From assembly GCF_016469035.1 (NCBI RefSeq), contig NZ_JAEHJZ010000004.1:111173-175172 (forward strand): a stretch of 64,000 nucleotides of DNA, given 5' to 3'. Each line of letters begins with the position of its first letter. Position 1 is the first letter of the stretch. The notes under the pieces are model-generated. The model saw nothing but the letters and a program-made list of their open reading frames with translations, did not search any database and had not been told where the DNA came from. This DNA is from Gelidibacter salicanalis (lineage in GTDB: Bacteria > Bacteroidota > Bacteroidia > Flavobacteriales > Flavobacteriaceae). This document shows, in pieces, positions 1 through 64,000 of the stretch. A program made the translations under genes and the position numbers.

Positions 1-15
1 GAACTTATACTTGAT

Positions 16-37
16 ACCTCGTACCCTGGGTCGAGGT
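16..37. repeat. near-perfect hairpin downstream of the GreA-like gene
   Basis: ACCTCG at 16-21 pairs with CGAGGT at 32-37, and inside it ACCC pairs with GGGT around a single T. It lies just past the stop codon of the minus-strand GreA-like gene. No T-run follows on that strand, so it is either a processing/REP-like hairpin or an incomplete terminator cut by the window edge. Confidence 0.35.
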
Positions 38-40
38 TGT

Positions 41-502
41 TCATTCTATAGCCTCTATAATAAATTGTTGGTCTCTAAAAATAATCTGGTCTCCCTCTTT
101 TTTTCCAGTAAGTGCTAAACCAATTGGTGTATTGGGTGAGATGGCGTAAAAAGAGTCGGAATTAACTCTAAATTGTCCTGCGCTAACTGCTATAAAATAG
201 TTGGATTGAGAGGTGAACACAATACTTCCTAAACTGACAAGTTCTGTTGATTTGGTAATATCAATCTTAGATAAATTTTCCATAACTTTTTCTATCTCCG
301 CCAATTGCTGCCCCACTTTTTCACGCTCCAATTGTAGCATTGCTCTTCCCGTTTCGTGCTTATCCCCGGCACTACTCTTGGTTTCCGAAGTCAGCGCTGC
401 TTGAATTTCCCTGATCTGGGTGTGTATGTTCGTATAGCGTGCTTTTACAAAATCAACGCATTGGGCGTATAGCTCTTGCTTCAGTGGGGAGTTACTTTTC
501 AT
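41..502 (-). CDS. GreA/GreB-family transcript cleavage factor-like protein
   Basis: This 153-residue protein has the GreA/GreB layout: an N-terminal helical region (about residues 1-77, rich in Glu/Lys/Gln with a coiled-coil look) followed by a C-terminal FKBP-like domain (about 88-152) with the typical 'SPNTPIGLALTGKKEGD' turn. Gre factors bind the RNA polymerase secondary channel and stimulate transcript cleavage in stalled complexes. Close relatives in Flavobacteriaceae are sometimes misnamed 3-oxoacyl-ACP synthase, but nothing here resembles a ketosynthase. The start overlaps the end of mtgA by 11 bases, so the two are probably translationally coupled. It is shorter and more divergent than housekeeping GreA, so I call it a paralogue, not greA itself. 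Confidence 0.7.
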   Translation of the reverse strand: MKSNSPLKQELYAQCVDFVKARYTNIHTQIREIQAALTSETKSSAGDKHETGRAMLQLEREKVGQQLAEIEKVMENLSKIDITKSTELVSLGSIVFTSQSNYFIAVSAGQFRVNSDSFYAISPNTPIGLALTGKKEGDQIIFRDQQFIIEAIE

Positions 503-1208
503 CTTTTAAATCATAATTTAAACCCCCATGATAACCCATTTGTCTAACAATCCATAATTTACGCCCCGCAATATAAGGTGTGGCTGGATTGGCACGGTAT
601 TTTAAAGGTCGTGGCAGAATTGCCGCAATAGCAGCTGCCTCACTCTTGGTTAATTTTGAAGCCGATTTTTTAAACCAATACTGCGATGCCGCTTCAGCAC
701 CATAAATACCGTTGCCCATTTCTATACTGTTCAAATATACCTCCATAATACGCTCCTTGGTCCAAATCAACTCGATTAGAAATGTGACGTAAGTTTCCAT
801 TCCTTTCCTGACCCAGCTCCGTTGCGGCCATAAAAACACGTTTTTGGCCGTTTGTTGACTGATGGTACTGGCACCTCGCACCTTCTTTCCTTTTTGGTTA
901 TTATCAAAAGCTTTCTCAATGGCCTCCATATCGAAACCATTATGTTTTACAAAATTTTGATCTTCACTACAAATTACCGCCAACTGTAAGTTTTTAGAAA
1001 TTTCTTCAATGGGCACCCAATCATGTTTCCAAACGGTTTTGGTATCTGCTCCCTTTTGTTCAATATATCTGATCACCATTAAAGGTGTTACAGGTACAGG
1101 CACCCATTTGTAAATGACAACCCCCATGAGTGGTATAGCCAAAAGCCATAAAATAACTTTAAAGAAGAATTTGAGTGTCTTTTTTATCATAATAATGAAT
1201 GGATTCAA
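492..1208 (-). CDS. mtgA: monofunctional biosynthetic peptidoglycan transglycosylase
   Basis: This is a GT51-family glycosyltransferase of 238 residues that polymerises lipid II into glycan strands at the periplasmic face of the inner membrane. One N-terminal transmembrane anchor (about residues 11-33) is followed by the GT51 domain. Visible motifs are the catalytic-Glu motif ICSEDQNFVKHNGFD (E82), GASTISQQTAKN, and the long KERIMEVYLNSIEMGNGIYG block. There is no transpeptidase domain, so it is the monofunctional MtgA type and of normal length. An internal Met at residue 7 (base 1190) is an alternative start. It is followed by the overlapping GreA-like gene. Confidence 0.92.
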   Translation of the reverse strand: MNPFIIMIKKTLKFFFKVILWLLAIPLMGVVIYKWVPVPVTPLMVIRYIEQKGADTKTVWKHDWVPIEEISKNLQLAVICSEDQNFVKHNGFDMEAIEKAFDNNQKGKKVRGASTISQQTAKNVFLWPQRSWVRKGMETYVTFLIELIWTKERIMEVYLNSIEMGNGIYGAEAASQYWFKKSASKLTKSEAAAIAAILPRPLKYRANPATPYIAGRKLWIVRQMGYHGGLNYDLKDEK

Positions 1209-1269
1209 ACGATTTGTGTGGAACTATTACGACCAATAATTAAAAAATTTAGGCAAGTATAATAACCCG

Positions 1270-2385
1270 TCAATTCACCAAGTCAGCCAATTCCCTTCCC
1301 ACATGACTTCCTATGGCAATACCCATACCTCCTAAACGGACGCCGCAAAAGACGTTTGTACTTAAGGGTTTTACAATAGGTTTTTTAGTGCTACCAACTC
1401 CCATGATTCCACTCCACTGGTGCTGAATTTCAAACGGAGTCTGTGGTAAAATTGTTGATTTTAGAAGTGATATCAATTTGTTTTGGATAAGTTCCGTTTG
1501 GGCCATTTCTGTTGTCTCTTCAGTTTTAAAATCCAGATTACGTCCGCCACCTAATAAAATTCGATCATCAATATTACGAAAATAATAATACCCTTCATCG
1601 AGATGAAATGTGCCTTTAATAGGTAGATTTTTGATAGGTTTTGTAATCAAAACTTGTGCTCTGGCTGGTCTTACCCGGACGTCAATTAGTTTTGATGCGA
1701 AACCATTGGTACAGATTAACAGTTGTTTCGATTGAAATTCGAAGTGATTGGTTTTGATCTGCACTCGATTATTCAACTCTTCAAAATGCTCAACAGACAC
1801 TGAATTAAGAATTAATACCCCTTTACGCAACACCAAATCCGTAAGTGAGCGCATCATTTTACCGGTATCAATTTGCCCTTCAAAGGGTGTAAAACAAAGT
1901 TGTTTCTGAATGTTTTTAAAGTTGAACGTATTTTCTTTAACTTCAAACACATCACCCTTAAAATAAGGTTTCAATATTGCATTGACGTTTCCCATTTGCG
2001 ACATGCAACGGTGATAGCCTTCATCATCCTTATGGTCGAATAACTCATAGCCGCCATGTTGTTTGTAACCAATAGCAATATCTGATAGGCTTTGTCTCAA
2101 CAGGTCTAAACCGCTACGTCGTTTTCGGATTAAATCCACAACCTCTTCCTCTGAATGCGATTTTAAATCATCCAGAATCTCACTGAGACTTCCAAAACAG
2201 GCAAATCCTGCATTTTTTGTACTCGCGCCTTGAGGCAAAAAGCCTCGTTCTAAAATGAGAATATTGGCTTTCGGGAACCGTTGTCTCAATCGTAATGCGC
2301 AATTGAGTCCAACAATGCCACTGCCCACAATAGTGTAATCAATGTTGGAGAGATAGCTCTTTATTTCCCAATAGGAAAGATTCAT
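1270..2385 (-). CDS. FAD-dependent oxidoreductase, DAO family
   Basis: This is a 371-residue flavoprotein of the D-amino-acid-oxidase / glycine-oxidase fold. The dinucleotide-binding motif VGSGIVGLNCAL is at about residues 21-32, the ERGFLPQGAS stretch follows beta-2, and a C-terminal GVRLGGMGIAIGSHVGRELA segment completes the FAD site. The family oxidises amines or amino acids with release of hydrogen peroxide; the substrate cannot be told from sequence. It stands alone on the minus strand, 61 bases upstream of mtgA. An in-frame 15-residue N-terminal extension precedes the Rossmann strand. Confidence 0.75.
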   Translation of the reverse strand: MNLSYWEIKSYLSNIDYTIVGSGIVGLNCALRLRQRFPKANILILERGFLPQGASTKNAGFACFGSLSEILDDLKSHSEEEVVDLIRKRRSGLDLLRQSLSDIAIGYKQHGGYELFDHKDDEGYHRCMSQMGNVNAILKPYFKGDVFEVKENTFNFKNIQKQLCFTPFEGQIDTGKMMRSLTDLVLRKGVLILNSVSVEHFEELNNRVQIKTNHFEFQSKQLLICTNGFASKLIDVRVRPARAQVLITKPIKNLPIKGTFHLDEGYYYFRNIDDRILLGGGRNLDFKTEETTEMAQTELIQNKLISLLKSTILPQTPFEIQHQWSGIMGVGSTKKPIVKPLSTNVFCGVRLGGMGIAIGSHVGRELADLVN

Positions 2386-2518
2386 AGTGGTAGTATTTAA
2401 GGTTATAAAAGTAAGAATTATAAACTCGCTCTTTAAAAAATCATTGTACTTATTAGATAGTTTAGGAGGTTAGAAATTTAGTAAGAATTTTATTTCTCAA
2501 CGTTGGCACACGAGCATA

Positions 2519-2550
2519 AAAAAACTCCGAAAATGACTTTCGGAGTTTTA
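2519..2550 (-). terminator. intrinsic terminator of the fabH-accB-accC unit
   Basis: A perfect 12-bp stem (AAAACTCCGAAA 2521-2532 with TTTCGGAGTTTT 2538-2549) has a 5-base loop. On the minus strand it starts a few bases after the accC stop and runs into a T-tract. The A/T flanks would let it work in both directions. Confidence 0.85.
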
Positions 2551-2553
2551 ATG

Positions 2554-3906
2554 TTATTCTTCAACCGGTGCTTCCATTTTAAAGCTTTCCATAAATTTGG
2601 TGGTATAATTACCAGCTAAATAGTCTGGATGGTCCATCAATTGTCTATGGAACGGAATGGTTGTTTTGATACCTTCTATCACGAATTCATCTAACGCACG
2701 TTTCATCTTATTGATAGCTTCTTCACGCGTTTGCGCCGTGGTTATCAACTTCGCAATCAGAGAATCGTAGTTTGGAGGTATTGTATATCCTGAATATACG
2801 TGTGTATCCAATCGCACACCATGGCCTCCAGGGGCATGAAGTGTGGTTATTTTTCCTGGTGAAGGTCTAAAATCGTTATACGGATCTTCCGCATTGATAC
2901 GACATTCTATAGAGTGTAATTTTGGAGTATAATTTTTTCCAGAGATTGGGATGCCTGCTGCCACCATAATTTGCTCTCTAATCAAGTCAAAATCAATCAC
3001 CTGTTCTGTAATTGGATGTTCTACTTGAATACGGGTATTCATCTCCATAAAATAGAAATTACGGTGTTTATCCACCAAAAACTCTATAGTTCCTGCACCC
3101 TCATATTTAATATATTCTGCTGCTCTTACTGCGGCTAATCCCATTTCAGTACGAAGTTCATCGGTCATAAATGGAGATGGCGTTTCTTCAGTCAGCTTTT
3201 GATGACGGCGCTGAATGGAGCAGTCACGTTCTGATAAATGACACGCTTTTCCGCGAGAATCACCAACAATCTGTATTTCGATATGACGTGGCTCCTCAAT
3301 AAGTTTTTCGAGATACATCGCATCATTTCCGAAAGCTGCCCTAGCTTCCTGACGCGCAGAATCCCAGGCTGTTTTAAGGTTTTCTGCCTTCCATACGGCG
3401 CGCATTCCTTTACCTCCACCACCTGCAGTGGCTTTCAACATCACAGGATACCCCATTTCAGTAGCCAAAATTTCGGTTTGCTCAAAAGATTTCAAGATAC
3501 CTTCACTTCCGGGCACACAAGGGACACCCGCTTTCTTCATGGTGGATTTGGCCGATGCCTTATCTCCCATTCTCTCAATCATTTCTGGAGAAGCACCAAT
3601 AAATTTGATATTGTGCTCTTCACATATTTTTGAAAATTTAGCATTTTCAGATAAAAACCCGTAACCCGGATGTATGGCGTCAGCGTTTGTAATTTCTGCT
3701 GCAGCAATAATGTTGGACATCTTTAAATAAGACTCGCTGCTTGCAGGAGGTCCTATACAAACGGCTTCATCAGCAAACTTTACATGTAGACTTTCTGCAT
3801 CAGCTGTAGAATACACCGCTACTGTTTTTATGCCCATTTCCTTGCAGGTTCTAATAACACGCAATGCTATTTCACCTCTATTGGCTATTAATATTTTTTT
3901 AAACAT
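2554..3906 (-). CDS. accC: acetyl-CoA carboxylase, biotin carboxylase subunit
   Basis: This 450-residue ATP-grasp enzyme carboxylates the biotin on AccB using ATP and bicarbonate, the first half-reaction of malonyl-CoA synthesis. Visible motifs are the N-terminal [23 protein letters not shown], the ATP-binding glycine loop [12 protein letters not shown], the [12 protein letters not shown] block, the metal-site [12 protein letters not shown], and the C-terminal RPSPGKI region. Length and order are those of stand-alone AccC, with no fused BCCP or carboxyltransferase. It is the last gene of fabH-accB-accC, 99 bases after accB, with a strong hairpin immediately after its stop. Confidence 0.97.
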
Positions 3907-3928
3907 AACATTTCAAATTAAAAATTTC

Positions 3929-3997
3929 TCCCGATAGCTATCGAGACCAAGTACCAAATTCCATGTATTGGATTTTGGGATTTGTTTATTGGAATTT
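3929..3997. repeat. palindromic intergenic element between accB and accC
   Basis: A perfect palindrome CGATAGCTATCG at 3932-3943 (18 bases with one mismatch) is followed by an AAATTCCA (3956-3963) / TGGAATTT (3990-3997) inverted repeat. Dispersed palindromes of this look occur in flavobacterial intergenic DNA. It could fold in the accB-accC transcript and tune the ratio of the two subunits. Confidence 0.4.
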
Positions 3998-4005
3998 CCA
4001 ATTGG

Positions 4006-4482
4006 TTATGATGGATCTACTAAAAACAATGGTTGATCAAATTCAACTGGAGAAGAATCATCAACTAAAATTTTCACGATTTTACCTGATACTTCAGATT
4101 CAATTTCGTTAAATAATTTCATTGCTTCAATAACACATAAGACATCACCTTCTTTTATTGCAGTACCTACTTCTACAAACATTGGCTTGTCTGGAGAGGG
4201 CTTGCGATAGAACGTTCCAATAATTGGAGATTTAATGGTAATGTACTTTGAATTTTCATCTACTACAGGCACTGGTGTTAGCGTTGGTGCAGGTGCCGGT
4301 GCAGGAGCTTGTGCAATATGAGCTTGCCCCATAGGTATTTGTTGCACATAAGTTGTGGACTCTCCTTTATCATCACTACCAGTTTTAATGGTAATTTTGA
4401 TATCGTCCATCTCCAATTTAACCTCACTCGCGCCAGATTTAGCCACGAACTTGATTAAGTTTTGAATTTCTTTTATATCCAT
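4006..4482 (-). CDS. accB: acetyl-CoA carboxylase biotin carboxyl carrier protein
   Basis: This 158-residue BCCP carries biotin between biotin carboxylase and carboxyltransferase. The N-terminal helical region (1-40) is followed by an Ala/Pro linker (about 59-72) and a C-terminal biotinyl domain (80-157) with the EAMKLFNEIESE motif; K122 is the biotinylated lysine. It lies between fabH and accC on the minus strand, 36 bases after fabH. Gene order and length match other Bacteroidota. Confidence 0.97.
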   Translation of the reverse strand: MDIKEIQNLIKFVAKSGASEVKLEMDDIKITIKTGSDDKGESTTYVQQIPMGQAHIAQAPAPAPAPTLTPVPVVDENSKYITIKSPIIGTFYRKPSPDKPMFVEVGTAIKEGDVLCVIEAMKLFNEIESEVSGKIVKILVDDSSPVEFDQPLFLVDPS

Positions 4483-4518
4483 AATAATTGAATTTTAAAT
4501 ATTTTAAAGTTAGTTAGT

Positions 4519-5514
4519 TTATGAATCATACGCCCATGTTAAGTAAACTGAGCCCCAAGTAAAACCACCTCCAAAAGCCACAAATACCAATTTATCGCCT
4601 TTTTTTAGTTGCTTCTCGTAGTCAAATAATAGTAACGGCAGTGTTGCTGACGTCGTGTTTCCATATTTATGGATATTCACCATCACCTTGCTCTCATCAA
4701 GATTTATTCTGTTGGCGGTGGCATCAATAATACGTTTGTTGGCCTGATGTGCTACCAACCAAGCAATATCATCGTTTACCAGATTGTTTCTCTCCAATAT
4801 TTTTTCAGTAACATCAGCCATGTTAAACACAGCATTCTTGAATACCATTTTTCCTTCCTGATAAATAAAGTGTTTGCCTTGTGCTACATCTTCGGGGGTT
4901 AGAGGATACGAAGAACCACCATGGGTGGCTTGTAAAAATTCTCTTCCGTTGCCATCACTTTTTAATATTTCGTCCTGAAGTCCGAAGCCCTCCATATTTG
5001 GCTCAAACAGCGCAGCACCTGCGCCATCACCAAAAATAATACAGGTAGCCCTGTCCTTATAATCGATCATTGACGAGTTTTTATCTGCACCTATCAAAAG
5101 GACTTTTTTATATTTTCCAGATTCAATATAGCGCGCAGCAACAGACATACCGTATAAGAAACTTGAACATGCCGCTTCCAAATCAAATGAAAATGCATTT
5201 ATAGCACCTATTTGCGTGGCGGTATAAGCAGCTGTAGCAGCAGCTTTCATGTCGGGTGTTGCGGTTGCAACAATTACCAATTCTATTTCAGAAGGGTCCA
5301 ACCCTTTCTTTTGTATGAGGTCTTGAGCGGCTCTGATGGCTAAATAAGAAGTGCCTTTGCCATCTTCTTTGAGGATTCTTCTTTCTTTAATTCCTGTCCT
5401 TTTGGTTATCCATTCATCATTTGTATCAACTAAAGTTTCCAAAATTTGGTTGGTCAATACATATTCGGGTACATATCCACCTATGGCAGTAATTGCAGCA
5501 GTGATTTTACTCAT
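4519..5514 (-). CDS. fabH: beta-ketoacyl-ACP synthase III
   Basis: This 331-residue thiolase-fold enzyme starts fatty-acid synthesis by condensing an acyl-CoA primer with malonyl-ACP. The catalytic triad is complete: C116 in DLEAACSSFLYG, H256 in WLVAHQANKRI and N286 in HKYGNTTSA. It heads the fabH-accB-accC unit and is separated from upstream rpmF by a hairpin terminator. A perfect 8-bp dyad lies 26-45 bases upstream of its start, a possible regulatory site. A DarB-type alkylresorcinol ketosynthase shares the fold, but the accBC context and the full FabH motifs favour housekeeping FabH. Confidence 0.95.
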   Translation of the reverse strand: MSKITAAITAIGGYVPEYVLTNQILETLVDTNDEWITKRTGIKERRILKEDGKGTSYLAIRAAQDLIQKKGLDPSEIELVIVATATPDMKAAATAAYTATQIGAINAFSFDLEAACSSFLYGMSVAARYIESGKYKKVLLIGADKNSSMIDYKDRATCIIFGDGAGAALFEPNMEGFGLQDEILKSDGNGREFLQATHGGSSYPLTPEDVAQGKHFIYQEGKMVFKNAVFNMADVTEKILERNNLVNDDIAWLVAHQANKRIIDATANRINLDESKVMVNIHKYGNTTSATLPLLLFDYEKQLKKGDKLVFVAFGGGFTWGSVYLTWAYDS

Positions 5515-5539
5515 TATTTTATATTAGAATGACCTAAAA

Positions 5540-5559
5540 TTTGACTGAAAGCAGTCAAA
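5540..5559. promoter_or_regulatory. perfect dyad upstream of fabH
   Basis: TTTGACTG (5540-5547) and CAGTCAAA (5552-5559) form a perfect 8-bp inverted repeat around AAAG. It is 26-45 bases before the fabH start, where an operator or a 5'-UTR hairpin would act. It does not match the FapR operator consensus that I know. Confidence 0.45.
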
Positions 5560-5645
5560 AGCAGTAAATAATTAATGAATTTACTAAAACTTAGTCAGAT
5601 ATGATGCAAATTAAGTTGTTTTTAAGACTTTCGAAAATTAAACAC

Positions 5646-5675
5646 AAAAAAACGCTCAAGATTGAGCGTTTTATT
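5646..5675 (-). terminator. intrinsic terminator after rpmF
   Basis: AAAACGCTCAA (5649-5659) pairs with TTGAGCGTTTT (5662-5672), and a T-run follows on the minus strand. It lies 18 bases after the rpmF stop and ends the pdxA-DUF177-rpmF transcript before fabH. Confidence 0.8.
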
Positions 5676-5692
5676 ATATGCATGCATAGTAA

Positions 5693-5896
5693 TTATGCTA
5701 AATTTTCCTCTTTTTCAGAGTTGTCGATAAGCACTTGACCTCTGTAATAAAGTTTTCCTTCATGCCAATGAGCTCTGTGGAATAAGTGTGCTTCCCCTGT
5801 AGTAGGACACGTTGCAATTGTAGGAACTACTGCTTTGTAATGTGTTCTTCTTTTATCTCTTCTAGTTCTAGAAATTTTTCTTTTAGGATGTGCCAT
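5693..5896 (-). CDS. rpmF: 50S ribosomal protein L32
   Basis: This 67-residue basic protein has the L32 signature [19 protein letters not shown] and the [14 protein letters not shown] segment. It is a structural protein of the large ribosomal subunit. Only one Cys (C30) is present, so it is the zinc-independent form without a four-Cys ribbon. It follows the DUF177 gene by 9 bases; the DUF177-rpmF pair is widely conserved in bacteria and usually lies next to lipid synthesis genes, as here. Confidence 0.97.
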
Positions 5897-5905
5897 TTTA
5901 AATTG

Positions 5906-6445
5906 TTATTTATCCGTTAATAGTTTTTTTAATGTATTCCAACGAGGATCAATCTCCTCTGTCTTTTCTTTTTCTTCCAAGCCTTTAGGGCTCAACTCTT
6001 CTAATTTCTTAAGTACTTCTGACTGCAACGTGCCGTCTGCTATTCCTGGATGAATCCGTTTAATTGGCATTGATAAAATTATCAATTCATAAATATTTTG
6101 GGCCACATTAATTTCATACTCTCCATGGGGCAGCACCAAAATGTCTTCATTTTCATCATTATATTCCTCTCCAAAATTGACAACCAAATTAAATTCGCCT
6201 TCAATTTCTTGATTGTAGGGCTCATTGCTAGTATCACAATTGATATTTGCAGTGCCCAAAATTTCAAAATGCAACTCTAAAAATGTTGTTTTCTTTTCAA
6301 AAAGCAAGTCCACTTTTACATTTACATCATTAAAATCATCGTACTCAAAATGCTCAAAGAACTCCTTACCAATTTGATAATCAAAATGGTGCTTTCCTAA
6401 TTTTAGACCTACAAACTGTATATCGTATTCTTTCAAAGGCTTCAT
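5906..6445 (-). CDS. DUF177 (YceD-like) protein
   Basis: This acidic protein of the DUF177/YceD family is encoded immediately before rpmF. YceD is linked to 23S rRNA accumulation in E. coli and plants. I place the start at the internal Met giving MKPLKEYDIQFVGLKLGKHHF, which fits the usual N-terminus of the family. The open frame extends upstream to 6511, but those 22 residues look like untranslated leader; a Met at 6457 is a second option. The middle is rich in Glu/Asp/Asn, and the C-terminus DPRWNTLKKLL is typical. It lies 73 bases after pdxA. Confidence 0.85.
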   Translation of the reverse strand: MKPLKEYDIQFVGLKLGKHHFDYQIGKEFFEHFEYDDFNDVNVKVDLLFEKKTTFLELHFEILGTANINCDTSNEPYNQEIEGEFNLVVNFGEEYNDENEDILVLPHGEYEINVAQNIYELIILSMPIKRIHPGIADGTLQSEVLKKLEELSPKGLEEKEKTEEIDPRWNTLKKLLTDK

Positions 6446-6518
6446 GATCGCATTCATTTTGAGCCTGCAAATATAGAAAATATTTTTGTATTGGAAAGAA
6501 GCTATTAACAAAAAATGT

Positions 6519-7565
6519 TTATATCTTTTTGGACGCTTTTCTTAAAGGGTTTTTAGAAAGCTCTTGATACTCCTTTCTGTTCTTAAAAATCTGAATGGCA
6601 GTAAACACCGCTTCTTTAAAAGAAGTTTCATCTGCGGTCCCTTTTCCAGCAATTTCAAAAGCCGTACCATGATCTGGCGACGTTCTTACTTTATTAAGTC
6701 CGGCAGTATAATTAACGCCCTCGCCAAAAGTAATGGTTTTAAACGGAATGAGCCCCTGATCATGATAGGAGGCAATAATGGCGTCAAAATTTTTATAGTT
6801 TTTAGATCCGAAGAAGCTATCAGCAGCGTAAGGGCCGTATACCAATTTGCCTTTTTCTCTAATTTTTAGAAGTGTTGGCTTGAGTATTTTCTCGTCTTCT
6901 CCCCCAATTACACCATTATCCCCTGCATGTGGATTGATACCCATTACGGCTATTTTTGGTCGGTTGACCCTAAAATCTTTTACTAGAGAGTCATAAACGG
7001 TTTGCACTTTCTCTTCAATGAGCTTTGCAGTAATATGTTGCGGGACGTCTTTAACCGGAACATGGTCCGTCAATAATCCTACCTTAAGTTTATCAGTAAC
7101 CATAAACATAAGACTGTTTCCGCCGAGTTCCTTGGCTAAGTAATCTGTATGCCCAGGAAATTTAAATGTATCGGATTGAATTGTCAATTTATTAATAGGA
7201 GCGGTTACCAACACATCTATAACATCAGTTTTTAAAGCTTCAGTAGCTTTCTCTAAAGATTTTATTGCGTATTCTCCGGCTTTCAAGTCTTCTTCCCCAA
7301 AAGCGATGTCCACATTCTCCTTCCAAACATTCAACACGTTCACTTTACCATCAATAATTTGAGTCAAATCGTTAATGCCATGAAAGTTGATGGCACTATC
7401 AAAATGCTTTTTGAAAAAAGACATCGTTTTAATCGAGGCAAAAATAATAGGGGTACAAAATTCAAGCATTCTAGAGTCTTCAAAAGTCTTTAAGATAATT
7501 TCTGATCCGATACCATTTAAATCACCTATGGAAATTCCTACTTTAATTCGCTCGTCTTTTTTCAT
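6519..7565 (-). CDS. pdxA: 4-hydroxythreonine-4-phosphate dehydrogenase
   Basis: PdxA oxidises 4-phosphohydroxy-threonine in the DXP-dependent pyridoxal-phosphate pathway. Motifs seen are the N-terminal VGISIGDLNGIGSEI, TAPINK, the metal-site FPGHTDYLAKEL, MGINPHAGDNGVIGGE, ASYHDQGLIPFK and SPDHGTAFEIAGK. I use the Met at 7565 (MKKDERIKVGIS) as start. The open frame begins 30 bases earlier, but the family normally starts just before the first beta strand. It is the first gene of pdxA-DUF177-rpmF and is divergent from ribE. Confidence 0.95.
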   Translation of the reverse strand: MKKDERIKVGISIGDLNGIGSEIILKTFEDSRMLEFCTPIIFASIKTMSFFKKHFDSAINFHGINDLTQIIDGKVNVLNVWKENVDIAFGEEDLKAGEYAIKSLEKATEALKTDVIDVLVTAPINKLTIQSDTFKFPGHTDYLAKELGGNSLMFMVTDKLKVGLLTDHVPVKDVPQHITAKLIEEKVQTVYDSLVKDFRVNRPKIAVMGINPHAGDNGVIGGEDEKILKPTLLKIREKGKLVYGPYAADSFFGSKNYKNFDAIIASYHDQGLIPFKTITFGEGVNYTAGLNKVRTSPDHGTAFEIAGKGTADETSFKEAVFTAIQIFKNRKEYQELSKNPLRKASKKI

Positions 7566-7649
7566 TCTAATTTTTATTATACTTGACAATGGCACTCGGA
7601 TTAAATGTGCTTTCTAAATGACTTCAACCTCTAATACTCATTAAAGTCA

Positions 7650-7657
7650 TATCTTTG
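7650..7657 (+). promoter_or_regulatory. putative promoter -7 element for ribE
   Basis: TATCTTTG matches the Bacteroidota -7 consensus TAnnTTTG and lies 43 bases before the ribE ATG. No exact TTTG -33 box is visible. There is no FMN riboswitch-like sequence. Confidence 0.45.
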
Positions 7658-7700
7658 TAAACCATTGCACAAATGCAAATTTAACCAATTATTCGACATT

Positions 7701-8291
7701 ATGTTTACTGGAATCATTGAAGATTTAGGAGTCATTACAAATTTAGAACAAGATCATGACAACCTTCACATCACCATAAAAAGCAATATTACCTCAGAAT
7801 TGAAGATTGACCAGAGTGTTGCTCACAACGGTGTGTGTTTAACAGTAACCTCTTTAAACGATGCCCTTTATACGGTTACGGCAATCAGAGAAACACTACT
7901 TAAAACCAATTTGGGTGACTTAAATGTGAGTGCTGAAGTTAATTTAGAGCGTGCCATGAAGCTTGGCGACAGGCTAGATGGACATATCGTACAAGGTCAT
8001 GTAGACCAAACTGCCGTTTGTAAATCTATCGAATTTCAAAATGGGAGTTGGTTGTTTACTTTTGAATATGATCCTTCTTTAAATAATATGACTATTGAAA
8101 AAGGTTCCATAACAGTCAATGGCGTCAGCCTTACGGTAGTCAACAGTAAGAAAAACGAATTTAGCGTGGCGATTATTCCATATACCTATAAACATACAAC
8201 CTTTAAAACTTTGGAAGAGAGTAGTGTGGTGAATTTGGAATTTGATGTCTTAGGGAAATATATAAAAAGACTTTATGAGCTGAAATTGTAA
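7701..8291 (+). CDS. ribE: riboflavin synthase, alpha chain
   Basis: This 196-residue enzyme dismutates two 6,7-dimethyl-8-ribityllumazine molecules to riboflavin. Two tandem lumazine-binding repeats are visible: MFTGIIEDLG...SVAHNGVCLTV...NLERAM and, from about residue 98, LDGHIVQGHVDQ...ITVNGVSLTVV. The start MFTGIIEDLG is the invariant N-terminus of the family; an in-frame ATG 36 bases upstream lies within the leader. It is divergent from pdxA and is not in a rib operon here. Confidence 0.96.
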   Translation: MFTGIIEDLGVITNLEQDHDNLHITIKSNITSELKIDQSVAHNGVCLTVTSLNDALYTVTAIRETLLKTNLGDLNVSAEVNLERAMKLGDRLDGHIVQGHVDQTAVCKSIEFQNGSWLFTFEYDPSLNNMTIEKGSITVNGVSLTVVNSKKNEFSVAIIPYTYKHTTFKTLEESSVVNLEFDVLGKYIKRLYELKL

Positions 8292-8293
8292 GT

Positions 8294-8521
8294 TTAAACC
8301 TGTTTTTTAGAACGTTTTAGGATTTTATAGACTCCATAAATGATAGCAACTGCAAATAAGATGAGTATACCATTGTCGATGGGCACGCCTACAGGAGGAG
8401 GAGGACCACCACCATCTCTCGCTTCAGGCATCGGTGGTTCCTGAATATAGGCAAAAGCGTTAATAACACTTATGCACAGCGCCAAGGTGGTTGCAATATT
8501 TTTTTTGTTGTGGACAATCAT
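8294..8521 (-). CDS. small PID-CTERM-type surface-sorting protein
   Basis: This 75-residue protein has an N-terminal signal/TM segment (about 10-25, ending AFA), a short Pro/Gly-rich centre (DGGGPPPPVGVPIDNG), a second TM helix (about 53-67) and a basic tail (KILKRSKKQV). The P-I-D motif just before a terminal TM and basic end is the PID-CTERM tripartite sorting signal found in many very short flavobacterial proteins. The function is unknown. A TATATTTG box (8529-8536, minus strand) is so close to the ATG that the message may be nearly leaderless. It is convergent with ribE. Confidence 0.65.
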   Translation of the reverse strand: MIVHNKKNIATTLALCISVINAFAYIQEPPMPEARDGGGPPPPVGVPIDNGILILFAVAIIYGVYKILKRSKKQV

Positions 8522-8825
8522 TATCGAGCAAATATAAAAAATAAATTTCCTTAGCGAAATAAAACCTAAAAAACACGCGAGAGAATCAGGTTTAAACGTA
8601 TTTATGTAGTTCTAATTTTGAAGCAGTAACTTTGTCTATATCAAACATTTATTTTGACCAACACTACTATTTATCTACCTAAAAATAGCAACAATTAATA
8701 CGGGGAACAATTATCTGCTCGGATTTTAGTTAGAATACATAAATTGAACGATAAAAAGTAATTGAGATTATGTGCAATAGAAATTATTTCTTGAACCGTG
8801 AATTAGTTAGATAAAATAGACACTA
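8522..8825. other. 304-base non-coding gap
   Basis: This AT-rich spacer lies between the PID-CTERM gene and the halogenase-like gene. I find no ORF with a credible start, no strong hairpin and no RNA motif. It carries TAATTTTG and TAACTTTG boxes on the plus strand (around 8611-8633) that resemble -7 elements but lead to no gene. Confidence 0.5.
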
Positions 8826-10070
8826 TTATTGGGTAGACCTCTTTTCTAAACGGATAATATTAGCCACTGTCTTGATCAATCGATGATGATTTTTCACAAA
8901 AGGATTCGTCTCATCCCATACATACCCAGCCAATACCGCACAAATCTGGCGTTTTATTTCCTTGTTATCTGCACCCTCAAAAAATATGGTCTGTAAATTT
9001 CCCGTGTACCATTCTTTAACGTAGGAAGCAAATACTGAGACTCCTTTTTTTATATACTCGGCATATTCTTTTTCCCAATCAACAGGTTCATTATTCAATT
9101 CTCTAGTGATTAATTTGGCTGCTTTTAATCCAGATTCCGTAGCAAACGTAACACCGGAGGAAAATACAGGATCTAAAAATTCGGCACTGTTACCGGTTAA
9201 AGCATAGCCTTTCCCATAAAGTTGGGTTACCGATTTAGAATAATTCTGAATGATTTTAGGTTCAAACAGAAAATCAACATTTTTAAATCGCTCATAATAA
9301 TAGGACGATTTCTTTAACATTTCAGCCAAACGTTCTTCGGGTGTTCCTTCAAAACTATTGATAAAGTCTGTTTTACCCACAAAACCAATACTCGTGTTGC
9401 CATTGCTAAACGGGATGACCCAAAACCAAGTGTCTGTATCGAGCACGTCAAAGGTTATAAACGTACCTTCCGTCCCTTGTGGACGATATAATTCTTTTAC
9501 ATGACTAAATATTGACGAATGTTCAGGAATTGTGGAAGGTTTATCAAGTTTCAATAATCTGGGCAGAACCCGCCCATAACCGCTAGAGTCGATGATAAAT
9601 TTGGCTTTTATATTATATTCATCCCCATTTTCCGTCTTCACCGTTGTTTGTGATGCCCCATCCTTATCAAATTCTACAGCTACCACTTCCTGATTAAAAG
9701 CAATGTCTACACCTTGCTTTTTCAATTCTTCAGTTAAAGCAAAATCAAAGTCTGCTCTCGGCGCTTGCCAGGTCCAATCATAGCCTGCAGTATATTTTTC
9801 CGCAAAATCAAATTCACAAATCGTATCACCTTTAATAAATCGTGCACCACTTTTAATCTCAAAATTTTGGGCAATCAAGGCGTTCAATAAGCCCACTTCT
9901 TCAAAATGATCCATGCAGCGTGGCAATAAACTTTCTCCGATAACAAACCTAGGAAACACATTTTTTTCAACCACTTTTACATTCACCTGATGCTTATGTA
10001 AATAAGCTGCCGCCACGCAACCTGATGGTCCTGCACCGATAATCAAAACATCAACCTGAACATCCTTCAT
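8826..10070 (-). CDS. flavin-dependent halogenase-like / NAD(P)-FAD oxidoreductase
   Basis: This 414-residue flavoprotein has GAGPSG (12-17) for FAD and the FPRFVIGESLLP block (39-50). It also carries WFWVIP at 215-220, matching the WxWxIP motif of flavin-dependent halogenases, and a lysine (K73, IKSGARF) where phenolic halogenases carry their catalytic Lys. Such genes occur in flexirubin clusters, and some flexirubins are chlorinated. Alternatively it is a non-halogenating hydroxylase or reductase of the same superfamily. It is divergent from the ammonia-lyase across a 107-base promoter region, so it probably tailors the aryl head group. Confidence 0.65.
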   Translation of the reverse strand: MKDVQVDVLIIGAGPSGCVAAAYLHKHQVNVKVVEKNVFPRFVIGESLLPRCMDHFEEVGLLNALIAQNFEIKSGARFIKGDTICEFDFAEKYTAGYDWTWQAPRADFDFALTEELKKQGVDIAFNQEVVAVEFDKDGASQTTVKTENGDEYNIKAKFIIDSSGYGRVLPRLLKLDKPSTIPEHSSIFSHVKELYRPQGTEGTFITFDVLDTDTWFWVIPFSNGNTSIGFVGKTDFINSFEGTPEERLAEMLKKSSYYYERFKNVDFLFEPKIIQNYSKSVTQLYGKGYALTGNSAEFLDPVFSSGVTFATESGLKAAKLITRELNNEPVDWEKEYAEYIKKGVSVFASYVKEWYTGNLQTIFFEGADNKEIKRQICAVLAGYVWDETNPFVKNHHRLIKTVANIIRLEKRSTQ

Positions 10071-10101
10071 ACTGCAAATGGATTTAAATGATTTATTATT
10101 T

Positions 10102-10143
10102 TACATTTGTAGCACAAAAATAACCACTTTACTTCTGGTTATT
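10102..10143. promoter_or_regulatory. divergent pigment-locus promoter with dyad
   Basis: On the plus strand TACATTTG (10102-10109) fits TAnnTTTG for the ammonia-lyase operon. On the minus strand TATTTTTG (10115-10122) fits it for the halogenase-like gene. Overlapping both is an inverted repeat, AATAACC (10119-10125) - 11 bases - GGTTATT (10137-10143), a plausible operator controlling both directions. Confidence 0.45.
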
Positions 10144-10177
10144 CTACTATTTAAAAAACTTTGTGAATACGCTCTAA

Positions 10178-11704
10178 ATGGTCACACTTAACGGAACCCT
10201 AGAAATTGATGATTTCAAACACGTTTTATTTGAAAAGCAATCCATTCAAATTAACGAAAACGTACTTGAAACGGTTGAAAAAAGTTTTGAATTTTTAAAA
10301 ACCTTTTCACAAAACAAAATTATTTATGGCGTCAATACAGGCTTTGGCCCAATGGCCCAATATAAAATTGAAGATTCAGAGCGCCAAAAACTTCAATACA
10401 ATTTAATAAGGAGTCATGCTTCAGGAACGGGGAACCCAATTCCTCCGCTTTATGTTAAAGCAGCCATGTTGGCACGACTGAACACACTTTGTTTAGGGTA
10501 TTCTGGCGTGCATAAGTCGGTTGTAGAATTGATGGTGCAATTGATCAATAAAGACATTACACCTGTCATTTATGAACATGGTGGCGTTGGTGCGAGCGGC
10601 GATTTGGTACAATTGGCGCATTTAGCACTCGTTTTGATTGGCGAAGGCGAGGTTATATATAAGGACAAAAGACACCCAACAGAAGAGGTCTTCAAAATGG
10701 AAAATCTAAAACCCATCTCCATCGAGCTGCGTGAAGGTTTGGCCCTTATGAACGGCACTTCGGTGATGACAGGTATTGGCATTGTCAACACCATTTACAC
10801 ACGTCAGCTATTAAATTGGACGATAACCGCATCATCAGCCATTAATGAAATTGTAAAAGCTTATGATGATCACCTCTCTTTTGAATTGAATCAAACCAAG
10901 AAACATAAAGGTCAGCGTGACATTGCAGAACTCATGCGCGCCCATCTAAAAGACAGCAGCTTAATAAAAAAACGCGAACACCATTTGTATAATGACGTTC
11001 AAGATGTTTTTATTTTTGAAGATAAAGTTCAGGAATATTATTCCTTACGTTGTGTGCCGCAAATATTAGGACCTGTTTTGGACACCCTCAATCAGGTAGA
11101 AACTATTTTAATTGAAGAGGCCAATTCTGCCAATGACAATCCTATAGTGGATGTCAAAAATAAAAATGTCTATCATGGTGGGAATTTTCACGGCGATTAT
11201 GTGTCTTTGGAAATGGACAAATTAAAATTGGTGGTAACCAAGACCTCTATGCTTGCCGAACGCCAGTTAAACTATTTGCTCAATCCTAGTCTCAACAACA
11301 TTTTACCCCCTTTTGTTAACTTGGGGAAACTCGGATTAAATTTCGGGATGCAAGGCGTTCAATTTACCGCCACCTCAACGACGGCCGAAAACCAAATGTT
11401 ATCCAACCCAATGTATGTACACAGTATTCCCAATAACAATGACAATCAGGATATTGTGAGCATGGGCACCAACGCTGCTCTGATTACCAAAAAAGTAATT
11501 GAAAACACCTACGAAGTACTAGCCATCGAGTTGATTACTATAGTTCAGGCTATTGAATATTTGGACGTAAAAGAGGCTGTCTCTTCAAAAACACGAGCGA
11601 CTTATGATGCCATTCGTGAGATTGTTCCTATTTTTAAGGAAGATGTTGTGATGTATCCGTATGTGAATGCGGTTAAAGCATTTCTTATGAATCAACAAGG
11701 CTAA
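10178..11704 (+). CDS. aromatic amino acid ammonia-lyase (HAL/TAL family)
   Basis: This 508-residue MIO-dependent lyase has the cofactor-forming triad A139-S140-G141 (GGVGASGDLVQLAHLAL), the catalytic Tyr in YGVNTGFG (50-57), and the NSANDNP and QDIVSMGTNAA segments. The selectivity position reads RSHASG (S79-H80), formally the histidine-lyase-like pair. In this pigment context the expected job is tyrosine deamination to 4-coumarate, the starter of flexirubin and aryl-polyene chains; the F. johnsoniae homologue is a known tyrosine lyase. No hut genes are nearby. It heads the pigment operon. Confidence 0.85.
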   Translation: MVTLNGTLEIDDFKHVLFEKQSIQINENVLETVEKSFEFLKTFSQNKIIYGVNTGFGPMAQYKIEDSERQKLQYNLIRSHASGTGNPIPPLYVKAAMLARLNTLCLGYSGVHKSVVELMVQLINKDITPVIYEHGGVGASGDLVQLAHLALVLIGEGEVIYKDKRHPTEEVFKMENLKPISIELREGLALMNGTSVMTGIGIVNTIYTRQLLNWTITASSAINEIVKAYDDHLSFELNQTKKHKGQRDIAELMRAHLKDSSLIKKREHHLYNDVQDVFIFEDKVQEYYSLRCVPQILGPVLDTLNQVETILIEEANSANDNPIVDVKNKNVYHGGNFHGDYVSLEMDKLKLVVTKTSMLAERQLNYLLNPSLNNILPPFVNLGKLGLNFGMQGVQFTATSTTAENQMLSNPMYVHSIPNNNDNQDIVSMGTNAALITKKVIENTYEVLAIELITIVQAIEYLDVKEAVSSKTRATYDAIREIVPIFKEDVVMYPYVNAVKAFLMNQQG

Positions 11705-11747
11705 AATTTTTCACAGATATATTCTGTAGGAAATCAAAAACTAATCT

Positions 11748-12488
11748 ATGTCCACACAAAATAAATACGCCCTAATCACCGGAGGTTCTCGAGGCATTGG
11801 GAAAGCTATTTGCATTCAACTCGCCAAAGATTCAGACTATCAAATTCTCATCAATTACAACGCCAATAAAGAAGCGGCACTTCAAACTTTAAAAGAGGTC
11901 GAAGCCGCTGGAGGTTCTGGGCAAATCATACAGTTTGATGTTTCCAATTTCGAAAGTGTTCAAACAGCATTAAACACTTGGCAGGAACAACAGTCAGATG
12001 CCATCATTGAAGTATTGGTGAATAACGCCGGTATTACCAAAGACGGGCTGTTTATGTGGATGAAACCTCAAGAATGGAATGACGTCATCAACACCAGTTT
12101 AAACGGATTCTTCAATGTGACCAATCAGCTTATCGAAAAAATGTTGTTGAACCGTTATGGCCGCATCATTAATATGGTGTCTATTTCTGGGCTTAAAGGT
12201 GTATCTGGTCAAACTAATTATTCCGCTGCGAAGGGCGCAGTTATCGCAGCGACAAAATCATTAGCGCAAGAAGTTGCCAAACGCAACATCACCGTAAACG
12301 CCGTGGCTCCTGGATTCATCACAACAGATATGACAGAAGACTTGGACGAAGCCACTCTTAAAAAGATGATTCCTGCCAATCGTTTTGGAAAACCTGAAGA
12401 AGTTGCGCATTTAGTCTCGTTCCTGTCTTCGAAAAAAGCATCCTATATTACCGGTGAAGTCATTGGTATTACTGGTGGAATTCACTAA
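11748..12488 (+). CDS. fabG: 3-oxoacyl-ACP reductase (FabG/ApeQ-like)
   Basis: This 246-residue short-chain dehydrogenase reduces 3-oxoacyl-ACP with NADPH. The cofactor loop TGGSRGIG, NNAG, the catalytic Ser of MVSISG, the YSAAK motif and the VAPGFITTDMTE loop are all present. Within this operon it should be the ketoreductase of the polyene-building cycle (ApeQ role) and not primary fatty-acid metabolism. The 43-base gap before it contains a small ACAGA/TCTGT hairpin. Confidence 0.9.
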   Translation: MSTQNKYALITGGSRGIGKAICIQLAKDSDYQILINYNANKEAALQTLKEVEAAGGSGQIIQFDVSNFESVQTALNTWQEQQSDAIIEVLVNNAGITKDGLFMWMKPQEWNDVINTSLNGFFNVTNQLIEKMLLNRYGRIINMVSISGLKGVSGQTNYSAAKGAVIAATKSLAQEVAKRNITVNAVAPGFITTDMTEDLDEATLKKMIPANRFGKPEEVAHLVSFLSSKKASYITGEVIGITGGIH

Positions 12489-12522
12489 TATCTACTACCA
12501 TTTCAGAACCGAAAAATTCACG

Positions 12523-12530
12523 TAAATTTG
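12523..12530 (+). promoter_or_regulatory. possible internal promoter -7 element
   Basis: TAAATTTG fits TAnnTTTG and lies 46 bases before the acyltransferase start, in one of the few real gaps of the pigment operon. It could provide internal transcription of the downstream genes. Confidence 0.35.
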
Positions 12531-12576
12531 TCGCTTTAATAATGCGCTTACATCAAGCCCAAATATCACACTCAAA

Positions 12577-13452
12577 ATGGCAGAATGGGATGGAAAATCG
12601 AGGGGCACTGTTTTCGGTTTTAAGGTCTTCGTGTTTTTTATAAAGAATTTCGGAATTAACGCGGCCTATGCATTGATGCACCTTCCTGTACCTTATTTCT
12701 GTTTGTTTTCTGGAAAAAATGTGCGCGGTTTACGCTATTATTTCAGAAACAGGCTCCACTATTCGCGATTGAAAACCATGGTGAGCATCTATAAAACCTA
12801 TTATACATTTGGGCAGACCTTAGTTGATAAAATAGCCATTTCTTCGGGTCTTAGAAGCAATTATACTTATGAATTTGATGGTGAAGTTAAAATTGCTGAA
12901 GTTTTAGCCATGAACAAAGGCGGCATTCTAATCAGTGCCCACATTGGTAATTTTGAACTGGCACAGTATTTTTTCAAAGAGCGATTGGCAAAGGATTCGA
13001 TTAGCATTGTGATTACCGACCAAGATCATGAGGAAATAAAAGACTATCTGGGGCAATATGTAAAAAAAGAAACCCATTTTATTGTTGTAAAGGATGATTT
13101 GTCGCATATTTTTGAAATTAATGCAGCTTTGGCCAACAACAGGATTATTTGTATTGCTGGAGATCGGTATATGAATAACACCAAATGTTTGGAGGAAACG
13201 TTGCTCGGTAAAAAAGCAAAATTCCCCTTAGGGCCTTTCTACTTAGCTAGTCGGTTGAAAGTTCCTGTGTTGTTTGTATATGTGATGCGAGAACCAAAAA
13301 GACATTATCATTTATACGCCAAATGGATAGATTACAACAAAGGCGACATGAATGACCTCTTGAAAAAATATACCGAAAATGTGGAGCAAATGATCGCGAA
13401 ATATCCGTTGCAATGGTTTAATTTTTATGATTTTTGGGACGATAAAAAATGA
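12577..13452 (+). CDS. LpxL/HtrB-family acyltransferase
   Basis: This 291-residue lysophospholipid-acyltransferase-like protein has an N-terminal hydrophobic segment (about 14-45). The HX4E catalytic motif AHIGNFEL (H122, E127) and a GDRYMNN motif match the lipid A acyltransferase family. Aryl-polyene loci use such an enzyme to attach the polyene acyl chain to a lipid in the inner membrane. It overlaps the next gene by four bases (ATGA), so translation is coupled. Confidence 0.8.
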   Translation: MAEWDGKSRGTVFGFKVFVFFIKNFGINAAYALMHLPVPYFCLFSGKNVRGLRYYFRNRLHYSRLKTMVSIYKTYYTFGQTLVDKIAISSGLRSNYTYEFDGEVKIAEVLAMNKGGILISAHIGNFELAQYFFKERLAKDSISIVITDQDHEEIKDYLGQYVKKETHFIVVKDDLSHIFEINAALANNRIICIAGDRYMNNTKCLEETLLGKKAKFPLGPFYLASRLKVPVLFVYVMREPKRHYHLYAKWIDYNKGDMNDLLKKYTENVEQMIAKYPLQWFNFYDFWDDKK

Positions 13453-13877
13453 AAACACCAATTACTGACATAACAAGCATAAAAAAGTTACTGCCGCATC
13501 GTGAACCCATGATGATGGTAGATTCTTTATTAGAATTTTCAGCAGGGAGAGCCACCGTAGGCTTTACCATATTAAAGGATAATCTATTTGTAGCAAATAA
13601 TGAGTTCTCAGAAACCGGATTAATTGAACATATGGCGCAAGCCGCGGCCTTATACACCGGTTATAAAAATTATGCCGAAAATCAACCTGCAAAAGAAGGC
13701 TTTATCGCCTCCATCAAAACATTAAGCATTCAGCAATTGCCGAAAGTAAATGAATGTCTAAAAACTGAAGTTGCTATTGTCTATGAACTAATGCATCTCA
13801 CCACCGTAAAACTTTCTATATTTAACGGCAATATTGAAATTGCCAACGCCGAAATGAATCTCGTGCTTAACGTATAA
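13449..13877 (+). CDS. 3-hydroxyacyl-ACP dehydratase-like hotdog protein (ApeP-like)
   Basis: This 142-residue hotdog-fold protein has a FabZ-like active site: LLPHREPMMMVD (H17) and the TGLIEHMAQAAAL helix with E60 as the acid residue. It should form the trans double bonds of the polyene. Overlap with the acyltransferase and a 2-base gap to the thioesterase place it firmly in the operon. Confidence 0.8.
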   Translation: MKTPITDITSIKKLLPHREPMMMVDSLLEFSAGRATVGFTILKDNLFVANNEFSETGLIEHMAQAAALYTGYKNYAENQPAKEGFIASIKTLSIQQLPKVNECLKTEVAIVYELMHLTTVKLSIFNGNIEIANAEMNLVLNV

Positions 13878-13879
13878 AA

Positions 13880-14329
13880 ATGAAAAAGTCAGAAAAACAG
13901 GAAAATTCTTCATTGAAAATTTCCCATCAAATCCGAGTGCGATTTAGTGAGGTCGATTCTTTAAATATTGTTTGGCATGGCCACTACGTCAAATATTTTG
14001 AGGAAGGTCGTGAAGCTTTTGGTAGGGCTTTTGAATTGACTTATCTTGATGCAAAAACTCATGGATATGCGACTCCTATTGTGAAAACAGTATTAGAACA
14101 CCAATTGCCCTTACGTTATGGCGAGGTGGCCACAGTTGAAACGACATACCTCAATTCGCGGGCAGCAAAACTCATGTTCGCTTACCGAATTACAAACGAA
14201 AAAGGCCAAACAGTCTGCACCGGCGAAACCACTCAAGTGTTCACCAATTTTGATACGAGTGATATGGCATTAAATCTGCCAGAATTCTATAAAAGTTGGA
14301 AAGAAAAACACGCATTATTGCATGACTAA
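13880..14329 (+). CDS. 4-hydroxybenzoyl-CoA-type thioesterase (ApeK-like)
   Basis: This 149-residue hotdog thioesterase has the 4HBT signature RFSEVDSLNIVWHGHYVKYFEEGREAF, with D26 as the expected catalytic acid. It probably releases or edits acyl-ACP intermediates of the pigment pathway. It overlaps the next ketosynthase by 8 bases. Confidence 0.8.
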   Translation: MKKSEKQENSSLKISHQIRVRFSEVDSLNIVWHGHYVKYFEEGREAFGRAFELTYLDAKTHGYATPIVKTVLEHQLPLRYGEVATVETTYLNSRAAKLMFAYRITNEKGQTVCTGETTQVFTNFDTSDMALNLPEFYKSWKEKHALLHD

Positions 14330-15467
14330 GTGCTATATATCATACCATAATATGACGTCGTCATTAGGGTTTGACAGCGCGACCGTTTTTGAGGATCTCA
14401 AGAAAGGAAAACGTGCGATTCAATTTGTAGAAGATACTTCTCGTTTTTACAAACCATTTTTTGGAGCCGTCATCCCAACCGAAATCTTAAATTCTGTATT
14501 TCAAACTTTAGAACCGAACACTGAATACACCCGTCTAGAAAAGATGTTGCTGTTATCACTTTCTAAAACCTTAAACGCCTCAGAAATTGACCTCTCTGAC
14601 CGTGTCGGACTCATCATCTCCACCACCAAAGGAAATATCGACGTATTGGGTCCCCAAAGCCAATTTCCCCAAGAACGTGCGTATTTGAGTGAACTAGGAA
14701 AAATTGTCCAAAATTATTTTGGCTTCAAAAATGAGGCGATTGTTATCTCTAACGCCTGTGTTTCAGGGATTTTATCGGTTGCTATTGCCAAACGCTACAT
14801 TCAAGAAGGAATTTACGATCAGGTTTTTGTGGTTGCTGGAGATTTGGTTTCTGATTTCGTGATTTCTGGATTCAATTCATTCCATGCCTTGAGTGACGCT
14901 CCTAGTAAACCTTATGATACAAACCGGATAGGAATAAACCTAGGCGAAGTGGCTACTAGCGTATTGATAACTTCAAACAAAAATAATCTCTCTGAAGACG
15001 CTGTGGAACTCTTGGGCGAAGCCAGCTGTAATGACGCCAACCATATCTCTGGGCCGTCGCGCACTGGCGAAGGCTTGTATCGAAGTGTACAATCGGCTTT
15101 GGCAGAAGCGAACATCGATTCCAACACTATCGATTATATTTCAGCCCATGGAACAGCCACGCTTTTTAATGATGAAATGGAAGCCATCGCATTCAACAGA
15201 TTAGGATTGCAGGACACACCACTAAACAGTTTAAAAGGCTATTTCGGACACACCTTGGGTGCTTCGGGGTTATTGGAAACCATAATTGGCATGCAATCAT
15301 TACATCACAACACCTTAATTGCTTGCGCTGGATTTGAAACCTTAGGTGTCTCAAAACCGCTGAACATTATCAAAGAAACAACAACAAAAGAATTACGAAC
15401 ATTTTTAAAAACCGCATCTGGATTTGGAGGTTGCAATACTGCAGTACTCTTCAGAACATTATCATAA
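14322..15467 (+). CDS. beta-ketoacyl synthase, catalytic
   Basis: This 381-residue ketosynthase of the KAS I/II fold has a complete Cys-His-His triad: C146 (SNACVSG), H276 (SAHGTAT) and H310 (KGYFGHTLGASG). It elongates an acyl chain with malonyl-ACP. Together with the second catalytic KS (17424) it corresponds to the paired ApeO/ApeR ketosynthases of aryl-polyene systems; one of the two should pair with the chain-length-factor-like protein at 18611. Confidence 0.85.
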   Translation: MTKCYISYHNMTSSLGFDSATVFEDLKKGKRAIQFVEDTSRFYKPFFGAVIPTEILNSVFQTLEPNTEYTRLEKMLLLSLSKTLNASEIDLSDRVGLIISTTKGNIDVLGPQSQFPQERAYLSELGKIVQNYFGFKNEAIVISNACVSGILSVAIAKRYIQEGIYDQVFVVAGDLVSDFVISGFNSFHALSDAPSKPYDTNRIGINLGEVATSVLITSNKNNLSEDAVELLGEASCNDANHISGPSRTGEGLYRSVQSALAEANIDSNTIDYISAHGTATLFNDEMEAIAFNRLGLQDTPLNSLKGYFGHTLGASGLLETIIGMQSLHHNTLIACAGFETLGVSKPLNIIKETTTKELRTFLKTASGFGGCNTAVLFRTLS

Positions 15468-15473
15468 CCCCTT

Positions 15474-16535
15474 ATGTCGAAAAAAGAACTTAGAGCCGCA
15501 GATGCTTTACTGGAAGCACAAAAAATAGCCTTCGCACCTTTTATATTTCAATCATCAGTCACCTTAAAAAAATTGGGCGTGTTTGACCTGATTTTTGATA
15601 GGCGCCACAACGGAGGCGTCACCATTGACGATATTTCTGAGCAACTCTCCATCAGTCGCTACGGACTTGGTGTGCTTTTGGAATTTTCTGAAAGCGCCGG
15701 TATTGTCAGTACATCTGAAAATGGCATTTACGAACTTACCAAAACAGGCTATTTTTTAAATTACAGTAAAGACGTCAACGTCAACCTAAACTTTACGCAC
15801 GACATTTGTTACAAAGGTTTGTTTCATCTTGATGAGGCCATCAAAACTGGAGAACCTTCAGGTTTAAAAGAGCTGGGACAATGGGATACTATTTATGAGG
15901 GCCTTTCGCAATTGACACCAAAAGAACAACAATCGTGGTTTGAATTTGACCATTTTTATTCGGATGGCATTTTTGAAGAAGCCTTGAAACGTGTGTTTAA
16001 AAACCAACCAAAGTTCTTGTTCGACATTGGCGGCAATACTGGAAAGTTTGCGTTACAATGTTTTAATTATGACGACAATATTCAGGTAAAAATCATTGAT
16101 TTACCTGGACAGTTGAATAAAGCTTTAAAAAACATTAAAGATGCAGGCTTTGCTAATCGCATTAGCGGACAGGAAATTGATTGGCTAAAACCAAACCCTC
16201 AAATTCCAACAGGCGCGGACGTGATTTGGATGAGTCAGTTTTTGGATTGTTTTTCAGAAGATGAAATTTTGTTAATTCTATCCACATGTGTCGCATCTAT
16301 GGATGCACATACAGAATTGATCATCATTGAAACTTTTACCGACCGTCAGGAATTCCCGATGTCAAAATTCATCCTCGAAGCCACATCGCTATATTTTACA
16401 GTGATGGCCAATGGCAACAGTAAAATGTATCCTGCTACGGTGTTTGAAACATTGATTGAAAAGGCTGGACTAACCATCGAAGAAGATTTAGCACTTGGTG
16501 AATATCATACCATGCTCGTCTGTAAAAAAAGTTAA
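15474..16535 (+). CDS. SAM-dependent methyltransferase with winged-helix domain
   Basis: This 353-residue protein has an N-terminal winged-helix dimerisation region (about 15-110; TIDDISEQLSISRYGLGVLLEF) and a C-terminal Rossmann methyltransferase domain with the SAM motif FLFDIGGNTGKFALQC (about 178-193). The architecture is that of plant-type or polyketide O/C-methyltransferases. Methylation of the aryl ring or polyene is the likely role, since flexirubins can carry a ring methyl group. Confidence 0.75.
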   Translation: MSKKELRAADALLEAQKIAFAPFIFQSSVTLKKLGVFDLIFDRRHNGGVTIDDISEQLSISRYGLGVLLEFSESAGIVSTSENGIYELTKTGYFLNYSKDVNVNLNFTHDICYKGLFHLDEAIKTGEPSGLKELGQWDTIYEGLSQLTPKEQQSWFEFDHFYSDGIFEEALKRVFKNQPKFLFDIGGNTGKFALQCFNYDDNIQVKIIDLPGQLNKALKNIKDAGFANRISGQEIDWLKPNPQIPTGADVIWMSQFLDCFSEDEILLILSTCVASMDAHTELIIIETFTDRQEFPMSKFILEATSLYFTVMANGNSKMYPATVFETLIEKAGLTIEEDLALGEYHTMLVCKKS

Positions 16536-16541
16536 GAATTT

Positions 16542-17159
16542 TTGGAACAAACCTATCATATATCATCCTATTGTCACATTAAAAACAGCAGTGTTTTTTT
16601 AAATGGGAAGCTCCTGTATGCAAGTCCCATTCAGGAATTTTCAGCATTTATAAAAAGTGCCGTACAACATTTGGAGACCGCTTATCCCAAATTTTACAAA
16701 ATGGACCATTTGAGTAAATTGGCATTTTTAGCAGCGGATGTCCTTTTAAAAAACGCCAATTTATCCGTAGAAACAGAACACAACATTGCCATTATATTAT
16801 CAAACAAGGCCTCAAGTCTAGATACCGATAGAACCTATCAAGCTTCCATCACTGACCCTGACAACTTTTTCCCAAGTCCGTCGGTTTTTGTCTACACTTT
16901 GCCAAACATTTGTATGGGAGAAATTAGCATCAAACACCAGCTTCATTCTGAGAATTGTTTTTTTATCTTTGACCGCTTTAATGCCGATCATTTATGGATC
17001 AACGCACAGAGTCTTCTAAAGCGAAAAAAAGCCGAAAAAGTCTTATGTGGTTGGATCGATTTTGATGATAAAAATTACGAAGCTTTCTTATATTTGGTAG
17101 CAGAAAATGGTATTATTGCACATAGCCCTAACGACATTAAGAGATTATACAAAACATGA
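16542..17159 (+). CDS. truncated ketosynthase-like protein (no catalytic residues)
   Basis: This 205-residue protein resembles only the N-terminal half of a beta-ketoacyl synthase (FLAADVLLKN, IAIILSNKASSLDTD, NICMGEISIKHQLHSENCFF). No TACSSG-type Cys motif or AHGTAT motif is present. The frame is closed upstream by the stop at 16533 and no in-frame ATG follows, so the start must be the TTG at 16542. It ends 4 bases into the ACP gene. Homologues are found in flexirubin loci; the job may be structural, for example stabilising a ketosynthase complex. The function is not established. Confidence 0.65.
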   Translation: MEQTYHISSYCHIKNSSVFLNGKLLYASPIQEFSAFIKSAVQHLETAYPKFYKMDHLSKLAFLAADVLLKNANLSVETEHNIAIILSNKASSLDTDRTYQASITDPDNFFPSPSVFVYTLPNICMGEISIKHQLHSENCFFIFDRFNADHLWINAQSLLKRKKAEKVLCGWIDFDDKNYEAFLYLVAENGIIAHSPNDIKRLYKT

Positions 17160-17413
17160 CAGAGTTAAGACAAGAATTGAAGGAGAAGATTATAGAGCAA
17201 TTGAATTTAGAAGAGTTCACGGTTGCTGATATTGCTGATGATGACGCGCTTTTTGGTGATGGTTTAGGATTAGATTCCATTGATGCTTTAGAACTCATTG
17301 TGATGTTGGATAAAGATTACGGCATCCAATTGACGGACCCCAAAGAAGGAAAAGAGATTTTTAAATCTGTGGCTGTGTTGGCCGATTATATTACGGACAA
17401 GAGAGCTAAATAA
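17156..17413 (+). CDS. acyl carrier protein of the pigment pathway
   Basis: This 85-residue four-helix ACP has the phosphopantetheine attachment motif GLGLDSIDALEL (S41). It overlaps the preceding gene by four bases and is followed 10 bases later by a ketosynthase. It is the only ACP I can see in the locus, whereas aryl-polyene clusters often carry two. Confidence 0.92.
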   Translation: MTELRQELKEKIIEQLNLEEFTVADIADDDALFGDGLGLDSIDALELIVMLDKDYGIQLTDPKEGKEIFKSVAVLADYITDKRAK

Positions 17414-17423
17414 GACCAAAACT

Positions 17424-18614
17424 ATGGGCGTTGCGATTACCGGAATGGGCATAATTTCTGCAATTGGTCATTCCGTTGCAGAGAGCAAGACGTCTTTATT
17501 GGCTCCAAAAAGTGGCATTGGTACGCTAAAGCATATTCAAACCAAACATTCGGATCAAATTAAAGTTGGTGAGATTACGCTTTCAAATGCGGACTTAACC
17601 ACACAATTGCAACTTCCCAAAGACCACAATTATACCCGTACCGGTTTATTGGGACTTTTTGCGGCTAGAGCAGCTCTCCAAGATGCCCAAATCAGTGCTA
17701 TTTCCGAATACCGAACAGGACTCATATCAGCCACTACTGTTGGCGGGATGGATATGACGGAACTCTATTTAAAACAATTTGCAACCGACCCTGAGGCACA
17801 AAAATACATTCAGAGTCATCACGCGGGAGATTCCACTCAAAAAATAGCGGATGCCCTTAACATCACGGAATTTGTAACTACTATCAGTACAGCATGTTCA
17901 TCTGCCGCCAATGCGATTATGTTGGGTGCGCGCTTAATTAAAGCTGGAAAATTGGATCGGGTTGTGGTAGGTGGCACGGATGCCTTATCAAAATTTACCA
18001 TCAACGGATTTAAAACTTTAATGATCCAATCTGATGACCATTGTGCGCCATTCGATGCCAATCGTAAAGGTTTGAACCTTGGAGAAGCCGCCGCCTATTT
18101 GGTTTTAGAATCTGACGACGTGATTGCAAAAGAACAAAAGCAAGTATTGGCCTTTCTCTCTGGATACGGCAATGCCAACGATGCCTTTCATCAAACTGCA
18201 TCCTCTGAAAATGGCGAAGGTGCTTTTTTAGCGATGACAAAAGCGCTAGAATTGGCGCGACTAACTCCTGAACACATCAATTATATCAATGCCCACGGCA
18301 CCGCAACCCCAAATAATGATCTGTCTGAAAGCGTTGCCCTGCAGCGGGTGTTTGGAAGCCATGTTCCTGATTTTAGTTCTACCAAATCATTTACCGGGCA
18401 TACCTTGGCAGCGGCTGGCGTGGTTGAAGCCGTTTTTGCAATCATCGCCCTACAAGAACAAACTATTTTTCCAAATCTAAATTTTAAGTCGCCAATGCCT
18501 GAAACGGGATTAAAACCAGTAACTTCAGTAGTCAAAATAGAGGTGCAACATATCTTGTCCAATTCGTTTGGATTTGGAGGCAACTGCTCCACACTTATTT
18601 TTTCGAAGGCATGA
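17424..18614 (+). CDS. beta-ketoacyl-ACP synthase (KAS II-like), catalytic
   Basis: This 396-residue ketosynthase has C158 (STACSSAAN), H291 (NAHGTATPNND) and H326 (KSFTGHTLAAAG). It lies directly after the ACP and overlaps the chain-length-factor-like gene by four bases. That KS-CLF adjacency is typical of type II polyketide and aryl-polyene systems, so this is the best candidate for the main polyene-elongating synthase. Confidence 0.88.
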   Translation: MGVAITGMGIISAIGHSVAESKTSLLAPKSGIGTLKHIQTKHSDQIKVGEITLSNADLTTQLQLPKDHNYTRTGLLGLFAARAALQDAQISAISEYRTGLISATTVGGMDMTELYLKQFATDPEAQKYIQSHHAGDSTQKIADALNITEFVTTISTACSSAANAIMLGARLIKAGKLDRVVVGGTDALSKFTINGFKTLMIQSDDHCAPFDANRKGLNLGEAAAYLVLESDDVIAKEQKQVLAFLSGYGNANDAFHQTASSENGEGAFLAMTKALELARLTPEHINYINAHGTATPNNDLSESVALQRVFGSHVPDFSSTKSFTGHTLAAAGVVEAVFAIIALQEQTIFPNLNFKSPMPETGLKPVTSVVKIEVQHILSNSFGFGGNCSTLIFSKA

Positions 18615-19624
18615 AAAACGTATATCTCCATAGCGCCGTCAGTATTTCAGCTCAAAACACCTTTGATAGCGACGGATTTTTGGAAGATATGAAACCTATC
18701 TCAGGAAGTACAGTGCCTGCACAATATCCAAATTATAAAGATTTTATAGCACCAATGGCCTCGAGACGTATGGCAACGGGTGTCAAAATGGGTGTTTCAG
18801 CCGCAAGTAAAGCACTGTATAACGCACAATTGACGCAACCCGATGCCATCATCACCGGAACAGGAATGGGCTGTATTGAAGACACCGAAAAATTTCTTAA
18901 TTCCATTATTGGCAATGCGGAAGAATTTTTAACCCCTACCGCTTTTATCCAATCCACCCACAACACGGTTGGCGCTCAAATTGCCTTGGGACTTAAATGT
19001 AAAGCTTACAACAACACCTATGTGCATGCTGCCTTGTCTTTTGAATCGGCATTGTTGGATGCACAATTACTATTACAACAAGAGGAAGCAAAACATGTTT
19101 TAGTGGGCGGTGTTGACGAACTGGGCACCGAAATTATCAGCCATGTACGACACATGGAAGATGCTAACACTAATGGTATTCAAGTGCCGTTTGGGGAAGG
19201 CGCTTCGTTTTTTGTGGTGTCTTCAGAAGCAAAAGCCATTCAATTAGTGGATATGGACATTTGTAGTACTGCTTCGGAAAACACGATACAACAAAAATTA
19301 AATGGCTTTTTAAATAATAATGAGGTTCAAGCGTCTGATATTGATGTGTTGATTGCCGGTAGAAATGGGGATGTTTTTGATCCCTATTACGACAGCATCT
19401 CTACATTATTTAAAAACCCCACTGAACTTCACTACAAACACTTGATTGGCGAGTTTTATACGGCGTCATCTTTTAGTTTATGGACCGCTTTTAGAATTCT
19501 GAATCGTCAGCACATACCAAAACCTTTAATTTATAAAGGGGAGACGAAATCTAAAATCAGTACCATTTTACTTTACAATCAATTTAAAGGACGCGACCAT
19601 AGTTTTATCCTATTAAAACGATGA
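18611..19624 (+). CDS. chain-length-factor-like ketosynthase homologue
   Basis: This 337-residue thiolase-fold protein has lost the catalytic residues. The active-site Cys position reads VHAALSFES (A141), the AHGTAT position reads AGRNGD, and the second His position reads HLIGEFYTASS. It is the non-catalytic half of a KS-CLF pair with the preceding gene and probably sets chain length. Overlaps of four bases on both sides indicate strict co-translation. Confidence 0.8.
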   Translation: MKNVYLHSAVSISAQNTFDSDGFLEDMKPISGSTVPAQYPNYKDFIAPMASRRMATGVKMGVSAASKALYNAQLTQPDAIITGTGMGCIEDTEKFLNSIIGNAEEFLTPTAFIQSTHNTVGAQIALGLKCKAYNNTYVHAALSFESALLDAQLLLQQEEAKHVLVGGVDELGTEIISHVRHMEDANTNGIQVPFGEGASFFVVSSEAKAIQLVDMDICSTASENTIQQKLNGFLNNNEVQASDIDVLIAGRNGDVFDPYYDSISTLFKNPTELHYKHLIGEFYTASSFSLWTAFRILNRQHIPKPLIYKGETKSKISTILLYNQFKGRDHSFILLKR

Positions 19625-20388
19625 AAAATTTCAAAATGACCAGTTTCGTAACCATAAGCCTGTTTTTGCTCTTGGTCATTCTCGATACGACCGTCGGGAT
19701 CGCACTGTGGTGGTATATATTGTTATTAATCCTTTGGTTTTCAATAATAGCCTTAGCGAGTTTTAATATGAGTTGGGGTTTTTATGTGACAGCGTTTACT
19801 TCAAATAAAAATATATCCAAAAAGAATGTCGCCATTACTTTTGACGATGGCCCAAACCCGGAGTTTACCCTTAAAGTATTGGATATTCTGAAGCAGTATA
19901 ACGCCAAAGCCACCTTTTTCTGTATTGGTGAACATGTTGAAAGGTATCCAGAAATTTTCAAAGCTATCGTTGCTCAAGGTCACGATATTGGAAACCATTC
20001 ATTTTCTCACGAATTGATGATCGATTTTAATTCGGCAGAGAATTGGCTCGATGAAATCAAACAAACCGACAATACCATTCATAAAATTACGCGTAAAAAA
20101 CCAACGCTCTTCCGTCCGCCATTTGGTGTCACCACTCCCAAACTGGCGCAGGCATTAGCAATAACTGAACATCAAGTGATTGGGTGGAGCATTCGGTCCT
20201 TCGATACGGTGACCAAGAACCCAGAATTCATCGTTAAACACATCACCAAACAGCTTAAACCAGGCGCGGTTATTTTGTTGCACGATAAACAAACCAACGT
20301 TTTGCCTGTTTTGGAACATTTATTGCAAGTTCTCCAAAAACAAGCCTATCAAGCGGTCACAATAAATGAACTTCTCAATGAAAATTAA
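19621..20388 (+). CDS. polysaccharide deacetylase-family protein
   Basis: This 255-residue protein has an N-terminal membrane region with two hydrophobic stretches (about 8-50) and a NodB/CE4 domain. Metal and catalytic motifs are intact: AITFDDGPNPEFT, HDIGNHSFSH, RPPFG and ILLHD near the end. CE4 enzymes deacetylate N-acetyl sugars. Its constant presence in pigment loci suggests processing of the glycan or lipid partner to which the polyene is attached, but the substrate is unknown. Confidence 0.8.
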   Translation: MKNFKMTSFVTISLFLLLVILDTTVGIALWWYILLLILWFSIIALASFNMSWGFYVTAFTSNKNISKKNVAITFDDGPNPEFTLKVLDILKQYNAKATFFCIGEHVERYPEIFKAIVAQGHDIGNHSFSHELMIDFNSAENWLDEIKQTDNTIHKITRKKPTLFRPPFGVTTPKLAQALAITEHQVIGWSIRSFDTVTKNPEFIVKHITKQLKPGAVILLHDKQTNVLPVLEHLLQVLQKQAYQAVTINELLNEN

Positions 20389-21013
20389 ACAGTATCTTTT
20401 CACTTTAACCTTAACCATTATGTTTGCGTTTAATGGGATGGCACAAACAAAACTGACGGCATCTGAACAAACAGAATTCAAAACAAAGGTTGAAAACACG
20501 GCAAAAAGCACCCAAACCATTGTCAGCGATTTTACCCAAACCAAACATTTAAGCGTGTTGGACAATGTCATTTCCTCTGAAGGAAAGTTGGTGTATAAAG
20601 CGCCAAACCTGGTCAAATGGGAATATGTCAAACCGTATCAAAATATTGCTATCTTTAAAGATGATCAACTCCTGGTGAACAATGAAGGTAAAAAAGATAA
20701 AATCGACTTGAGCTCCAATAAAATCTTTAAAAGTTTAAACACACTCATTGTCAACAGTATTAAAGGCGATATGTTTGATGAGACTCAGTTTGATTTGGCC
20801 TATTTCAAATTTGAAGAAGGCTATTTGGTGACATTTGTTCCGAAAGACAAGCGTATGAAAAAGTTTATAGCGTCTTTTGAACTTAAATTTTCTAAGTCTG
20901 ATGCGGAAGTCAAAGAGGTGAAATTGATTGAGCCAAATAATGATTATACCTTAATAACCTTCGCCAACCGTAAAATAAACACACCAGTTTCTGAGAATGC
21001 TTTTATAAATTAA
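20378..21013 (+). CDS. LolA-like outer-membrane carrier protein
   Basis: A signal peptide (MKIKQYLFTLTLTIMFAFNGMAQ) is followed by a LolA/LolB-like half-barrel domain (about 25-190). I prefer the Met at 20378, which leads directly into the signal; an ATG 12 bases earlier is also open. It overlaps the deacetylase. In aryl-polyene clusters a LolA homologue (ApeL role) carries the hydrophobic product across the periplasm, in line with the MMPL exporter downstream. Confidence 0.8.
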   Translation: MKIKQYLFTLTLTIMFAFNGMAQTKLTASEQTEFKTKVENTAKSTQTIVSDFTQTKHLSVLDNVISSEGKLVYKAPNLVKWEYVKPYQNIAIFKDDQLLVNNEGKKDKIDLSSNKIFKSLNTLIVNSIKGDMFDETQFDLAYFKFEEGYLVTFVPKDKRMKKFIASFELKFSKSDAEVKEVKLIEPNNDYTLITFANRKINTPVSENAFIN

Positions 21014-21040
21014 AAACCTCACGCGACGATCTAAAACGCC

Positions 21041-21412
21041 ATGCTATTACAACATTTCTACACTATCGTTGCGTCTCAATCGATTGAACCGCAGTCTTTT
21101 GAAACAACCGTGACAATTCAAAAGGAACATCCCGTTTTTGAAGGCCATTTTCCCAATTTCCCTGTAACTCCTGGCGTTGCCATGCTTCAAATCATCAAAG
21201 AACTCACGGAAAACCATCTGCAGCAGTCCTTATTTTTAAAATCAGCATCCAATGTCAAGTTTTTAGCCGTGGTTGACCCCAATGTCAATGCCAGCTTAAA
21301 ATTTAACATTGCTATTCAGGAAGACGGGCAACATATCAAGATAAAAAATAACACTTCTTTTAAGGACGGAACACCAGTTTTGAAATGTAATGTTACCTTT
21401 GTCAAACGCTAA
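21041..21412 (+). CDS. second 3-hydroxyacyl-ACP dehydratase-like protein (ApeI-like)
   Basis: This 123-residue hotdog protein has the FabA/FabZ-type HPVFEGHFPNFPVTPGVAML motif (H36). Where FabZ has the acidic partner Glu it has Gln (Q50, AMLQII). It probably works with the first dehydratase, either as a heterodimer or on a different chain length. Reduced activity of this subunit alone is possible. Confidence 0.75.
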   Translation: MLLQHFYTIVASQSIEPQSFETTVTIQKEHPVFEGHFPNFPVTPGVAMLQIIKELTENHLQQSLFLKSASNVKFLAVVDPNVNASLKFNIAIQEDGQHIKIKNNTSFKDGTPVLKCNVTFVKR

Positions 21413-21427
21413 TCACGGTCCTGATCA

Positions 21428-22627
21428 ATGACGCCTTCTGAAATCCAATCCAAAATAGAATCTTATCGCTGTTGTGTGGTCCTACCCACATTTAACAATG
21501 GGAAAACTTTAGAACGGGTAATCACTGGCGTTTTAGAATACACTGGAGACATTATTATCGTTAATGACGGTTCAACCGACGGGACAGCAGAAATTTTGCA
21601 AAAGTTCCCACAGACCATTCAAATCCATCTATCTCAAAATGTAGGTAAGGGCAATGCCTTAAAAACGGCGTTTAAACATGCTGTTCATTTAGGATTTGTC
21701 TATGCGATTACTTTGGACACGGACGGACAACATTTTCCATCAGACATTCCCAATTTTATCGAGGCTCTTGACACTTCAGAGAACAAAAAGGTGTTGATGA
21801 TTGGCGACCGCAACATGAATAATGCGGATGTTTTGGCGACAAGTGCGAAAGGCAATCGCGTATCTACGTTTTGGATGAAAGCCGCTACAGGACTGGAACT
21901 TCAAGATTCACAATCCGGATTTCGATTATATCCCATAAAGGAAATGTCCTCCATACAATTTATGGATTCCACCAAAAAGTTCGAATTTGAAATTGAGGTG
22001 ATCGTCAAATCGTATTGGGCAGGAATTGACATTATGCATGTACCTATTCAAATCCTCTATGACTTAAATGAGCGGGTCTCGCACTTCAGGCCATTCAACG
22101 ATATTGCCAGAATGGTGGTGCTTTACACCTGGTTTTTACTTGTAAGAATAGTCTACATCATCCCCCGAAACCTTATTAGGAAACTAAAAAAAAAAGGACT
22201 AAAACGATTCTTTCTTGAAGATTTTTTAAGAAATCAGGATTCGCCTAAAAAGAAAGCATTATCGATCGCACTAGGTATCCTTTTGGGATTATCACCACTT
22301 TGGGGCTTTCATACCGTCATTGTCATTTTCTTAGCAATTTTACTCAGACTTAATAAAGTAATAGCCTTTGCTTTCTCTAATATTAGCTTTCCACCATTCA
22401 TTCCATTAGTTCTTTTATTGAGTTTACAAGTAGGAAATTGGGTATTAGGCATTGAATCCCATTACACGTTGGAAGGCATTCAAGAGAATTTTGATTTGAT
22501 GCAACATATAGAAGCCTACCTTGTGGGCAGTATTGTACTATCCACAACCTCCGCAGCCATCTTTGGTGTGTTAGGATACTTATTTTTCTCAATCATCGAT
22601 CGAAAAAATGTGCTCACCCATGGCTAA
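21428..22627 (+). CDS. GT2 glycosyltransferase fused to DUF2062 membrane domain
   Basis: This is a 399-residue fusion. Residues about 14-235 form a GT-A family 2 glycosyltransferase (VVLPTFNNGKTLERV, NDGSTDGT, LDTDGQHFPSD). A DUF2062 membrane domain follows (about 270-395, with ALGILLGLSPLWGFHT and three to four hydrophobic segments). The GT resembles dolichyl-phosphate-sugar-type synthases. It probably glycosylates a lipid anchor during pigment assembly at the inner membrane. The stop lies inside the next gene's start region. Confidence 0.8.
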   Translation: MTPSEIQSKIESYRCCVVLPTFNNGKTLERVITGVLEYTGDIIIVNDGSTDGTAEILQKFPQTIQIHLSQNVGKGNALKTAFKHAVHLGFVYAITLDTDGQHFPSDIPNFIEALDTSENKKVLMIGDRNMNNADVLATSAKGNRVSTFWMKAATGLELQDSQSGFRLYPIKEMSSIQFMDSTKKFEFEIEVIVKSYWAGIDIMHVPIQILYDLNERVSHFRPFNDIARMVVLYTWFLLVRIVYIIPRNLIRKLKKKGLKRFFLEDFLRNQDSPKKKALSIALGILLGLSPLWGFHTVIVIFLAILLRLNKVIAFAFSNISFPPFIPLVLLLSLQVGNWVLGIESHYTLEGIQENFDLMQHIEAYLVGSIVLSTTSAAIFGVLGYLFFSIIDRKNVLTHG

Positions 22628-25046
22628 GTTGTTCTATAAATTATACAATAGTATTCAAAGACGCAAATCAGTCTTTGTAGTAGGGCTATGTGTTGTTTTT
22701 GGAATGCTTGTTTGGATGGCTTCTACGCTAAAATTTGACGAAGACATCTCCAAGTTGATTCCATCCAATTCTGAAAATGAGCAACTCCAAAAAGTTTTAA
22801 AAACGGTTCAATTCGCAGATAAAATCATTGTTAATATTGAGAGGGAAGACAACGGCTCTACGGAAGATTTAACCGATTATGCCACACAATTTTTAGATTC
22901 ACTTTCTGAGCGTTCAAGTAATTACGTTAAAGACATCCAAGGGAAAATAGAAGATGAAACCATTTTTGAAACCTTAGATTTTGTTTACACTAATGCGCCG
23001 CTCTTTTTAAGGGAAGCAGACTATAATCTACTCGCAAACAAATTACATCCTGATTCTATTGCCAAAATCACCGAGAGTAATTACAAAACATTGATTTCAC
23101 CTTCTGGGATTGTTGCCAAAAAAACCATTGTTAAAGATCCGTTAGGAATTTCTTTAATGGGGATCAAACATTTGGAACAACTCGGGATTTCTGACGCGTT
23201 CACCCTTAAAGATGGATTTTTAGTCAGTAAGGATGAACAGCACATCTTGCTATTTATCACCCCAGAATATCCGAGCAGCAATACTAATGAAAACGGCATT
23301 TTTTCAGCGCAACTCTACCAACTACAAGAGGAATTGAACAGCGGCTATTCCAGCAAAGTAAAAAGCTCTTATTATGGGGGAACGCTCATTGCCGTGGCCA
23401 ACGCACAACAAATTAAAAGCGACATTCAACTGACCGTCTCCATTGCGATGGTGTTACTTATGGCTGTTTTTATTCTTTTTTATAAAAAGTTGACCATTCC
23501 GATCATTCTATTTGTGCCCACAATTTTTGGTGGTTTATTGGCCATTACGACATTATCCGTCATTCGTACGGAGATTTCTGCCATTTCCTTGGGAATTGGC
23601 GCGGTGCTTCTGGGCGTCACGCTCGATTATTCTCTGCACATCCTCACCCACATTCGGAACAATGAAACCGTTAAGGAACTGTTTGATGGCGTTTCAAAAC
23701 CGATTTTAATGAGCAGCTTAACCACTGCTTTAGCATTTTTGTGTTTATTGTTTGTCGATTCGCGAGCGCTTCAGGATTTAGGGATTTTTGCGGCAATTAG
23801 TGTCATAGGAGCTTCTATTTTTGCCCTCATTTTTATTCCACAAGCCTATAAGGGCAGTTTAAAAGGCGATTCAAAGTCTACAATTTTAGACCGAATGGCG
23901 TCGTATGACTTTCATAAAAACAAACTGGTCATCGGCGGTATTGGAGCGCTACTGCTGTTAAGCGCATTTACCTATCATCGGGTGGACTTCAATAAAGATA
24001 TTTCAAACCTAAATTTTCAACCGGAACGGATCAAATCTGCGGAAGCGGAATTGGACAAACTCATCAACATCTCCTCAAAATCCTTATACGTGGTGGCTTT
24101 TGGAACCGATGAACAACTGGTTTTAGAAACGAATGATAGTATCTTTAGAACCCTTCAAAAACTGGAGCAGCAACAAGAGCTTATCAGTTACAATTCAGTG
24201 GGTGCTTTGGCGGCATCAGATAAAACCCAGCAGGAACACATTGTTACTTGGAACCACTTCTGGACGCAAGAACTCAAGAAACAAACCCAAGCTGAGCTGA
24301 TTAAAAACGGCACTACTTTCGGATTTAAACACTCGACGTTTCAAGAATTTTATGAGCTTTTAGATCATGATTTTCAACCGCTAACTATCGAAGCGTACAC
24401 AGACATCAATGTGATTCCCATCGACGATTTTATCGCAAAAGATGGTAATTTCATGACTGTTTCTTCAGTAGTAAACGTGGAAAACAACAAAATTCAAGAA
24501 GTAAAAGACGCGTTTAAAAATTCGAAAAATACTCTCGTTATCGATCGTCAAGCCATTAATGAAACCTTATTGGGACATCTCAAAAACGATTTTAATAAGC
24601 TCTTAGGCTACTGTTTAATTGCGGTGGCGCTGTTATTATTGCTGTTTTATAGAAATCTGAAATTAACGCTGGTTACCGTCATTCCAATTACCATCACTTG
24701 GCTGGTCACCATTGGGATTATGGGCCTGTTCCATTTGGAGTTCAACATTTTTAACATCATCATTTCCACCTTTATCTTTGGATTGGGCGTAGATTACAGT
24801 ATTTTTATGACCAACGGCATGAAATCAGGAGTTGCATCTATGACCACGCATAAAACCTCTATCATTTTATCCGTTTTGACTACAATTTTGGGCGTTGGCG
24901 TTTTAATTTTTGCGAAACATCCTGCCTTACATTCGTTGGCAAGCATCTCTATAATTGGTATATTGTCAGCAATGTTCATTACGTTTACGATTCAGCCATT
25001 GCTATATAAATTTCTTATTTTAAAACCGAAAAATGGGAACGATTAA
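22620..25046 (+). CDS. MMPL/RND-family exporter (ApeM-like)
   Basis: This protein of about 808 residues has two RND half-units. Each has one N-terminal TM helix, a large periplasmic loop, and a five-helix membrane block (around 265-415 and 660-805). The motifs GVTLDYSLHILTH and GLGVDYSIFMTNG occur at equivalent places in the two halves. MMPL transporters export lipidic polyketides, and the pigment is the expected cargo, delivered with the LolA-like protein. I use the ATG at 22620 (MAKLFYKLYN), which overlaps the GT gene by 8 bases. Confidence 0.88.
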   Translation: MAKLFYKLYNSIQRRKSVFVVGLCVVFGMLVWMASTLKFDEDISKLIPSNSENEQLQKVLKTVQFADKIIVNIEREDNGSTEDLTDYATQFLDSLSERSSNYVKDIQGKIEDETIFETLDFVYTNAPLFLREADYNLLANKLHPDSIAKITESNYKTLISPSGIVAKKTIVKDPLGISLMGIKHLEQLGISDAFTLKDGFLVSKDEQHILLFITPEYPSSNTNENGIFSAQLYQLQEELNSGYSSKVKSSYYGGTLIAVANAQQIKSDIQLTVSIAMVLLMAVFILFYKKLTIPIILFVPTIFGGLLAITTLSVIRTEISAISLGIGAVLLGVTLDYSLHILTHIRNNETVKELFDGVSKPILMSSLTTALAFLCLLFVDSRALQDLGIFAAISVIGASIFALIFIPQAYKGSLKGDSKSTILDRMASYDFHKNKLVIGGIGALLLLSAFTYHRVDFNKDISNLNFQPERIKSAEAELDKLINISSKSLYVVAFGTDEQLVLETNDSIFRTLQKLEQQQELISYNSVGALAASDKTQQEHIVTWNHFWTQELKKQTQAELIKNGTTFGFKHSTFQEFYELLDHDFQPLTIEAYTDINVIPIDDFIAKDGNFMTVSSVVNVENNKIQEVKDAFKNSKNTLVIDRQAINETLLGHLKNDFNKLLGYCLIAVALLLLLFYRNLKLTLVTVIPITITWLVTIGIMGLFHLEFNIFNIIISTFIFGLGVDYSIFMTNGMKSGVASMTTHKTSIILSVLTTILGVGVLIFAKHPALHSLASISIIGILSAMFITFTIQPLLYKFLILKPKNGND

Positions 25047-25917
25047 AACCACACCAATCACCAAAGTAAAATCCATCAGCAAAGAAGATTTTATTGAGCA
25101 GTATTTTAAGCCTCAAAAACCTGTCTTAATTGAAGACCTCACCAAAGACTGGCCTGCTTACGAAAAATGGAGCCTAGACTATATCCAAAGTTTGGCGGGA
25201 GATCAAATTGTGCCTTTATACAACAATGAGCCGACTAAAGGACGCCAAAACTCGGTGGTGCCAGCAAAAAAAATGAAGCTGTTAGACTATATTGAAATCT
25301 TAAAAACGCAGCCTACTGACTTGCGTATGTTTTTCTTTAACGTCCTTCAAAAAATGCCCGTGTTGCTGAATGATTTCAGTTACCCCGACATTGGTTTAAA
25401 GTTTTTTAAGAAATTACCGGTGATGTTTTTTGGAGGTAAAGGCTCTAAAGTTTTGGCACATTATGATATGGACTTGGCCGATTTGGTGCATTTTCATTTT
25501 CATGGCCATAAGCAAGTCACGCTTTTTGCGCCAGACCAAGCCAAGCATCTCTATAAAGTACCTTTTACGGTCCATAATCTAGAAACGATTGATATGGACC
25601 ATCCTGATTTTGAAAAATATCCTGCTCTGCAATTGGCAGAAGGGATTTCGGTAGAAATGAAGCACGGAGATGCCCTGTATATGCCTAGTGGCTATTGGCA
25701 TTATATTACCTATTTAGATGGCGGATTTTCCATCACCCTCCGCGCTTTTCCAAGAAAAGTAGGACGTTTGGCCAAACTATTTTCCAATATTGTCTTTATG
25801 CGAACCTTTGAAAACGTGATGCGTCGTACCGTTGGGCAAGGTTGGGTGGATTATAAAGAAGATCAGATGGTCAAGCGCATGAACAAAAATTACAAGAAAA
25901 AGCATTCAGATGCCTAA
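25033..25917 (+). CDS. JmjC-like cupin protein, putative Fe(II)/2-oxoglutarate oxygenase
   Basis: This 294-residue cupin_8 (JmjC-like) protein has an HxD pair in AHYDMDLADLVHFHFHGHK, the FxP strand (TLFAPDQ), and a distal His in GDALYMPSGYWHYI, matching a 2-oxoglutarate-dependent iron oxygenase facial triad. A hydroxylation or desaturation of the pigment or its carrier is plausible. It overlaps the MMPL gene by 14 bases and the next gene by 8. Confidence 0.7.
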   Translation: MGTIKTTPITKVKSISKEDFIEQYFKPQKPVLIEDLTKDWPAYEKWSLDYIQSLAGDQIVPLYNNEPTKGRQNSVVPAKKMKLLDYIEILKTQPTDLRMFFFNVLQKMPVLLNDFSYPDIGLKFFKKLPVMFFGGKGSKVLAHYDMDLADLVHFHFHGHKQVTLFAPDQAKHLYKVPFTVHNLETIDMDHPDFEKYPALQLAEGISVEMKHGDALYMPSGYWHYITYLDGGFSITLRAFPRKVGRLAKLFSNIVFMRTFENVMRRTVGQGWVDYKEDQMVKRMNKNYKKKHSDA

Positions 25918-27586
25918 GCATCCTTTCATACAAGTTCTTTTCTGCGGACTGGCGACACTTTTTTTGTCGTCTTGTGGCATTCGGAAATCGCTTAACAATC
26001 TCCCCGATGTTAGCATCTATAACGCCTCTATTCCCGAGCGCATTAAAGTCAATGATTCCACTTATGTTGTAGGCAACAGTTTTCTGACCAAGAACAAACA
26101 AGGTATTTGGGAACTTTATGTGGAAGGCGATGCGCTGGAGCGTGGCCTCATATCAGGTCGTTTATCAGAAGAGATCATTTATAAACAAGAAGGCGTTTTT
26201 TTAGATAAAATTGAGAGTTTGGTGCCTTCTGAAGGGCAGCAGAAATTCCTGAAAAAGTTTCTTTCTTGGTACAACCGCAAAATGTACAAACATATTCCGG
26301 AAGAATTTAAAGCAGAGATTTATGGGATTTCACGTTATATGTCTGATGATTATGATGCCATTGCCACACCGTATTTAAGAGCTTTATACCTCCATGGCGC
26401 CCACGATATTGGGCATGCATTACAAGATTTAGCCTTGGTAGGCTGCACCTCTTTTGCGGCTTGGGATGAAAAAACCGAAGACGGCCAATTGCTCATTGGT
26501 AGGAACTTCGATTTTTATGCGGGTGATAAATTTGCAGAAGATAAAGTGGTCTCGTTTATAAATCCTGACCAAGGTTATAAATTTATGTCCATTTCTTGGA
26601 GCGGTTTTATAGGCGTGGTTTCTGGGATGAATGAAAAAGGATTGACCGTGACCATAAATGCTGGGAAATCTAAAATTCCGTTAGTTGCCAAAACACCAAT
26701 TTCCATCGTGACACGTGAAATTTTACAATACGCCTCCACCATTGCCGAAGCCATTGCCATTGCCAAAAAACGCGAGGTGTTCGTGTCTGAAGCCATTATG
26801 GTAGGCAGCGCGATTGATCAAAAAGCCGTGTTAATTGAAGTTTCGCCGAAAAACTTTGGGGTTTACGAGGTCGAAAATTCTGATGAATTGATTTGTTCCA
26901 ACCATTTTCAAAGTGACGCCTATAAAAACGACCGTCGCAATAGAAAGACCATCCAAAATAGCCATTCCCAATACCGATACGATAGAATGCTGCAATTACT
27001 GGAAGAAAAAGATAAAATGACTCCTGAAAAAGCCGTCTCAGTGCTACGAAATAAAGATGGTTTAGATGATAAAGCTATCGGATTGGGTAATGAGAAAGCC
27101 CTAAATCAACTGTTGGCACACCACGGTATTGTGTTTAAACCTGAAGAGCTCAAGGTTTGGGTGTCCGCAAATCCGTACCAGTTGGGTGAGTTTGTGGCTT
27201 ATGATTTGAACACCGTTTTTAACCACAGAAACGGTAATCCTTCCACAGTAACGGTGTCCAATGCAGAATTAAATATACCTAAAGACCCATTTTTGGAAAC
27301 TGATGCCTATAAAAATTACGAAGCGTATCGTGTTTTAGAGCGAAAGGTGGAACATCTCTTAAAGGATAAAGAAACAATAGATGAAACCGCACTGCAAAAG
27401 TTGTCGGAATTAAATCCAAACTATTGGAAAGCCTACTATCTTGCAGGGCTCTACCATTATGAGCACCAAAATTATGCGATAGCACTCAAAAATTTTGAAA
27501 CCGCTTCCACCAAGGAAATCACAACAATTCCTGATGCTGAACAAGTTGCAAAATATATTAAAAAATCAAAACGAAAACTCAAATGA
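25910..27586 (+). CDS. C45-type (acyl-CoA:6-APA acyltransferase-like) lipoprotein with TPR
   Basis: This is a 558-residue predicted lipoprotein with a lipobox around C22 (LFLSSCG). An NTN-hydrolase domain of the peptidase C45 / penicillin acyltransferase family follows, with the nucleophile candidate C179 in LVGCTSFAAW and the downstream LIGRNFDFY. A TPR-like repeat is at about 500-535. Such enzymes hydrolyse or form amide/ester bonds. In flexirubin loci a homologue is regularly present and might esterify the polyene carboxylate to its partner on the outer membrane; that role is inference. Confidence 0.7.
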   Translation: MPKHPFIQVLFCGLATLFLSSCGIRKSLNNLPDVSIYNASIPERIKVNDSTYVVGNSFLTKNKQGIWELYVEGDALERGLISGRLSEEIIYKQEGVFLDKIESLVPSEGQQKFLKKFLSWYNRKMYKHIPEEFKAEIYGISRYMSDDYDAIATPYLRALYLHGAHDIGHALQDLALVGCTSFAAWDEKTEDGQLLIGRNFDFYAGDKFAEDKVVSFINPDQGYKFMSISWSGFIGVVSGMNEKGLTVTINAGKSKIPLVAKTPISIVTREILQYASTIAEAIAIAKKREVFVSEAIMVGSAIDQKAVLIEVSPKNFGVYEVENSDELICSNHFQSDAYKNDRRNRKTIQNSHSQYRYDRMLQLLEEKDKMTPEKAVSVLRNKDGLDDKAIGLGNEKALNQLLAHHGIVFKPEELKVWVSANPYQLGEFVAYDLNTVFNHRNGNPSTVTVSNAELNIPKDPFLETDAYKNYEAYRVLERKVEHLLKDKETIDETALQKLSELNPNYWKAYYLAGLYHYEHQNYAIALKNFETASTKEITTIPDAEQVAKYIKKSKRKLK

Positions 27587-28872
27587 TTCCTGATATCGAA
27601 ACCAAATCTACCGCTGAAATAAAAGTCTTTCAGGAAACCCAATTGAAGCTTACTTTGGATTATCTGTCCAAAAATTCCCCTTTTTACAAGCGGCATTTTG
27701 AAACACATCAACTTTCGATATCAGAGATTCAAACCCTTGAGGATTTGACAAAGATTCCCGTCACCACAAAGGACGACTTACAACAATTTAATGACGATTT
27801 TATTTGTGTCCCAAAATCTAAAATCATTGATTATGTCACTACGTCTGGCACTTTAGGCGATCCTGTAACCTATGTATTGACTGATGCCGATTTGGAACGT
27901 TTGGCCTATAACGAAGCGATTTCATTTGCGTGTGCGGGTGTAAGTTCGGGAGACACTTTACAGTTAATGACCACCATGGACCGTCGTTTTATGGCGGGAT
28001 TAGCTTATTTTTTAGGCGTCCGGAAAATGGGTGCCGGGATTATTAGGGTTGGCGCCGGAATCCCTGAATTGCAATGGGATTCCATTATAAAATTTCAACC
28101 CACTTACCTCATCGTGGTACCATCGTTTTTATTAAAAATGATTGCATACGCACAACAGCACGATATTAATCTCGATACTTCTGGAATTAAAGGCGCCATT
28201 TGTATTGGAGAAGCCATCCGAAATGAAGATTTCACCCTCAATACGTTGGGTGAAAAAATCACCGAACATTGGCCAATCGATTTATTTTCGACCTATGCCT
28301 CTACTGAAATGAGTACCGCCTTTACGGAATGTGATGCACAACAAGGCGGACACTTGCATCCTGAACTCATCATTGCGGAGCTTTTGGATGAACACAATAC
28401 CCCTGTAAAAGAAGGTGAAACGGGAGAATTGACCATCACCACCTTAGCTGTTGAAGCCATGCCATTGCTGCGTTTTAAAACAGGCGATATGATGAAAGCG
28501 CACCACGCAGCTTGTCAATGTGGAAGAAACACTCTGCGCCTTGGACCAATTGCAGGACGACGAAAACAAATGATCAAATATAAAGGCACTACTTTATATC
28601 CACCAGCTATGGAAAATGTCCTCAATAATTTTAATGCCCTGGAGAGTTTTGTTATTGAAATTAGTCACAACGCCATTGGCACTGACGAAATTTTAATTAA
28701 AATCGCCTCACATTCGCCTTCAGAACTACTATTAGGACAAATTAAGGACCATTTTAGAGCCAAACTGCGGGTCACTCCAAAATTGGAGTGGTGCGACAAA
28801 AAAGAGATTGACGCTTTGCGCTTCCCAAAATTAAGCCGAAAACCAATGCTGGTTATTGACAAACGAAAATAA
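27583..28872 (+). CDS. phenylacetate-CoA ligase-family adenylate-forming enzyme
   Basis: This 429-residue ANL-superfamily protein is related to PaaK / F390 synthetase. The P-loop-like motif YVTTSGTLGDPVTYVLT, the FSTYASTEMSTAF motif and the LLRFKTGD(M) motif are present, followed by a short C-terminal swivel domain. The best substrate in context is 4-coumarate from the upstream lyase, activated as adenylate and loaded on CoA or ACP (ApeH-like step). It overlaps the C45 gene by four bases. Confidence 0.8.
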   Translation: MIPDIETKSTAEIKVFQETQLKLTLDYLSKNSPFYKRHFETHQLSISEIQTLEDLTKIPVTTKDDLQQFNDDFICVPKSKIIDYVTTSGTLGDPVTYVLTDADLERLAYNEAISFACAGVSSGDTLQLMTTMDRRFMAGLAYFLGVRKMGAGIIRVGAGIPELQWDSIIKFQPTYLIVVPSFLLKMIAYAQQHDINLDTSGIKGAICIGEAIRNEDFTLNTLGEKITEHWPIDLFSTYASTEMSTAFTECDAQQGGHLHPELIIAELLDEHNTPVKEGETGELTITTLAVEAMPLLRFKTGDMMKAHHAACQCGRNTLRLGPIAGRRKQMIKYKGTTLYPPAMENVLNNFNALESFVIEISHNAIGTDEILIKIASHSPSELLLGQIKDHFRAKLRVTPKLEWCDKKEIDALRFPKLSRKPMLVIDKRK

Positions 28873-28893
28873 TACCGTAATTTTAAAGGGATC

Positions 28894-29736
28894 ATGACTC
28901 ATAAAAACAACATCTTAAATAGAGCATCTAAAAAACCAATCCTATGGGACGCTTTTTATAATGCCACCGGAATTCAAAAACCTTTGGTCATCTTTTGTCA
29001 TGGCTACAAGGGGTTTAAAGATTGGGGTGCGTGGGATTTGGTAGGGGAAGCATTTGCTCAGGCCGATCTATTTTTTGTGAAATTCAATTTTTCGCACAAT
29101 GGCGGCACCATGGAGCAACCTATTGATTTTCCCGACTTAGAAGCTTTTGCCGAAAATAATTATTCAAAGGAATTGGAAGATTTAGAGGATCTGATCAATT
29201 TTTTTCGCTCCACTTCCAATCCTTTTCAAGCTGAAATTGATCCTAATAAACTGATATTGATTGGACACTCTCGCGGTGGCGGCATTGTTACCATTAAAGC
29301 TACAGAAGATGATCGGATCACGAAAGTGATCACTTGGGCAAGTGTAAGTGATTTTGGGAAACGCACAGCCACCTCTGGCGAACTGGAGCAATGGCAAAAA
29401 GACGGGGTGAAATATGTTCTCAATGGCAGAACTAAGCAGCAAATGCCTCATAACTATCAGTTTTATGAAGATTTTAAAGCGAATGAATCCCGTTTAAACA
29501 TTGAAAAAGCAGTTAAGAAACTTAACATTCCGCATCTCATCATTCATGCAAAAGACGATCCCTCAGTTGCGTTTAGCGAAGCTGAAGCCCTGCACTCTTG
29601 GAATACTAAAAGCATACTTTTTCCAATTGAAAACAGCGACCACGTTTTTGGCGCCTCTCACCCTTGGCAACCGGAAGTTCTTCCGGCTCCCTTGGAAAAG
29701 GTCGTTCAGAAAAGTACGGCATTCATTAGGCCATAA
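28894..29736 (+). CDS. alpha/beta hydrolase
   Basis: This 280-residue alpha/beta-hydrolase has the nucleophile elbow GHSRGGG (S126), an oxyanion HG motif (FCHGYKGFKDWG), an acid candidate in HAKDDPSV, and a terminal His in NSDHVFGASHPW. It is the last gene of the pigment operon, 21 bases after the ligase. It may act as an esterase on the finished lipid or may be unrelated housekeeping. Confidence 0.75.
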   Translation: MTHKNNILNRASKKPILWDAFYNATGIQKPLVIFCHGYKGFKDWGAWDLVGEAFAQADLFFVKFNFSHNGGTMEQPIDFPDLEAFAENNYSKELEDLEDLINFFRSTSNPFQAEIDPNKLILIGHSRGGGIVTIKATEDDRITKVITWASVSDFGKRTATSGELEQWQKDGVKYVLNGRTKQQMPHNYQFYEDFKANESRLNIEKAVKKLNIPHLIIHAKDDPSVAFSEAEALHSWNTKSILFPIENSDHVFGASHPWQPEVLPAPLEKVVQKSTAFIRP

Positions 29737-29831
29737 TTAGTTATTACCAACATTGCAGTCAACATTAATCTTAAATGGATACGTTTAAGTTTTAAACAAT
29801 TTATAATATGCAGACTTTTTCAAATCTTTAG

Positions 29832-29839
29832 TATTTTTG
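29832..29839 (+). promoter_or_regulatory. putative -7 element for the phosphoesterase-like lipoprotein
   Basis: TATTTTTG fits TAnnTTTG. It overlaps the upstream in-frame ATG at 29837, which argues that translation starts at the second ATG (29873). Confidence 0.45.
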
Positions 29840-29872
29840 ACAAGTTTTTTACAATGCAAACACCACATTTTT

Positions 29873-32800
29873 ATGATAAATAACGCTTTCAAATTTTCAG
29901 TGAATAAGATGTTGCTGCTTATATGTATTGCTACAGTTACGGCTTGTGCAACCTACAAACCACAATCTAAAATAGCATTACAGTCAGACACCACAAAAAA
30001 ACCAATCCATACGTTTTTTGTAGCTGGCGGACTTGGCACTGAAGCGTCAGATGCGAATCCGGAACTTCAAAAATTGTTAAAGTCTTATTTAGACAAGGCT
30101 GAAAAAGAAAGCACCCTATTGTATACTGGCGATTATATCCCGAAAGATGCTAACAAAAGCACCCGCGAAACCTACATCAAAGCTCAAGTAGACATTGCTA
30201 AAGATTTTAAAGGGCATACGGTGTTTACCCCTGGCCATCATGAGTGGAGCAGCAATGACACTAAAGAAATTGAATGGGTTGAAGATTATTTAAAAGATAA
30301 CAAGATTAAGAATTTTGAAGTACAGCCCAACAATGTATGTCCTTTAGAATATGTTGAAGTCAATGAAACCTTGGACATTCTCTATGTCGATTCTAACTGG
30401 TTTTCTATCAATTGGGATCACGTAGATGGCATCAATGAAAAATGTACTGATATCAACACCAAAAGACGCTTTAACGAGGAATTTGAAGGATACATTAAAG
30501 ATTCAAGAGGTAAAAACCTTTTGATTGTTATGCACCATCCACTTTTTAGTAATGGGAAATATGCGGGCAAACGTACGTTTGGAGAAAGCATGGTGCTTCC
30601 AATACTTGGACCTATCGTAGATGAAATTCAAAATTTAGGCGGCTTTTCTAAGCAGCAAGCCAATTCACACCGTTATAATTATTTACGGACCGTGGTGAGT
30701 TCTTTGGCACAGGATAATGATAGAGTGACTATTGTTTCTGGCCATGAAGAAAGTTTACAATATTTAGCCAGCAACAATATTCGACAAGTCATCAGTGGTT
30801 CTTTAGGATCACGTACAGGAACTAAATTATCGCCAGGCACCATCGCCAATGTTGGGGGCTCTTTGGATTTTGAAGGGAAATTTAGCTATGGTGAGAAAGG
30901 ATTTGCCATTATCAATTATTATGAAGATGGATCATCTGACGTGAAGTTCATTACAGAAGCAGACACCTTCGCATTTGATATGAACGACAAGTTTCCAGAA
31001 AAAGAAGCAGAATACCCAATTCCATCCTTTACAGAAACTACCAAAACAGTACCAATTACAACCGATGAACAAAAATTGGATAAATCTGGTTTTTACAAAT
31101 TTATTTGGGGAGACCGTTACCGCAGTTATTTTGGAAAGCCTGTAACTGCTGATATTGCAATCTTAGACACTTTATATACAGGTTTAAAAATCACTCAAAA
31201 AGGTGGTGGACATCAATCGTATTCAGCCCGTCTTGCAGATGCTGAAGACCGAGAATACGCTATGCGAGGTCTCGAAAAGGATGCGCTTAAATTTTTGCGT
31301 TTCAAAGTACCTGGAGTGGCTTATGTGGAAGAAGACTTTAGGGGTTCTTTTCCTGAAACTGCAGTCTATGACTTCTTTACCACAACCCACCCTTACATGC
31401 AATTGGTCATCAATCCGCTAGCAAAATCAGCAGGTGTCAACCACGCCAACACGCAATTATACTATTTGCCAAAACAGCCTGGATTTAAATTTTTAGGTGA
31501 TAATTATGGCGATCAACTGTATTTTATTGAAGAGCGACCAAGTGATGAGCAAAAAGATTATGAAGGCTACAACCGTTCAACGCCTAAGGAAGACGGAAAA
31601 ATAGTCAACTTTGAAAGTACGACTGACGTGCTTGAAAAATTAAATGAGGACGAAAAATATACTATTGACCAGCGTGCTTACATTCGGGCGCGATTGTTTG
31701 ACATGCTTATTGGCGATTGGGACCGTCATTATGACCAATGGCGTTGGATGGAATATGAAATCAGTGATGATGACGTGCGGTTTATCCCTATCCCAAGAGA
31801 TAGAGATGCTGCCTTTTCAAAATTTGATGGTGTTGCCATTCCCATCATAAAAATGTTATTGCCAGACGTTCGTTTTTGGCAATCTTATGACACCAATATT
31901 AAAAATATCAAATGGTTTAATGCCGAGGGTAATAACCTAGATATGGCCTTTTTAAATAAACACGATGCCTCTGTTTGGGTAGAAGAAGCCAAAAGCATTC
32001 AAGCCAACATGACTGATGAGGCCATTGACCAAGCATTTACAAGATTACCTGTAGAAGTTCAGGATGATGCTTCAGAAGACATTAAAAATAAATTAAAAGG
32101 CCGTTTAAAGAATCTCGATGACATTGCCAAGCGCTACGGCGACCGCATGCAGCAAGTTGTGGTTATTCACGGTACGCATAAAGATGATAAAATTGAAATT
32201 ACACGACTTCCACAAGGAAAAACCAAAGTGGTCCTAAAACGCTTAAAAACGGATGCCCCCAATCCAGTATTTTATGAGCGTACCTTTGACAGAGACGCAA
32301 CTAAAGAACTTTGGATCTATGGTTTAAATGATGACGATAAGTTTGTCGTTTCAGGTGAAGGCGACCGTGAAATTATGATTCGGTTAGTTGGTGGTTATGG
32401 TGATGATGTTTTTGAAGTAAGCAATCGTAAAAAACTAAAAGTGTATGATTGGAAGCATGAAAAAGCAGTATTCACTGATAAAACACCTTCTAAACAATTT
32501 ACACAGCTTTATGAAACCAACACTTTTATTTACAGAGAGTTTATAGAAAACTCCAATGTATTCTTCCCAAATATTGGATTTAAAACAGATGATGGTTTAT
32601 TTATAGGAGCAAAAGACACCTATACAAACCACGGTTTTAATGGTGAAGATTTTAGATACAAGCATTTCTTGTCTGCTAATTACTTCTTTAATTATGGGGC
32701 TGTAGAATTGGAATATGCCGGCACATTTGCCAACATTATTCCGAATTGGAATTTTGAAGCTCAAGGCTATTATACAAGTGCAAAATTTGCCAATAACTTT

Positions 32801-33577
32801 TTTGGGTATGGCAATGACACCGCCTATGATGAAGACGCCGTAGGTAAAGACTTTAATAGAGCACGGGTAGAACAATTGGAGTTAAGAACAGGAATAGCTT
32901 ATAGAAGTATCCATTTTCATGCCCTATTTGAAAACTATAAAGTGGAGAACAATTTAGACCGAATGTTCAATACCACTGATTTTAATGAACCTGCCGTTTT
33001 TGACAATCAAAATTACATAGGTGCTGAGGCTGATATATTATATGAAAATGCTGACGCCAGGGACTTTCCAACACGCGGACTTTACTTTAATGCCGTGCTT
33101 GGCTACAAGAAAAACTTAAAATTGGATGATAACCAATTTGGATATGCAACCTTAAAGTTGGGGTTTGATAAGAAATTGATTCCTTCAGGAGATCTAGTGT
33201 TAGGTTCTAAAGCAGAGATCAGCACCAATTTTGGAGATGACTTTTTATTCTATCACGGACAATCTATTGGTGGCGACACCGGATTGAGAGGCTATAGAAA
33301 CGAACGTTTTACCGGAAAAACATCGTTTTACCACAGTTCAGATTTGAAATTGCGTTTAAAAGAATATGTTACAGCAATAACGCCAATTACCATCGGAATT
33401 TTTGGTGGTTTTGATTATGGTCGTGTGTGGATGCCTGAACAGAATTCAAATACCTGGCACAACTCCGTTGGTGGTGGCTTTTGGATTGGTAGCCTAAATG
33501 CATTTTCAGTAAATGCGGGTTATTTTGTGTCTGAAGAAGATGCCATTTTACAAGTTGGCTTAGGCTTTGGTTTTTAA
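29873..33577 (+). CDS. metallophosphoesterase-like lipoprotein fused to an outer-membrane beta-barrel
   Basis: This protein of about 1,234 residues has a lipobox (TVTAC, C25). An N-terminal calcineurin-like phosphoesterase fold (about 45-340) is followed by a middle region of unknown fold and a C-terminal BamA/surface-antigen-like barrel (about 930-1234, ending QVGLGFGF with an aromatic terminus). Several metal ligands of the phosphoesterase look replaced: the first GDxG reads GGLG, GNHE reads GHHE and the last GHxH reads GHEE, while TGDY and MHHPL remain. Catalysis is therefore doubtful. An outer-membrane location is expected. I chose the start at 29873 because of the promoter position and the signal peptide. 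Confidence 0.75.
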   Translation: MINNAFKFSVNKMLLLICIATVTACATYKPQSKIALQSDTTKKPIHTFFVAGGLGTEASDANPELQKLLKSYLDKAEKESTLLYTGDYIPKDANKSTRETYIKAQVDIAKDFKGHTVFTPGHHEWSSNDTKEIEWVEDYLKDNKIKNFEVQPNNVCPLEYVEVNETLDILYVDSNWFSINWDHVDGINEKCTDINTKRRFNEEFEGYIKDSRGKNLLIVMHHPLFSNGKYAGKRTFGESMVLPILGPIVDEIQNLGGFSKQQANSHRYNYLRTVVSSLAQDNDRVTIVSGHEESLQYLASNNIRQVISGSLGSRTGTKLSPGTIANVGGSLDFEGKFSYGEKGFAIINYYEDGSSDVKFITEADTFAFDMNDKFPEKEAEYPIPSFTETTKTVPITTDEQKLDKSGFYKFIWGDRYRSYFGKPVTADIAILDTLYTGLKITQKGGGHQSYSARLADAEDREYAMRGLEKDALKFLRFKVPGVAYVEEDFRGSFPETAVYDFFTTTHPYMQLVINPLAKSAGVNHANTQLYYLPKQPGFKFLGDNYGDQLYFIEERPSDEQKDYEGYNRSTPKEDGKIVNFESTTDVLEKLNEDEKYTIDQRAYIRARLFDMLIGDWDRHYDQWRWMEYEISDDDVRFIPIPRDRDAAFSKFDGVAIPIIKMLLPDVRFWQSYDTNIKNIKWFNAEGNNLDMAFLNKHDASVWVEEAKSIQANMTDEAIDQAFTRLPVEVQDDASEDIKNKLKGRLKNLDDIAKRYGDRMQQVVVIHGTHKDDKIEITRLPQGKTKVVLKRLKTDAPNPVFYERTFDRDATKELWIYGLNDDDKFVVSGEGDREIMIRLVGGYGDDVFEVSNRKKLKVYDWKHEKAVFTDKTPSKQFTQLYETNTFIYREFIENSNVFFPNIGFKTDDGLFIGAKDTYTNHGFNGEDFRYKHFLSANYFFNYGAVELEYAGTFANIIPNWNFEAQGYYTSAKFANNFFGYGNDTAYDEDAVGKDFNRARVEQLELRTGIAYRSIHFHALFENYKVENNLDRMFNTTDFNEPAVFDNQNYIGAEADILYENADARDFPTRGLYFNAVLGYKKNLKLDDNQFGYATLKLGFDKKLIPSGDLVLGSKAEISTNFGDDFLFYHGQSIGGDTGLRGYRNERFTGKTSFYHSSDLKLRLKEYVTAITPITIGIFGGFDYGRVWMPEQNSNTWHNSVGGGFWIGSLNAFSVNAGYFVSEEDAILQVGLGFGF

Positions 33578-33602
33578 TTAATCTGCTTAAATAGACGTTG
33601 CT

Positions 33603-35417
33603 ATGAGTTTTGAAATCATCCTTGTGTTTATCATTCTAGGAGTTACCATTCTACTCTTTGCAACAGAAGCTTTGCCCATTGATAAGATAGCATTTCTTAT
33701 CATTGTGGCATTAGTTTTATCCGGGTTGACCTCACCAGAAGAGGCCATAAGCGGATTTTCAAGCCCGGCAACCATCACCATATTGATGCTCATGATTTTG
33801 GCCATAGGTCTTGAAGACAATGGGGTTATTGATCTCTTGACCCAATCTATTAAGAGGTTAAAAATTTTGCCAGTGGTCTTGATGGTGCCGATATTTATGC
33901 TCATATCGGCATCCATTTCAGCCTTTATCAGTACTACTGCTGTGGTGGTCATCTTTATAAAGATAATTGCACAGCTCTCTGAAAAATATAATTTTTCATC
34001 CCCCAAACTACTTATGCCCATCTCCTTTGCCGGTATTCTAGGAGGCAGCTGTACACTGATGGGAACCTCAACCAACATTTTGGTAAATTCAGTAGCTAAA
34101 AAGTTAGGTGCAGAACAGTTTTCATTCTTTGAATTCAGCATTTATGGTCTTATCCTTTTAGCCGTGGGGGTAGTTTTTATGACCATTGCCAGCAGATGGT
34201 TACCAAAGGCCAATAATGAGGGACTTATTGACACCTTTATAGACAACACCTTCCTATTCACCTTAACGGTTAGGGTAGAATCGAAACTTATTGGGACTGC
34301 TATTTCTGATGCTAAGTTTTATAAAAACCCTGATATACGTGTTTTAAAACTTATTAGAGATGATATTGTCAATGACAACCCTGGCCCTAATACAACGTTG
34401 AGAGCTCATGATAAGTTGGTGGTATTGAGTGATGTTAAAGCCTACGCTTCAATTTCCACAAGTGAGTTCGCGCTTACTGCTGAAAACGAACTATACTTTC
34501 CAGATGAAACAGATCCTAAGGAAGAAAAGAAAAACCCTTTTAGTTATATTGAATTGCTCATTCTTCCAGGCTCAGAATTTATTGATAAATCATTTTCTGA
34601 AATAAAAAATATGCTGTATAATGTGGCGCGTCCTTTGGGCATTCAGAACAGAAGACAGTTTCAAAAAGGCATGCGTTTAAATTTTCCAAAGTTTATAAAG
34701 AATACCAATTTACAAGCGGGAGATAAATTACTTTTAAAGGCCAAACAAGATGAAATTGAGCACTTATACTCTTTAGACAATGCGCTTGTCTTAAGACATC
34801 ATGAGGAAGATTACAACATCAACCCTTACAAACGGGCCATAAGTTTATTTGCTTTGGTTATGGTGGTAGGATTGGCTGCAAGTGGTATTTTAACCATCCT
34901 TACAAGTACCCTAACTGGCGTAGCTTTGTTGTTGATTACGGACTGTATCAACCTATCAAAGATTTACAAAAAAGTCAACTGGCAGATCATTTTTTTATTG
35001 GCAGGTATGATTCCGCTGGGCATTGCGATGAACAACTCCGGCTCAGACATTTGGATATCAGAGGTGTTATTAGACTTGCTTACCGGTCAAAACAACATCA
35101 TTATTTTAGGAGTGCTTTTTGGTATCACCATGATCATGAGTGGGTTTATTTCCAATAACGCCACTGCGGTAATTATAACACCAATCGCCATTACCCTCGC
35201 TGCCGGATTGGACTTGCCCGCAAAGCCGTTTATCCTTGCCGTGATGTTTGCCGCTAACTTTAGTTTTTTCACCCCTATGGGCTACCAAACCAATACGCTC
35301 ATTTATGGAACCGGGGCTTATAAATTCAGACACTTCTTAATAATTGGCGGATTATTGTCCATTATTTTATTGGTGGTTGGTACACTTTTATTATCCACAA
35401 TGCTCAAAACAGCGTAG
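33603..35417 (+). CDS. SLC13-family permease with TrkA-C domains
   Basis: This 604-residue membrane protein of the divalent anion:sodium symporter superfamily has two membrane halves (about 1-205 and 410-600) flanking two cytoplasmic TrkA-C/RCK-C domains (about 212-290 and 305-385). Signature segments include STNILVNSVAKKLG and FISNNATAVIITPIAITLA. Substrates in this family include sulfate, dicarboxylates and arsenite; the sequence does not decide. It starts 25 bases after the lipoprotein gene and may be co-transcribed. Confidence 0.85.
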   Translation: MSFEIILVFIILGVTILLFATEALPIDKIAFLIIVALVLSGLTSPEEAISGFSSPATITILMLMILAIGLEDNGVIDLLTQSIKRLKILPVVLMVPIFMLISASISAFISTTAVVVIFIKIIAQLSEKYNFSSPKLLMPISFAGILGGSCTLMGTSTNILVNSVAKKLGAEQFSFFEFSIYGLILLAVGVVFMTIASRWLPKANNEGLIDTFIDNTFLFTLTVRVESKLIGTAISDAKFYKNPDIRVLKLIRDDIVNDNPGPNTTLRAHDKLVVLSDVKAYASISTSEFALTAENELYFPDETDPKEEKKNPFSYIELLILPGSEFIDKSFSEIKNMLYNVARPLGIQNRRQFQKGMRLNFPKFIKNTNLQAGDKLLLKAKQDEIEHLYSLDNALVLRHHEEDYNINPYKRAISLFALVMVVGLAASGILTILTSTLTGVALLLITDCINLSKIYKKVNWQIIFLLAGMIPLGIAMNNSGSDIWISEVLLDLLTGQNNIIILGVLFGITMIMSGFISNNATAVIITPIAITLAAGLDLPAKPFILAVMFAANFSFFTPMGYQTNTLIYGTGAYKFRHFLIIGGLLSIILLVVGTLLLSTMLKTA

Positions 35418-35588
35418 ATCTCATCATCTGCTTTCAATTGGGCTATGATTATAATACTTCAGACCCTTGTTTATTGCGATATTCTAAAGCCAGCGTTCCA
35501 TAATTTCGTTATTCAGTAAAAATCTAAAATATGTAAACTGTTACGCTTAGCTTTAGTAATTTTAAAGATTCTAAATAAATTTCACATC

Positions 35589-38168
35589 ATGTCCACACAG
35601 CCAAAATTAACACGTTTCAATCAAAGTGTTTTATCAAAATATCAAATCTACAATGGTATTTTCATGACCTTGCCTTTTGATGCCGTAACTAAAACCGGTG
35701 TCTTATTGCCCTTATTTCATGAAACTTGCCAAAAAGGTTTCAAGGCTGGCGAAGACCCCACCTCCATTGTCAATTCATTTTTCAAAAAATACCAAGCGCG
35801 CCGCACTCCAGAAAGTCAAATCAATCTGTTGTTTCGTTTTATTCAATATATAGAACGCCAAGTCGTCCTGTTCGATGCTATTGAAGACGCTGCATTCCCG
35901 AATGTCAACAACATGGACGGGATTGGAACTTTAAGGAGTTTAAAAGAAAGTGCTACCGCTGAAAACAAAATGGAACTGCTCCAAAAATATTTGGAAGAAT
36001 TTAAGGTGCGTATTGTTTTAACCGCCCATCCTACGCAATTTTACCCAGGATCAGTTTTGGGTATTATTACAGATTTGACCGAAGCTATTAAAGAAAATGA
36101 TTTGCTTCGCATTAACGATCTATTGGCACAATTAGGAAAAACCCCATTTTTTAAACATAAAAAACCAACGCCTTATGATGAAGCGATTAGTTTAATCTGG
36201 TATTTGGAGAACGTTTTTTATAAGTCATTTGGAGACATTTATGATTATATCCAACAAAATATTTTTGATGGTAAACAGATTGACAACAACATCATCAATA
36301 TTGGTTTTTGGCCAGGTGGAGATAGAGACGGAAACCCTTTTGTAACCCCTGAAATTACCCTTAAGGTTGCAGTACGTTTAAAAGAAACCATAATTAAAAA
36401 TTACTATCGCGACGTCAGAAGCCTCAAGCGTAAACTCACGTTTTCAGGTATTGAAGAGCGTATGTCAGTCCTTGAAAAAGAGCTGTATGAACTCATGATT
36501 GGCAATCCTTCTGATTTGACATTAGAAAGTTTTAAAGCAGAATTAATTTCAATTAAGGAGGTCATCATTAAAGACCACCAATCCTTATACCATTCAGAAA
36601 TTAACAGTGTACTTAATAAAATACATCTATTTGGGTTCCACTTTTCAACCTTGGATATCCGACAGGATAGTCGCGCCCACGAGAAAGTATTTACCGATTT
36701 GGTAGACACTTTATTGGCAAATGGCAGTACTATTTTTCCTAAAAATTATTTCGAGCTTTCCGAAAACGAACAGGTGGACGTGCTTTCAAAAGTTGAAGGC
36801 AAGATTGACTTATCTTTAATCACAGATGAAGAAACACTTAAAACTTTAGAAACCATGGAAGCTATTAAAACCATTCAAGAAAACAATGGTGAACAAGCTT
36901 CAAACAGATATATCATTAGTAACAACCAAAGCACGCTGCACGTTATGCAACTGTTTGCCATGTTAAAATTGGTCGCATTTCACGACAAATTAACTGTAGA
37001 TATTGGACCTCTTTTTGAAACCATTACAGATTTAGAGAATGCTCATTTGGTGATGGAAGACCTTTATACAAATCCTGCCTACAGCGCACATTTAAAATCG
37101 AGAGGCAACAAGCAAACCATCATGCTCGGCTTTAGTGATGGTACCAAAGACGGTGGCTACTTAATGGCCAATTGGGCTATTTATAAAGCTAAAGAACGGC
37201 TTACCGAAATTTCTCGTAAATACGATGTAACCGCTATTTTCTTTGATGGTCGTGGTGGCCCTCCTGCTCGTGGCGGTGGAAAAACACATAATTTTTATGC
37301 GTCCTTAGGACCAACTATTGAAGACAAAGAAGTACAATTAACCATTCAAGGGCAAACCATCAGTTCTAATTTCGGAACGTTGGATTCGTCACAATACAAT
37401 TTGGAACAGTTGATCAGTTCTGGCATTCACAATAGGTTAAGTGATACTGATTTGCGAATGAAATCCGAAAACAGAGAGGTTATGGGTAATTTGGCAACGT
37501 TGAGTTATAAGGCTTACGCCGACTTTAAAGCGCATCCAAAATTCATTCCGTATTTAGAGAATATGAGTACCTTAAAATATTACGCCAAGACCAATATTGG
37601 CAGCAGACCTTCCAAACGTGGAAAAGCTGAAGGATTGGTATTTGAAGATTTAAGAGCGATTCCGTTTGTAGGATCATGGAGCCAACTCAAACAAAACGTT
37701 CCTGGATTTTTTGGTGTGGGGACAGCATTAAAACATTATGAAGATTCAGGCGAATTTGAAAAAGTACAACAGCTTTTCAAAACCTCAAACTTCTTTAAAA
37801 CACTGATAGAAAATAGTATGATGTCGCTCTCAAAATCGTTTTTTGATTTGACAAAATACATGGCTGACGATCCTGAATACGGAGAATTTTGGAACATTAT
37901 CCACGATGAATATGTCATCACCAAACGTTTGATTCTTAAATTAACAGGCTATACGGAATTGATGCAGGAGGAACCAGCCGGTAAGGCTTCCATTAGTGTA
38001 AGGGAATCCATTGTATTACCCCTTTTAACCATTCAACAATTTGCCTTGAAAAAAATTCAAGAACTGGAAAAAGAGTCGCCTAAAGACGATGCACAAATAG
38101 CAGTCTACGAAAAGATTGTGATGCGTTCCTTATTTGGAAATATTAATGCAAGTAGAAATTCGGCTTAA
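35589..38168 (+). CDS. ppc: phosphoenolpyruvate carboxylase
   Basis: This 859-residue enzyme carboxylates PEP to oxaloacetate (anaplerosis). The catalytic His motif VLTAHPTQFYPG (H147), FWPGGDRDGNPFVTPE and LDIRQDSR are clear. The mobile glycine loop reads FDGRGGPPARGGG (552-564) in place of the usual FHGRGG(S/T)xGRGG, and the C-terminus ends RNSA, not the canonical NTG. The overall length is normal, so this looks like a lineage variant and not decay. It is a single gene with its own 171-base upstream region. Confidence 0.93.
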   Translation: MSTQPKLTRFNQSVLSKYQIYNGIFMTLPFDAVTKTGVLLPLFHETCQKGFKAGEDPTSIVNSFFKKYQARRTPESQINLLFRFIQYIERQVVLFDAIEDAAFPNVNNMDGIGTLRSLKESATAENKMELLQKYLEEFKVRIVLTAHPTQFYPGSVLGIITDLTEAIKENDLLRINDLLAQLGKTPFFKHKKPTPYDEAISLIWYLENVFYKSFGDIYDYIQQNIFDGKQIDNNIINIGFWPGGDRDGNPFVTPEITLKVAVRLKETIIKNYYRDVRSLKRKLTFSGIEERMSVLEKELYELMIGNPSDLTLESFKAELISIKEVIIKDHQSLYHSEINSVLNKIHLFGFHFSTLDIRQDSRAHEKVFTDLVDTLLANGSTIFPKNYFELSENEQVDVLSKVEGKIDLSLITDEETLKTLETMEAIKTIQENNGEQASNRYIISNNQSTLHVMQLFAMLKLVAFHDKLTVDIGPLFETITDLENAHLVMEDLYTNPAYSAHLKSRGNKQTIMLGFSDGTKDGGYLMANWAIYKAKERLTEISRKYDVTAIFFDGRGGPPARGGGKTHNFYASLGPTIEDKEVQLTIQGQTISSNFGTLDSSQYNLEQLISSGIHNRLSDTDLRMKSENREVMGNLATLSYKAYADFKAHPKFIPYLENMSTLKYYAKTNIGSRPSKRGKAEGLVFEDLRAIPFVGSWSQLKQNVPGFFGVGTALKHYEDSGEFEKVQQLFKTSNFFKTLIENSMMSLSKSFFDLTKYMADDPEYGEFWNIIHDEYVITKRLILKLTGYTELMQEEPAGKASISVRESIVLPLLTIQQFALKKIQELEKESPKDDAQIAVYEKIVMRSLFGNINASRNSA

Positions 38169-38253
38169 TTTAATAAGAACCAAGACCGCTTCGCTGTTGG
38201 AATCAAGAACAACGATTTAAACGGGAGCATTTTAAAAAAAATGTTGATATAAG

Positions 38254-38290
38254 AAAAACCCTCAACAGTTAAAATGTTGAGGGTTTTTTA
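38254..38290. terminator. bidirectional terminator between ppc and amtB
   Basis: AAAAACCCTCAACA (38254-38267) and TGTTGAGGGTTTTT (38275-38288) form a perfect 14-bp stem with a 7-base loop, T-rich on either strand. It sits between the convergent ends of ppc and amtB. Confidence 0.9.
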
Positions 38291-38393
38291 TTGAAATTAA
38301 ACGAATAGTTTTACATTATCAAAAGACTTTCAAAAACTAAATATCCCGAAATTAGCTTCATGTCACTTCGTGAAATTCGTGTCTAAATAATCT

Positions 38394-39626
38394 CTAATTA
38401 TCATTCAATCTAAAATCAGGATACGCAGCCATCCCATGTTCATGGGCATCCAAACCTTCAATTTCTTCACGTTCTGACACTCTAATTCCAACAGTTTTCT
38501 TTAAGACAAAAAGAATGATGAAAGAAGAAACAATACAGATCACTGCGTAGGATACAACGCCTATTAACTGGCTTACAAACTGTGCACCGCCGGCAAGGTT
38601 TCCAAAAATCCCAACTGCCAATGTGCCCCAAATTCCACATACCAAATGTACGGCAATAGCACCAACAGGGTCATCCAATTCCAATCTATCAATTAAAGAC
38701 ACCGCAAATACAATGATGATGCCTGCCACTGCTCCAATAATTATCGCATCTGTAGGACCCATCTGGTCAGCACCAGCAGTGATACCTACTAGGCCTCCTA
38801 AAATACCATTGAGAAACATCGTCAAGTCTAAATTTTTAAATTTAAGCGCATTTACCAATGCAGCAACAACACCTCCTGATGCAGCTGCAAGACAGGTAGT
38901 TACCAAGGTCAGTGAGGTTATTGCAGGATCTGCTGAAAGCACAGAACCGCCATTAAACCCGAACCAACCCAACCACAAGATCAACACGCCCGCAGTTGCC
39001 AACGGAATATTATGCCCAGGAATGGCCTGAATTTTTCCATCTTTAAACTTTCCTATTCTGGCGCCCAATAAGCAAACAGCAACTAGAGCTGCCCACCCTC
39101 CTACAGAGTGCACCAATGTAGATCCTGCAAAATCATAAAATGGTGTTTCTAGCGTTTGCAAAAAGCCCCCGCCCCACTTCCAAGATCCGGCAATTGGATA
39201 AACCAATCCCACATATAAAATAACGAACACCATAAAGGGTCCTATTTTTATACGTTCTGCAACTGCTCCAGACACAATGGTGGCTGCGGTAGCGGCAAAC
39301 ATACCCTGAAACAAGAAATCTGTCCAATAGGTATAGCCAGAATTATAGGTTAAGTCCAATGCGCCTGTACTGGTCAAAGGAGCCTCTAACCCGAAGCCGG
39401 CAAACCCCAAAACGCCATTAAATTCTCCTGGGTACATCAAATTGAACCCCACAAGACAATATAGCAATAAGCCAATGGTGATAATAAATATGTTTTTAAA
39501 TAAAATATTCAAGGTGTTTTTTTGTCGTGTTAATCCGATTTCTAGCAATGAAAATCCGAGATGCATAAAAAAAACGAGTGCTGTACAGATCATCATCCAT
39601 ACATTATTTGTAGTTAGTAATTCCAT
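38394..39626 (-). CDS. amtB: ammonium transporter
   Basis: This 410-residue Amt/Rh channel has about 11 transmembrane helices. The twin-His pore is recognisable in STLVHSVGGWAALV and GAIAVHLVCGIWGT, and the LGWFGFNGGS signature is present. No cleaved signal peptide is evident. It is the last gene of porin-glnK-amtB, 10 bases after glnK; the PII partner gates it when nitrogen is plentiful. Confidence 0.96.
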   Translation of the reverse strand: MELLTTNNVWMMICTALVFFMHLGFSLLEIGLTRQKNTLNILFKNIFIITIGLLLYCLVGFNLMYPGEFNGVLGFAGFGLEAPLTSTGALDLTYNSGYTYWTDFLFQGMFAATAATIVSGAVAERIKIGPFMVFVILYVGLVYPIAGSWKWGGGFLQTLETPFYDFAGSTLVHSVGGWAALVAVCLLGARIGKFKDGKIQAIPGHNIPLATAGVLILWLGWFGFNGGSVLSADPAITSLTLVTTCLAAASGGVVAALVNALKFKNLDLTMFLNGILGGLVGITAGADQMGPTDAIIIGAVAGIIIVFAVSLIDRLELDDPVGAIAVHLVCGIWGTLAVGIFGNLAGGAQFVSQLIGVVSYAVICIVSSFIILFVLKKTVGIRVSEREEIEGLDAHEHGMAAYPDFRLNDN

Positions 39627-39636
39627 ATGTTCTATT

Positions 39637-39975
39637 TTATTTTAATGTGTTTGCTCCTTTTTCTCCCGTACGTATTCTATAAACCTCATCAATGTGAGAG
39701 ACAAATATTTTACCATCACCAACATCACCAGTTGCTCCAGATTTCAAAATGGCGTTAATGGTCACTAGTTCAAAATCGTCATTCACAACTATGGACAAGT
39801 AGCGCCGTTGAATATCACTGGTGCTGTAAGAAACACCTCTATAAACATGGCCTTCCTTTTCATTGCCCAATCCGGTAACATCCCAATAAGAGAAGAAATT
39901 GACACCAACCTCATGCAGTGCTTTTTTCACTTCAGAAAATTTCGATTTTCTGATTATAGCTTCTATTTTTTTCAT
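39637..39975 (-). CDS. glnK: PII nitrogen regulatory protein
   Basis: This 112-residue PII protein has the N-terminal MKKIEAIIRKSKFSEVKKAL, a T-loop (about 37-55, EGHVYRGVSYSTSDIQ) with Tyr at position 50, equivalent to the modifiable Y51, and the GDGKIFV segment with the ATP/2-oxoglutarate-site Lys. The T-loop sequence is unlike that of enterobacterial GlnB. Linkage to amtB supports GlnK function: binding and blocking the ammonium channel. It starts 23 bases after the porin gene. Confidence 0.92.
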   Translation of the reverse strand: MKKIEAIIRKSKFSEVKKALHEVGVNFFSYWDVTGLGNEKEGHVYRGVSYSTSDIQRRYLSIVVNDDFELVTINAILKSGATGDVGDGKIFVSHIDEVYRIRTGEKGANTLK

Positions 39976-39998
39976 AATAAATTCATTTATAATTAGTT

Positions 39999-41024
39999 TT
40001 AAAATTTGTAAACTGCAGCAATTAAGAAGGAGGCGAGGTGTTTTGTGGGATCAAAATTGGTATCCACATAAGCATCCTCAGACCAGTTGTCCACCCGCAG
40101 TTCTGGAATGATCGTTAATTCCTGAATGGTATAATTGGCAGATAATGTTGCTGCAAAAACGGTATCGTCATCAAAGTTTTCGCTGTGCAAGCCAAAATAT
40201 TCTCCTCTTAAACCCAAGGCAAAAGTCTCTGAAATGGTATATTTAGGATAGAGCGCTGCACCATAAAATCCACTGCCATCGGTAGTGTTGTAGGTAGCGT
40301 TGATTCCTAAGAAAAAAGCATTGCTCACATCTGTTCCTCCAGTATAATCTACCTGAAAAGTGGCTTCAGAATTTCCGGTTTGATTCCCATAGATAAAATT
40401 TAAATACTGGTCCTTAAACCCTAATTGTCCCCCAAGGGTATAGCTGCCATCAAGATTAATTTCTGTATAATCTGTGCTGTTCATCACGGCGAGAAGGAGA
40501 GATAATTCATCAGAAAGTTCCACATCTGCCTTTAAGCCTGTATGGGAAAATGGTCCGTTGGAAAACATATAAGACGTACTATAATAGAAATTACCAGCTG
40601 GCGAGATGACTTCATAACCCAGAAAGGTATTGAAATTACCTAAGGTTAACCGCACCCTGTCAGTCACATTCCAATAGGCATAAAGTTGATTGATAATATT
40701 GGCAGATCCTGTGGATAGAAAGACGGCATCTTCACCTCTTGGTCCAAAAACCAGATCAGCCACAAAGCCTACTTTTTCTCCCTCATAACTGAAAATAGCA
40801 TTGGCCATCCCGAGACTAAAGCCACTTCTATTTGCAAATGAAGTTCCTGGATTTAAAAAGATGCTATTTCCTTCTTCATCCTTATAAGCCTCATTGGGTC
40901 CTGTGAGATTAGTTCTGAAATACACATCAACGCTTCCAGTAATTGTGAATTTTTTTTCCTGCTGCTCTTGAGCGCAGAGTAGAAGTGAAAAGAACACTAA
41001 TAAAAATGTAAATTTTGATTTCAT
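39999..41024 (-). CDS. outer-membrane beta-barrel porin linked to amtB/glnK
   Basis: This 341-residue protein has a signal peptide (MKSKFTFLLVFFSLLLCAQ) followed by a barrel-like pattern of alternating aromatic/polar strands, ending AAVYKF with a terminal Phe as in outer-membrane proteins. It is similar in layout to the Bacteroidota putative beta-barrel porin family. As first gene of porin-glnK-amtB it probably admits ammonium or small nitrogen compounds under N limitation. That substrate is inferred from context only. Confidence 0.8.
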   Translation of the reverse strand: MKSKFTFLLVFFSLLLCAQEQQEKKFTITGSVDVYFRTNLTGPNEAYKDEEGNSIFLNPGTSFANRSGFSLGMANAIFSYEGEKVGFVADLVFGPRGEDAVFLSTGSANIINQLYAYWNVTDRVRLTLGNFNTFLGYEVISPAGNFYYSTSYMFSNGPFSHTGLKADVELSDELSLLLAVMNSTDYTEINLDGSYTLGGQLGFKDQYLNFIYGNQTGNSEATFQVDYTGGTDVSNAFFLGINATYNTTDGSGFYGAALYPKYTISETFALGLRGEYFGLHSENFDDDTVFAATLSANYTIQELTIIPELRVDNWSEDAYVDTNFDPTKHLASFLIAAVYKF

Positions 41025-41077
41025 GAGGTCTAATTTTTAAAAATTTATAGGCCAAATCTATATTATTTTGATTCAAC

Positions 41078-41097
41078 ACCCCCTAACTAATAGGGTT
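41078..41097. promoter_or_regulatory. dyad 1, putative operator
   Basis: ACCCCCTAACTAATAGGGTT contains CCCTA-N5-TAGGG. It abuts the -33 TTTG of the gltB promoter and covers the -33 region of the minus-strand promoter. Confidence 0.5.
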
Positions 41098-41100
41098 GTA

Positions 41101-41129
41101 TTTGTTATTTTTATGATATTATATATTTG
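41101..41129 (+). promoter_or_regulatory. gltBD promoter
   Basis: TTTG at 41101-41104 and TATATTTG at 41122-41129 match the Bacteroidota -33/-7 pattern with a 17-base spacer. It lies exactly between the two dyads. Confidence 0.6.
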
Positions 41130-41130
41130 T

Positions 41131-41150
41131 ACCCCCTAAATTTATGGGTT
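41131..41150. promoter_or_regulatory. dyad 2, putative operator over the start site
   Basis: ACCCCCTAAATTTATGGGTT shares ACCCCCTAA and GGGTT with dyad 1 and begins 53 bases after it, about five helical turns. It covers the expected transcription start of gltB. Confidence 0.5.
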
Positions 41151-41464
41151 AAACTTGTTTGATGAGCAGATTTTAATAAATAGATAATTGATAAAATGAA
41201 GAATTGTTTTGAATTTGTTGATTTTGAAGTAAAAAATTCACAATAAAGCCTTGACAACTAATTTTAATTTAATTAAAATGGATATTCGATGCGTTTTTTG
41301 TATTGAGAATATATCAGAGAAACACTCTTTGAATTCTTTATCTGATAATTATAGGCCTTCTCACTATCAATCTCGGAAAAGTGACCTTACAATTTTCAAT
41401 ATCAAGTTTTTGCTCATATCTTACATTCTCATTAAAGGTTAAAAACCACTAAATTTTCCAAAAT

Positions 41465-44400
41465 ATGCTTAAGCAACAAGGACTTTATTTACCAGAATTT
41501 GAACATGATAATTGCGGCGCCGGATTTATATGTAGTTTAAAAGGAAATACATCTAATGGCATCATTCATAAAGCGCTTGAAATTTTAGAAAAATTAGAAC
41601 ATCGTGGTGCCGTAAGTTCTGATGGCAAAACGGGGGATGGTGCAGGAATTTTAATAGATATTCCGCATGAGTTCTTTGTTAAAAATTGTGATTTCAGTTT
41701 GCCGAAATTTGGTGACTATGCCGTTAGTAATGTGTTCCTTCCAAAAAAAGAAAACCAACGCAACTATTGTATTGATAAACTGGAACATTATATGGAAGCC
41801 CAAGGTTTACCTATTTTAGGATGGCGAGATGTTCCAGTCGATTCTACGGTATTAGGAAGTGTTGCAGCATTGACAGAACCTTTTGTAAAACAGATTTTTA
41901 TAGGAAAAACGGATAAACACCAGGACGATTTTAGCTTCAACCTAAAACTATTCACTGCAAGAAAACAAACAGAACACCATATTAACGCCTCCAAACTGTC
42001 TGAAAGCCCACGTTTTTATCTCCCAAGTTTATCCACTAAAATCATTATTTTTAAAGGATTATTGGTGCCTGAAGACATTAAACTTTATTATAAGGACCTT
42101 CAGGACCCATCACTAGTAACACGTTTGGCATTAGTGCACCAACGGTTTTCAACCAATACTTTCCCAACTTGGGATTTGGCGCAACCCTTCAGGTATATGT
42201 GTCATAATGGAGAAATCAATACATTGAGAGGCAACGTCTCCCGTACCTTATCACGTCAGGAATTGATGGAGAGCGATTGGTTTGGCGACGATATCAAAAG
42301 CATTTTTCCAATCATTCTTCCTGGAAAGTCTGATTCGGCACAAATGGATATGGTCGTGGAATTGTTGCTGATGACGGGCAGATCTCTACCCGAAGTTATG
42401 ATGATGATGGTGCCCGAAGCTTGGGAGAAAAACCCTGACATGCCTGAAGCTAAAAAAGCATTTTACGAATATAATTCCTGTATTATGGAACCTTGGGATG
42501 GTCCGGCTTCAATTCCGTTTACTGATGGCAATTATATAGGTGCCGTTTTGGACAGAAACGGATTGCGTCCATCACGTTACACCGTTACCAAAGATGGTTT
42601 TGTGGTTATGTCTTCCGAAACTGGTGTGATTGAAATAGACCCAAAAAATGTGGAACACCATGGCCGATTGGAACCTGGCAAAATGTTTTTGGTCGATATG
42701 AATCAAGGTCGGATCATAAAAGACGAAGAAGTCAAAGACGCCATTGTTTCGAAACATCCTTATCAGGAGTGGTTGCAGAAAAATTTGGTGCATTTGGCAG
42801 ATATTCCTGCAAAAAAAGGTCCTATTAATCATCATGAAGAGCCTTTATTGAATCGTCAAGTCGTTTTTGGCTATACCGAAGAAGATTTAAGTGTTATTAT
42901 CAAACCGATGGCACAATTGGGCAAGGAACCAATCGGCTCTATGGGAAATGATGCGCCAATCGCTATTCTTTCTGATAAACCACAGCTCCTTTATAATTAC
43001 TTTAAACAATTGTTCGCCCAAGTTACCAATCCGCCGTTGGATGGGATTCGCGAAAAACTGATTACGGATATTAGTTTAACTTTAGGTAGTGATACCAATA
43101 TATTCAAAATCAATGAAAATCAATGCCGAAAGCTGAAAATCCAAAATCCGGTTATTTCCAAGCATGATCTCGATAAAATTAAGAACTACACACAAAACCC
43201 AGATTTTGTCGTGACTACAATCCCTATCTTATATGAAGTAGATAAAGGCTTGAATGAATTGGAGCGCGCCCTTATTAATCTTGTCAAGAAAGCATCAAAA
43301 GCGATAGACGAAGGCGGAAACATCATCATATTATCGGATCGAGGTGTCAATCTAAAAATGGCTCCAATTCCTGCATTAATGGCTTGTTCTTACGTCAATC
43401 ATGAATTATATAAAATAGGAAAACGTGCTAAGGTCAGCATCATTATTGAATCCGCTGAACCACGGGAAGTACATCATTTTGCATTGCTATTTGGTTATGG
43501 TGCTAGTGCCATCAACCCTTATATCGTCAATGAAATTGTTCAAGATCAAGTTGAAAAACAAGATATTGAAGGTTTAGATTACATTACTGCCATCAAGAAT
43601 TACAACAAAGCCATTGGCATGGGCATTCTTAAGGTGATGAACAAAATTGGGATTTCCACCCTTAATTCCTATCGCGGATCACAACTTTTTGAGTGTGTTG
43701 GGCTCAACACCACAGTAGTCAATAATTATTTTCCAAATACAGTTACAAGAATTCAGGGCATCGGACTTCGAGAAATTGAAAAAGAAATTTACAAACGTCA
43801 TCACCAAGCCTATCACGCAAAAGACATCGATGCTGAACTCGGATTGGAATTTGGGGGCATTTACAAATGGCGACGTAACGGCGAAAAACATGCGTTCAAT
43901 CCAATGACCGTTGCAAAACTTCAAGAATCCGTTAGAAATAACAAACCAGCAAGCTTCAAGGAATATTCAGATTTAATCAATGAACAGACCAAACAATTGA
44001 TGACTATTCGCGGCTTGTTTGAATTTACCAATTATGATCCTATTCCGTTGTCAGAAGTGGAGCCATGGACGGAGATTGTGAAGCGTTTTAAAACGGGAGC
44101 AATGTCTTACGGCTCTATTAGTAAGGAAGCGCATGAAAACTTAGCTATTGCGATGAACAGAATTGGTGGAAAAAGTAATTCTGGTGAAGGCGGTGAAGAT
44201 GAAGAGCGTTTTTACAAAGATGCCAATGGCGATTGGAAAAACTCGGCTATCAAACAAGTAGCTTCCGGACGTTTTGGAGTAACTTCAAACTATCTAACCA
44301 GTGCTTCTGAAATCCAGATTAAAATGGCTCAAGGCGCAAAACCTGGTGAAGGCGGTCAATTACCGGGGCCGAAAGTAAATCCAGAAATTGCAAAAACCAG

Positions 44401-45970
44401 AAATTCTACACCTTATGTCGGATTAATTTCACCACCCCCGCATCATGATATTTACTCCATTGAAGACCTCTCTCAATTGATTTACGATTTAAAATCAGCC
44501 AATCGAGAAGCTAGAATCAATGTAAAATTGGTTTCTGAAGTGGGTATCGGTACGGTTGCAGCTGGTGTAGCCAAAGCAAAAGGCGATGTGATTTTAATTT
44601 CAGGTCATGATGGCGGTACAGGCGCCTCACCCTTAACCTCATTAAAACATGCAGGCTTACCATGGGAATTAGGATTGGCTGAAGCCCAACAAACCCTCGT
44701 GATGAACAATTTGAGAAATCGTGTGGTGTTGGAGTGCGACGGACAAATGAAAACGGGCCGTGACGTAGCGATTGCTTGCCTTTTAGGTGCCGAAGAATTT
44801 GGGTTTGCCACTGCACCACTTGTAGCTTCAGGTTGTGTAATGATGCGTGTATGCCATTTAAATACCTGTCCCGTAGGTATTGCCACCCAAAATCCGGAAT
44901 TACGTAAAAAGTTTCAAGGCAAACCAGAACATGTGGTCAACTTCATGTATTTCGTGGCGCAGGAATTACGGGAGATCATGGCAGAGCTTGGATTTAGAAC
45001 CATTAATGACATGGTTGGTCAGGTGCAAAAGTTGAATCGCAATAAAACAATTAATCATTACAAATCTTTAGGACTGGACCTATCCCCTATTCTACACCAA
45101 GTTATCACGCCGGAAGGCACTAAATTATACAATACTGAAAAACAAGACCACCAGCTTGAAAAAGCTTTGGATTTTAAAATCATAAGTCAATCACATCCCG
45201 CCTTGTTTCGTAAGGAAAAAACAGTTATTGAATCAAAAATCAATAACAGGGATCGTGCTTTTGGTGCCATTCTGAGTAACGAGATTTCTAAAATTTACGG
45301 CGCACAAGGACTTCCTGAAAACACCTTAAAAATCAACTTTACAGGATCTGCAGGACAGAGTTTTGGCGCTTTTGCCACTAAAGGACTAACGCTGGTTGTA
45401 AATGGAAACACTAATGACTACCTCGGAAAAGGGCTTTCCGGAGCTAAGATAAGCGTTAAAGTGCCTGAAGAATCTACTATTGTACCAGAAGAGAATATCA
45501 TCATAGGCAACGTTGCCCTATATGGCGCTACTAGTGGCGAAGCATATATTAACGGAAAAGCTGGAGAACGCTTCTGTGTAAGAAACTCTGGTGCACATGC
45601 CGTAGTTGAGGGCATTGGCGACCATGGCTGTGAATATATGACTGGCGGTCGTGCTGTTATTCTGGGCGAAGTTGGACGAAATTTTGGTGCAGGAATGAGT
45701 GGTGGCATCGCTTATATATATGATGTCAACGGTACATTCGATAAAAACTGCAATAAAGAAGGTCTGAATTTGGAGCCTGTCGCTACCGCAGAAGACATCG
45801 CCGATTTGAAAAATTTGGTCGAAAGTCATTACAACGCAACACTGAGTCCACTGGCACAAAGACTTTTGGAGAACTGGCAAAAAGAATTGCCAAAATTCAT
45901 TAAAGTAATGCCAGAAGAATACAAGCAAGCACTAATAAGATTGGAAGAAGAAAACAAAGTAAACGCATAG
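41465..45970 (+). CDS. gltB: glutamate synthase, large subunit
   Basis: This 1,501-residue GOGAT alpha subunit makes glutamate from glutamine and 2-oxoglutarate. The N-terminal class II amidotransferase nucleophile is C17 (DNCGAGF), normally exposed by removal of the preceding propeptide. The central domain is followed by the FMN/2-oxoglutarate synthase domain ([26 protein letters not shown]), the 3Fe-4S cluster segment [13 protein letters not shown], and the C-terminal beta-helix with repeated G-x-x-G turns. Length is standard. gltD follows after 4 bases. Confidence 0.97.
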
Positions 45971-45974
45971 GACT

Positions 45975-47441
45975 ATGGGAAAGATAACAGGATTTTTAGA
46001 ATACGAAAGAGTAGATGAACCTTATATAACGGTTGAGAAACGCTTAGAAAATTATAAGGAATTTACCATTCCGTTAGAGGAGAAAAAACTAAAAGATCAA
46101 GGCGCACGGTGTATGGATTGTGGGATTCCTTTTTGCCATAGCGGATGTCCGTTAGGGAATCTCATTCCAGATTTTAATGATAAAGTGTATAAAGGCCGAT
46201 GGAAAGAAGCGGCGCAGATTTTACATTCCACCAATAACTTCCCAGAATTTACTGGCAGATTATGTCCTGCACCTTGCGAGGAAGCCTGCGTTCTGGGCAT
46301 TAACGAAGACCCTGTTTCTATAGAGAATATCGAAAAAAACATCGTTGAAAAAGCGTTTGAAGAAGGTTGGATTACGGCACATCCACCAAAAACAAGAACC
46401 GATAAAAAAGTAGCGGTAATTGGCTCAGGACCTGCAGGGTTGGCAGCGGCACAACAACTTAATAGAGCAGGCCATTTGGTTACTGTTTTTGAGCGCGATG
46501 CCAAAGTAGGCGGTTTGTTGCGTTATGGCATCCCCGATTTTAAACTGGAAAAACAGATTATTGATAGACGTGTTGCTGTACTTGAAGAAGAAGGTATCCA
46601 ATTTACCACCAATGCTCACGTTGGTCAAAACATCAGTGTAGAAACCATTAAAGCCGATTTTGATGCTGTCGTATTGTGCGGCGGAGCCACTGAGAGAAGA
46701 GGAATTCCTATAAAAGGTAATCACCTGAAAGGTGTTCATCAGGCTATGGATTTCTTAAAATTAAATAATCAACATGTAGACGGTTTAATTGATTTTGATG
46801 CTATTCTATCCGCAAAAGATAAAAATGTTATCGTGATTGGTGGTGGAGATACGGGCTCGGATTGTATCGGTACCAGCAATCGTCATGGTGCCAAGAGTGT
46901 CACTAATTTTGAGATTTTGAACAAGCCTTCTGTAGGCAGACCTGCGCATCAACCTTGGCCGTACTGGCCTATGAGACTAAAAACCACCTCATCTCATCAA
47001 GAAGGTGTGGAACGATTTTTCAGTGTCTCAACAAAAGAATTTTTAGGAGATAAAAACGGGAACCTCATCGGATTAAAAACCGTTGAAGTAGAATGGATTT
47101 TTAAAGAAGGCCAGCGTCCAGAATTAAGAGAACTTCCAAACTCTGAAAAACAATGGGAATGCGATATGGTTTTGTTAGCCTTAGGTTTTACAGGGTCTGA
47201 AAAAACATTGGCAGAACAATTTGGATTGGAAATGGACTTTAGAACCAACATTAAAGCGACAACAACTGATTATGCCACCAATGTTCCTGGAATTTTTAGT
47301 GCAGGCGATATGCGCCGTGGACAATCCTTAATTGTCTGGGCCATTTCAGAAGGCCGACAAGCTGCGTATCATGTGGATACTTACTTAATGGGCACCTCCA
47401 ATTTACCCCTTAAAGATGACAACGATTTGCCTAGAATCTAA
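45975..47441 (+). CDS. gltD: glutamate synthase, small subunit
   Basis: This 488-residue beta subunit passes electrons from NAD(P)H to GltB. N-terminal Cys clusters for 4Fe-4S centres (CMDCGIPFCHSGCPLGN, CPAPCEEAC) are followed by the FAD motif VIGSGPAGLAAAQQL and the NAD(P) motif VIGGGDTGSDC. It is co-transcribed with gltB. Only a weak ACCTA/TAGGT hairpin (47457-47475) follows its stop, and the first ilv leader ORF begins 68 bases later. Read-through from gltBD into the ilv leader is therefore possible. Confidence 0.96.
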   Translation: MGKITGFLEYERVDEPYITVEKRLENYKEFTIPLEEKKLKDQGARCMDCGIPFCHSGCPLGNLIPDFNDKVYKGRWKEAAQILHSTNNFPEFTGRLCPAPCEEACVLGINEDPVSIENIEKNIVEKAFEEGWITAHPPKTRTDKKVAVIGSGPAGLAAAQQLNRAGHLVTVFERDAKVGGLLRYGIPDFKLEKQIIDRRVAVLEEEGIQFTTNAHVGQNISVETIKADFDAVVLCGGATERRGIPIKGNHLKGVHQAMDFLKLNNQHVDGLIDFDAILSAKDKNVIVIGGGDTGSDCIGTSNRHGAKSVTNFEILNKPSVGRPAHQPWPYWPMRLKTTSSHQEGVERFFSVSTKEFLGDKNGNLIGLKTVEVEWIFKEGQRPELRELPNSEKQWECDMVLLALGFTGSEKTLAEQFGLEMDFRTNIKATTTDYATNVPGIFSAGDMRRGQSLIVWAISEGRQAAYHVDTYLMGTSNLPLKDDNDLPRI

Positions 47442-47509
47442 GAATTTTTAAAAATTACCTAGAAAAAAATTAGGTTTTATCTAAATCTTTTTTGATTTTT
47501 GAAGGATAA

Positions 47510-47572
47510 ATGAACAAAATAAATTTAAATATCAGTTCTAATATTAGCGTCGTGATTTTGTCACAGCGATGA
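47510..47572 (+). CDS. ilv leader peptide 1
   Basis: A 20-codon ORF reads MNKINLNISSNISVVILSQR and is preceded by AAGGA. Eight of its 20 codons are Ile, Leu or Val, with a V-V-I-L run five codons before the stop region. TGAGGAA at 47570-47576, starting at the stop codon, is complementary to TTCCTCA (47611-47617) inside terminator 1, giving a 7-bp antiterminator. This is the layout of ribosome-stalling attenuators such as E. coli ilvL, whose peptide also contains I-S-V-V. Confidence 0.75.
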   Translation: MNKINLNISSNISVVILSQR

Positions 47573-47604
47573 GGAATGGTACACTAAATTTAAAAATATA
47601 ATTT

Positions 47605-47640
47605 AAAGCCTTCCTCACCATTGGAAGGCTTTTTTTTTTA
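47605..47640 (+). terminator. ilv attenuator terminator 1
   Basis: AAAGCCTTCC (47605-47614) pairs with GGAAGGCTTT (47623-47632) around an 8-base loop, followed by seven more T residues. It is a strong intrinsic terminator 32 bases after leader peptide 1. Confidence 0.9.
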
Positions 47641-47669
47641 GTGAGATCCTGTTTTGAATCACGATAAAT

Positions 47670-47708
47670 TCGGGAGCGGAACATGGCGGTCAAAACATGT
47701 TGTCCCGA
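47670..47708 (+). repeat. hairpin between the two ilv attenuators
   Basis: TCGGGA (47670-47675) pairs with TCCCGA (47703-47708), and AACATG (47680-47685) with CATGTT (47696-47701). No T-run follows, so it is not a terminator. It may be an RNA-processing or spacer element. Confidence 0.45.
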
Positions 47709-47736
47709 TATTGGAATAATATAAATAGTATTACCA

Positions 47737-47787
47737 ATGAATCAAGTATTAGTCATTATTAGCGTGGTCATTATTAACTCGAGTTAG
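47737..47787 (+). CDS. ilv leader peptide 2
   Basis: A 16-codon ORF reads MNQVLVIISVVIINSS, with ten Ile/Leu/Val codons in runs V-L-V-I-I and V-V-I-I. TGATACAG (47789-47796), two bases after the stop, is complementary to CTGTATCA (47818-47825) in terminator 2 and identical in its core to the terminator's right arm. The core I-S-V-V-I is shared with leader 1 and encoded by nearly the same bases, suggesting duplication. Confidence 0.8.
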   Translation: MNQVLVIISVVIINSS

Positions 47788-47810
47788 TTGATACAGTATG
47801 CTATTTCCAT

Positions 47811-47845
47811 AAAAAGCCTGTATCAATGAGATACAGGCTTTTTTT
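47811..47845 (+). terminator. ilv attenuator terminator 2
   Basis: AAAAAGCCTGTATC (47811-47824) pairs perfectly with GATACAGGCTTTTT (47830-47843) around AATGA and continues in T residues. It is 23 bases after leader peptide 2 and 152 bases before ilvE. Confidence 0.92.
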
Positions 47846-47997
47846 ATTGAAAATTTTAGCATTTTGAACATCATAAATAAACTAATCTAAATGACTGATT
47901 GTCATGGTTTTAAATAACAAACTTAATTACTGAGTTTAGTCTGAAACAGCAATTTTGGAATACTCAAACCATACCTTATACTAATTTTAAACTTTAA

Positions 47998-48903
47998 ATG
48001 ATTATGAACGCATACTATAACAACCAAACTATTATTTACCACAAGGGTGAATTTTTGAAACCTGAAGCCGCAACTAGCAGTTTATATAGCCAAAGCTTGC
48101 ATTACGGCAATGGGGTTTTTGAAGGTATCAGGTCTTATAAAACAGAGGCTGGTACCAAGATTTTTAAAGCTAAGGCACATTATGAGCGTCTTAAATATGG
48201 TGCTAAAGTGATGGGTATTCCTTTCAACTATTCCATTAAAGAACTAACAGCCATCACCCATGAGTTACTAGAACGAAACCAACTTGAGGATGCTTATATA
48301 AGACCAATAATCAGTACAGGTGCCAATATGGGACTCTATACCTCAAAAGAATCTATTTTGACTATGCAGTGTTGGGCATGGGGGAAACTCATGGGCGATA
48401 AATTGTTGCGTGTCAAAACCTCATCGTTTGAACGCCCTAATCCAAAATCCTGTTTTGTAGAAGCTAAGGTTACGGGACATTATATCAACTCCATTCTATC
48501 CACCAATGAAGCCAAAGACGCAGGTTTTGATGAAGCTTTACTATTGGATATGTACGGTAATGTGGCAGAATGTTCTGGTGCAAATATCTTTATGGAAAAG
48601 GATGGCAAGCTATTTACACCAAAAAAAGGTAGCATTATGGCAGGAATTACACGTTCTACCATTTTAGAAATTTGTAAGGAAGAAGGCATTCCTGTTGAAG
48701 AAAGACATTTCAAACTGGATGAACTGAAACAAGCAGACAGCTCATTCTTTACGGGCACAGCCGCTGAAGTTGTCGGACTCAAATCATTGGACGATTATGA
48801 ATTTCCTTTACAATGGACCGATTCACTAGGTCATAAATTAATGAAGTTGTACCAACAAGAAGTTTTAGGACAACGCAAAAATAAATTATCAAAAGCGCTA
48901 TGA
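47998..48903 (+). CDS. ilvE: branched-chain amino acid aminotransferase
   Basis: This 301-residue class IV PLP aminotransferase interconverts branched-chain amino acids and 2-oxo acids with glutamate. Motifs are [28 protein letters not shown] (PLP-lysine region), [10 protein letters not shown] and [15 protein letters not shown]. The frame starts MIMNAYYNN, and the second Met (48004) is an equally good start. It heads the ilvE-ilvD-ilvB-ilvN-ilvC-ilvA operon behind the attenuator region and overlaps ilvD by four bases. Confidence 0.95.
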
Positions 48904-50579
48904 GTACATTAAATAAATATAGTAAAACAGTTACACAAGATCCTACGCAACCCGCTGCTCAAGCAATGTTGCACGCCATCGGACTAACTACCGAAGATTT
49001 TTTCAAACCCATGATCGGAATTGCCAGTACAGGATATGAAGGCAATCCGTGTAACATGCATTTGAACGACTTAGCCAAATTGGTGAAAGAAGGTACCAAA
49101 AACGAAGATATTATTGGTTTGATTTTCAATACGATTGGTGTAAGTGACGGCATTTCAATGGGAACTCCCGGAATGCGCTACTCCTTACCATCTCGTGATA
49201 TCATTGCAGACTCCATGGAAACTGTAGTGCAAGCAATGAGTTATGATGGTTTGGTAACTGTAGTTGGTTGTGATAAAAATATGCCTGGAGCATTAATGGC
49301 GATGATCAGGTTAGATCGACCAAGTATTTTAGTTTATGGTGGTACCATCGATTCTGGGTGTCATAATGGAAAAAAATTAGATATCGTTTCAGCATTTGAA
49401 GCATGGGGGAGCAAAGTAGCTGGCACCATGACAGAAACCGATTATCAAAGTATTGTGGAAAAAGCATGCCCAGGCGCAGGAGCTTGTGGCGGGATGTACA
49501 CGGCAAACACCATGGCTTCTGCAATTGAAGCATTGGGAATGACCTTGCCTTATAACGCTTCAAACCCAGCGTTGAGTGATGCCAAGAAAACTGAGTCCGT
49601 CAAAGCAGGCGAAGCCATGCGCCTTCTGTTGGAAAAAGACATCAAACCATCAGACATCATCACCAGAAAATCTTTGGAAAATGCAGTTCGGTTAGTGACT
49701 ATTCTCGGAGGTTCTACCAATGCTGTACTCCATTTTTTAGCTATTGCAAGAGCAGCTCAAATAGATTTTACACTTAAAGATTTTCAAAATATTAGTGATA
49801 ATACCCCATTTTTAGCCGATTTAAAACCAAGTGGCAAGTACCTTATGGAAGATGTGCATGCGGTTGGTGGCATTCCGGCGGTTTTAAAATATCTCCTCAA
49901 AAAAGGAATGCTTCATGGCGATTGCATGACTGTTACCGGAAAAACAATGGCAGAAAACTTGTTGGATGTGGAGGATTTAAAAGAAGGACAAGACGTCATT
50001 ATGCCTATAGAAAATCCGATTAAAATCTCTGGACATTTACGCATGCTCTATGGTAATTTGGCAACGGAAGGTAGTGTGGCAAAAATTACAGGCAAGGAAG
50101 GTCTAAGATTTGTTGGAAAGGCAAAAGTATTTGAAGGAGAATACGCAGCCAATGATGGCATCAGAGATGGTAAAGTTGAAAAAGGCGATGTCGTCGTTAT
50201 TAGATATGAAGGCCCAAAAGGTGGCCCTGGAATGCCTGAAATGTTAAAACCTACTGCAGCAATAATTGGCGCAGGCTTAGGAAATGATGTTGCGTTGATT
50301 ACCGATGGTCGTTTTTCAGGAGGCACCCACGGTTTTGTAGTGGGTCATATCACTCCTGAAGCACAAGAAGGCGGCACCATTGCTTTGGTAAAAGATGGCG
50401 ATTTGATTACTATTAACGCTGAAACCAATACCATATCTCTGGAAGTTTCTGAAGATGAACTTCAGGAGCGTCGTTCACAATGGCAAGCACCTGCGTTGAA
50501 ATTTGATCGTGGTGTTCTTTACAAATATGCAAAAACAGTTTCGTCAGCATCTAAAGGATGTGTTACGGATGAATTCTAA
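48900..50579 (+). CDS. ilvD: dihydroxy-acid dehydratase
   Basis: This 559-residue Fe-S enzyme dehydrates 2,3-dihydroxy-acids to the 2-oxo acids that precede valine and isoleucine. Conserved segments are [56 protein letters not shown] and [15 protein letters not shown]. It is of full length. It is coupled to ilvE by an ATGA overlap, and a structured 137-base gap separates it from ilvB. Confidence 0.97.
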
Positions 50580-50591
50580 ACAAATTCCTGC

Positions 50592-50694
50592 GTGGTTATT
50601 ACTAAGCTTGCCGAAGTGCAAACAGGAACCACTTAGCAAAATGTTGGAAGTAAAAACTTAAGAAAATAGATTATTGAGGTTCCTTTTGAAGGAA
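50592..50694 (+). promoter_or_regulatory. structured ilvD-ilvB intergenic leader
   Basis: AACCAC (50627-50632) can pair with GTGGTT (50592-50597). Alternatively, the overlapping AGGAACC (50624-50630) can pair with GGTTCCT (50678-50684). The two stems exclude each other. TTCCTT/AAGGAA makes a further small hairpin (50680-50694). A GTG-initiated 14-codon frame (50592-50636) overlaps the first stem. There is no U-tract terminator, so a switch acting on ilvB translation or mRNA processing is more likely than attenuation. Confidence 0.35.
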
Positions 50695-50716
50695 TAAAAA
50701 AAAACAAGTTTTCAAT

Positions 50717-52450
50717 ATGAATACAAAAACTTTAAATAAAGAACAAACAAAAACCGCTACTACTATCCGTATCTCAGGCAGCGAAGCAATCATCAGATGT
50801 CTTATCGCTGAAGGGGTTGATATTCTTTACGGATATCCTGGTGGCGCAATCATGCCAGTTTATGATGAACTTTACAAGTTTAGAGAACAAATTCATCATG
50901 TATTAACGCGCCATGAACAAGGTGCTACACACGCTGCACAAGGGTATGCACGTATTTCGGGTAAAGTTGGTGTAGCCATAGCCACTTCTGGTCCGGGAGC
51001 TACAAATTTGATTACAGGAATTGCAGACGCACAAATTGATTCTACCCCAATGGTGTGTATAACAGGTCAGGTTGCGTCTCATTTATTGGGAAGTGATGCG
51101 TTTCAGGAAACTGATATTATTGGCATTTCAACACCAGTTACCAAATGGAACCATCAAGTTACCAAAGCGTCCCAAATTCCTGAAATCATCGCTAAAGCAT
51201 TTTATATTGCCAAAAGCGGACGTCCAGGCCCTGTTTTAATTGACATCACTAAGGATGCACAATTTGAGGAACTTGATTTTTCGTATGAAAAATGCACACG
51301 CGTCAGAAGCTATAACCCGGTTCCAAAAACGGATATAGACGATGTTAAGGCTGCAGCACTTTTAATAAATTCCGCTAAGAAACCGATGATTGTTTGGGGA
51401 CAAGGCGTTATTCTTGGTAAAGCAGAAAATGAACTAAAATCCATCATCGAAAAAGCAGGGATTCCGGCAGCATGGACCATTCTTGGTGCTTCGGCAGTCC
51501 CTACAGCACATCCATTAAATATAGGTATGGTAGGAATGCATGGTAACTATGCACCTAATGTACTGACTAATGATTGTGATGTTTTAATTGCGATCGGCAT
51601 GCGTTTTGACGATCGTGTCACCGGAAACTTAGCCACTTATGCAAAACAAGCTAAAATTATTCACTTTGATATTGACCCAGCAGAAATTGATAAAAACGTA
51701 AAAACTGACGTTTCCGTTTTAGGTGATGCCAAAGAAAGTTTATCACAACTTTTACCATTGTTAAAACCGAATTCACATACTGAATGGCATCAAAAATTCA
51801 AAGATTTGTACGCTATAGAATATGAAAAAGTCATTAAAGATGATCTGTATCCTACAAAGGAAGGGTTGACTATGGGCGAAGTGCTCAAAGAAATCAATAT
51901 CCAAACCAAAGGGAATGCCGCTATTGTATCGGATGTTGGGCAACACCAAATGATTGCCTGCCGTTATGCAGAATTCACCACCACCAGAAGCAATATCACT
52001 TCTGGCGGATTGGGCACCATGGGATTTGCGCTTCCTGCAGCCATTGGCGCTAAAATGTCGGCTCCAGAACGCGATGTCGTCGCTATTATTGGTGATGGAG
52101 GCTACCAAATGACCATTCAGGAATTGGGTACCATTTTTCAACAAAAAGTTCCTGTAAAAATCGTCGTCTTGAACAATGAGTTTTTAGGTATGGTACGTCA
52201 GTGGCAGCAGTTGTTTTTTGATAAGCGGTACGCCTCCACTGAAATGACCAATCCTGATTTTGTGGCCATCGCAAAAGGATACTATATAGATGCGCAGAAA
52301 GTTACCAAAAGAGAAGATTTGAAAAATGCCGTTGCAGAAATGATGGCTTGCGAAGGCCCTTACTTTTTAGAGGTATGCGTAGAGAAAGAAGGCAATGTAT
52401 TCCCAATGATTCCAAGTGGCGCGAGTGTTTCGGAGGTGCGTTTGGAATAA
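50717..52450 (+). CDS. ilvB: acetolactate synthase, large (catalytic) subunit
   Basis: This 577-residue TPP-dependent enzyme condenses pyruvate with pyruvate or 2-oxobutyrate. The catalytic-Glu segment is VLTRHEQGATHAAQGYAR. The FAD-region segment IGMRFDDRVTGN and the TPP motif GDGGYQMTIQELGTIFQQ...VVLNNEFLGMVRQWQ are intact. An N-terminal extension of about 15 residues precedes the domain. The regulatory partner ilvN follows. Confidence 0.97.
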   Translation: MNTKTLNKEQTKTATTIRISGSEAIIRCLIAEGVDILYGYPGGAIMPVYDELYKFREQIHHVLTRHEQGATHAAQGYARISGKVGVAIATSGPGATNLITGIADAQIDSTPMVCITGQVASHLLGSDAFQETDIIGISTPVTKWNHQVTKASQIPEIIAKAFYIAKSGRPGPVLIDITKDAQFEELDFSYEKCTRVRSYNPVPKTDIDDVKAAALLINSAKKPMIVWGQGVILGKAENELKSIIEKAGIPAAWTILGASAVPTAHPLNIGMVGMHGNYAPNVLTNDCDVLIAIGMRFDDRVTGNLATYAKQAKIIHFDIDPAEIDKNVKTDVSVLGDAKESLSQLLPLLKPNSHTEWHQKFKDLYAIEYEKVIKDDLYPTKEGLTMGEVLKEINIQTKGNAAIVSDVGQHQMIACRYAEFTTTRSNITSGGLGTMGFALPAAIGAKMSAPERDVVAIIGDGGYQMTIQELGTIFQQKVPVKIVVLNNEFLGMVRQWQQLFFDKRYASTEMTNPDFVAIAKGYYIDAQKVTKREDLKNAVAEMMACEGPYFLEVCVEKEGNVFPMIPSGASVSEVRLE

Positions 52451-52595
52451 GTTGGAAGCACGAAACTTGAAGGAATATTATAACTGAGAAAACAGAATAA
52501 AGAGAAAAGAACAGAGATGATGCTATCAAAATTTAAAAATGAAGCAACATCAAGTCTATCCTCTATTCTCTATCATCCAAAATCTTATTAGAACA

Positions 52596-53123
52596 ATGAG
52601 TGAAACTAAATTATATACCGTATCCATTTATACCGAAAACAATATTGGTTTGCTAAACCGTATTTCGGCTATTTTTCAACGCCGTCATCTTAATCTCGAC
52701 AGTATTAATATTTCGGTTTCTGAGATTGAGAACGTCTCTAAATGGACCATCGTCTTACAACTTTCCGAAGAACGAATGAAAAAAGTCATCGGTCAGATAG
52801 AAAAACAGATTGAGGTCATTAAAGCTTATTACCATACCGAAGAGGAGACCATTTATCAAGAATCCTGCTTGTTCAAACTCAGGTCAAATTTACTTTTTGA
52901 TGAACGCGAGATTCAAAATATCATTAAAGAGAGTAACGCCCGAATAGTGACGGTCAACCGAGAGTTTTTCGTCATTGAAAAATCAGGTCGTAAAGAGGAA
53001 TTAGAATTATTACATCGCGAATTGAGTGTTTTTGGAATCATGCAATTTACACGTTCTGGGCGTATTGCAGTGACCAAAGACGAAATGAAAATATCAAAAA
53101 TGCTTGAAGCATTTCAACATTAA
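52596..53123 (+). CDS. ilvN: acetolactate synthase, small (regulatory) subunit
   Basis: This protein of about 175 residues has an N-terminal ACT domain (YTVSIYTENNIGLLNRISAIFQRR) that senses valine, followed by the ALS_ss C-terminal domain. I start it at 52596 (MSETKLYTVSIY) because the open frame to 52539 adds 19 residues unlike the family. It lies 12 bases before ilvC. Confidence 0.93.
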   Translation: MSETKLYTVSIYTENNIGLLNRISAIFQRRHLNLDSINISVSEIENVSKWTIVLQLSEERMKKVIGQIEKQIEVIKAYYHTEEETIYQESCLFKLRSNLLFDEREIQNIIKESNARIVTVNREFFVIEKSGRKEELELLHRELSVFGIMQFTRSGRIAVTKDEMKISKMLEAFQH

Positions 53124-53135
53124 AAATCAAATAAA

Positions 53136-54638
53136 ATGTCAAATTATTTCAACACATTACCATTAAGACAACAATTAGAGCAATTGGGAAAATGCCGATT
53201 TATGGACACTTCAGAATTTGAAGATGGCATCAACGCTTTAAAAGGAAAGAAAATAGTTATTGTAGGCTGTGGCGCCCAAGGTTTAAACCAAGGTTTGAAC
53301 ATGCGCGATTCTGGTTTGGATATTTCCTATACTTTGCGTGACGCCGCCATTAAAGAGCAACGTGCATCTTATAAAAACGCAACCTCTAACGGGTTTAACG
53401 TAGGCACTTATGATGAGTTAATCCCAACCGCTGATTTGGTCTTGAATTTAACGCCTGACAAACAACACACTAGCGTTGTAAAAGCCGTTATGCCGTTAAT
53501 GAAAAAAGGAGCAACTTTAAGCTATTCCCACGGATTTAATATTGTGGAAGAAGGCACCAAAATTCGTGAAGATATAACGGTAATTATGGTAGCACCAAAA
53601 TGTCCTGGCACCGAGGTTCGTGAAGAATATAAACGCGGCTTTGGTGTGCCAACATTAATTGCAGTACATCCTGAGAATGATCCAGAACAAAAAGGTTGGA
53701 ATCAAGCTAAGGCTTACGCTGTGGCAACAGGTGGGGATAGAGCGGGTGTTTTGGCATCTTCATTTATTGCAGAAGTGAAAAGTGATTTGATGGGAGAACA
53801 AACCATTCTTTGTGGGGTGCTCCAAACAGGTTCAATCTTAGCATTTGACAAAATGGTAGCAGATGGTGTCAATGCCAATTACGCTGCAAAATTGATTCAA
53901 TTGGGATGGGAAACCATTACCGAAGCTTTAAAACATGGCGGGATTACCAACATGATGGACCGTTTGTCAAATCCAGCGAAAATTAAAGCCTTTGAATTAT
54001 CAGAAGAATTAAAAACCATTTTAAAGCCATTGTTTGAAAAACACATGGACGATATCATTTCTGGGCATTTCTCACAAACCATGATGGAAGATTGGGCCAA
54101 TGATGATGTAAATCTTTTGAAATGGCGTGCTGCAACGGGAGAAACTGCATTTGAAAAAACAGCGTTAACCCCAGACCATATCTCAGAACAAAATTATTTT
54201 GATCACGGGGTGCTGTTAGTCGCTTTTGTTAAATCAGGGGTTGAACTGGCATTTGAAACGATGGTAAGTGCAGGCATTATTGAAGACTCGGCATATTACG
54301 AATCACTTCATGAATTGCCTTTAATTGCAAACACCATCGCCAGAAAAAAACTATACGAAATGAACCGTGTTATTTCTGACACTGCAGAATACGGTTGTTA
54401 TTTGTTTGATCATGCATGTAAGCCTTTATTAGAAGACTTCATGAAAAACGTGGATCAAAATACGATCGGAAAGTCGTTTGCAGATTCCAACAGTGCGGAT
54501 AACCAAGAATTGATTGCAGTTAATGACGCGATTAGAAACCACCCTATTGAAACCGTTGGGAAACGATTGAGAGCAGCCATGACCGCGATGAAAGTGATAA
54601 AAACAGATGCTGAGGCAGAAAACTCAGTGTTAGCATAA
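53136..54638 (+). CDS. ilvC: ketol-acid reductoisomerase, class II
   Basis: This 500-residue enzyme isomerises and reduces acetolactate or acetohydroxybutyrate with NADPH. The Rossmann motif [17 protein letters not shown] (about 44-60) is followed by the two knotted C-terminal domains that define the long class II form. Metal-site segments include [18 protein letters not shown] and [21 protein letters not shown]. The length is typical of class II (about 490 residues). Confidence 0.97.
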
Positions 54639-54661
54639 CAATTAATGTGGAGCTATAATTA

Positions 54662-54683
54662 AGGCAGAAATTGCTTCCTGCCT
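54662..54683 (+). repeat. hairpin between ilvC and ilvA
   Basis: AGGCAG (54662-54667) pairs with CTGCCT (54678-54683) in the 58-base gap. It has no T-run, so it is more likely an mRNA stability or processing element than a terminator. Confidence 0.4.
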
Positions 54684-54696
54684 CTAAAAAAACACG

Positions 54697-55962
54697 ATGA
54701 ACGTTGAAACCAAAATATATTACCCAAGTATAGCTGCCGTTGAGGCAGCCGCGAGAAAATTAAGAGACGTTGCTGCGGTAACTCCGTTAATTCAAAACCT
54801 TCGTTATTCAAAGAAATTTGAAGCGAATATTATGTTTAAACGCGAGGATTTACAACAAGTACGCTCCTATAAAATTAGGGGAGCTTACAATAAAATGTCA
54901 TCGCTGAGCCCCACCCAAGTTGAAAATGGAATTGTATGTGCCAGTGCCGGAAATCATGCACAAGGTGTGGCATTGTCCTGCAAATTATTGCAAACAAAAG
55001 GAACTATTTTCATGCCTTCGCCTACACCTAAACAAAAGATTGAGCAAGTTTACATGTTTGGTGAAGATTTTATTGACGTGGTTTTAGTAGGTGATACATT
55101 TGATGATGCCAATGCTGCTGCGATGTTAGAATGTGAGCGTTTAAATAAGACGTTTATCCACCCCTTTAATGATGAAAAAGTAATTGAAGGTCAAGCCACA
55201 GTAGGTTTGGAAATTATTGATCAGGCGCAACATCCAATCCATTATGTATTTGTTCCTGTTGGCGGCGGCGGTTTGTCAGCTGGATTATCTTCTGTATTTA
55301 AACAGCTGTCTCCAAACACCAAAGTCATTGGAGTTGAGCCAAAAGGGGCGCCTTCCATGTTAACCTCGTTGACCAACAAACGCAATACCGAATTAAAAAA
55401 TATTGAGAATTTTGTGGATGGTGCTGCGGTAAAACGTGTGGGCGATTTGAATTTCGCCATCTGTCAACAAAATTTGCACGATATGATTACGGTTGATGAA
55501 GGTAAAGTGTGCGAAACCATCCTTGATCTCTACAACAAAGACGCTATTGTAGTAGAACCTGCTGGTGCTTTAAGTATTGCTGCTTTAGATCACTATGCGG
55601 ATGAAATTAAAGGTAAAAATGTCATTTGCATTATCAGCGGAAGTAATAATGACATTACCAGAACAGCTGAAATTAAAGAACGTGCACTTTTATATGCCAA
55701 TTTAAAACACTATTTTATTATTAAATTCCCACAACGGGCGGGCGCATTGCGCGAGTTTGTAGTTGATATATTAGGTTCTACTGATGATATTACCTATTTT
55801 GAATACACGAAGAAAACCAATCGTGAAAACGGTGCGGCTGTAGTGGGTTTAGAATTAAAATCAGCGGACGATTTAGAACCACTTATTACCAAAATGAAAC
55901 TCCGTAATTTTTATGGCGATTACCTCAACGATAAACCCGATTTATTTCAATTTTTAGTCTAA
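54697..55962 (+). CDS. ilvA: threonine dehydratase
   Basis: This 421-residue PLP enzyme deaminates threonine to 2-oxobutyrate, committing carbon to isoleucine. The PLP lysine is K59 in RSYKIRGAYNKM, the phosphate-binding loop is PVGGGGLSAGL, and CASAGNHAQGVAL is present. A single ACT-like domain (about 335-420) at the C-terminus suggests isoleucine feedback; this is shorter than the two-domain tail of E. coli IlvA. It is the last biosynthetic gene of the ilv operon. Confidence 0.95.
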   Translation: MNVETKIYYPSIAAVEAAARKLRDVAAVTPLIQNLRYSKKFEANIMFKREDLQQVRSYKIRGAYNKMSSLSPTQVENGIVCASAGNHAQGVALSCKLLQTKGTIFMPSPTPKQKIEQVYMFGEDFIDVVLVGDTFDDANAAAMLECERLNKTFIHPFNDEKVIEGQATVGLEIIDQAQHPIHYVFVPVGGGGLSAGLSSVFKQLSPNTKVIGVEPKGAPSMLTSLTNKRNTELKNIENFVDGAAVKRVGDLNFAICQQNLHDMITVDEGKVCETILDLYNKDAIVVEPAGALSIAALDHYADEIKGKNVICIISGSNNDITRTAEIKERALLYANLKHYFIIKFPQRAGALREFVVDILGSTDDITYFEYTKKTNRENGAAVVGLELKSADDLEPLITKMKLRNFYGDYLNDKPDLFQFLV

Positions 55963-55971
55963 AAACAACCT

Positions 55972-57549
55972 ATGAACATTCCTGAACAATACCAAATAAA
56001 ATCACTTATACACCAAAACAGCTATTTAGTTAATGGCGAATTAAAAGCATGGTCTGGCGAAAGCTCAGAGGTATATTCTACCATTTCTTCAACTGAAAAC
56101 TATGCCCCAACCTTATTGGGCACCATTCCAACTTTAGGCGAAAAAGAAGCCTTAGAGGCGATGGATGCTGCTGTAAATGCCTATAATAAAGGTCAAGGCT
56201 TATGGCCCACTATGAAAGTGAAAGACCGTATTGCCTGCATGGAAACCTTTGTAGCCGAAATGAAAACCAAGCGTGACGAAGTTGTAAAACTGTTAATGTG
56301 GGAAATTGGTAAAACATTACCTGATTCTGAAAAGGAGTTTGATAGAACCGTCGATTATATTTACGATACTATTGAAGAATACAAACAATTGGATAGGGAC
56401 AACGCCAAGTTTGAAGAAAATGATGGTGTTTATGCCCATATTCGCAGAGGTCCACTAGGTGTCGTGCTATGTTTAGGGCCCTATAACTATCCTTTAAATG
56501 AAACATTTGCGCTTTTAATTCCTGCACTGATTATGGGTAATACAACCATCTTCAAACCGGCAAAACTTGGCGTATTATTGATTTCGCCATTGTTGGAAGC
56601 TTTTCAAAGCAGTTTTCCTAAAGGTGTGGTCAATATCATTTACGGTCGTGGTAGAACAGTTGCCACACCAATAATGCAATCAGGAAAAGTTGATGTGTTG
56701 GCGCTGATCGGTAATAGTAAATCTGCCAATGCCTTACAAAACGAACACCCAAAAAGTAATCGGCTGCGTCTAGTTTTAGGATTGGAAGCAAAAAATCCTG
56801 CCATCGTTCTTAAAGATGCCGATTTAGATTTGGCCATAGATGAATGTATTACTGGATCTACCTCATTTAACGGACAACGTTGTACGGCTTTAAAAATAGT
56901 CTACGTTCATGAAGCAATTGTTGATGAATTTAATAAGCGTTTTTCCGAAAGAGTCGATGCTCTAAAATTTGGAAACCCTTGGGAGGCTGAAGTAAAATTA
57001 ACGCCATTACCTGAACCTGACAAACCGCAATACATCCAGGAATTGATTGATGATGCGCTTGCAAAAGGTGCTAAAATATTAAATGAGAAAGGTGGCGAAA
57101 CCACTGAAAACTATATATTTCCTGCTGTACTATATCCTGTCAATAAGGAGATGCGTGTATTTCAAGAAGAGCAATTTGGACCTGTGATTCCCGTGCTTTC
57201 ATTCAAAGATATTGACGAGCCATTAGACGATATGGCGGAGTCCAATTATGGACAGCAAGTGAGTTTATTTGGTAGTGACATCAAAACCTTGGCACCTTTA
57301 ATTGATACCTTGGTAAATTTGGTATGCCGTGTGAATTTGAACAGTTCTTGCCAGCGCGGACCAGATGTATATCCATTTACAGGACGAAAGGATTCGGCTG
57401 TGGCCACTTTGAGTGTTCATGATGCTTTGCGCTCTTTTTCTATCAGAACTTTTGTCGCTTCTAAAAATAACGATTATAACAATGCCATTTTAAAAAACCT
57501 ATTAGATAGCAAGGCATCAAATTTTGTCAGCACGGATTATATCCTTTAA
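55972..57549 (+). CDS. gapN: NADP-dependent non-phosphorylating glyceraldehyde-3-phosphate dehydrogenase
   Basis: This 525-residue aldehyde dehydrogenase has catalytic Cys C304 ([10 protein letters not shown]) and general base E272 ([12 protein letters not shown]), plus the NYPLNE segment and a GapN-like C-terminal [21 protein letters not shown]. It should oxidise glyceraldehyde-3-phosphate directly to 3-phosphoglycerate with NADP, supplying NADPH. It starts 9 bases after ilvA, so it is probably co-transcribed; the NADPH would serve IlvC and GltBD. Another aldehyde substrate cannot be excluded. Confidence 0.85.
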
Positions 57550-57902
57550 AAAAAAAGTTAAAAAGAAATTGAGGTGTAAAATAAAATGTTACTTTTGATT
57601 TATGTTTCTAATGAAAAATAAAATACGACCATCAAGTCCCGCACTATTTTTGCGCAGACGCTGTGCATTCTAAATCTTAAAAAGAAGCCACTAACGTATT
57701 TTTATTTTTTTACCTTGAACAAATCAACACACATAATTTACTTTTCAAATTCAGTTGTTTTAAATAGCAATCGCGCGAGGACATGCCCTATACTGTTCCG
57801 TCGCCCTTAAGGGTGCGCTTTATATTTGGAACTTAGGTGAGTCCGGTTCTGTTTTTCGACAACACATCTTTAATTTTTTTTAAAATCTAAACATCAAAAA
57901 CA
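57550..57902 (+). promoter_or_regulatory. arginine operon leader region (353 bases)
   Basis: A promoter-like pair is visible: ATTG at 57568-57571, 18 bases, then TACTTTTG at 57590-57597. An Arg-codon-rich short ORF follows (57611-57673), then the palindrome TCGCGCGA (57771-57778), a CGCCC/GGGTG hairpin near 57800-57815, and GTTCC/GGAAC and GAAC/GTTC pairings near 57795-57850, the latter before TGTTTTT. A second short frame (57783-57836, MPYTVPSPLRVRFIFGT) is present. No strong T-run terminator is seen. Confidence 0.5.
57611..57673 (+). CDS. candidate arginine leader peptide
   Basis: A 20-codon ORF reads MKNKIRPSSPALFLRRRCAF, with three consecutive Arg codons (CGC AGA CGC) near its end; an in-frame ATG at 57602 would add three residues. 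GCGCAG/CTGTGC within the Arg codons can form a hairpin that a moving ribosome would open. Its position between a promoter-like element and the arginine biosynthetic operon suggests ribosome-mediated regulation. The terminator partner is unclear, so this is tentative. Confidence 0.4.
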   Translation: MKNKIRPSSPALFLRRRCAF

Positions 57903-58520
57903 ATGGACATTGTTATTGCTAATAAATCTCATGCTATTTATGCACAGATCATTTGCGACGCCATTTCAGAGTCAGCAAAGGTAAGAGGTACGGGCATCGC
58001 GAAACGGACGCCTGAATATATCATTACTAAAATGGAAAACGGGAATGCCGTCATCGCATTGGATGGCGACACGTTTGCTGGTTTTTGCTATATCGAAGCT
58101 TGGAGCCATGGTAAATTTGTAGCCAATTCTGGATTAATTGTACATCCAGACTACAGAGAACAAGGCCTAGCTAAGAAAATAAAAGCACGTATTTTTCAAC
58201 ATTCTAGAGAGAAATTTCCAGATTCTAAAATCTTCAGTATCACTACGGGGTTGGCTGTTATGAAAATGAACAGTGAATTAGGTTATAAACCTGTCACCTT
58301 TTCAGAATTAACCGATGATCAAAGTTTTTGGAACGGGTGTCAAACCTGTAAAAACTATGATGTACTTCAACGTACTGAACAAAAAATGTGCTTATGTACA
58401 GGCATGTTATATGACCCTAAGGCAAAAGACAGCAATGAACCGCAACACGTAAAAACCAAGACGTTTCAGAGATTAAAGCAAATCAAACAAGCCTTGTTTT
58501 TAAAAAAAGATAAATCATGA
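57903..58520 (+). CDS. GNAT-family N-acyltransferase, putative first enzyme of arginine synthesis
   Basis: This 205-residue protein has a GNAT core (about 1-135; acyl-CoA loop LIVHPDYREQGLAKKIKARI) and a C-terminal extension with C146-x2-C149 and C163-x-C165, which could bind zinc. It sits where argA would be, overlapping argG by four bases, so it probably acylates glutamate. As the downstream carbamoyltransferase carries a succinyl-type specificity residue, the acyl donor may be succinyl-CoA; that is inference. Confidence 0.7.
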   Translation: MDIVIANKSHAIYAQIICDAISESAKVRGTGIAKRTPEYIITKMENGNAVIALDGDTFAGFCYIEAWSHGKFVANSGLIVHPDYREQGLAKKIKARIFQHSREKFPDSKIFSITTGLAVMKMNSELGYKPVTFSELTDDQSFWNGCQTCKNYDVLQRTEQKMCLCTGMLYDPKAKDSNEPQHVKTKTFQRLKQIKQALFLKKDKS

Positions 58521-59707
58521 GCAAAAAATTAGTTTTAGCCTACAGTGGCGGATTAGACACCTCGTACTGTGCCGTCCATTTAAGTAAAGATTTGGGCTAT
58601 GAAGTGCACGCAGTGAGTGTAAACACAGGTGGATTTACATCAGAAGAAATCAATACTATAGAAGCTAATGCCTACAAAATGGGTGTATCTACGTATAAAA
58701 ATCTTGACGCAGTAGGTTCCTACTACGAGAAAGTGATCAAGTATTTGATCTATGGGAATGTGCTTAAAAATAATACCTATCCATTATCGGTGAGTGCAGA
58801 ACGCATCATTCAGGCCATTGAAATTGTTGAATACGCGAAAAGCATTGATGCACAGTATATTGCCCACGGCAGTACAGGCGCTGGTAATGATCAAGTACGA
58901 TTTGATATGATTTTTCAAACCTTGGCACCCCATATTGAAATTATCACTCCCATAAGAGATTTGAAATTATCCAGACAGGAAGAAATTGAGTATCTAAAAC
59001 GTAATGGTGTTGATATGTCTTGGGAAAAAGCCAAATACTCAGTCAATAAAGGTCTTTGGGGAACAAGCGTGGGCGGTGAAGAAACCTTAACATCAGAAAA
59101 ACCGTTACCAGGACACGCCTATCCATCGCAATTAGAGAAAGAGGGAGAAGAAAAAGTAACCTTAACCTTTAAAAATGGACAGTTTACTGCATTTAATGGA
59201 CAATCTGATTCCCCAGAAAAAAACATTGAAGCCTTAAATAACCGTGCTTCAGCTTACGCCATTGGCCGCGACATTCATGTTGGTGATACGATTGTCGGTA
59301 TTAAAGGACGTGTCGGTTTTGAAGCTGCTGCTGCACTGATTACTATAAAAGCGCACCATTTGTTGGAAAAGCATACGCTTACCAAATGGCAGTTGCAACA
59401 CAAAGATTACCTATCAAGTTTTTACGGAATGCATCTACACGAAGGCCAATACCTGGACCCTGTAATGCGTAACATAGAGGCGTTTTTAGAAAGCAGTCAA
59501 CAAAATGTCTCAGGAGATGTTGTGGTGACCTTAAAACCATATCATTTTATGTTAGACGGCATCAGCTCTGCTCATGATTTGATGAATGCAAAGTTTGGAA
59601 GTTATGGTGAGCTCAACAAAGGATGGACCGCAGATGAAGCCAAAGGATTTATAAAAATTATTGGCAATCAAAATAAAATTTATCACCAAGTAAATTCAGA
59701 ATCATGA
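58517..59707 (+). CDS. argG: argininosuccinate synthase
   Basis: This 396-residue ATP-dependent ligase joins citrulline and aspartate. The N-terminal ATP-pyrophosphatase loop is LVLAYSGGLDTSYCAVHL. IAHGSTGAGNDQVRFD and SVNKGLWGTSVGGEE are typical. Length is normal. Start and stop codons overlap with both neighbours. Confidence 0.97.
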   Translation: MSKKLVLAYSGGLDTSYCAVHLSKDLGYEVHAVSVNTGGFTSEEINTIEANAYKMGVSTYKNLDAVGSYYEKVIKYLIYGNVLKNNTYPLSVSAERIIQAIEIVEYAKSIDAQYIAHGSTGAGNDQVRFDMIFQTLAPHIEIITPIRDLKLSRQEEIEYLKRNGVDMSWEKAKYSVNKGLWGTSVGGEETLTSEKPLPGHAYPSQLEKEGEEKVTLTFKNGQFTAFNGQSDSPEKNIEALNNRASAYAIGRDIHVGDTIVGIKGRVGFEAAAALITIKAHHLLEKHTLTKWQLQHKDYLSSFYGMHLHEGQYLDPVMRNIEAFLESSQQNVSGDVVVTLKPYHFMLDGISSAHDLMNAKFGSYGELNKGWTADEAKGFIKIIGNQNKIYHQVNSES

Positions 59708-60681
59708 TAGATGTTGGCATTATAGGAGGTGCAGGATATACCGCTGGCGAATTGATCCGGTTGCTCTTAAACCATCCAAAAGCAAACCTAAATTTTATTT
59801 ACAGTACGTCTAACGCTGGAAATAAAATCAGCAAGGTGCATCAAGATTTGGTGGGCAGCACAGATTTGGAATTTTCTAGCAGTATTAATCCCGATGTGGA
59901 TGTTTTGTTTTTGTGCTTGGGCCATGGAAACTCGAAGGCCTTTTTAGAAAGTCATAAATTCTCGTCCACTACTAAAATCATTGATTTAAGTAATGATTTT
60001 AGATTGGAAAGCGATCGCGAGTTTCAAGGGCATCATTTTGTTTACGGACTACCTGAATTGCAAAGAGAAGCGATTAAAAAAGCGAGCCATATAGCAAATC
60101 CTGGATGTTTTGCTACGGCAATTCAATTGGCTATTTTGCCTTTAGCGGCCTATCAACTTTTAAAAAGCGATGTTCATGTTAACGCGGTTACCGGGTCTAC
60201 AGGAGCAGGTACTTCTCTATCAGAAACCACACATTTCACCTATCGTGATAATAACTTTTCACATTATAAAGCCTTTACCCATCAACATTTGGGCGAAATC
60301 AATGAACGCATCCAAGAGTTACATAAAAATGCCAAATCAGAAGTACTGTTTGTGCCCAATAGAGGTAACTTTTCTAGAGGCATTTTTGTTACAGCATACA
60401 CTAATTTTGAAGGCAGTTTGGAAGATGCTAAGACGCTGTATAAAACCTATTATCAGGATGCTGCCTTTACGGTGGTTTCTGATGAAGACATTCATTTGAA
60501 ACAAGTCGTCAATACCAATAAATGCATCCTTCATTTGCATAAACACAATAACAAGCTTTTAGTAACCAGTATTATTGACAACTTACTGAAAGGTGCTTCA
60601 GGTCAGGCCATTCAAAACATGAATTTGATGTTTGGATTTGCGGAAACTAAGGGTCTATTGCTTAAAGCAAATTATTTTTAG
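59704..60681 (+). CDS. argC: N-acyl-gamma-glutamyl-phosphate reductase
   Basis: This 325-residue enzyme reduces N-acylglutamyl phosphate to the semialdehyde with NADPH. The N-terminal Rossmann GIIGGAGYTAGELIRLL, the catalytic Cys in NPGCFATAIQL and the HxGE-type segment HQHLGEIN are present. The acyl group (acetyl or succinyl) cannot be read from this protein alone. Confidence 0.95.
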   Translation: MIDVGIIGGAGYTAGELIRLLLNHPKANLNFIYSTSNAGNKISKVHQDLVGSTDLEFSSSINPDVDVLFLCLGHGNSKAFLESHKFSSTTKIIDLSNDFRLESDREFQGHHFVYGLPELQREAIKKASHIANPGCFATAIQLAILPLAAYQLLKSDVHVNAVTGSTGAGTSLSETTHFTYRDNNFSHYKAFTHQHLGEINERIQELHKNAKSEVLFVPNRGNFSRGIFVTAYTNFEGSLEDAKTLYKTYYQDAAFTVVSDEDIHLKQVVNTNKCILHLHKHNNKLLVTSIIDNLLKGASGQAIQNMNLMFGFAETKGLLLKANYF

Positions 60682-60733
60682 TGAAAATTAAATCTGAAAA
60701 TGGATTTAATAAAAATGGAAGTTGAATTAAAAA

Positions 60734-60775
60734 GATACCCGCCTAGTGTATATTGAGCGGAGTCGAAATACGGTC
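60734..60775. repeat. 42-base arg repeat, copy A (before proC)
   Basis: It starts GATACCCGCC and contains TTGAGCGGAGTCGAAA. It ends 6 bases before the proC ATG. It shares most positions with copies at 62794 and 63841. Confidence 0.75.
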
Positions 60776-60781
60776 ATAAAT

Positions 60782-61582
60782 ATGAAAATAGCAATTATTG
60801 GTACAGGAAATTTAGGAAAATCCATCGCAAAAGGGCTGATCACCAATAACGCGATTACCACCTTATACCTTACCAAAAGAAATACAGATAGCATCTCAGA
60901 ATTTGAAGGCTACAAAAATGTGTTTTTAACAACAGACAACGTGTTGGCGGTTCAACATTCTGACATTTTAATTTTAGCCGTTCAACCCTCACATTTGGAA
61001 AAAGTACTACAGGATATCGCTCCGATGATTACTGAAAAGCATGTGGTCATTTCTACGGTGACTGGGTTTTCAATTCCAAAAATTGAAACACTTATTGGTG
61101 CGGAACAATTCATCATTAGGGCGATGCCAAATACGGCTATCGCGGTTGGCAAATCAATGACCTGCATTTGCAGTAATGCTCAAGGCACTAAGCGTATTAA
61201 AATTGCGCAGGCTATTTTTAACCGTTTGGGACATTCATTGATTATTCCAGAATCACAAATGCAAGCCGCAACAGTGGTGTGTGCCAGTGGAATTGCATTT
61301 TGGATGCGCTTAATTCGAGCTACAACCCAAGCGGCAATTCAATTAGGTTTTGATGCTAAAGAAGCCCAAGAATTAGCAATGTACACTAGTGAGGGTGCTG
61401 CAAATTTACTAATTGCCAATGGACACCATCCAGAAGAGGAAATTGATCGGGTAACTACCCCAAAAGGCTGTACTATTGAAGGTTTGAATGAAATGGAACA
61501 CAAAGGCTTGAGCTCGTCCTTAATACAAGGCATGATTGCCTCATACAATAAAATTAGCAACATTAAAAAAGAACAATTATGA
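60782..61582 (+). CDS. proC: pyrroline-5-carboxylate reductase
   Basis: This protein of about 266 residues makes proline from pyrroline-5-carboxylate. The N-terminal IAIIGTGNLGKSIAKGL and the C-terminal VTTPKGCTIEGLNEMEHKGL signature are intact. I start it at 60782 (MKIAIIG); the open frame to 60746 runs through the 42-base repeat and is not coding. Placement inside an arginine operon links proline and arginine synthesis, which share glutamate semialdehyde-type chemistry. It overlaps argD by four bases. Confidence 0.93.
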   Translation: MKIAIIGTGNLGKSIAKGLITNNAITTLYLTKRNTDSISEFEGYKNVFLTTDNVLAVQHSDILILAVQPSHLEKVLQDIAPMITEKHVVISTVTGFSIPKIETLIGAEQFIIRAMPNTAIAVGKSMTCICSNAQGTKRIKIAQAIFNRLGHSLIIPESQMQAATVVCASGIAFWMRLIRATTQAAIQLGFDAKEAQELAMYTSEGAANLLIANGHHPEEEIDRVTTPKGCTIEGLNEMEHKGLSSSLIQGMIASYNKISNIKKEQL

Positions 61583-62724
61583 GTTTATTTAATGTCTATC
61601 CGCTTTTTGACATCACACCTGTGCGTGCCAAAGACTTGGCGGTTTACGACGATAAAGGGATTGAATATCTCGATTTATACGGCGGTCATGCGGTAATTTC
61701 TATTGGACATTCACACCCAGAATATGTATCGGCCATCTCTAACCAAGTCAAAAACTTAGGTTTTTATAGCAACGCAATTCAAAATCCGTTACAAGAAGAG
61801 TTAGCGGCAGAACTTGAGCGTATTTCTGGTTGTAAAGACTACCAGTTGTTTTTATGCAATTCTGGTGCAGAGGCCAACGAAAATGCGCTAAAACTTGCTT
61901 CGTTCCACACTGGAAAAAAGAATGTTATTGCTTTTAAGAACTCTTTCCACGGACGTACCTCAGCAGCTGTTGCTGCAACTGACGATCCAAAAATTGTTGC
62001 ACCACTAAACGCACAACAGCATGTAGATTTTGTACCTTTGGGCGACTTAACAACAGTTGAACAAATTTTAAAACAAGGTGAAACCTGTGCCGTAATTATT
62101 GAGTGCATACAAGGTGTTGGTGGTTTGGACGAAAGTACTCCAGAATTTTACCAAGGTCTCGAAAAGTTATGTAAGTCTTATAATGTAATGTTGATTGCTG
62201 ATGAGGTGCAATCGGGTTTTGGTAGAACAGGCGATTTTTTTGCTTTTCAAAAATACGGATGGACGCCAGATATTATTGCCATGGCAAAAGGCATGGGCAA
62301 CGGCTTCCCCATTGGTGGTATTTTGATTCACCCAAGTATTAAAGCGTCGTTTGGTTTGTTGGGCACTACTTTTGGCGGCAACCATTTAGCTTGTGCAGCG
62401 TCTTTAGCGGTTTTGAAAGTTTTGGAATCGGAAAAGTTGATGGAAAATGCAGATGCAATGTCAGGGTATTTTATTCAGAAGACTCAGCAACTATCCCATT
62501 TAAAAAAGATCAAAGGCCGTGGATTAATGTTAGGGTTAGAGTTCGACTTTCCAGTCGCAGAGTTACGAAAAAACCTCATCCACAAGCATAAGATGTTTAC
62601 TGGCAGTGCCAAAAATCCTAATTTAATACGGATTCTTCCACCATTGACGATTCAGACGAAGCATATTGATTTGTTTTTTGAAGCGTTAAAACAGGAGTTG
62701 TTATTGATGAATGGTGGACAGTAG
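61579..62724 (+). CDS. argD: N-acylornithine aminotransferase
   Basis: This 381-residue class III PLP aminotransferase converts N-acyl-glutamate semialdehyde to N-acylornithine using glutamate. Key segments are FCNSGAEANENALKLA-like LFLCNSGAEANENALK, SFHGRTSAAVAATD, LIADEVQSGFGRTG and the PLP-lysine MAKGMGNGFPIGG. It is slightly shorter than E. coli ArgD (about 400). A perfect hairpin follows its stop. Confidence 0.93.
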   Translation: MSLFNVYPLFDITPVRAKDLAVYDDKGIEYLDLYGGHAVISIGHSHPEYVSAISNQVKNLGFYSNAIQNPLQEELAAELERISGCKDYQLFLCNSGAEANENALKLASFHTGKKNVIAFKNSFHGRTSAAVAATDDPKIVAPLNAQQHVDFVPLGDLTTVEQILKQGETCAVIIECIQGVGGLDESTPEFYQGLEKLCKSYNVMLIADEVQSGFGRTGDFFAFQKYGWTPDIIAMAKGMGNGFPIGGILIHPSIKASFGLLGTTFGGNHLACAASLAVLKVLESEKLMENADAMSGYFIQKTQQLSHLKKIKGRGLMLGLEFDFPVAELRKNLIHKHKMFTGSAKNPNLIRILPPLTIQTKHIDLFFEALKQELLLMNGGQ

Positions 62725-62729
62725 TAACG

Positions 62730-62762
62730 AAACCTCACAGGTTTCAAAAACCTGTGAGGTTT
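62730..62762. repeat. perfect 15-bp inverted repeat after argD
   Basis: AAACCTCACAGGTTT (62730-62744) and AAACCTGTGAGGTTT (62748-62762) surround CAA. It lies 6 bases past the argD stop. A near copy follows the next gene (63790-63820). It could terminate or stabilise the upstream message, and it looks like a dispersed repeat. Confidence 0.8.
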
Positions 62763-62793
62763 GAGTACACAACAATTGAAGTTTAATTAAAGA

Positions 62794-62835
62794 GATTCCC
62801 GCTGGAGTTTATCTTGAGCGGAGTCGAAAGACAGG
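62794..62835. repeat. 42-base arg repeat, copy B (before the carbamoyltransferase)
   Basis: It starts GATTCCCGCTGGAGTT and contains CTTGAGCGGAGTCGAAAGAC. It ends 8 bases before the ATG at 62844. CCGCT and AGCGG inside it can pair. Confidence 0.75.
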
Positions 62836-62843
62836 AAGTGAAC

Positions 62844-63779
62844 ATGAAAAAATACACCGAAATAAAAGACATTTCCAATCTTTCTGAGATGATTAAGGAA
62901 GCTATCTTACTCAAAATGCAACCCTTTGAATTTTCGGAATTAGGAAAACATAAAACCTTAGTCATGTTGTTTTTCAACTCGAGTTTAAGAACCCGATTAA
63001 GTACTGAAAAAGCAGCACGTAACTTAGGGATGCATGTCAGCATATTAAACGTTAACGACGCTTGGAATATTGAATTTGAAGATGGCAGCATCATGAATGC
63101 CAATAGTTCTGAACACATCAAGGAAGCTGCGCAAGTGATCTCTCAGTATGCTGATATTATCGCCGTACGGGCCTTCCCTAGCCTTACAGATAAAGTGAAG
63201 GACGCTTCTGAATTCATACTTAAAAGTTTTATAAAATACGCGACGGTGCCAATTGTCAATATGGAAAGTGCCACCGCACATCCGTTGCAAGCCTTGGCAG
63301 ACGCCATTACGATTACAGAACTTTCTGAGACCCGCAAACCTAAGGTGGTATTATCTTGGGCACCACATCCAAAAGCATTGCCGCAGGCGGTAGCCAATTC
63401 TTTTGTAGAAATGATGCTAGAAATGGATGTTGATTTGACCATTACGCATCCTGAAGGTTATGAACTTGATGAACGTGTTACCAGAAACACTCCTATTAAT
63501 CACAATCAAGAAGAAGCACTAGAAGACGCCGATTTTGTCTATGTTAAAAACTGGAGCAATTATAAAGACTATGGAAAGGTTCTAAATGAAGATCCAAATT
63601 GGATGATGACCCAAAAAAAATTGGGCAATGCCAAATTTATGCACTGTTTACCGGTAAGACGAAATGTGGTAGTAGAAGATGCGGTTTTGGATGGCTATCA
63701 ATCCGTGGTCATCAATCAAGCCAGCAATCGCACTTTTGCTGCGCAGGTTGTTCTGAAGAAAATATTAGAGAGTTTGTAA
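62844..63779 (+). CDS. argF': N-acylornithine carbamoyltransferase, probably N-succinylornithine-type
   Basis: This protein of about 311 residues belongs to the AOTCase/SOTCase group. The carbamoyl-phosphate motif is FFNSSLRTR, and the NMESATAHPLQALAD and HCLPVRRNVVVEDAVLD blocks mark the group, not ordinary ornithine carbamoyltransferase. The residue two before His91 (SSEH, S89) aligns with Glu92 of the Xanthomonas acetyl enzyme and Pro90 of the Bacteroides fragilis succinyl enzyme. Published mutants with Ser there use succinylornithine. The start at 62844 excludes the repeat read-through. Confidence 0.88.
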   Translation: MKKYTEIKDISNLSEMIKEAILLKMQPFEFSELGKHKTLVMLFFNSSLRTRLSTEKAARNLGMHVSILNVNDAWNIEFEDGSIMNANSSEHIKEAAQVISQYADIIAVRAFPSLTDKVKDASEFILKSFIKYATVPIVNMESATAHPLQALADAITITELSETRKPKVVLSWAPHPKALPQAVANSFVEMMLEMDVDLTITHPEGYELDERVTRNTPINHNQEEALEDADFVYVKNWSNYKDYGKVLNEDPNWMMTQKKLGNAKFMHCLPVRRNVVVEDAVLDGYQSVVINQASNRTFAAQVVLKKILESL

Positions 63780-63789
63780 CTTTTTTAGA

Positions 63790-63820
63790 GACCTCACAGG
63801 TTTTGAAAACCTGTGAGATC
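63790..63820. repeat. inverted repeat after the carbamoyltransferase
   Basis: CTCACAGGTTTT and AAAACCTGTGAG form a 12-bp stem about a single G. This is a near copy of the element after argD and occupies the same place, about 10 bases past a stop codon. Confidence 0.75.
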
Positions 63821-63840
63821 TTAAGAAGATAAAAAATAAT

Positions 63841-63882
63841 GATACCCGCTGGAATTCATCTTGAGCGGAGTCAAAAGACGGG
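63841..63882. repeat. 42-base arg repeat, copy C (before argB)
   Basis: It starts GATACCCGCTGGAATT and contains CTTGAGCGGAGTCAAAAGAC, with outer CCCG/CGGG able to pair. It ends 6 bases before the argB ATG. Confidence 0.75.
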
Positions 63883-63888
63883 CATACT

Positions 63889-64000
63889 ATGAAAACACTA
63901 AAAATCATAAAAATAGGCGGTAATATTATTGATAATGACACTGCGCTATCAGCATTTTTAGATACTTTCGCAGCAATCCAATCACCTAAGATATTGGTTC
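63889..64000 (+). CDS. argB: N-acylglutamate kinase, N-terminal part (cut by window end)
   Basis: The first 37 codons of an amino-acid kinase are present: MKTLKIIKIGGNIIDND, with the phosphate-binding KIGGNIIDN motif of ArgB, then a helix (ALSAFLDTFAAIQ) and the next strand. It is the expected next step of the arginine operon. The frame is open at the window edge, so this is truncation by the window and not a broken gene. Confidence 0.85.
   Translation, partial: MKTLKIIKIGGNIIDNDTALSAFLDTFAAIQSPKILV

Follow-up and report, generated by a model that had tools for sequence, protein, structure and literature searches.

This work addresses how the ilv operon of Gelidibacter salicanalis may be controlled by two short, branched-chain-residue-rich open reading frames (ORFs) that precede it. 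The region lies in a stretch of 64,000 nucleotides (referred to here as the window), which a first-pass annotation had read as carrying a serial pair of leader-peptide attenuators ahead of the ilv operon, to be checked by searching related Flavobacteriaceae for the same layout and for compensatory base changes. In the comparisons described below, that reading appears to withstand these sequence tests, and we consider it very likely that the locus carries two ribosome-mediated transcription attenuators in series on one transcript. Comparison between genomes bears out the parts, their order, the alternative pairings (weakly in the case of one antiterminator), and the position of a promoter-like box.

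Architecture of the leader region

The features of the locus follow one another in the order gltB, gltD, leader A, leader B, ilvE, ilvD, ilvB, ilvN, ilvC, and ilvA (gltB and gltD were named from their sequence), and all elements located below lie on the plus strand. The first gene of the putatively regulated operon is ilvE (48004 to 48903; PF01063), whose start at 48004 is retained in congeners lacking an ATG at 47998. The remaining genes, ilvD, ilvB, ilvN, ilvC, and ilvA, occupy 48900 to 55962 and were recognized by their Pfam domains. Judged by the domains of the ilvE, D, B, N, C, and A products, the operon makes the amino acids that are read by the leader codons.

Leader A begins with an ORF read directly from the sequence (47510 to 47572), which encodes peptide A (MNKINLNISSNISVVILSQR) and has Ile, Leu, or Val at 8 of the 19 residues after the initiator. 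Within this ORF, segment 1 (TATCAGTTCT, 47530 to 47539) can pair with AGGAATGGTA (47572 to 47581) at 9 of 10 positions, forming a protector helix that belongs to the predicted minimum-energy fold. The last codons of the ORF contain a tip hairpin (47550 to 47566) made of TCGTGA (47550 to 47555) and TCACAG (47561 to 47566). Segment 2, the antiterminator strand GAGGAATGGTA (47571 to 47581), offers an alternative 2:3 pairing: GAGGAA (47571 to 47576) is the exact complement of TTCCTC (47611 to 47616), in the left arm of the hairpin at 47605 to 47632. This hairpin (segments 3 and 4) and the run of T that follows it to 47639 make up terminator A (47605 to 47639).

A spacer (47641 to 47736) lacking any -7-like box separates the two attenuators. 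Leader B then opens with the ORF for peptide B (MNQVLVIISVVIINSS, 47737 to 47787, stop codon TAG at 47785 to 47787), in which 9 of the 15 residues after the initiator are Ile, Leu, or Val. Its protector (47760 to 47803) consists of TAGCGTG (47760 to 47766) with TATGCTA (47797 to 47803) and of TATTAACT (47772 to 47779) with AGTTGATA (47786 to 47793). Segment 2 of B, the antiterminator strand TTGATACAG (47788 to 47796), starts directly behind the stop codon and is complementary over 9 bp to CTGTATCAA (47818 to 47826), which lies in the hairpin at 47811 to 47843. That hairpin (segments 3 and 4) and its U tract form terminator B (47811 to 47845). Direct reading thus places both leader ORFs, the strands behind their stop codons, and the terminators upstream of ilvE-D-B-N-C-A where the first-pass annotation had put them; the protector helices, which arise from codons inside both ORFs, were absent from it.

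Several other features of the region were noted. The spacer may form a hairpin of its own (TCGGGAGCGGAACATG/CATGTTGTCCCGA). It was rejected as a repeated mobile element, as no other full copy of its 96 bases occurs in the genome. Downstream of terminator B, two blocks at about 47857 to 47885 (TTTAGCATTTTGAACATCATAAATAAA) and 47932 to 47945 (CTGAGTTTAGTCT) are largely conserved in Gelidibacter. A pairing of ATGCTA (47798 to 47803) with a TAGCAT downstream of terminator B was rejected by eye because L010 and L011 break it though the partner is kept.

Occurrence of the pair beyond chance

To gauge chance, the window was scanned for ATG-initiated ORFs of 12 to 28 amino acids with at least 42% Ile, Leu, or Val and a terminator 10 to 60 nt downstream. 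Three matches were found on the plus strand and one on the minus strand, and two of these four are leaders A and B; the same scan gave no match in ten first-order Markov windows (one strand each). An ORF coinciding with such a terminator is therefore rare in the window. Relative to 200 shuffles, the folding z-scores were -2.79 (47500 to 47645) and -3.11 (47641 to 47850).

The strongest argument against chance is conservation. Covariance models were built from 36 A sequences (R1) and 34 B sequences (R2), and each has one strong copy in the 5.16-Mb genome of origin. The window copies, which are themselves among the model rows, score 128.8 bits (A) and 111.7 bits (B). The next-best place in the genome scores 36.5 bits with the A model; with the B model, it is the opposite strand of the same place (45.4 bits), followed by 30.1 bits elsewhere. 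The attenuator families in Rfam include Leu_leader and Trp_leader, and an Rfam scan of the window at gathering thresholds gave no matches.

Conservation of the alternative structures

For A, the terminated state comprises the outer protector helix (of the TATTATTTCT type, with AGGAATGGTA), the tip hairpin in the last codons, and the terminator. Base changes on both sides of a pair occur in 38 alignment cells for A (13.1 in shuffles) and in 57 for B (24.5 in shuffles), and none of 500 shuffles scored as high in either case. The terminators are paired in 92.5% (A) and 94.5% (B) of cells. Across the 36 A sequences, the 1:2 helix is paired in 81.1% of cells and the tip hairpin in 90.3%, with both-side changes in 5 of the 6 tip pairs; its TGTGA/TCACA arms vary to GCGA/TCGC (L013), GTAA/TTAC (L088), and GCAA/TTGC (L022), the peptide changing with them. 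In B, the inner protector helices are paired in 94.7% and 90.8% of cells (both-side changes in 1 of 5 and 3 of 4 pairs), and the outer one is weaker (62.3%). The B helix extends through the end of the ORF into GATA, and its tip arms appear as ACTC/GAGT (L028), TCCC/GGGA (L053), TTCC/GGAA (L062), and ACCC/GGGT (L047).

The antiterminators gave a mixed answer on compensatory changes. Antiterminator A covaries, with 31 both-side-change cells compared to 14.5 in shuffles and 0 of 500 shuffles as high. Antiterminator B is paired in 94.4% of cells, compared to 23 to 38% when the strand is slid, and its covariation score was reached by 63 of 500 shuffles. Its strand is common to three helices and almost invariant, so covariation cannot test this pairing. 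Instead, duplex energies of strands from the same genome were compared with those of strands from different genomes. Within-genome pairing beats cross-genome pairing for all four helices: p = 5e-5 for both 2:3 and 1:2 of A (n = 31), and p = 5e-5 for 1:2 and p = 0.007 for 2:3 of B (n = 25). Synonymous recoding weakens the fold at the ORF end (z is negative in all 28 A leaders and in 21 of the 25 B leaders, with p up to 0.05 in 19 and 12, respectively), and the window's own values of -0.88 (A) and +0.05 (B) are not significant. Of the compensatory changes that the first-pass annotation proposed to look for in the antiterminators, those of leader A are present; the antiterminator of leader B is nearly invariant and is supported by the pairing test (p = 0.007). 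Conserved alternative pairings appear supported by the alignments, weakly in the case of antiterminator B.

The permutation and shuffle tests ignore shared descent. For alignment A1, 10 of 46 A rows were dropped (L012, L014, L031, L063, L080, L087, L089, and three of L094). The recoding test omitted the same eight A loci and all Gelidibacter genomes other than the window's, and the self-versus-cross test likewise kept only the window from Gelidibacter and omitted L094, L012, L014, L031, and L089. Separately, type A leaders in L012, L014, and L089 have their stop codon displaced past segment 2, which counts against the attenuator reading and also makes them natural tests of the distance a ribosome has to cover.

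These structures also bear on whether the elements act in transcription at all. The ORFs could be upstream ORFs and the hairpins processing or stability elements, with control exerted on translation or through protection from mRNA decay. We know of no demonstration of ribosome-polymerase coupling in Bacteroidota, which counts in favor of such control. It also accords with the initiation of translation without Shine-Dalgarno sites in flavobacteria, as described in the available text of a Flavobacterium psychrophilum study (PMC9723704). However, the hairpins cannot mask the ilvE start codon, because their U tracts end about 365 and 159 nt upstream of it. In addition, segment 2 begins at each stop codon or next to it and is in competition with the terminator, an arrangement expected of attenuation in particular, and the available text of the same study proposes leader-peptide attenuation in F. 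psychrophilum from transcriptome data (PMC9723704). We therefore judge control by translation or mRNA decay to be very unlikely and retain transcription attenuation as the preferred reading.

Two leader families

An ORF-plus-terminator scan of the genus and a family sample returned two recurring kinds of leader, types A and B. Type A leaders have peptides like MKKQILNIISIIVIVIISQG, post-stop strands like GGGAATGGTAT, and terminator arms GCCTTCC/GGAAGGC; type B leaders have peptides like MNQNIIIISVIIINSS, the post-stop strand TTGATACAG, and terminator arms CCTGTATC/GATACAGG. Among congeners, A peptides are mostly of the form MKKQNLNIISIISxVIISQR and B peptides of the form MNQNIIIISVIIINSS or MQQNIIIISIIIISSS.

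The ISVVI core shared by the two window peptides had been taken in the first-pass annotation as the mark of a duplication. A recent local copying event would explain the likeness of the ORFs: leaders A and B of the window are 63.4% identical, more than in 100 mononucleotide shuffles, and the models cross-match weakly (window B scores 38.0 bits with R1 and window A 28.8 bits with R2). Real duplications of B also exist elsewhere. Three gates precede ilvE in L094:1666-2081 and L161:2888-3295 (L161 is genome G331 of the order survey described below), namely, a leader A (54.5 and 45.4 bits, respectively) and two B copies that are 92.5% (L094) and 87.2% (L161) identical, a recent duplication of the second gate. 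In the window, on the other hand, A-B identity falls below the identities between genera (A-A, 76.6%; B-B, 76.2%; one comparison each), and A and B are separate families across genera with different terminator arms. A recent duplication of one leader was thus rejected for Gelidibacter, and we regard it as extremely improbable. An ancient duplication is possible, given that the A-B identity in the window lies above the shuffles.

Distribution across genomes

The layout was searched for in relatives, as the first-pass annotation had proposed. In Gelidibacter, A is followed by B in 9 of 10 genomes. Outside the genus, 102 usable Flavobacteriaceae loci comprise 34 with A only, 12 with B only, 14 with A and B, and 42 with neither, i.e., the tandem in 14 and one element in 46 more. 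Where both occur, A precedes B in all 14 outside loci and in all 9 congeners. The family sample held about one genome per genus, of which 110 of 149 match ilvD at E values up to 0.001, and the sequence used was the DNA upstream of ilvD or ilvE. Of the 103 non-Gelidibacter loci obtained, L036 was unusable (its contig piece begins inside ilvD); the tally covered 101 loci, to which L022 (A and B, lacking a full ilvD row) was added. Labels were assigned at R1 scores of at least 43 bits for A and R2 scores of at least 55 bits for B. The A assignments of L049 (with unusual terminator arms), L087, and L089 are weak, and L095 and L061 (41.0 and 37.2 bits) were kept as neither. The pieces extend no more than 1.5 or 3 kb upstream of ilvD and would miss a leader before a longer operon, so some of the 42 loci with neither element may have a more distant one.

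A scan of named genomes for the compact A-plus-B layout gave 26 matches, at least 7 of them in genomes already in the locus sample; 24 have ilvE or ilvD 177 to 324 nt downstream, and the other two are L126, which stops at a contig end, and L118, which is unrelated. Both covariance models match 25 of the 26. The genera include Gelidibacter, Gaetbulibacter, Bizionia, Polaribacter, Sinomicrobium, Ulvibacter, Aureisphaera, and Lacinutrix, among others. Two further loci, L159:455-1309 and L162:437-717, have an A-plus-B-like pair with no match to ilvE, ilvD, ilvB, ilvC, or ilvA within 3.6 kb; in L159, the pair is followed by an isolated gene for the small subunit of acetolactate synthase (PF10369).

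Mapped onto an ilvD tree that FastTree built from 111 rows, the four leader states need at least 35 changes, compared to 56.3 in shuffles, and the A-plus-B state needs 13, at least 7 of which are forced by well-supported branches. Leader states are thus clustered, yet often changed. This is an operon tree rather than a species tree, because ilvD has been partly replaced between lineages. In the Gelidibacter genomes L009, L010, and L011, ilvD is only 77 to 78% identical to that of the window and falls in another clade of the ilvD tree, and ilvE (85 to 91%) and both leaders are close to the window's; ilvD seems to have been replaced in place.

Wider surveys used stricter filters and miss weak copies. 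In the order survey, R1 matched 25 of 395 genomes and R2 69 of 395 (both at E values up to 1e-4); R2 matches under about 45 bits were left out of the element count, since several of them fall on both strands of a single place. Among six possible tandems taken from this survey, G356, G226, and G331 pass both thresholds, and G308 (60.9 and 50.5 bits), G173 (63.6 and 39.0), and G528 (57.1 and 46.4) pass that for A only. G528 belongs to another family. In the phylum survey, R1 matched 5 of 198 genomes at E values up to 1e-5 (one outside the class) and R2 4 of 198 at E values up to 1e-7, with the genome of origin included in both counts. Spread of the tandem beyond Flavobacteriaceae is likely but not firm, because the ORF scan found only the first leader in G528.

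The many genera with A only or B only raise an alternative to the tandem, in which one leader is active here and the other is a relic or an ordinary terminator separating gltBD from ilv. One Gelidibacter genome, L005, carries leader B alone, having lost leader A and ilvE and retained an apparent remnant of the ilvE end before ilvD. In the window itself, peptide A has ISSNIS where the genus consensus has IISIIS, and segment 1 of A, assessed by eye, is one pair short of its ten. Against this, a terminator for gltBD needs neither an ORF nor an alternative pairing, and both peptides, antiterminator strands, and terminators are intact in 9 of 10 Gelidibacter genomes despite a spacer of anywhere between 10 and 125 nt, a contrast that points to selection on both leaders. 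A single active leader is in our judgment unlikely, and we continue to favor two attenuators acting in series.

Probable promoter and transcript

A probable sigma-A promoter for the whole leader lies at 47470 to 47501, consisting of TTAGG (47470 to 47474), 19 nt, and GATTTTTG (47494 to 47501). For comparison, the available text on F. psychrophilum gives the sigma-A -7 box as TAnnTTTG (PMC9723704). A -7-like box 4 to 15 nt before the ATG occurs in 23 of 34 rows where A comes first (the motif was picked after viewing the sequences, and the other 11, the window's included, fail it as written) and in 9 of 13 rows where B comes first, compared to 9.4% of random places and 0 of 12 rows where B comes second. 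The window box goes uncounted because it begins with G. These counts leave out the congeners with A and B except the window, L093, and two rows whose start gave fewer than 11 amino acids. Within the genus, TTAGG-N18-22-GA[TC]TTTTGA is present in 9 of 9 A-plus-B genomes, the window's among them.

The GATTTTTG box has its last base 8 nt upstream of the leader A start codon; transcription therefore probably begins no more than a few nucleotides from that ATG and yields an almost leaderless mRNA. Leaderless mRNAs make up only 5.5% in F. psychrophilum, according to the available text of that study (PMC9723704). With no -7-like box before any of the 12 second leaders, leader B is probably read only by polymerases that have escaped A. 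A promoter between the leaders was rejected on the same count, on its absence from the window spacer, and on the distance from the terminator A stem to the ATG of B, which is only 10 nt in three congeners (10 to 125 nt within the genus; 9 to 46 nt in 10 of 11 other genera measured). The first-pass annotation had also raised the case of ilvE transcription starting only downstream of 47845. The stretch from terminator B to ilvE has no strong -7 box that is conserved, and a promoter there was rejected on the basis of boxes ending in TTTG, which occur in 2 of 9 A-plus-B Gelidibacter genomes, at places that are not shared. The window has one box of a looser class in this stretch, AATTTTG at 47951.

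Modeled ribosome stalling and the amino acid signal

Ribosome position was modeled by masking the ribosome footprint on a transcript that ends before segment 4. With the A site 4 to 10 codons before the stop codon, the modeled pairing of segment 3 with segment 2 is about 0.75; with the ribosome at the stop codon, it falls to 0.06 for A (n = 28) and 0.25 for B (n = 25). High pairing in the stalled state and low pairing at the stop codon fit classical attenuation in both leaders. For the untranslated leader, the model gives 0.47 (A) and 0.28 (B) across genera, and in the window 0.81 (A) and 0.82 (B), with stop-codon values of 0.09 and 0.34. The protector thus appears weak in the window's own copy, where the antiterminator is modeled to form in the untranslated leader, so termination without translation is best described as a family trend that the window copy may not share.

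At codons -11 to -4, type A leaders have 46% Ile, 25% Val, and 4% Leu (35 peptides), and type B leaders 42% Ile, 27% Val, and 4.5% Leu (25 peptides). Leu is thus rare where the ribosome would stall, and the leaders probably sense Ile and Val, not the full set of branched-chain amino acids, which corrects the first-pass reading.

It could still be that the two gates sense different signals (amino acids or tRNA isoacceptors), as in Salmonella mgtCBR. That A and B are separate families is in keeping with this, as are their different peptide lengths (medians of 20 and 18) and end codons. At the stall codons, however, A and B have almost the same proportions of Ile, Val, and Leu, although this is a comparison of composition only, and genera with A alone and with B alone carry their leaders before the same ilvD operon. 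Different signals therefore seem quite unlikely to us, and a common Ile and Val signal is assumed below.

Proposed mechanism and its implications

If the locus works as two attenuators in series, its operation would involve ribosome stalling, termination, ribosome-polymerase coupling, and multiplicative gain. Transcription would begin just upstream of leader A, and a ribosome would translate peptide A as the polymerase transcribes the leader. With Ile-tRNA and Val-tRNA plentiful, the ribosome would reach the stop codon and cover segment 2, terminator A would form, and transcription would end. With these scarce, the ribosome would stall in the Ile and Val codons, the protector would open, and segment 2 would pair with segment 3. 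After antitermination at A, the polymerase would enter leader B and face the same test in different sequences, such that ilvE would be reached only by polymerases escaping both gates. Because both gates would read the same amino acids, the chance of escaping both should be the product of the two escape probabilities, so that the basal level would be lower and the response steeper than with one gate. The tandem should thereby sharpen the response of ilv to starvation compared to a single switch.

With less assurance, we lean toward a broader reading. In many Flavobacteriaceae, and probably in other Flavobacteriales, ilv would be under one to three stacked attenuators for the same signal, drawn from two old families in the order A then B and served by one promoter nearly at the first AUG. 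The stack would be a gain device whose steepness is set by the gain and loss of gates. If so, ribosome-polymerase coupling in Bacteroidota would have to be tight enough for classical attenuation, and the locus would be evidence for leader-peptide attenuation in a phylum where translation starts without Shine-Dalgarno sites. Should the proposed working hold, this would be a natural cascade of two or three gates with the same input, in which repression would multiply and the response would steepen, although the mechanism is usually presented with one gate. The same operon is found behind A alone, B alone, two gates, or three gates, so that the dependence of gain on gate number could be measured directly. 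In addition, the A and B element families gave no match to Rfam in the window, and covariance models of them could be added.

Comparison with known systems

The enterobacterial operons ilvGMEDA, ilvBN, and leuABCD each have one leader-peptide attenuator; that of ilvGMEDA is multivalent, responding to Leu, Val, and Ile, and enterobacterial leaders are translated from a Shine-Dalgarno site behind a 5' leader. The Gelidibacter leaders share with the enterobacterial ilv and leu systems the short ORF rich in the product amino acids, the four competing segments (protector, antiterminator, and terminator), and the biosynthetic operon. Unlike ilvGMEDA, they have little Leu, and leader A is probably almost leaderless. 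Comparative studies (Vitreschak 2004, Lopatovskaya 2010) reportedly may list single attenuators in Bacteroidetes. Our literature search, which covers subscription journals thinly, found no same-signal tandem of leader-peptide attenuators before an amino acid operon.

The nearest relatives of the arrangement are other leaders with two elements. The mgtCBR leader of Salmonella has two short ORFs and alternative stem-loops that respond to ATP and proline (Lee and Groisman 2012, PMC3641672). In the available text, its authors state that nutrient-biosynthesis genes are normally under a single attenuator, call mgtCBR a "singular example," and set it against metE, where the leader contains a pair of intrinsic terminators (PMC3641672). 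The Gelidibacter leader resembles mgtCBR, as described there, in having two short ORFs and alternative stem-loops in one leader, but both of its gates seem to respond to Ile and Val, and there is a separate terminator for each. The metE leader of Bacillus clausii, as portrayed in the same source, places tandem riboswitches with two terminators in series under two ligands (PMC3641672); it is alike in its two serial terminators on one transcript and differs in using ligand-binding aptamers and no translation. In several Gammaproteobacteria, the rimP leader carries two terminators in tandem, and a possible antiterminator is described for the upstream terminator (Naville and Gautheret 2010, PMC2965389); unlike the Gelidibacter leaders, it precedes another gene in another phylum, and the available text describes no amino acid leader peptide for it. 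The ermB gene has two leader peptides for one gene, as here, but the portion of the source at hand presents translational attenuation induced by erythromycin, a different mechanism and signal (PMC8274638).

Closer in taxonomy or function are three further cases. Leader attenuators without Rfam hits have been proposed upstream of amino acid operons in F. psychrophilum, with pheA and hisG named; these are structured 5' elements in the same family as Gelidibacter, and the available text mentions neither ilv nor a tandem (PMC9723704). Leader-like short ORFs are described in Bacteroides thetaiotaomicron, of the same phylum, again with no mention of ilv or a tandem in the available text (PMC7366714). 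Finally, the Corynebacterium ilvBNC operon, like the present one, places ilv under leader-peptide control outside Proteobacteria; it belongs to a different phylum, and the accessible portions of the sources describe one conserved upstream ORF or one attenuator (PMC10272879, PMC11857589).
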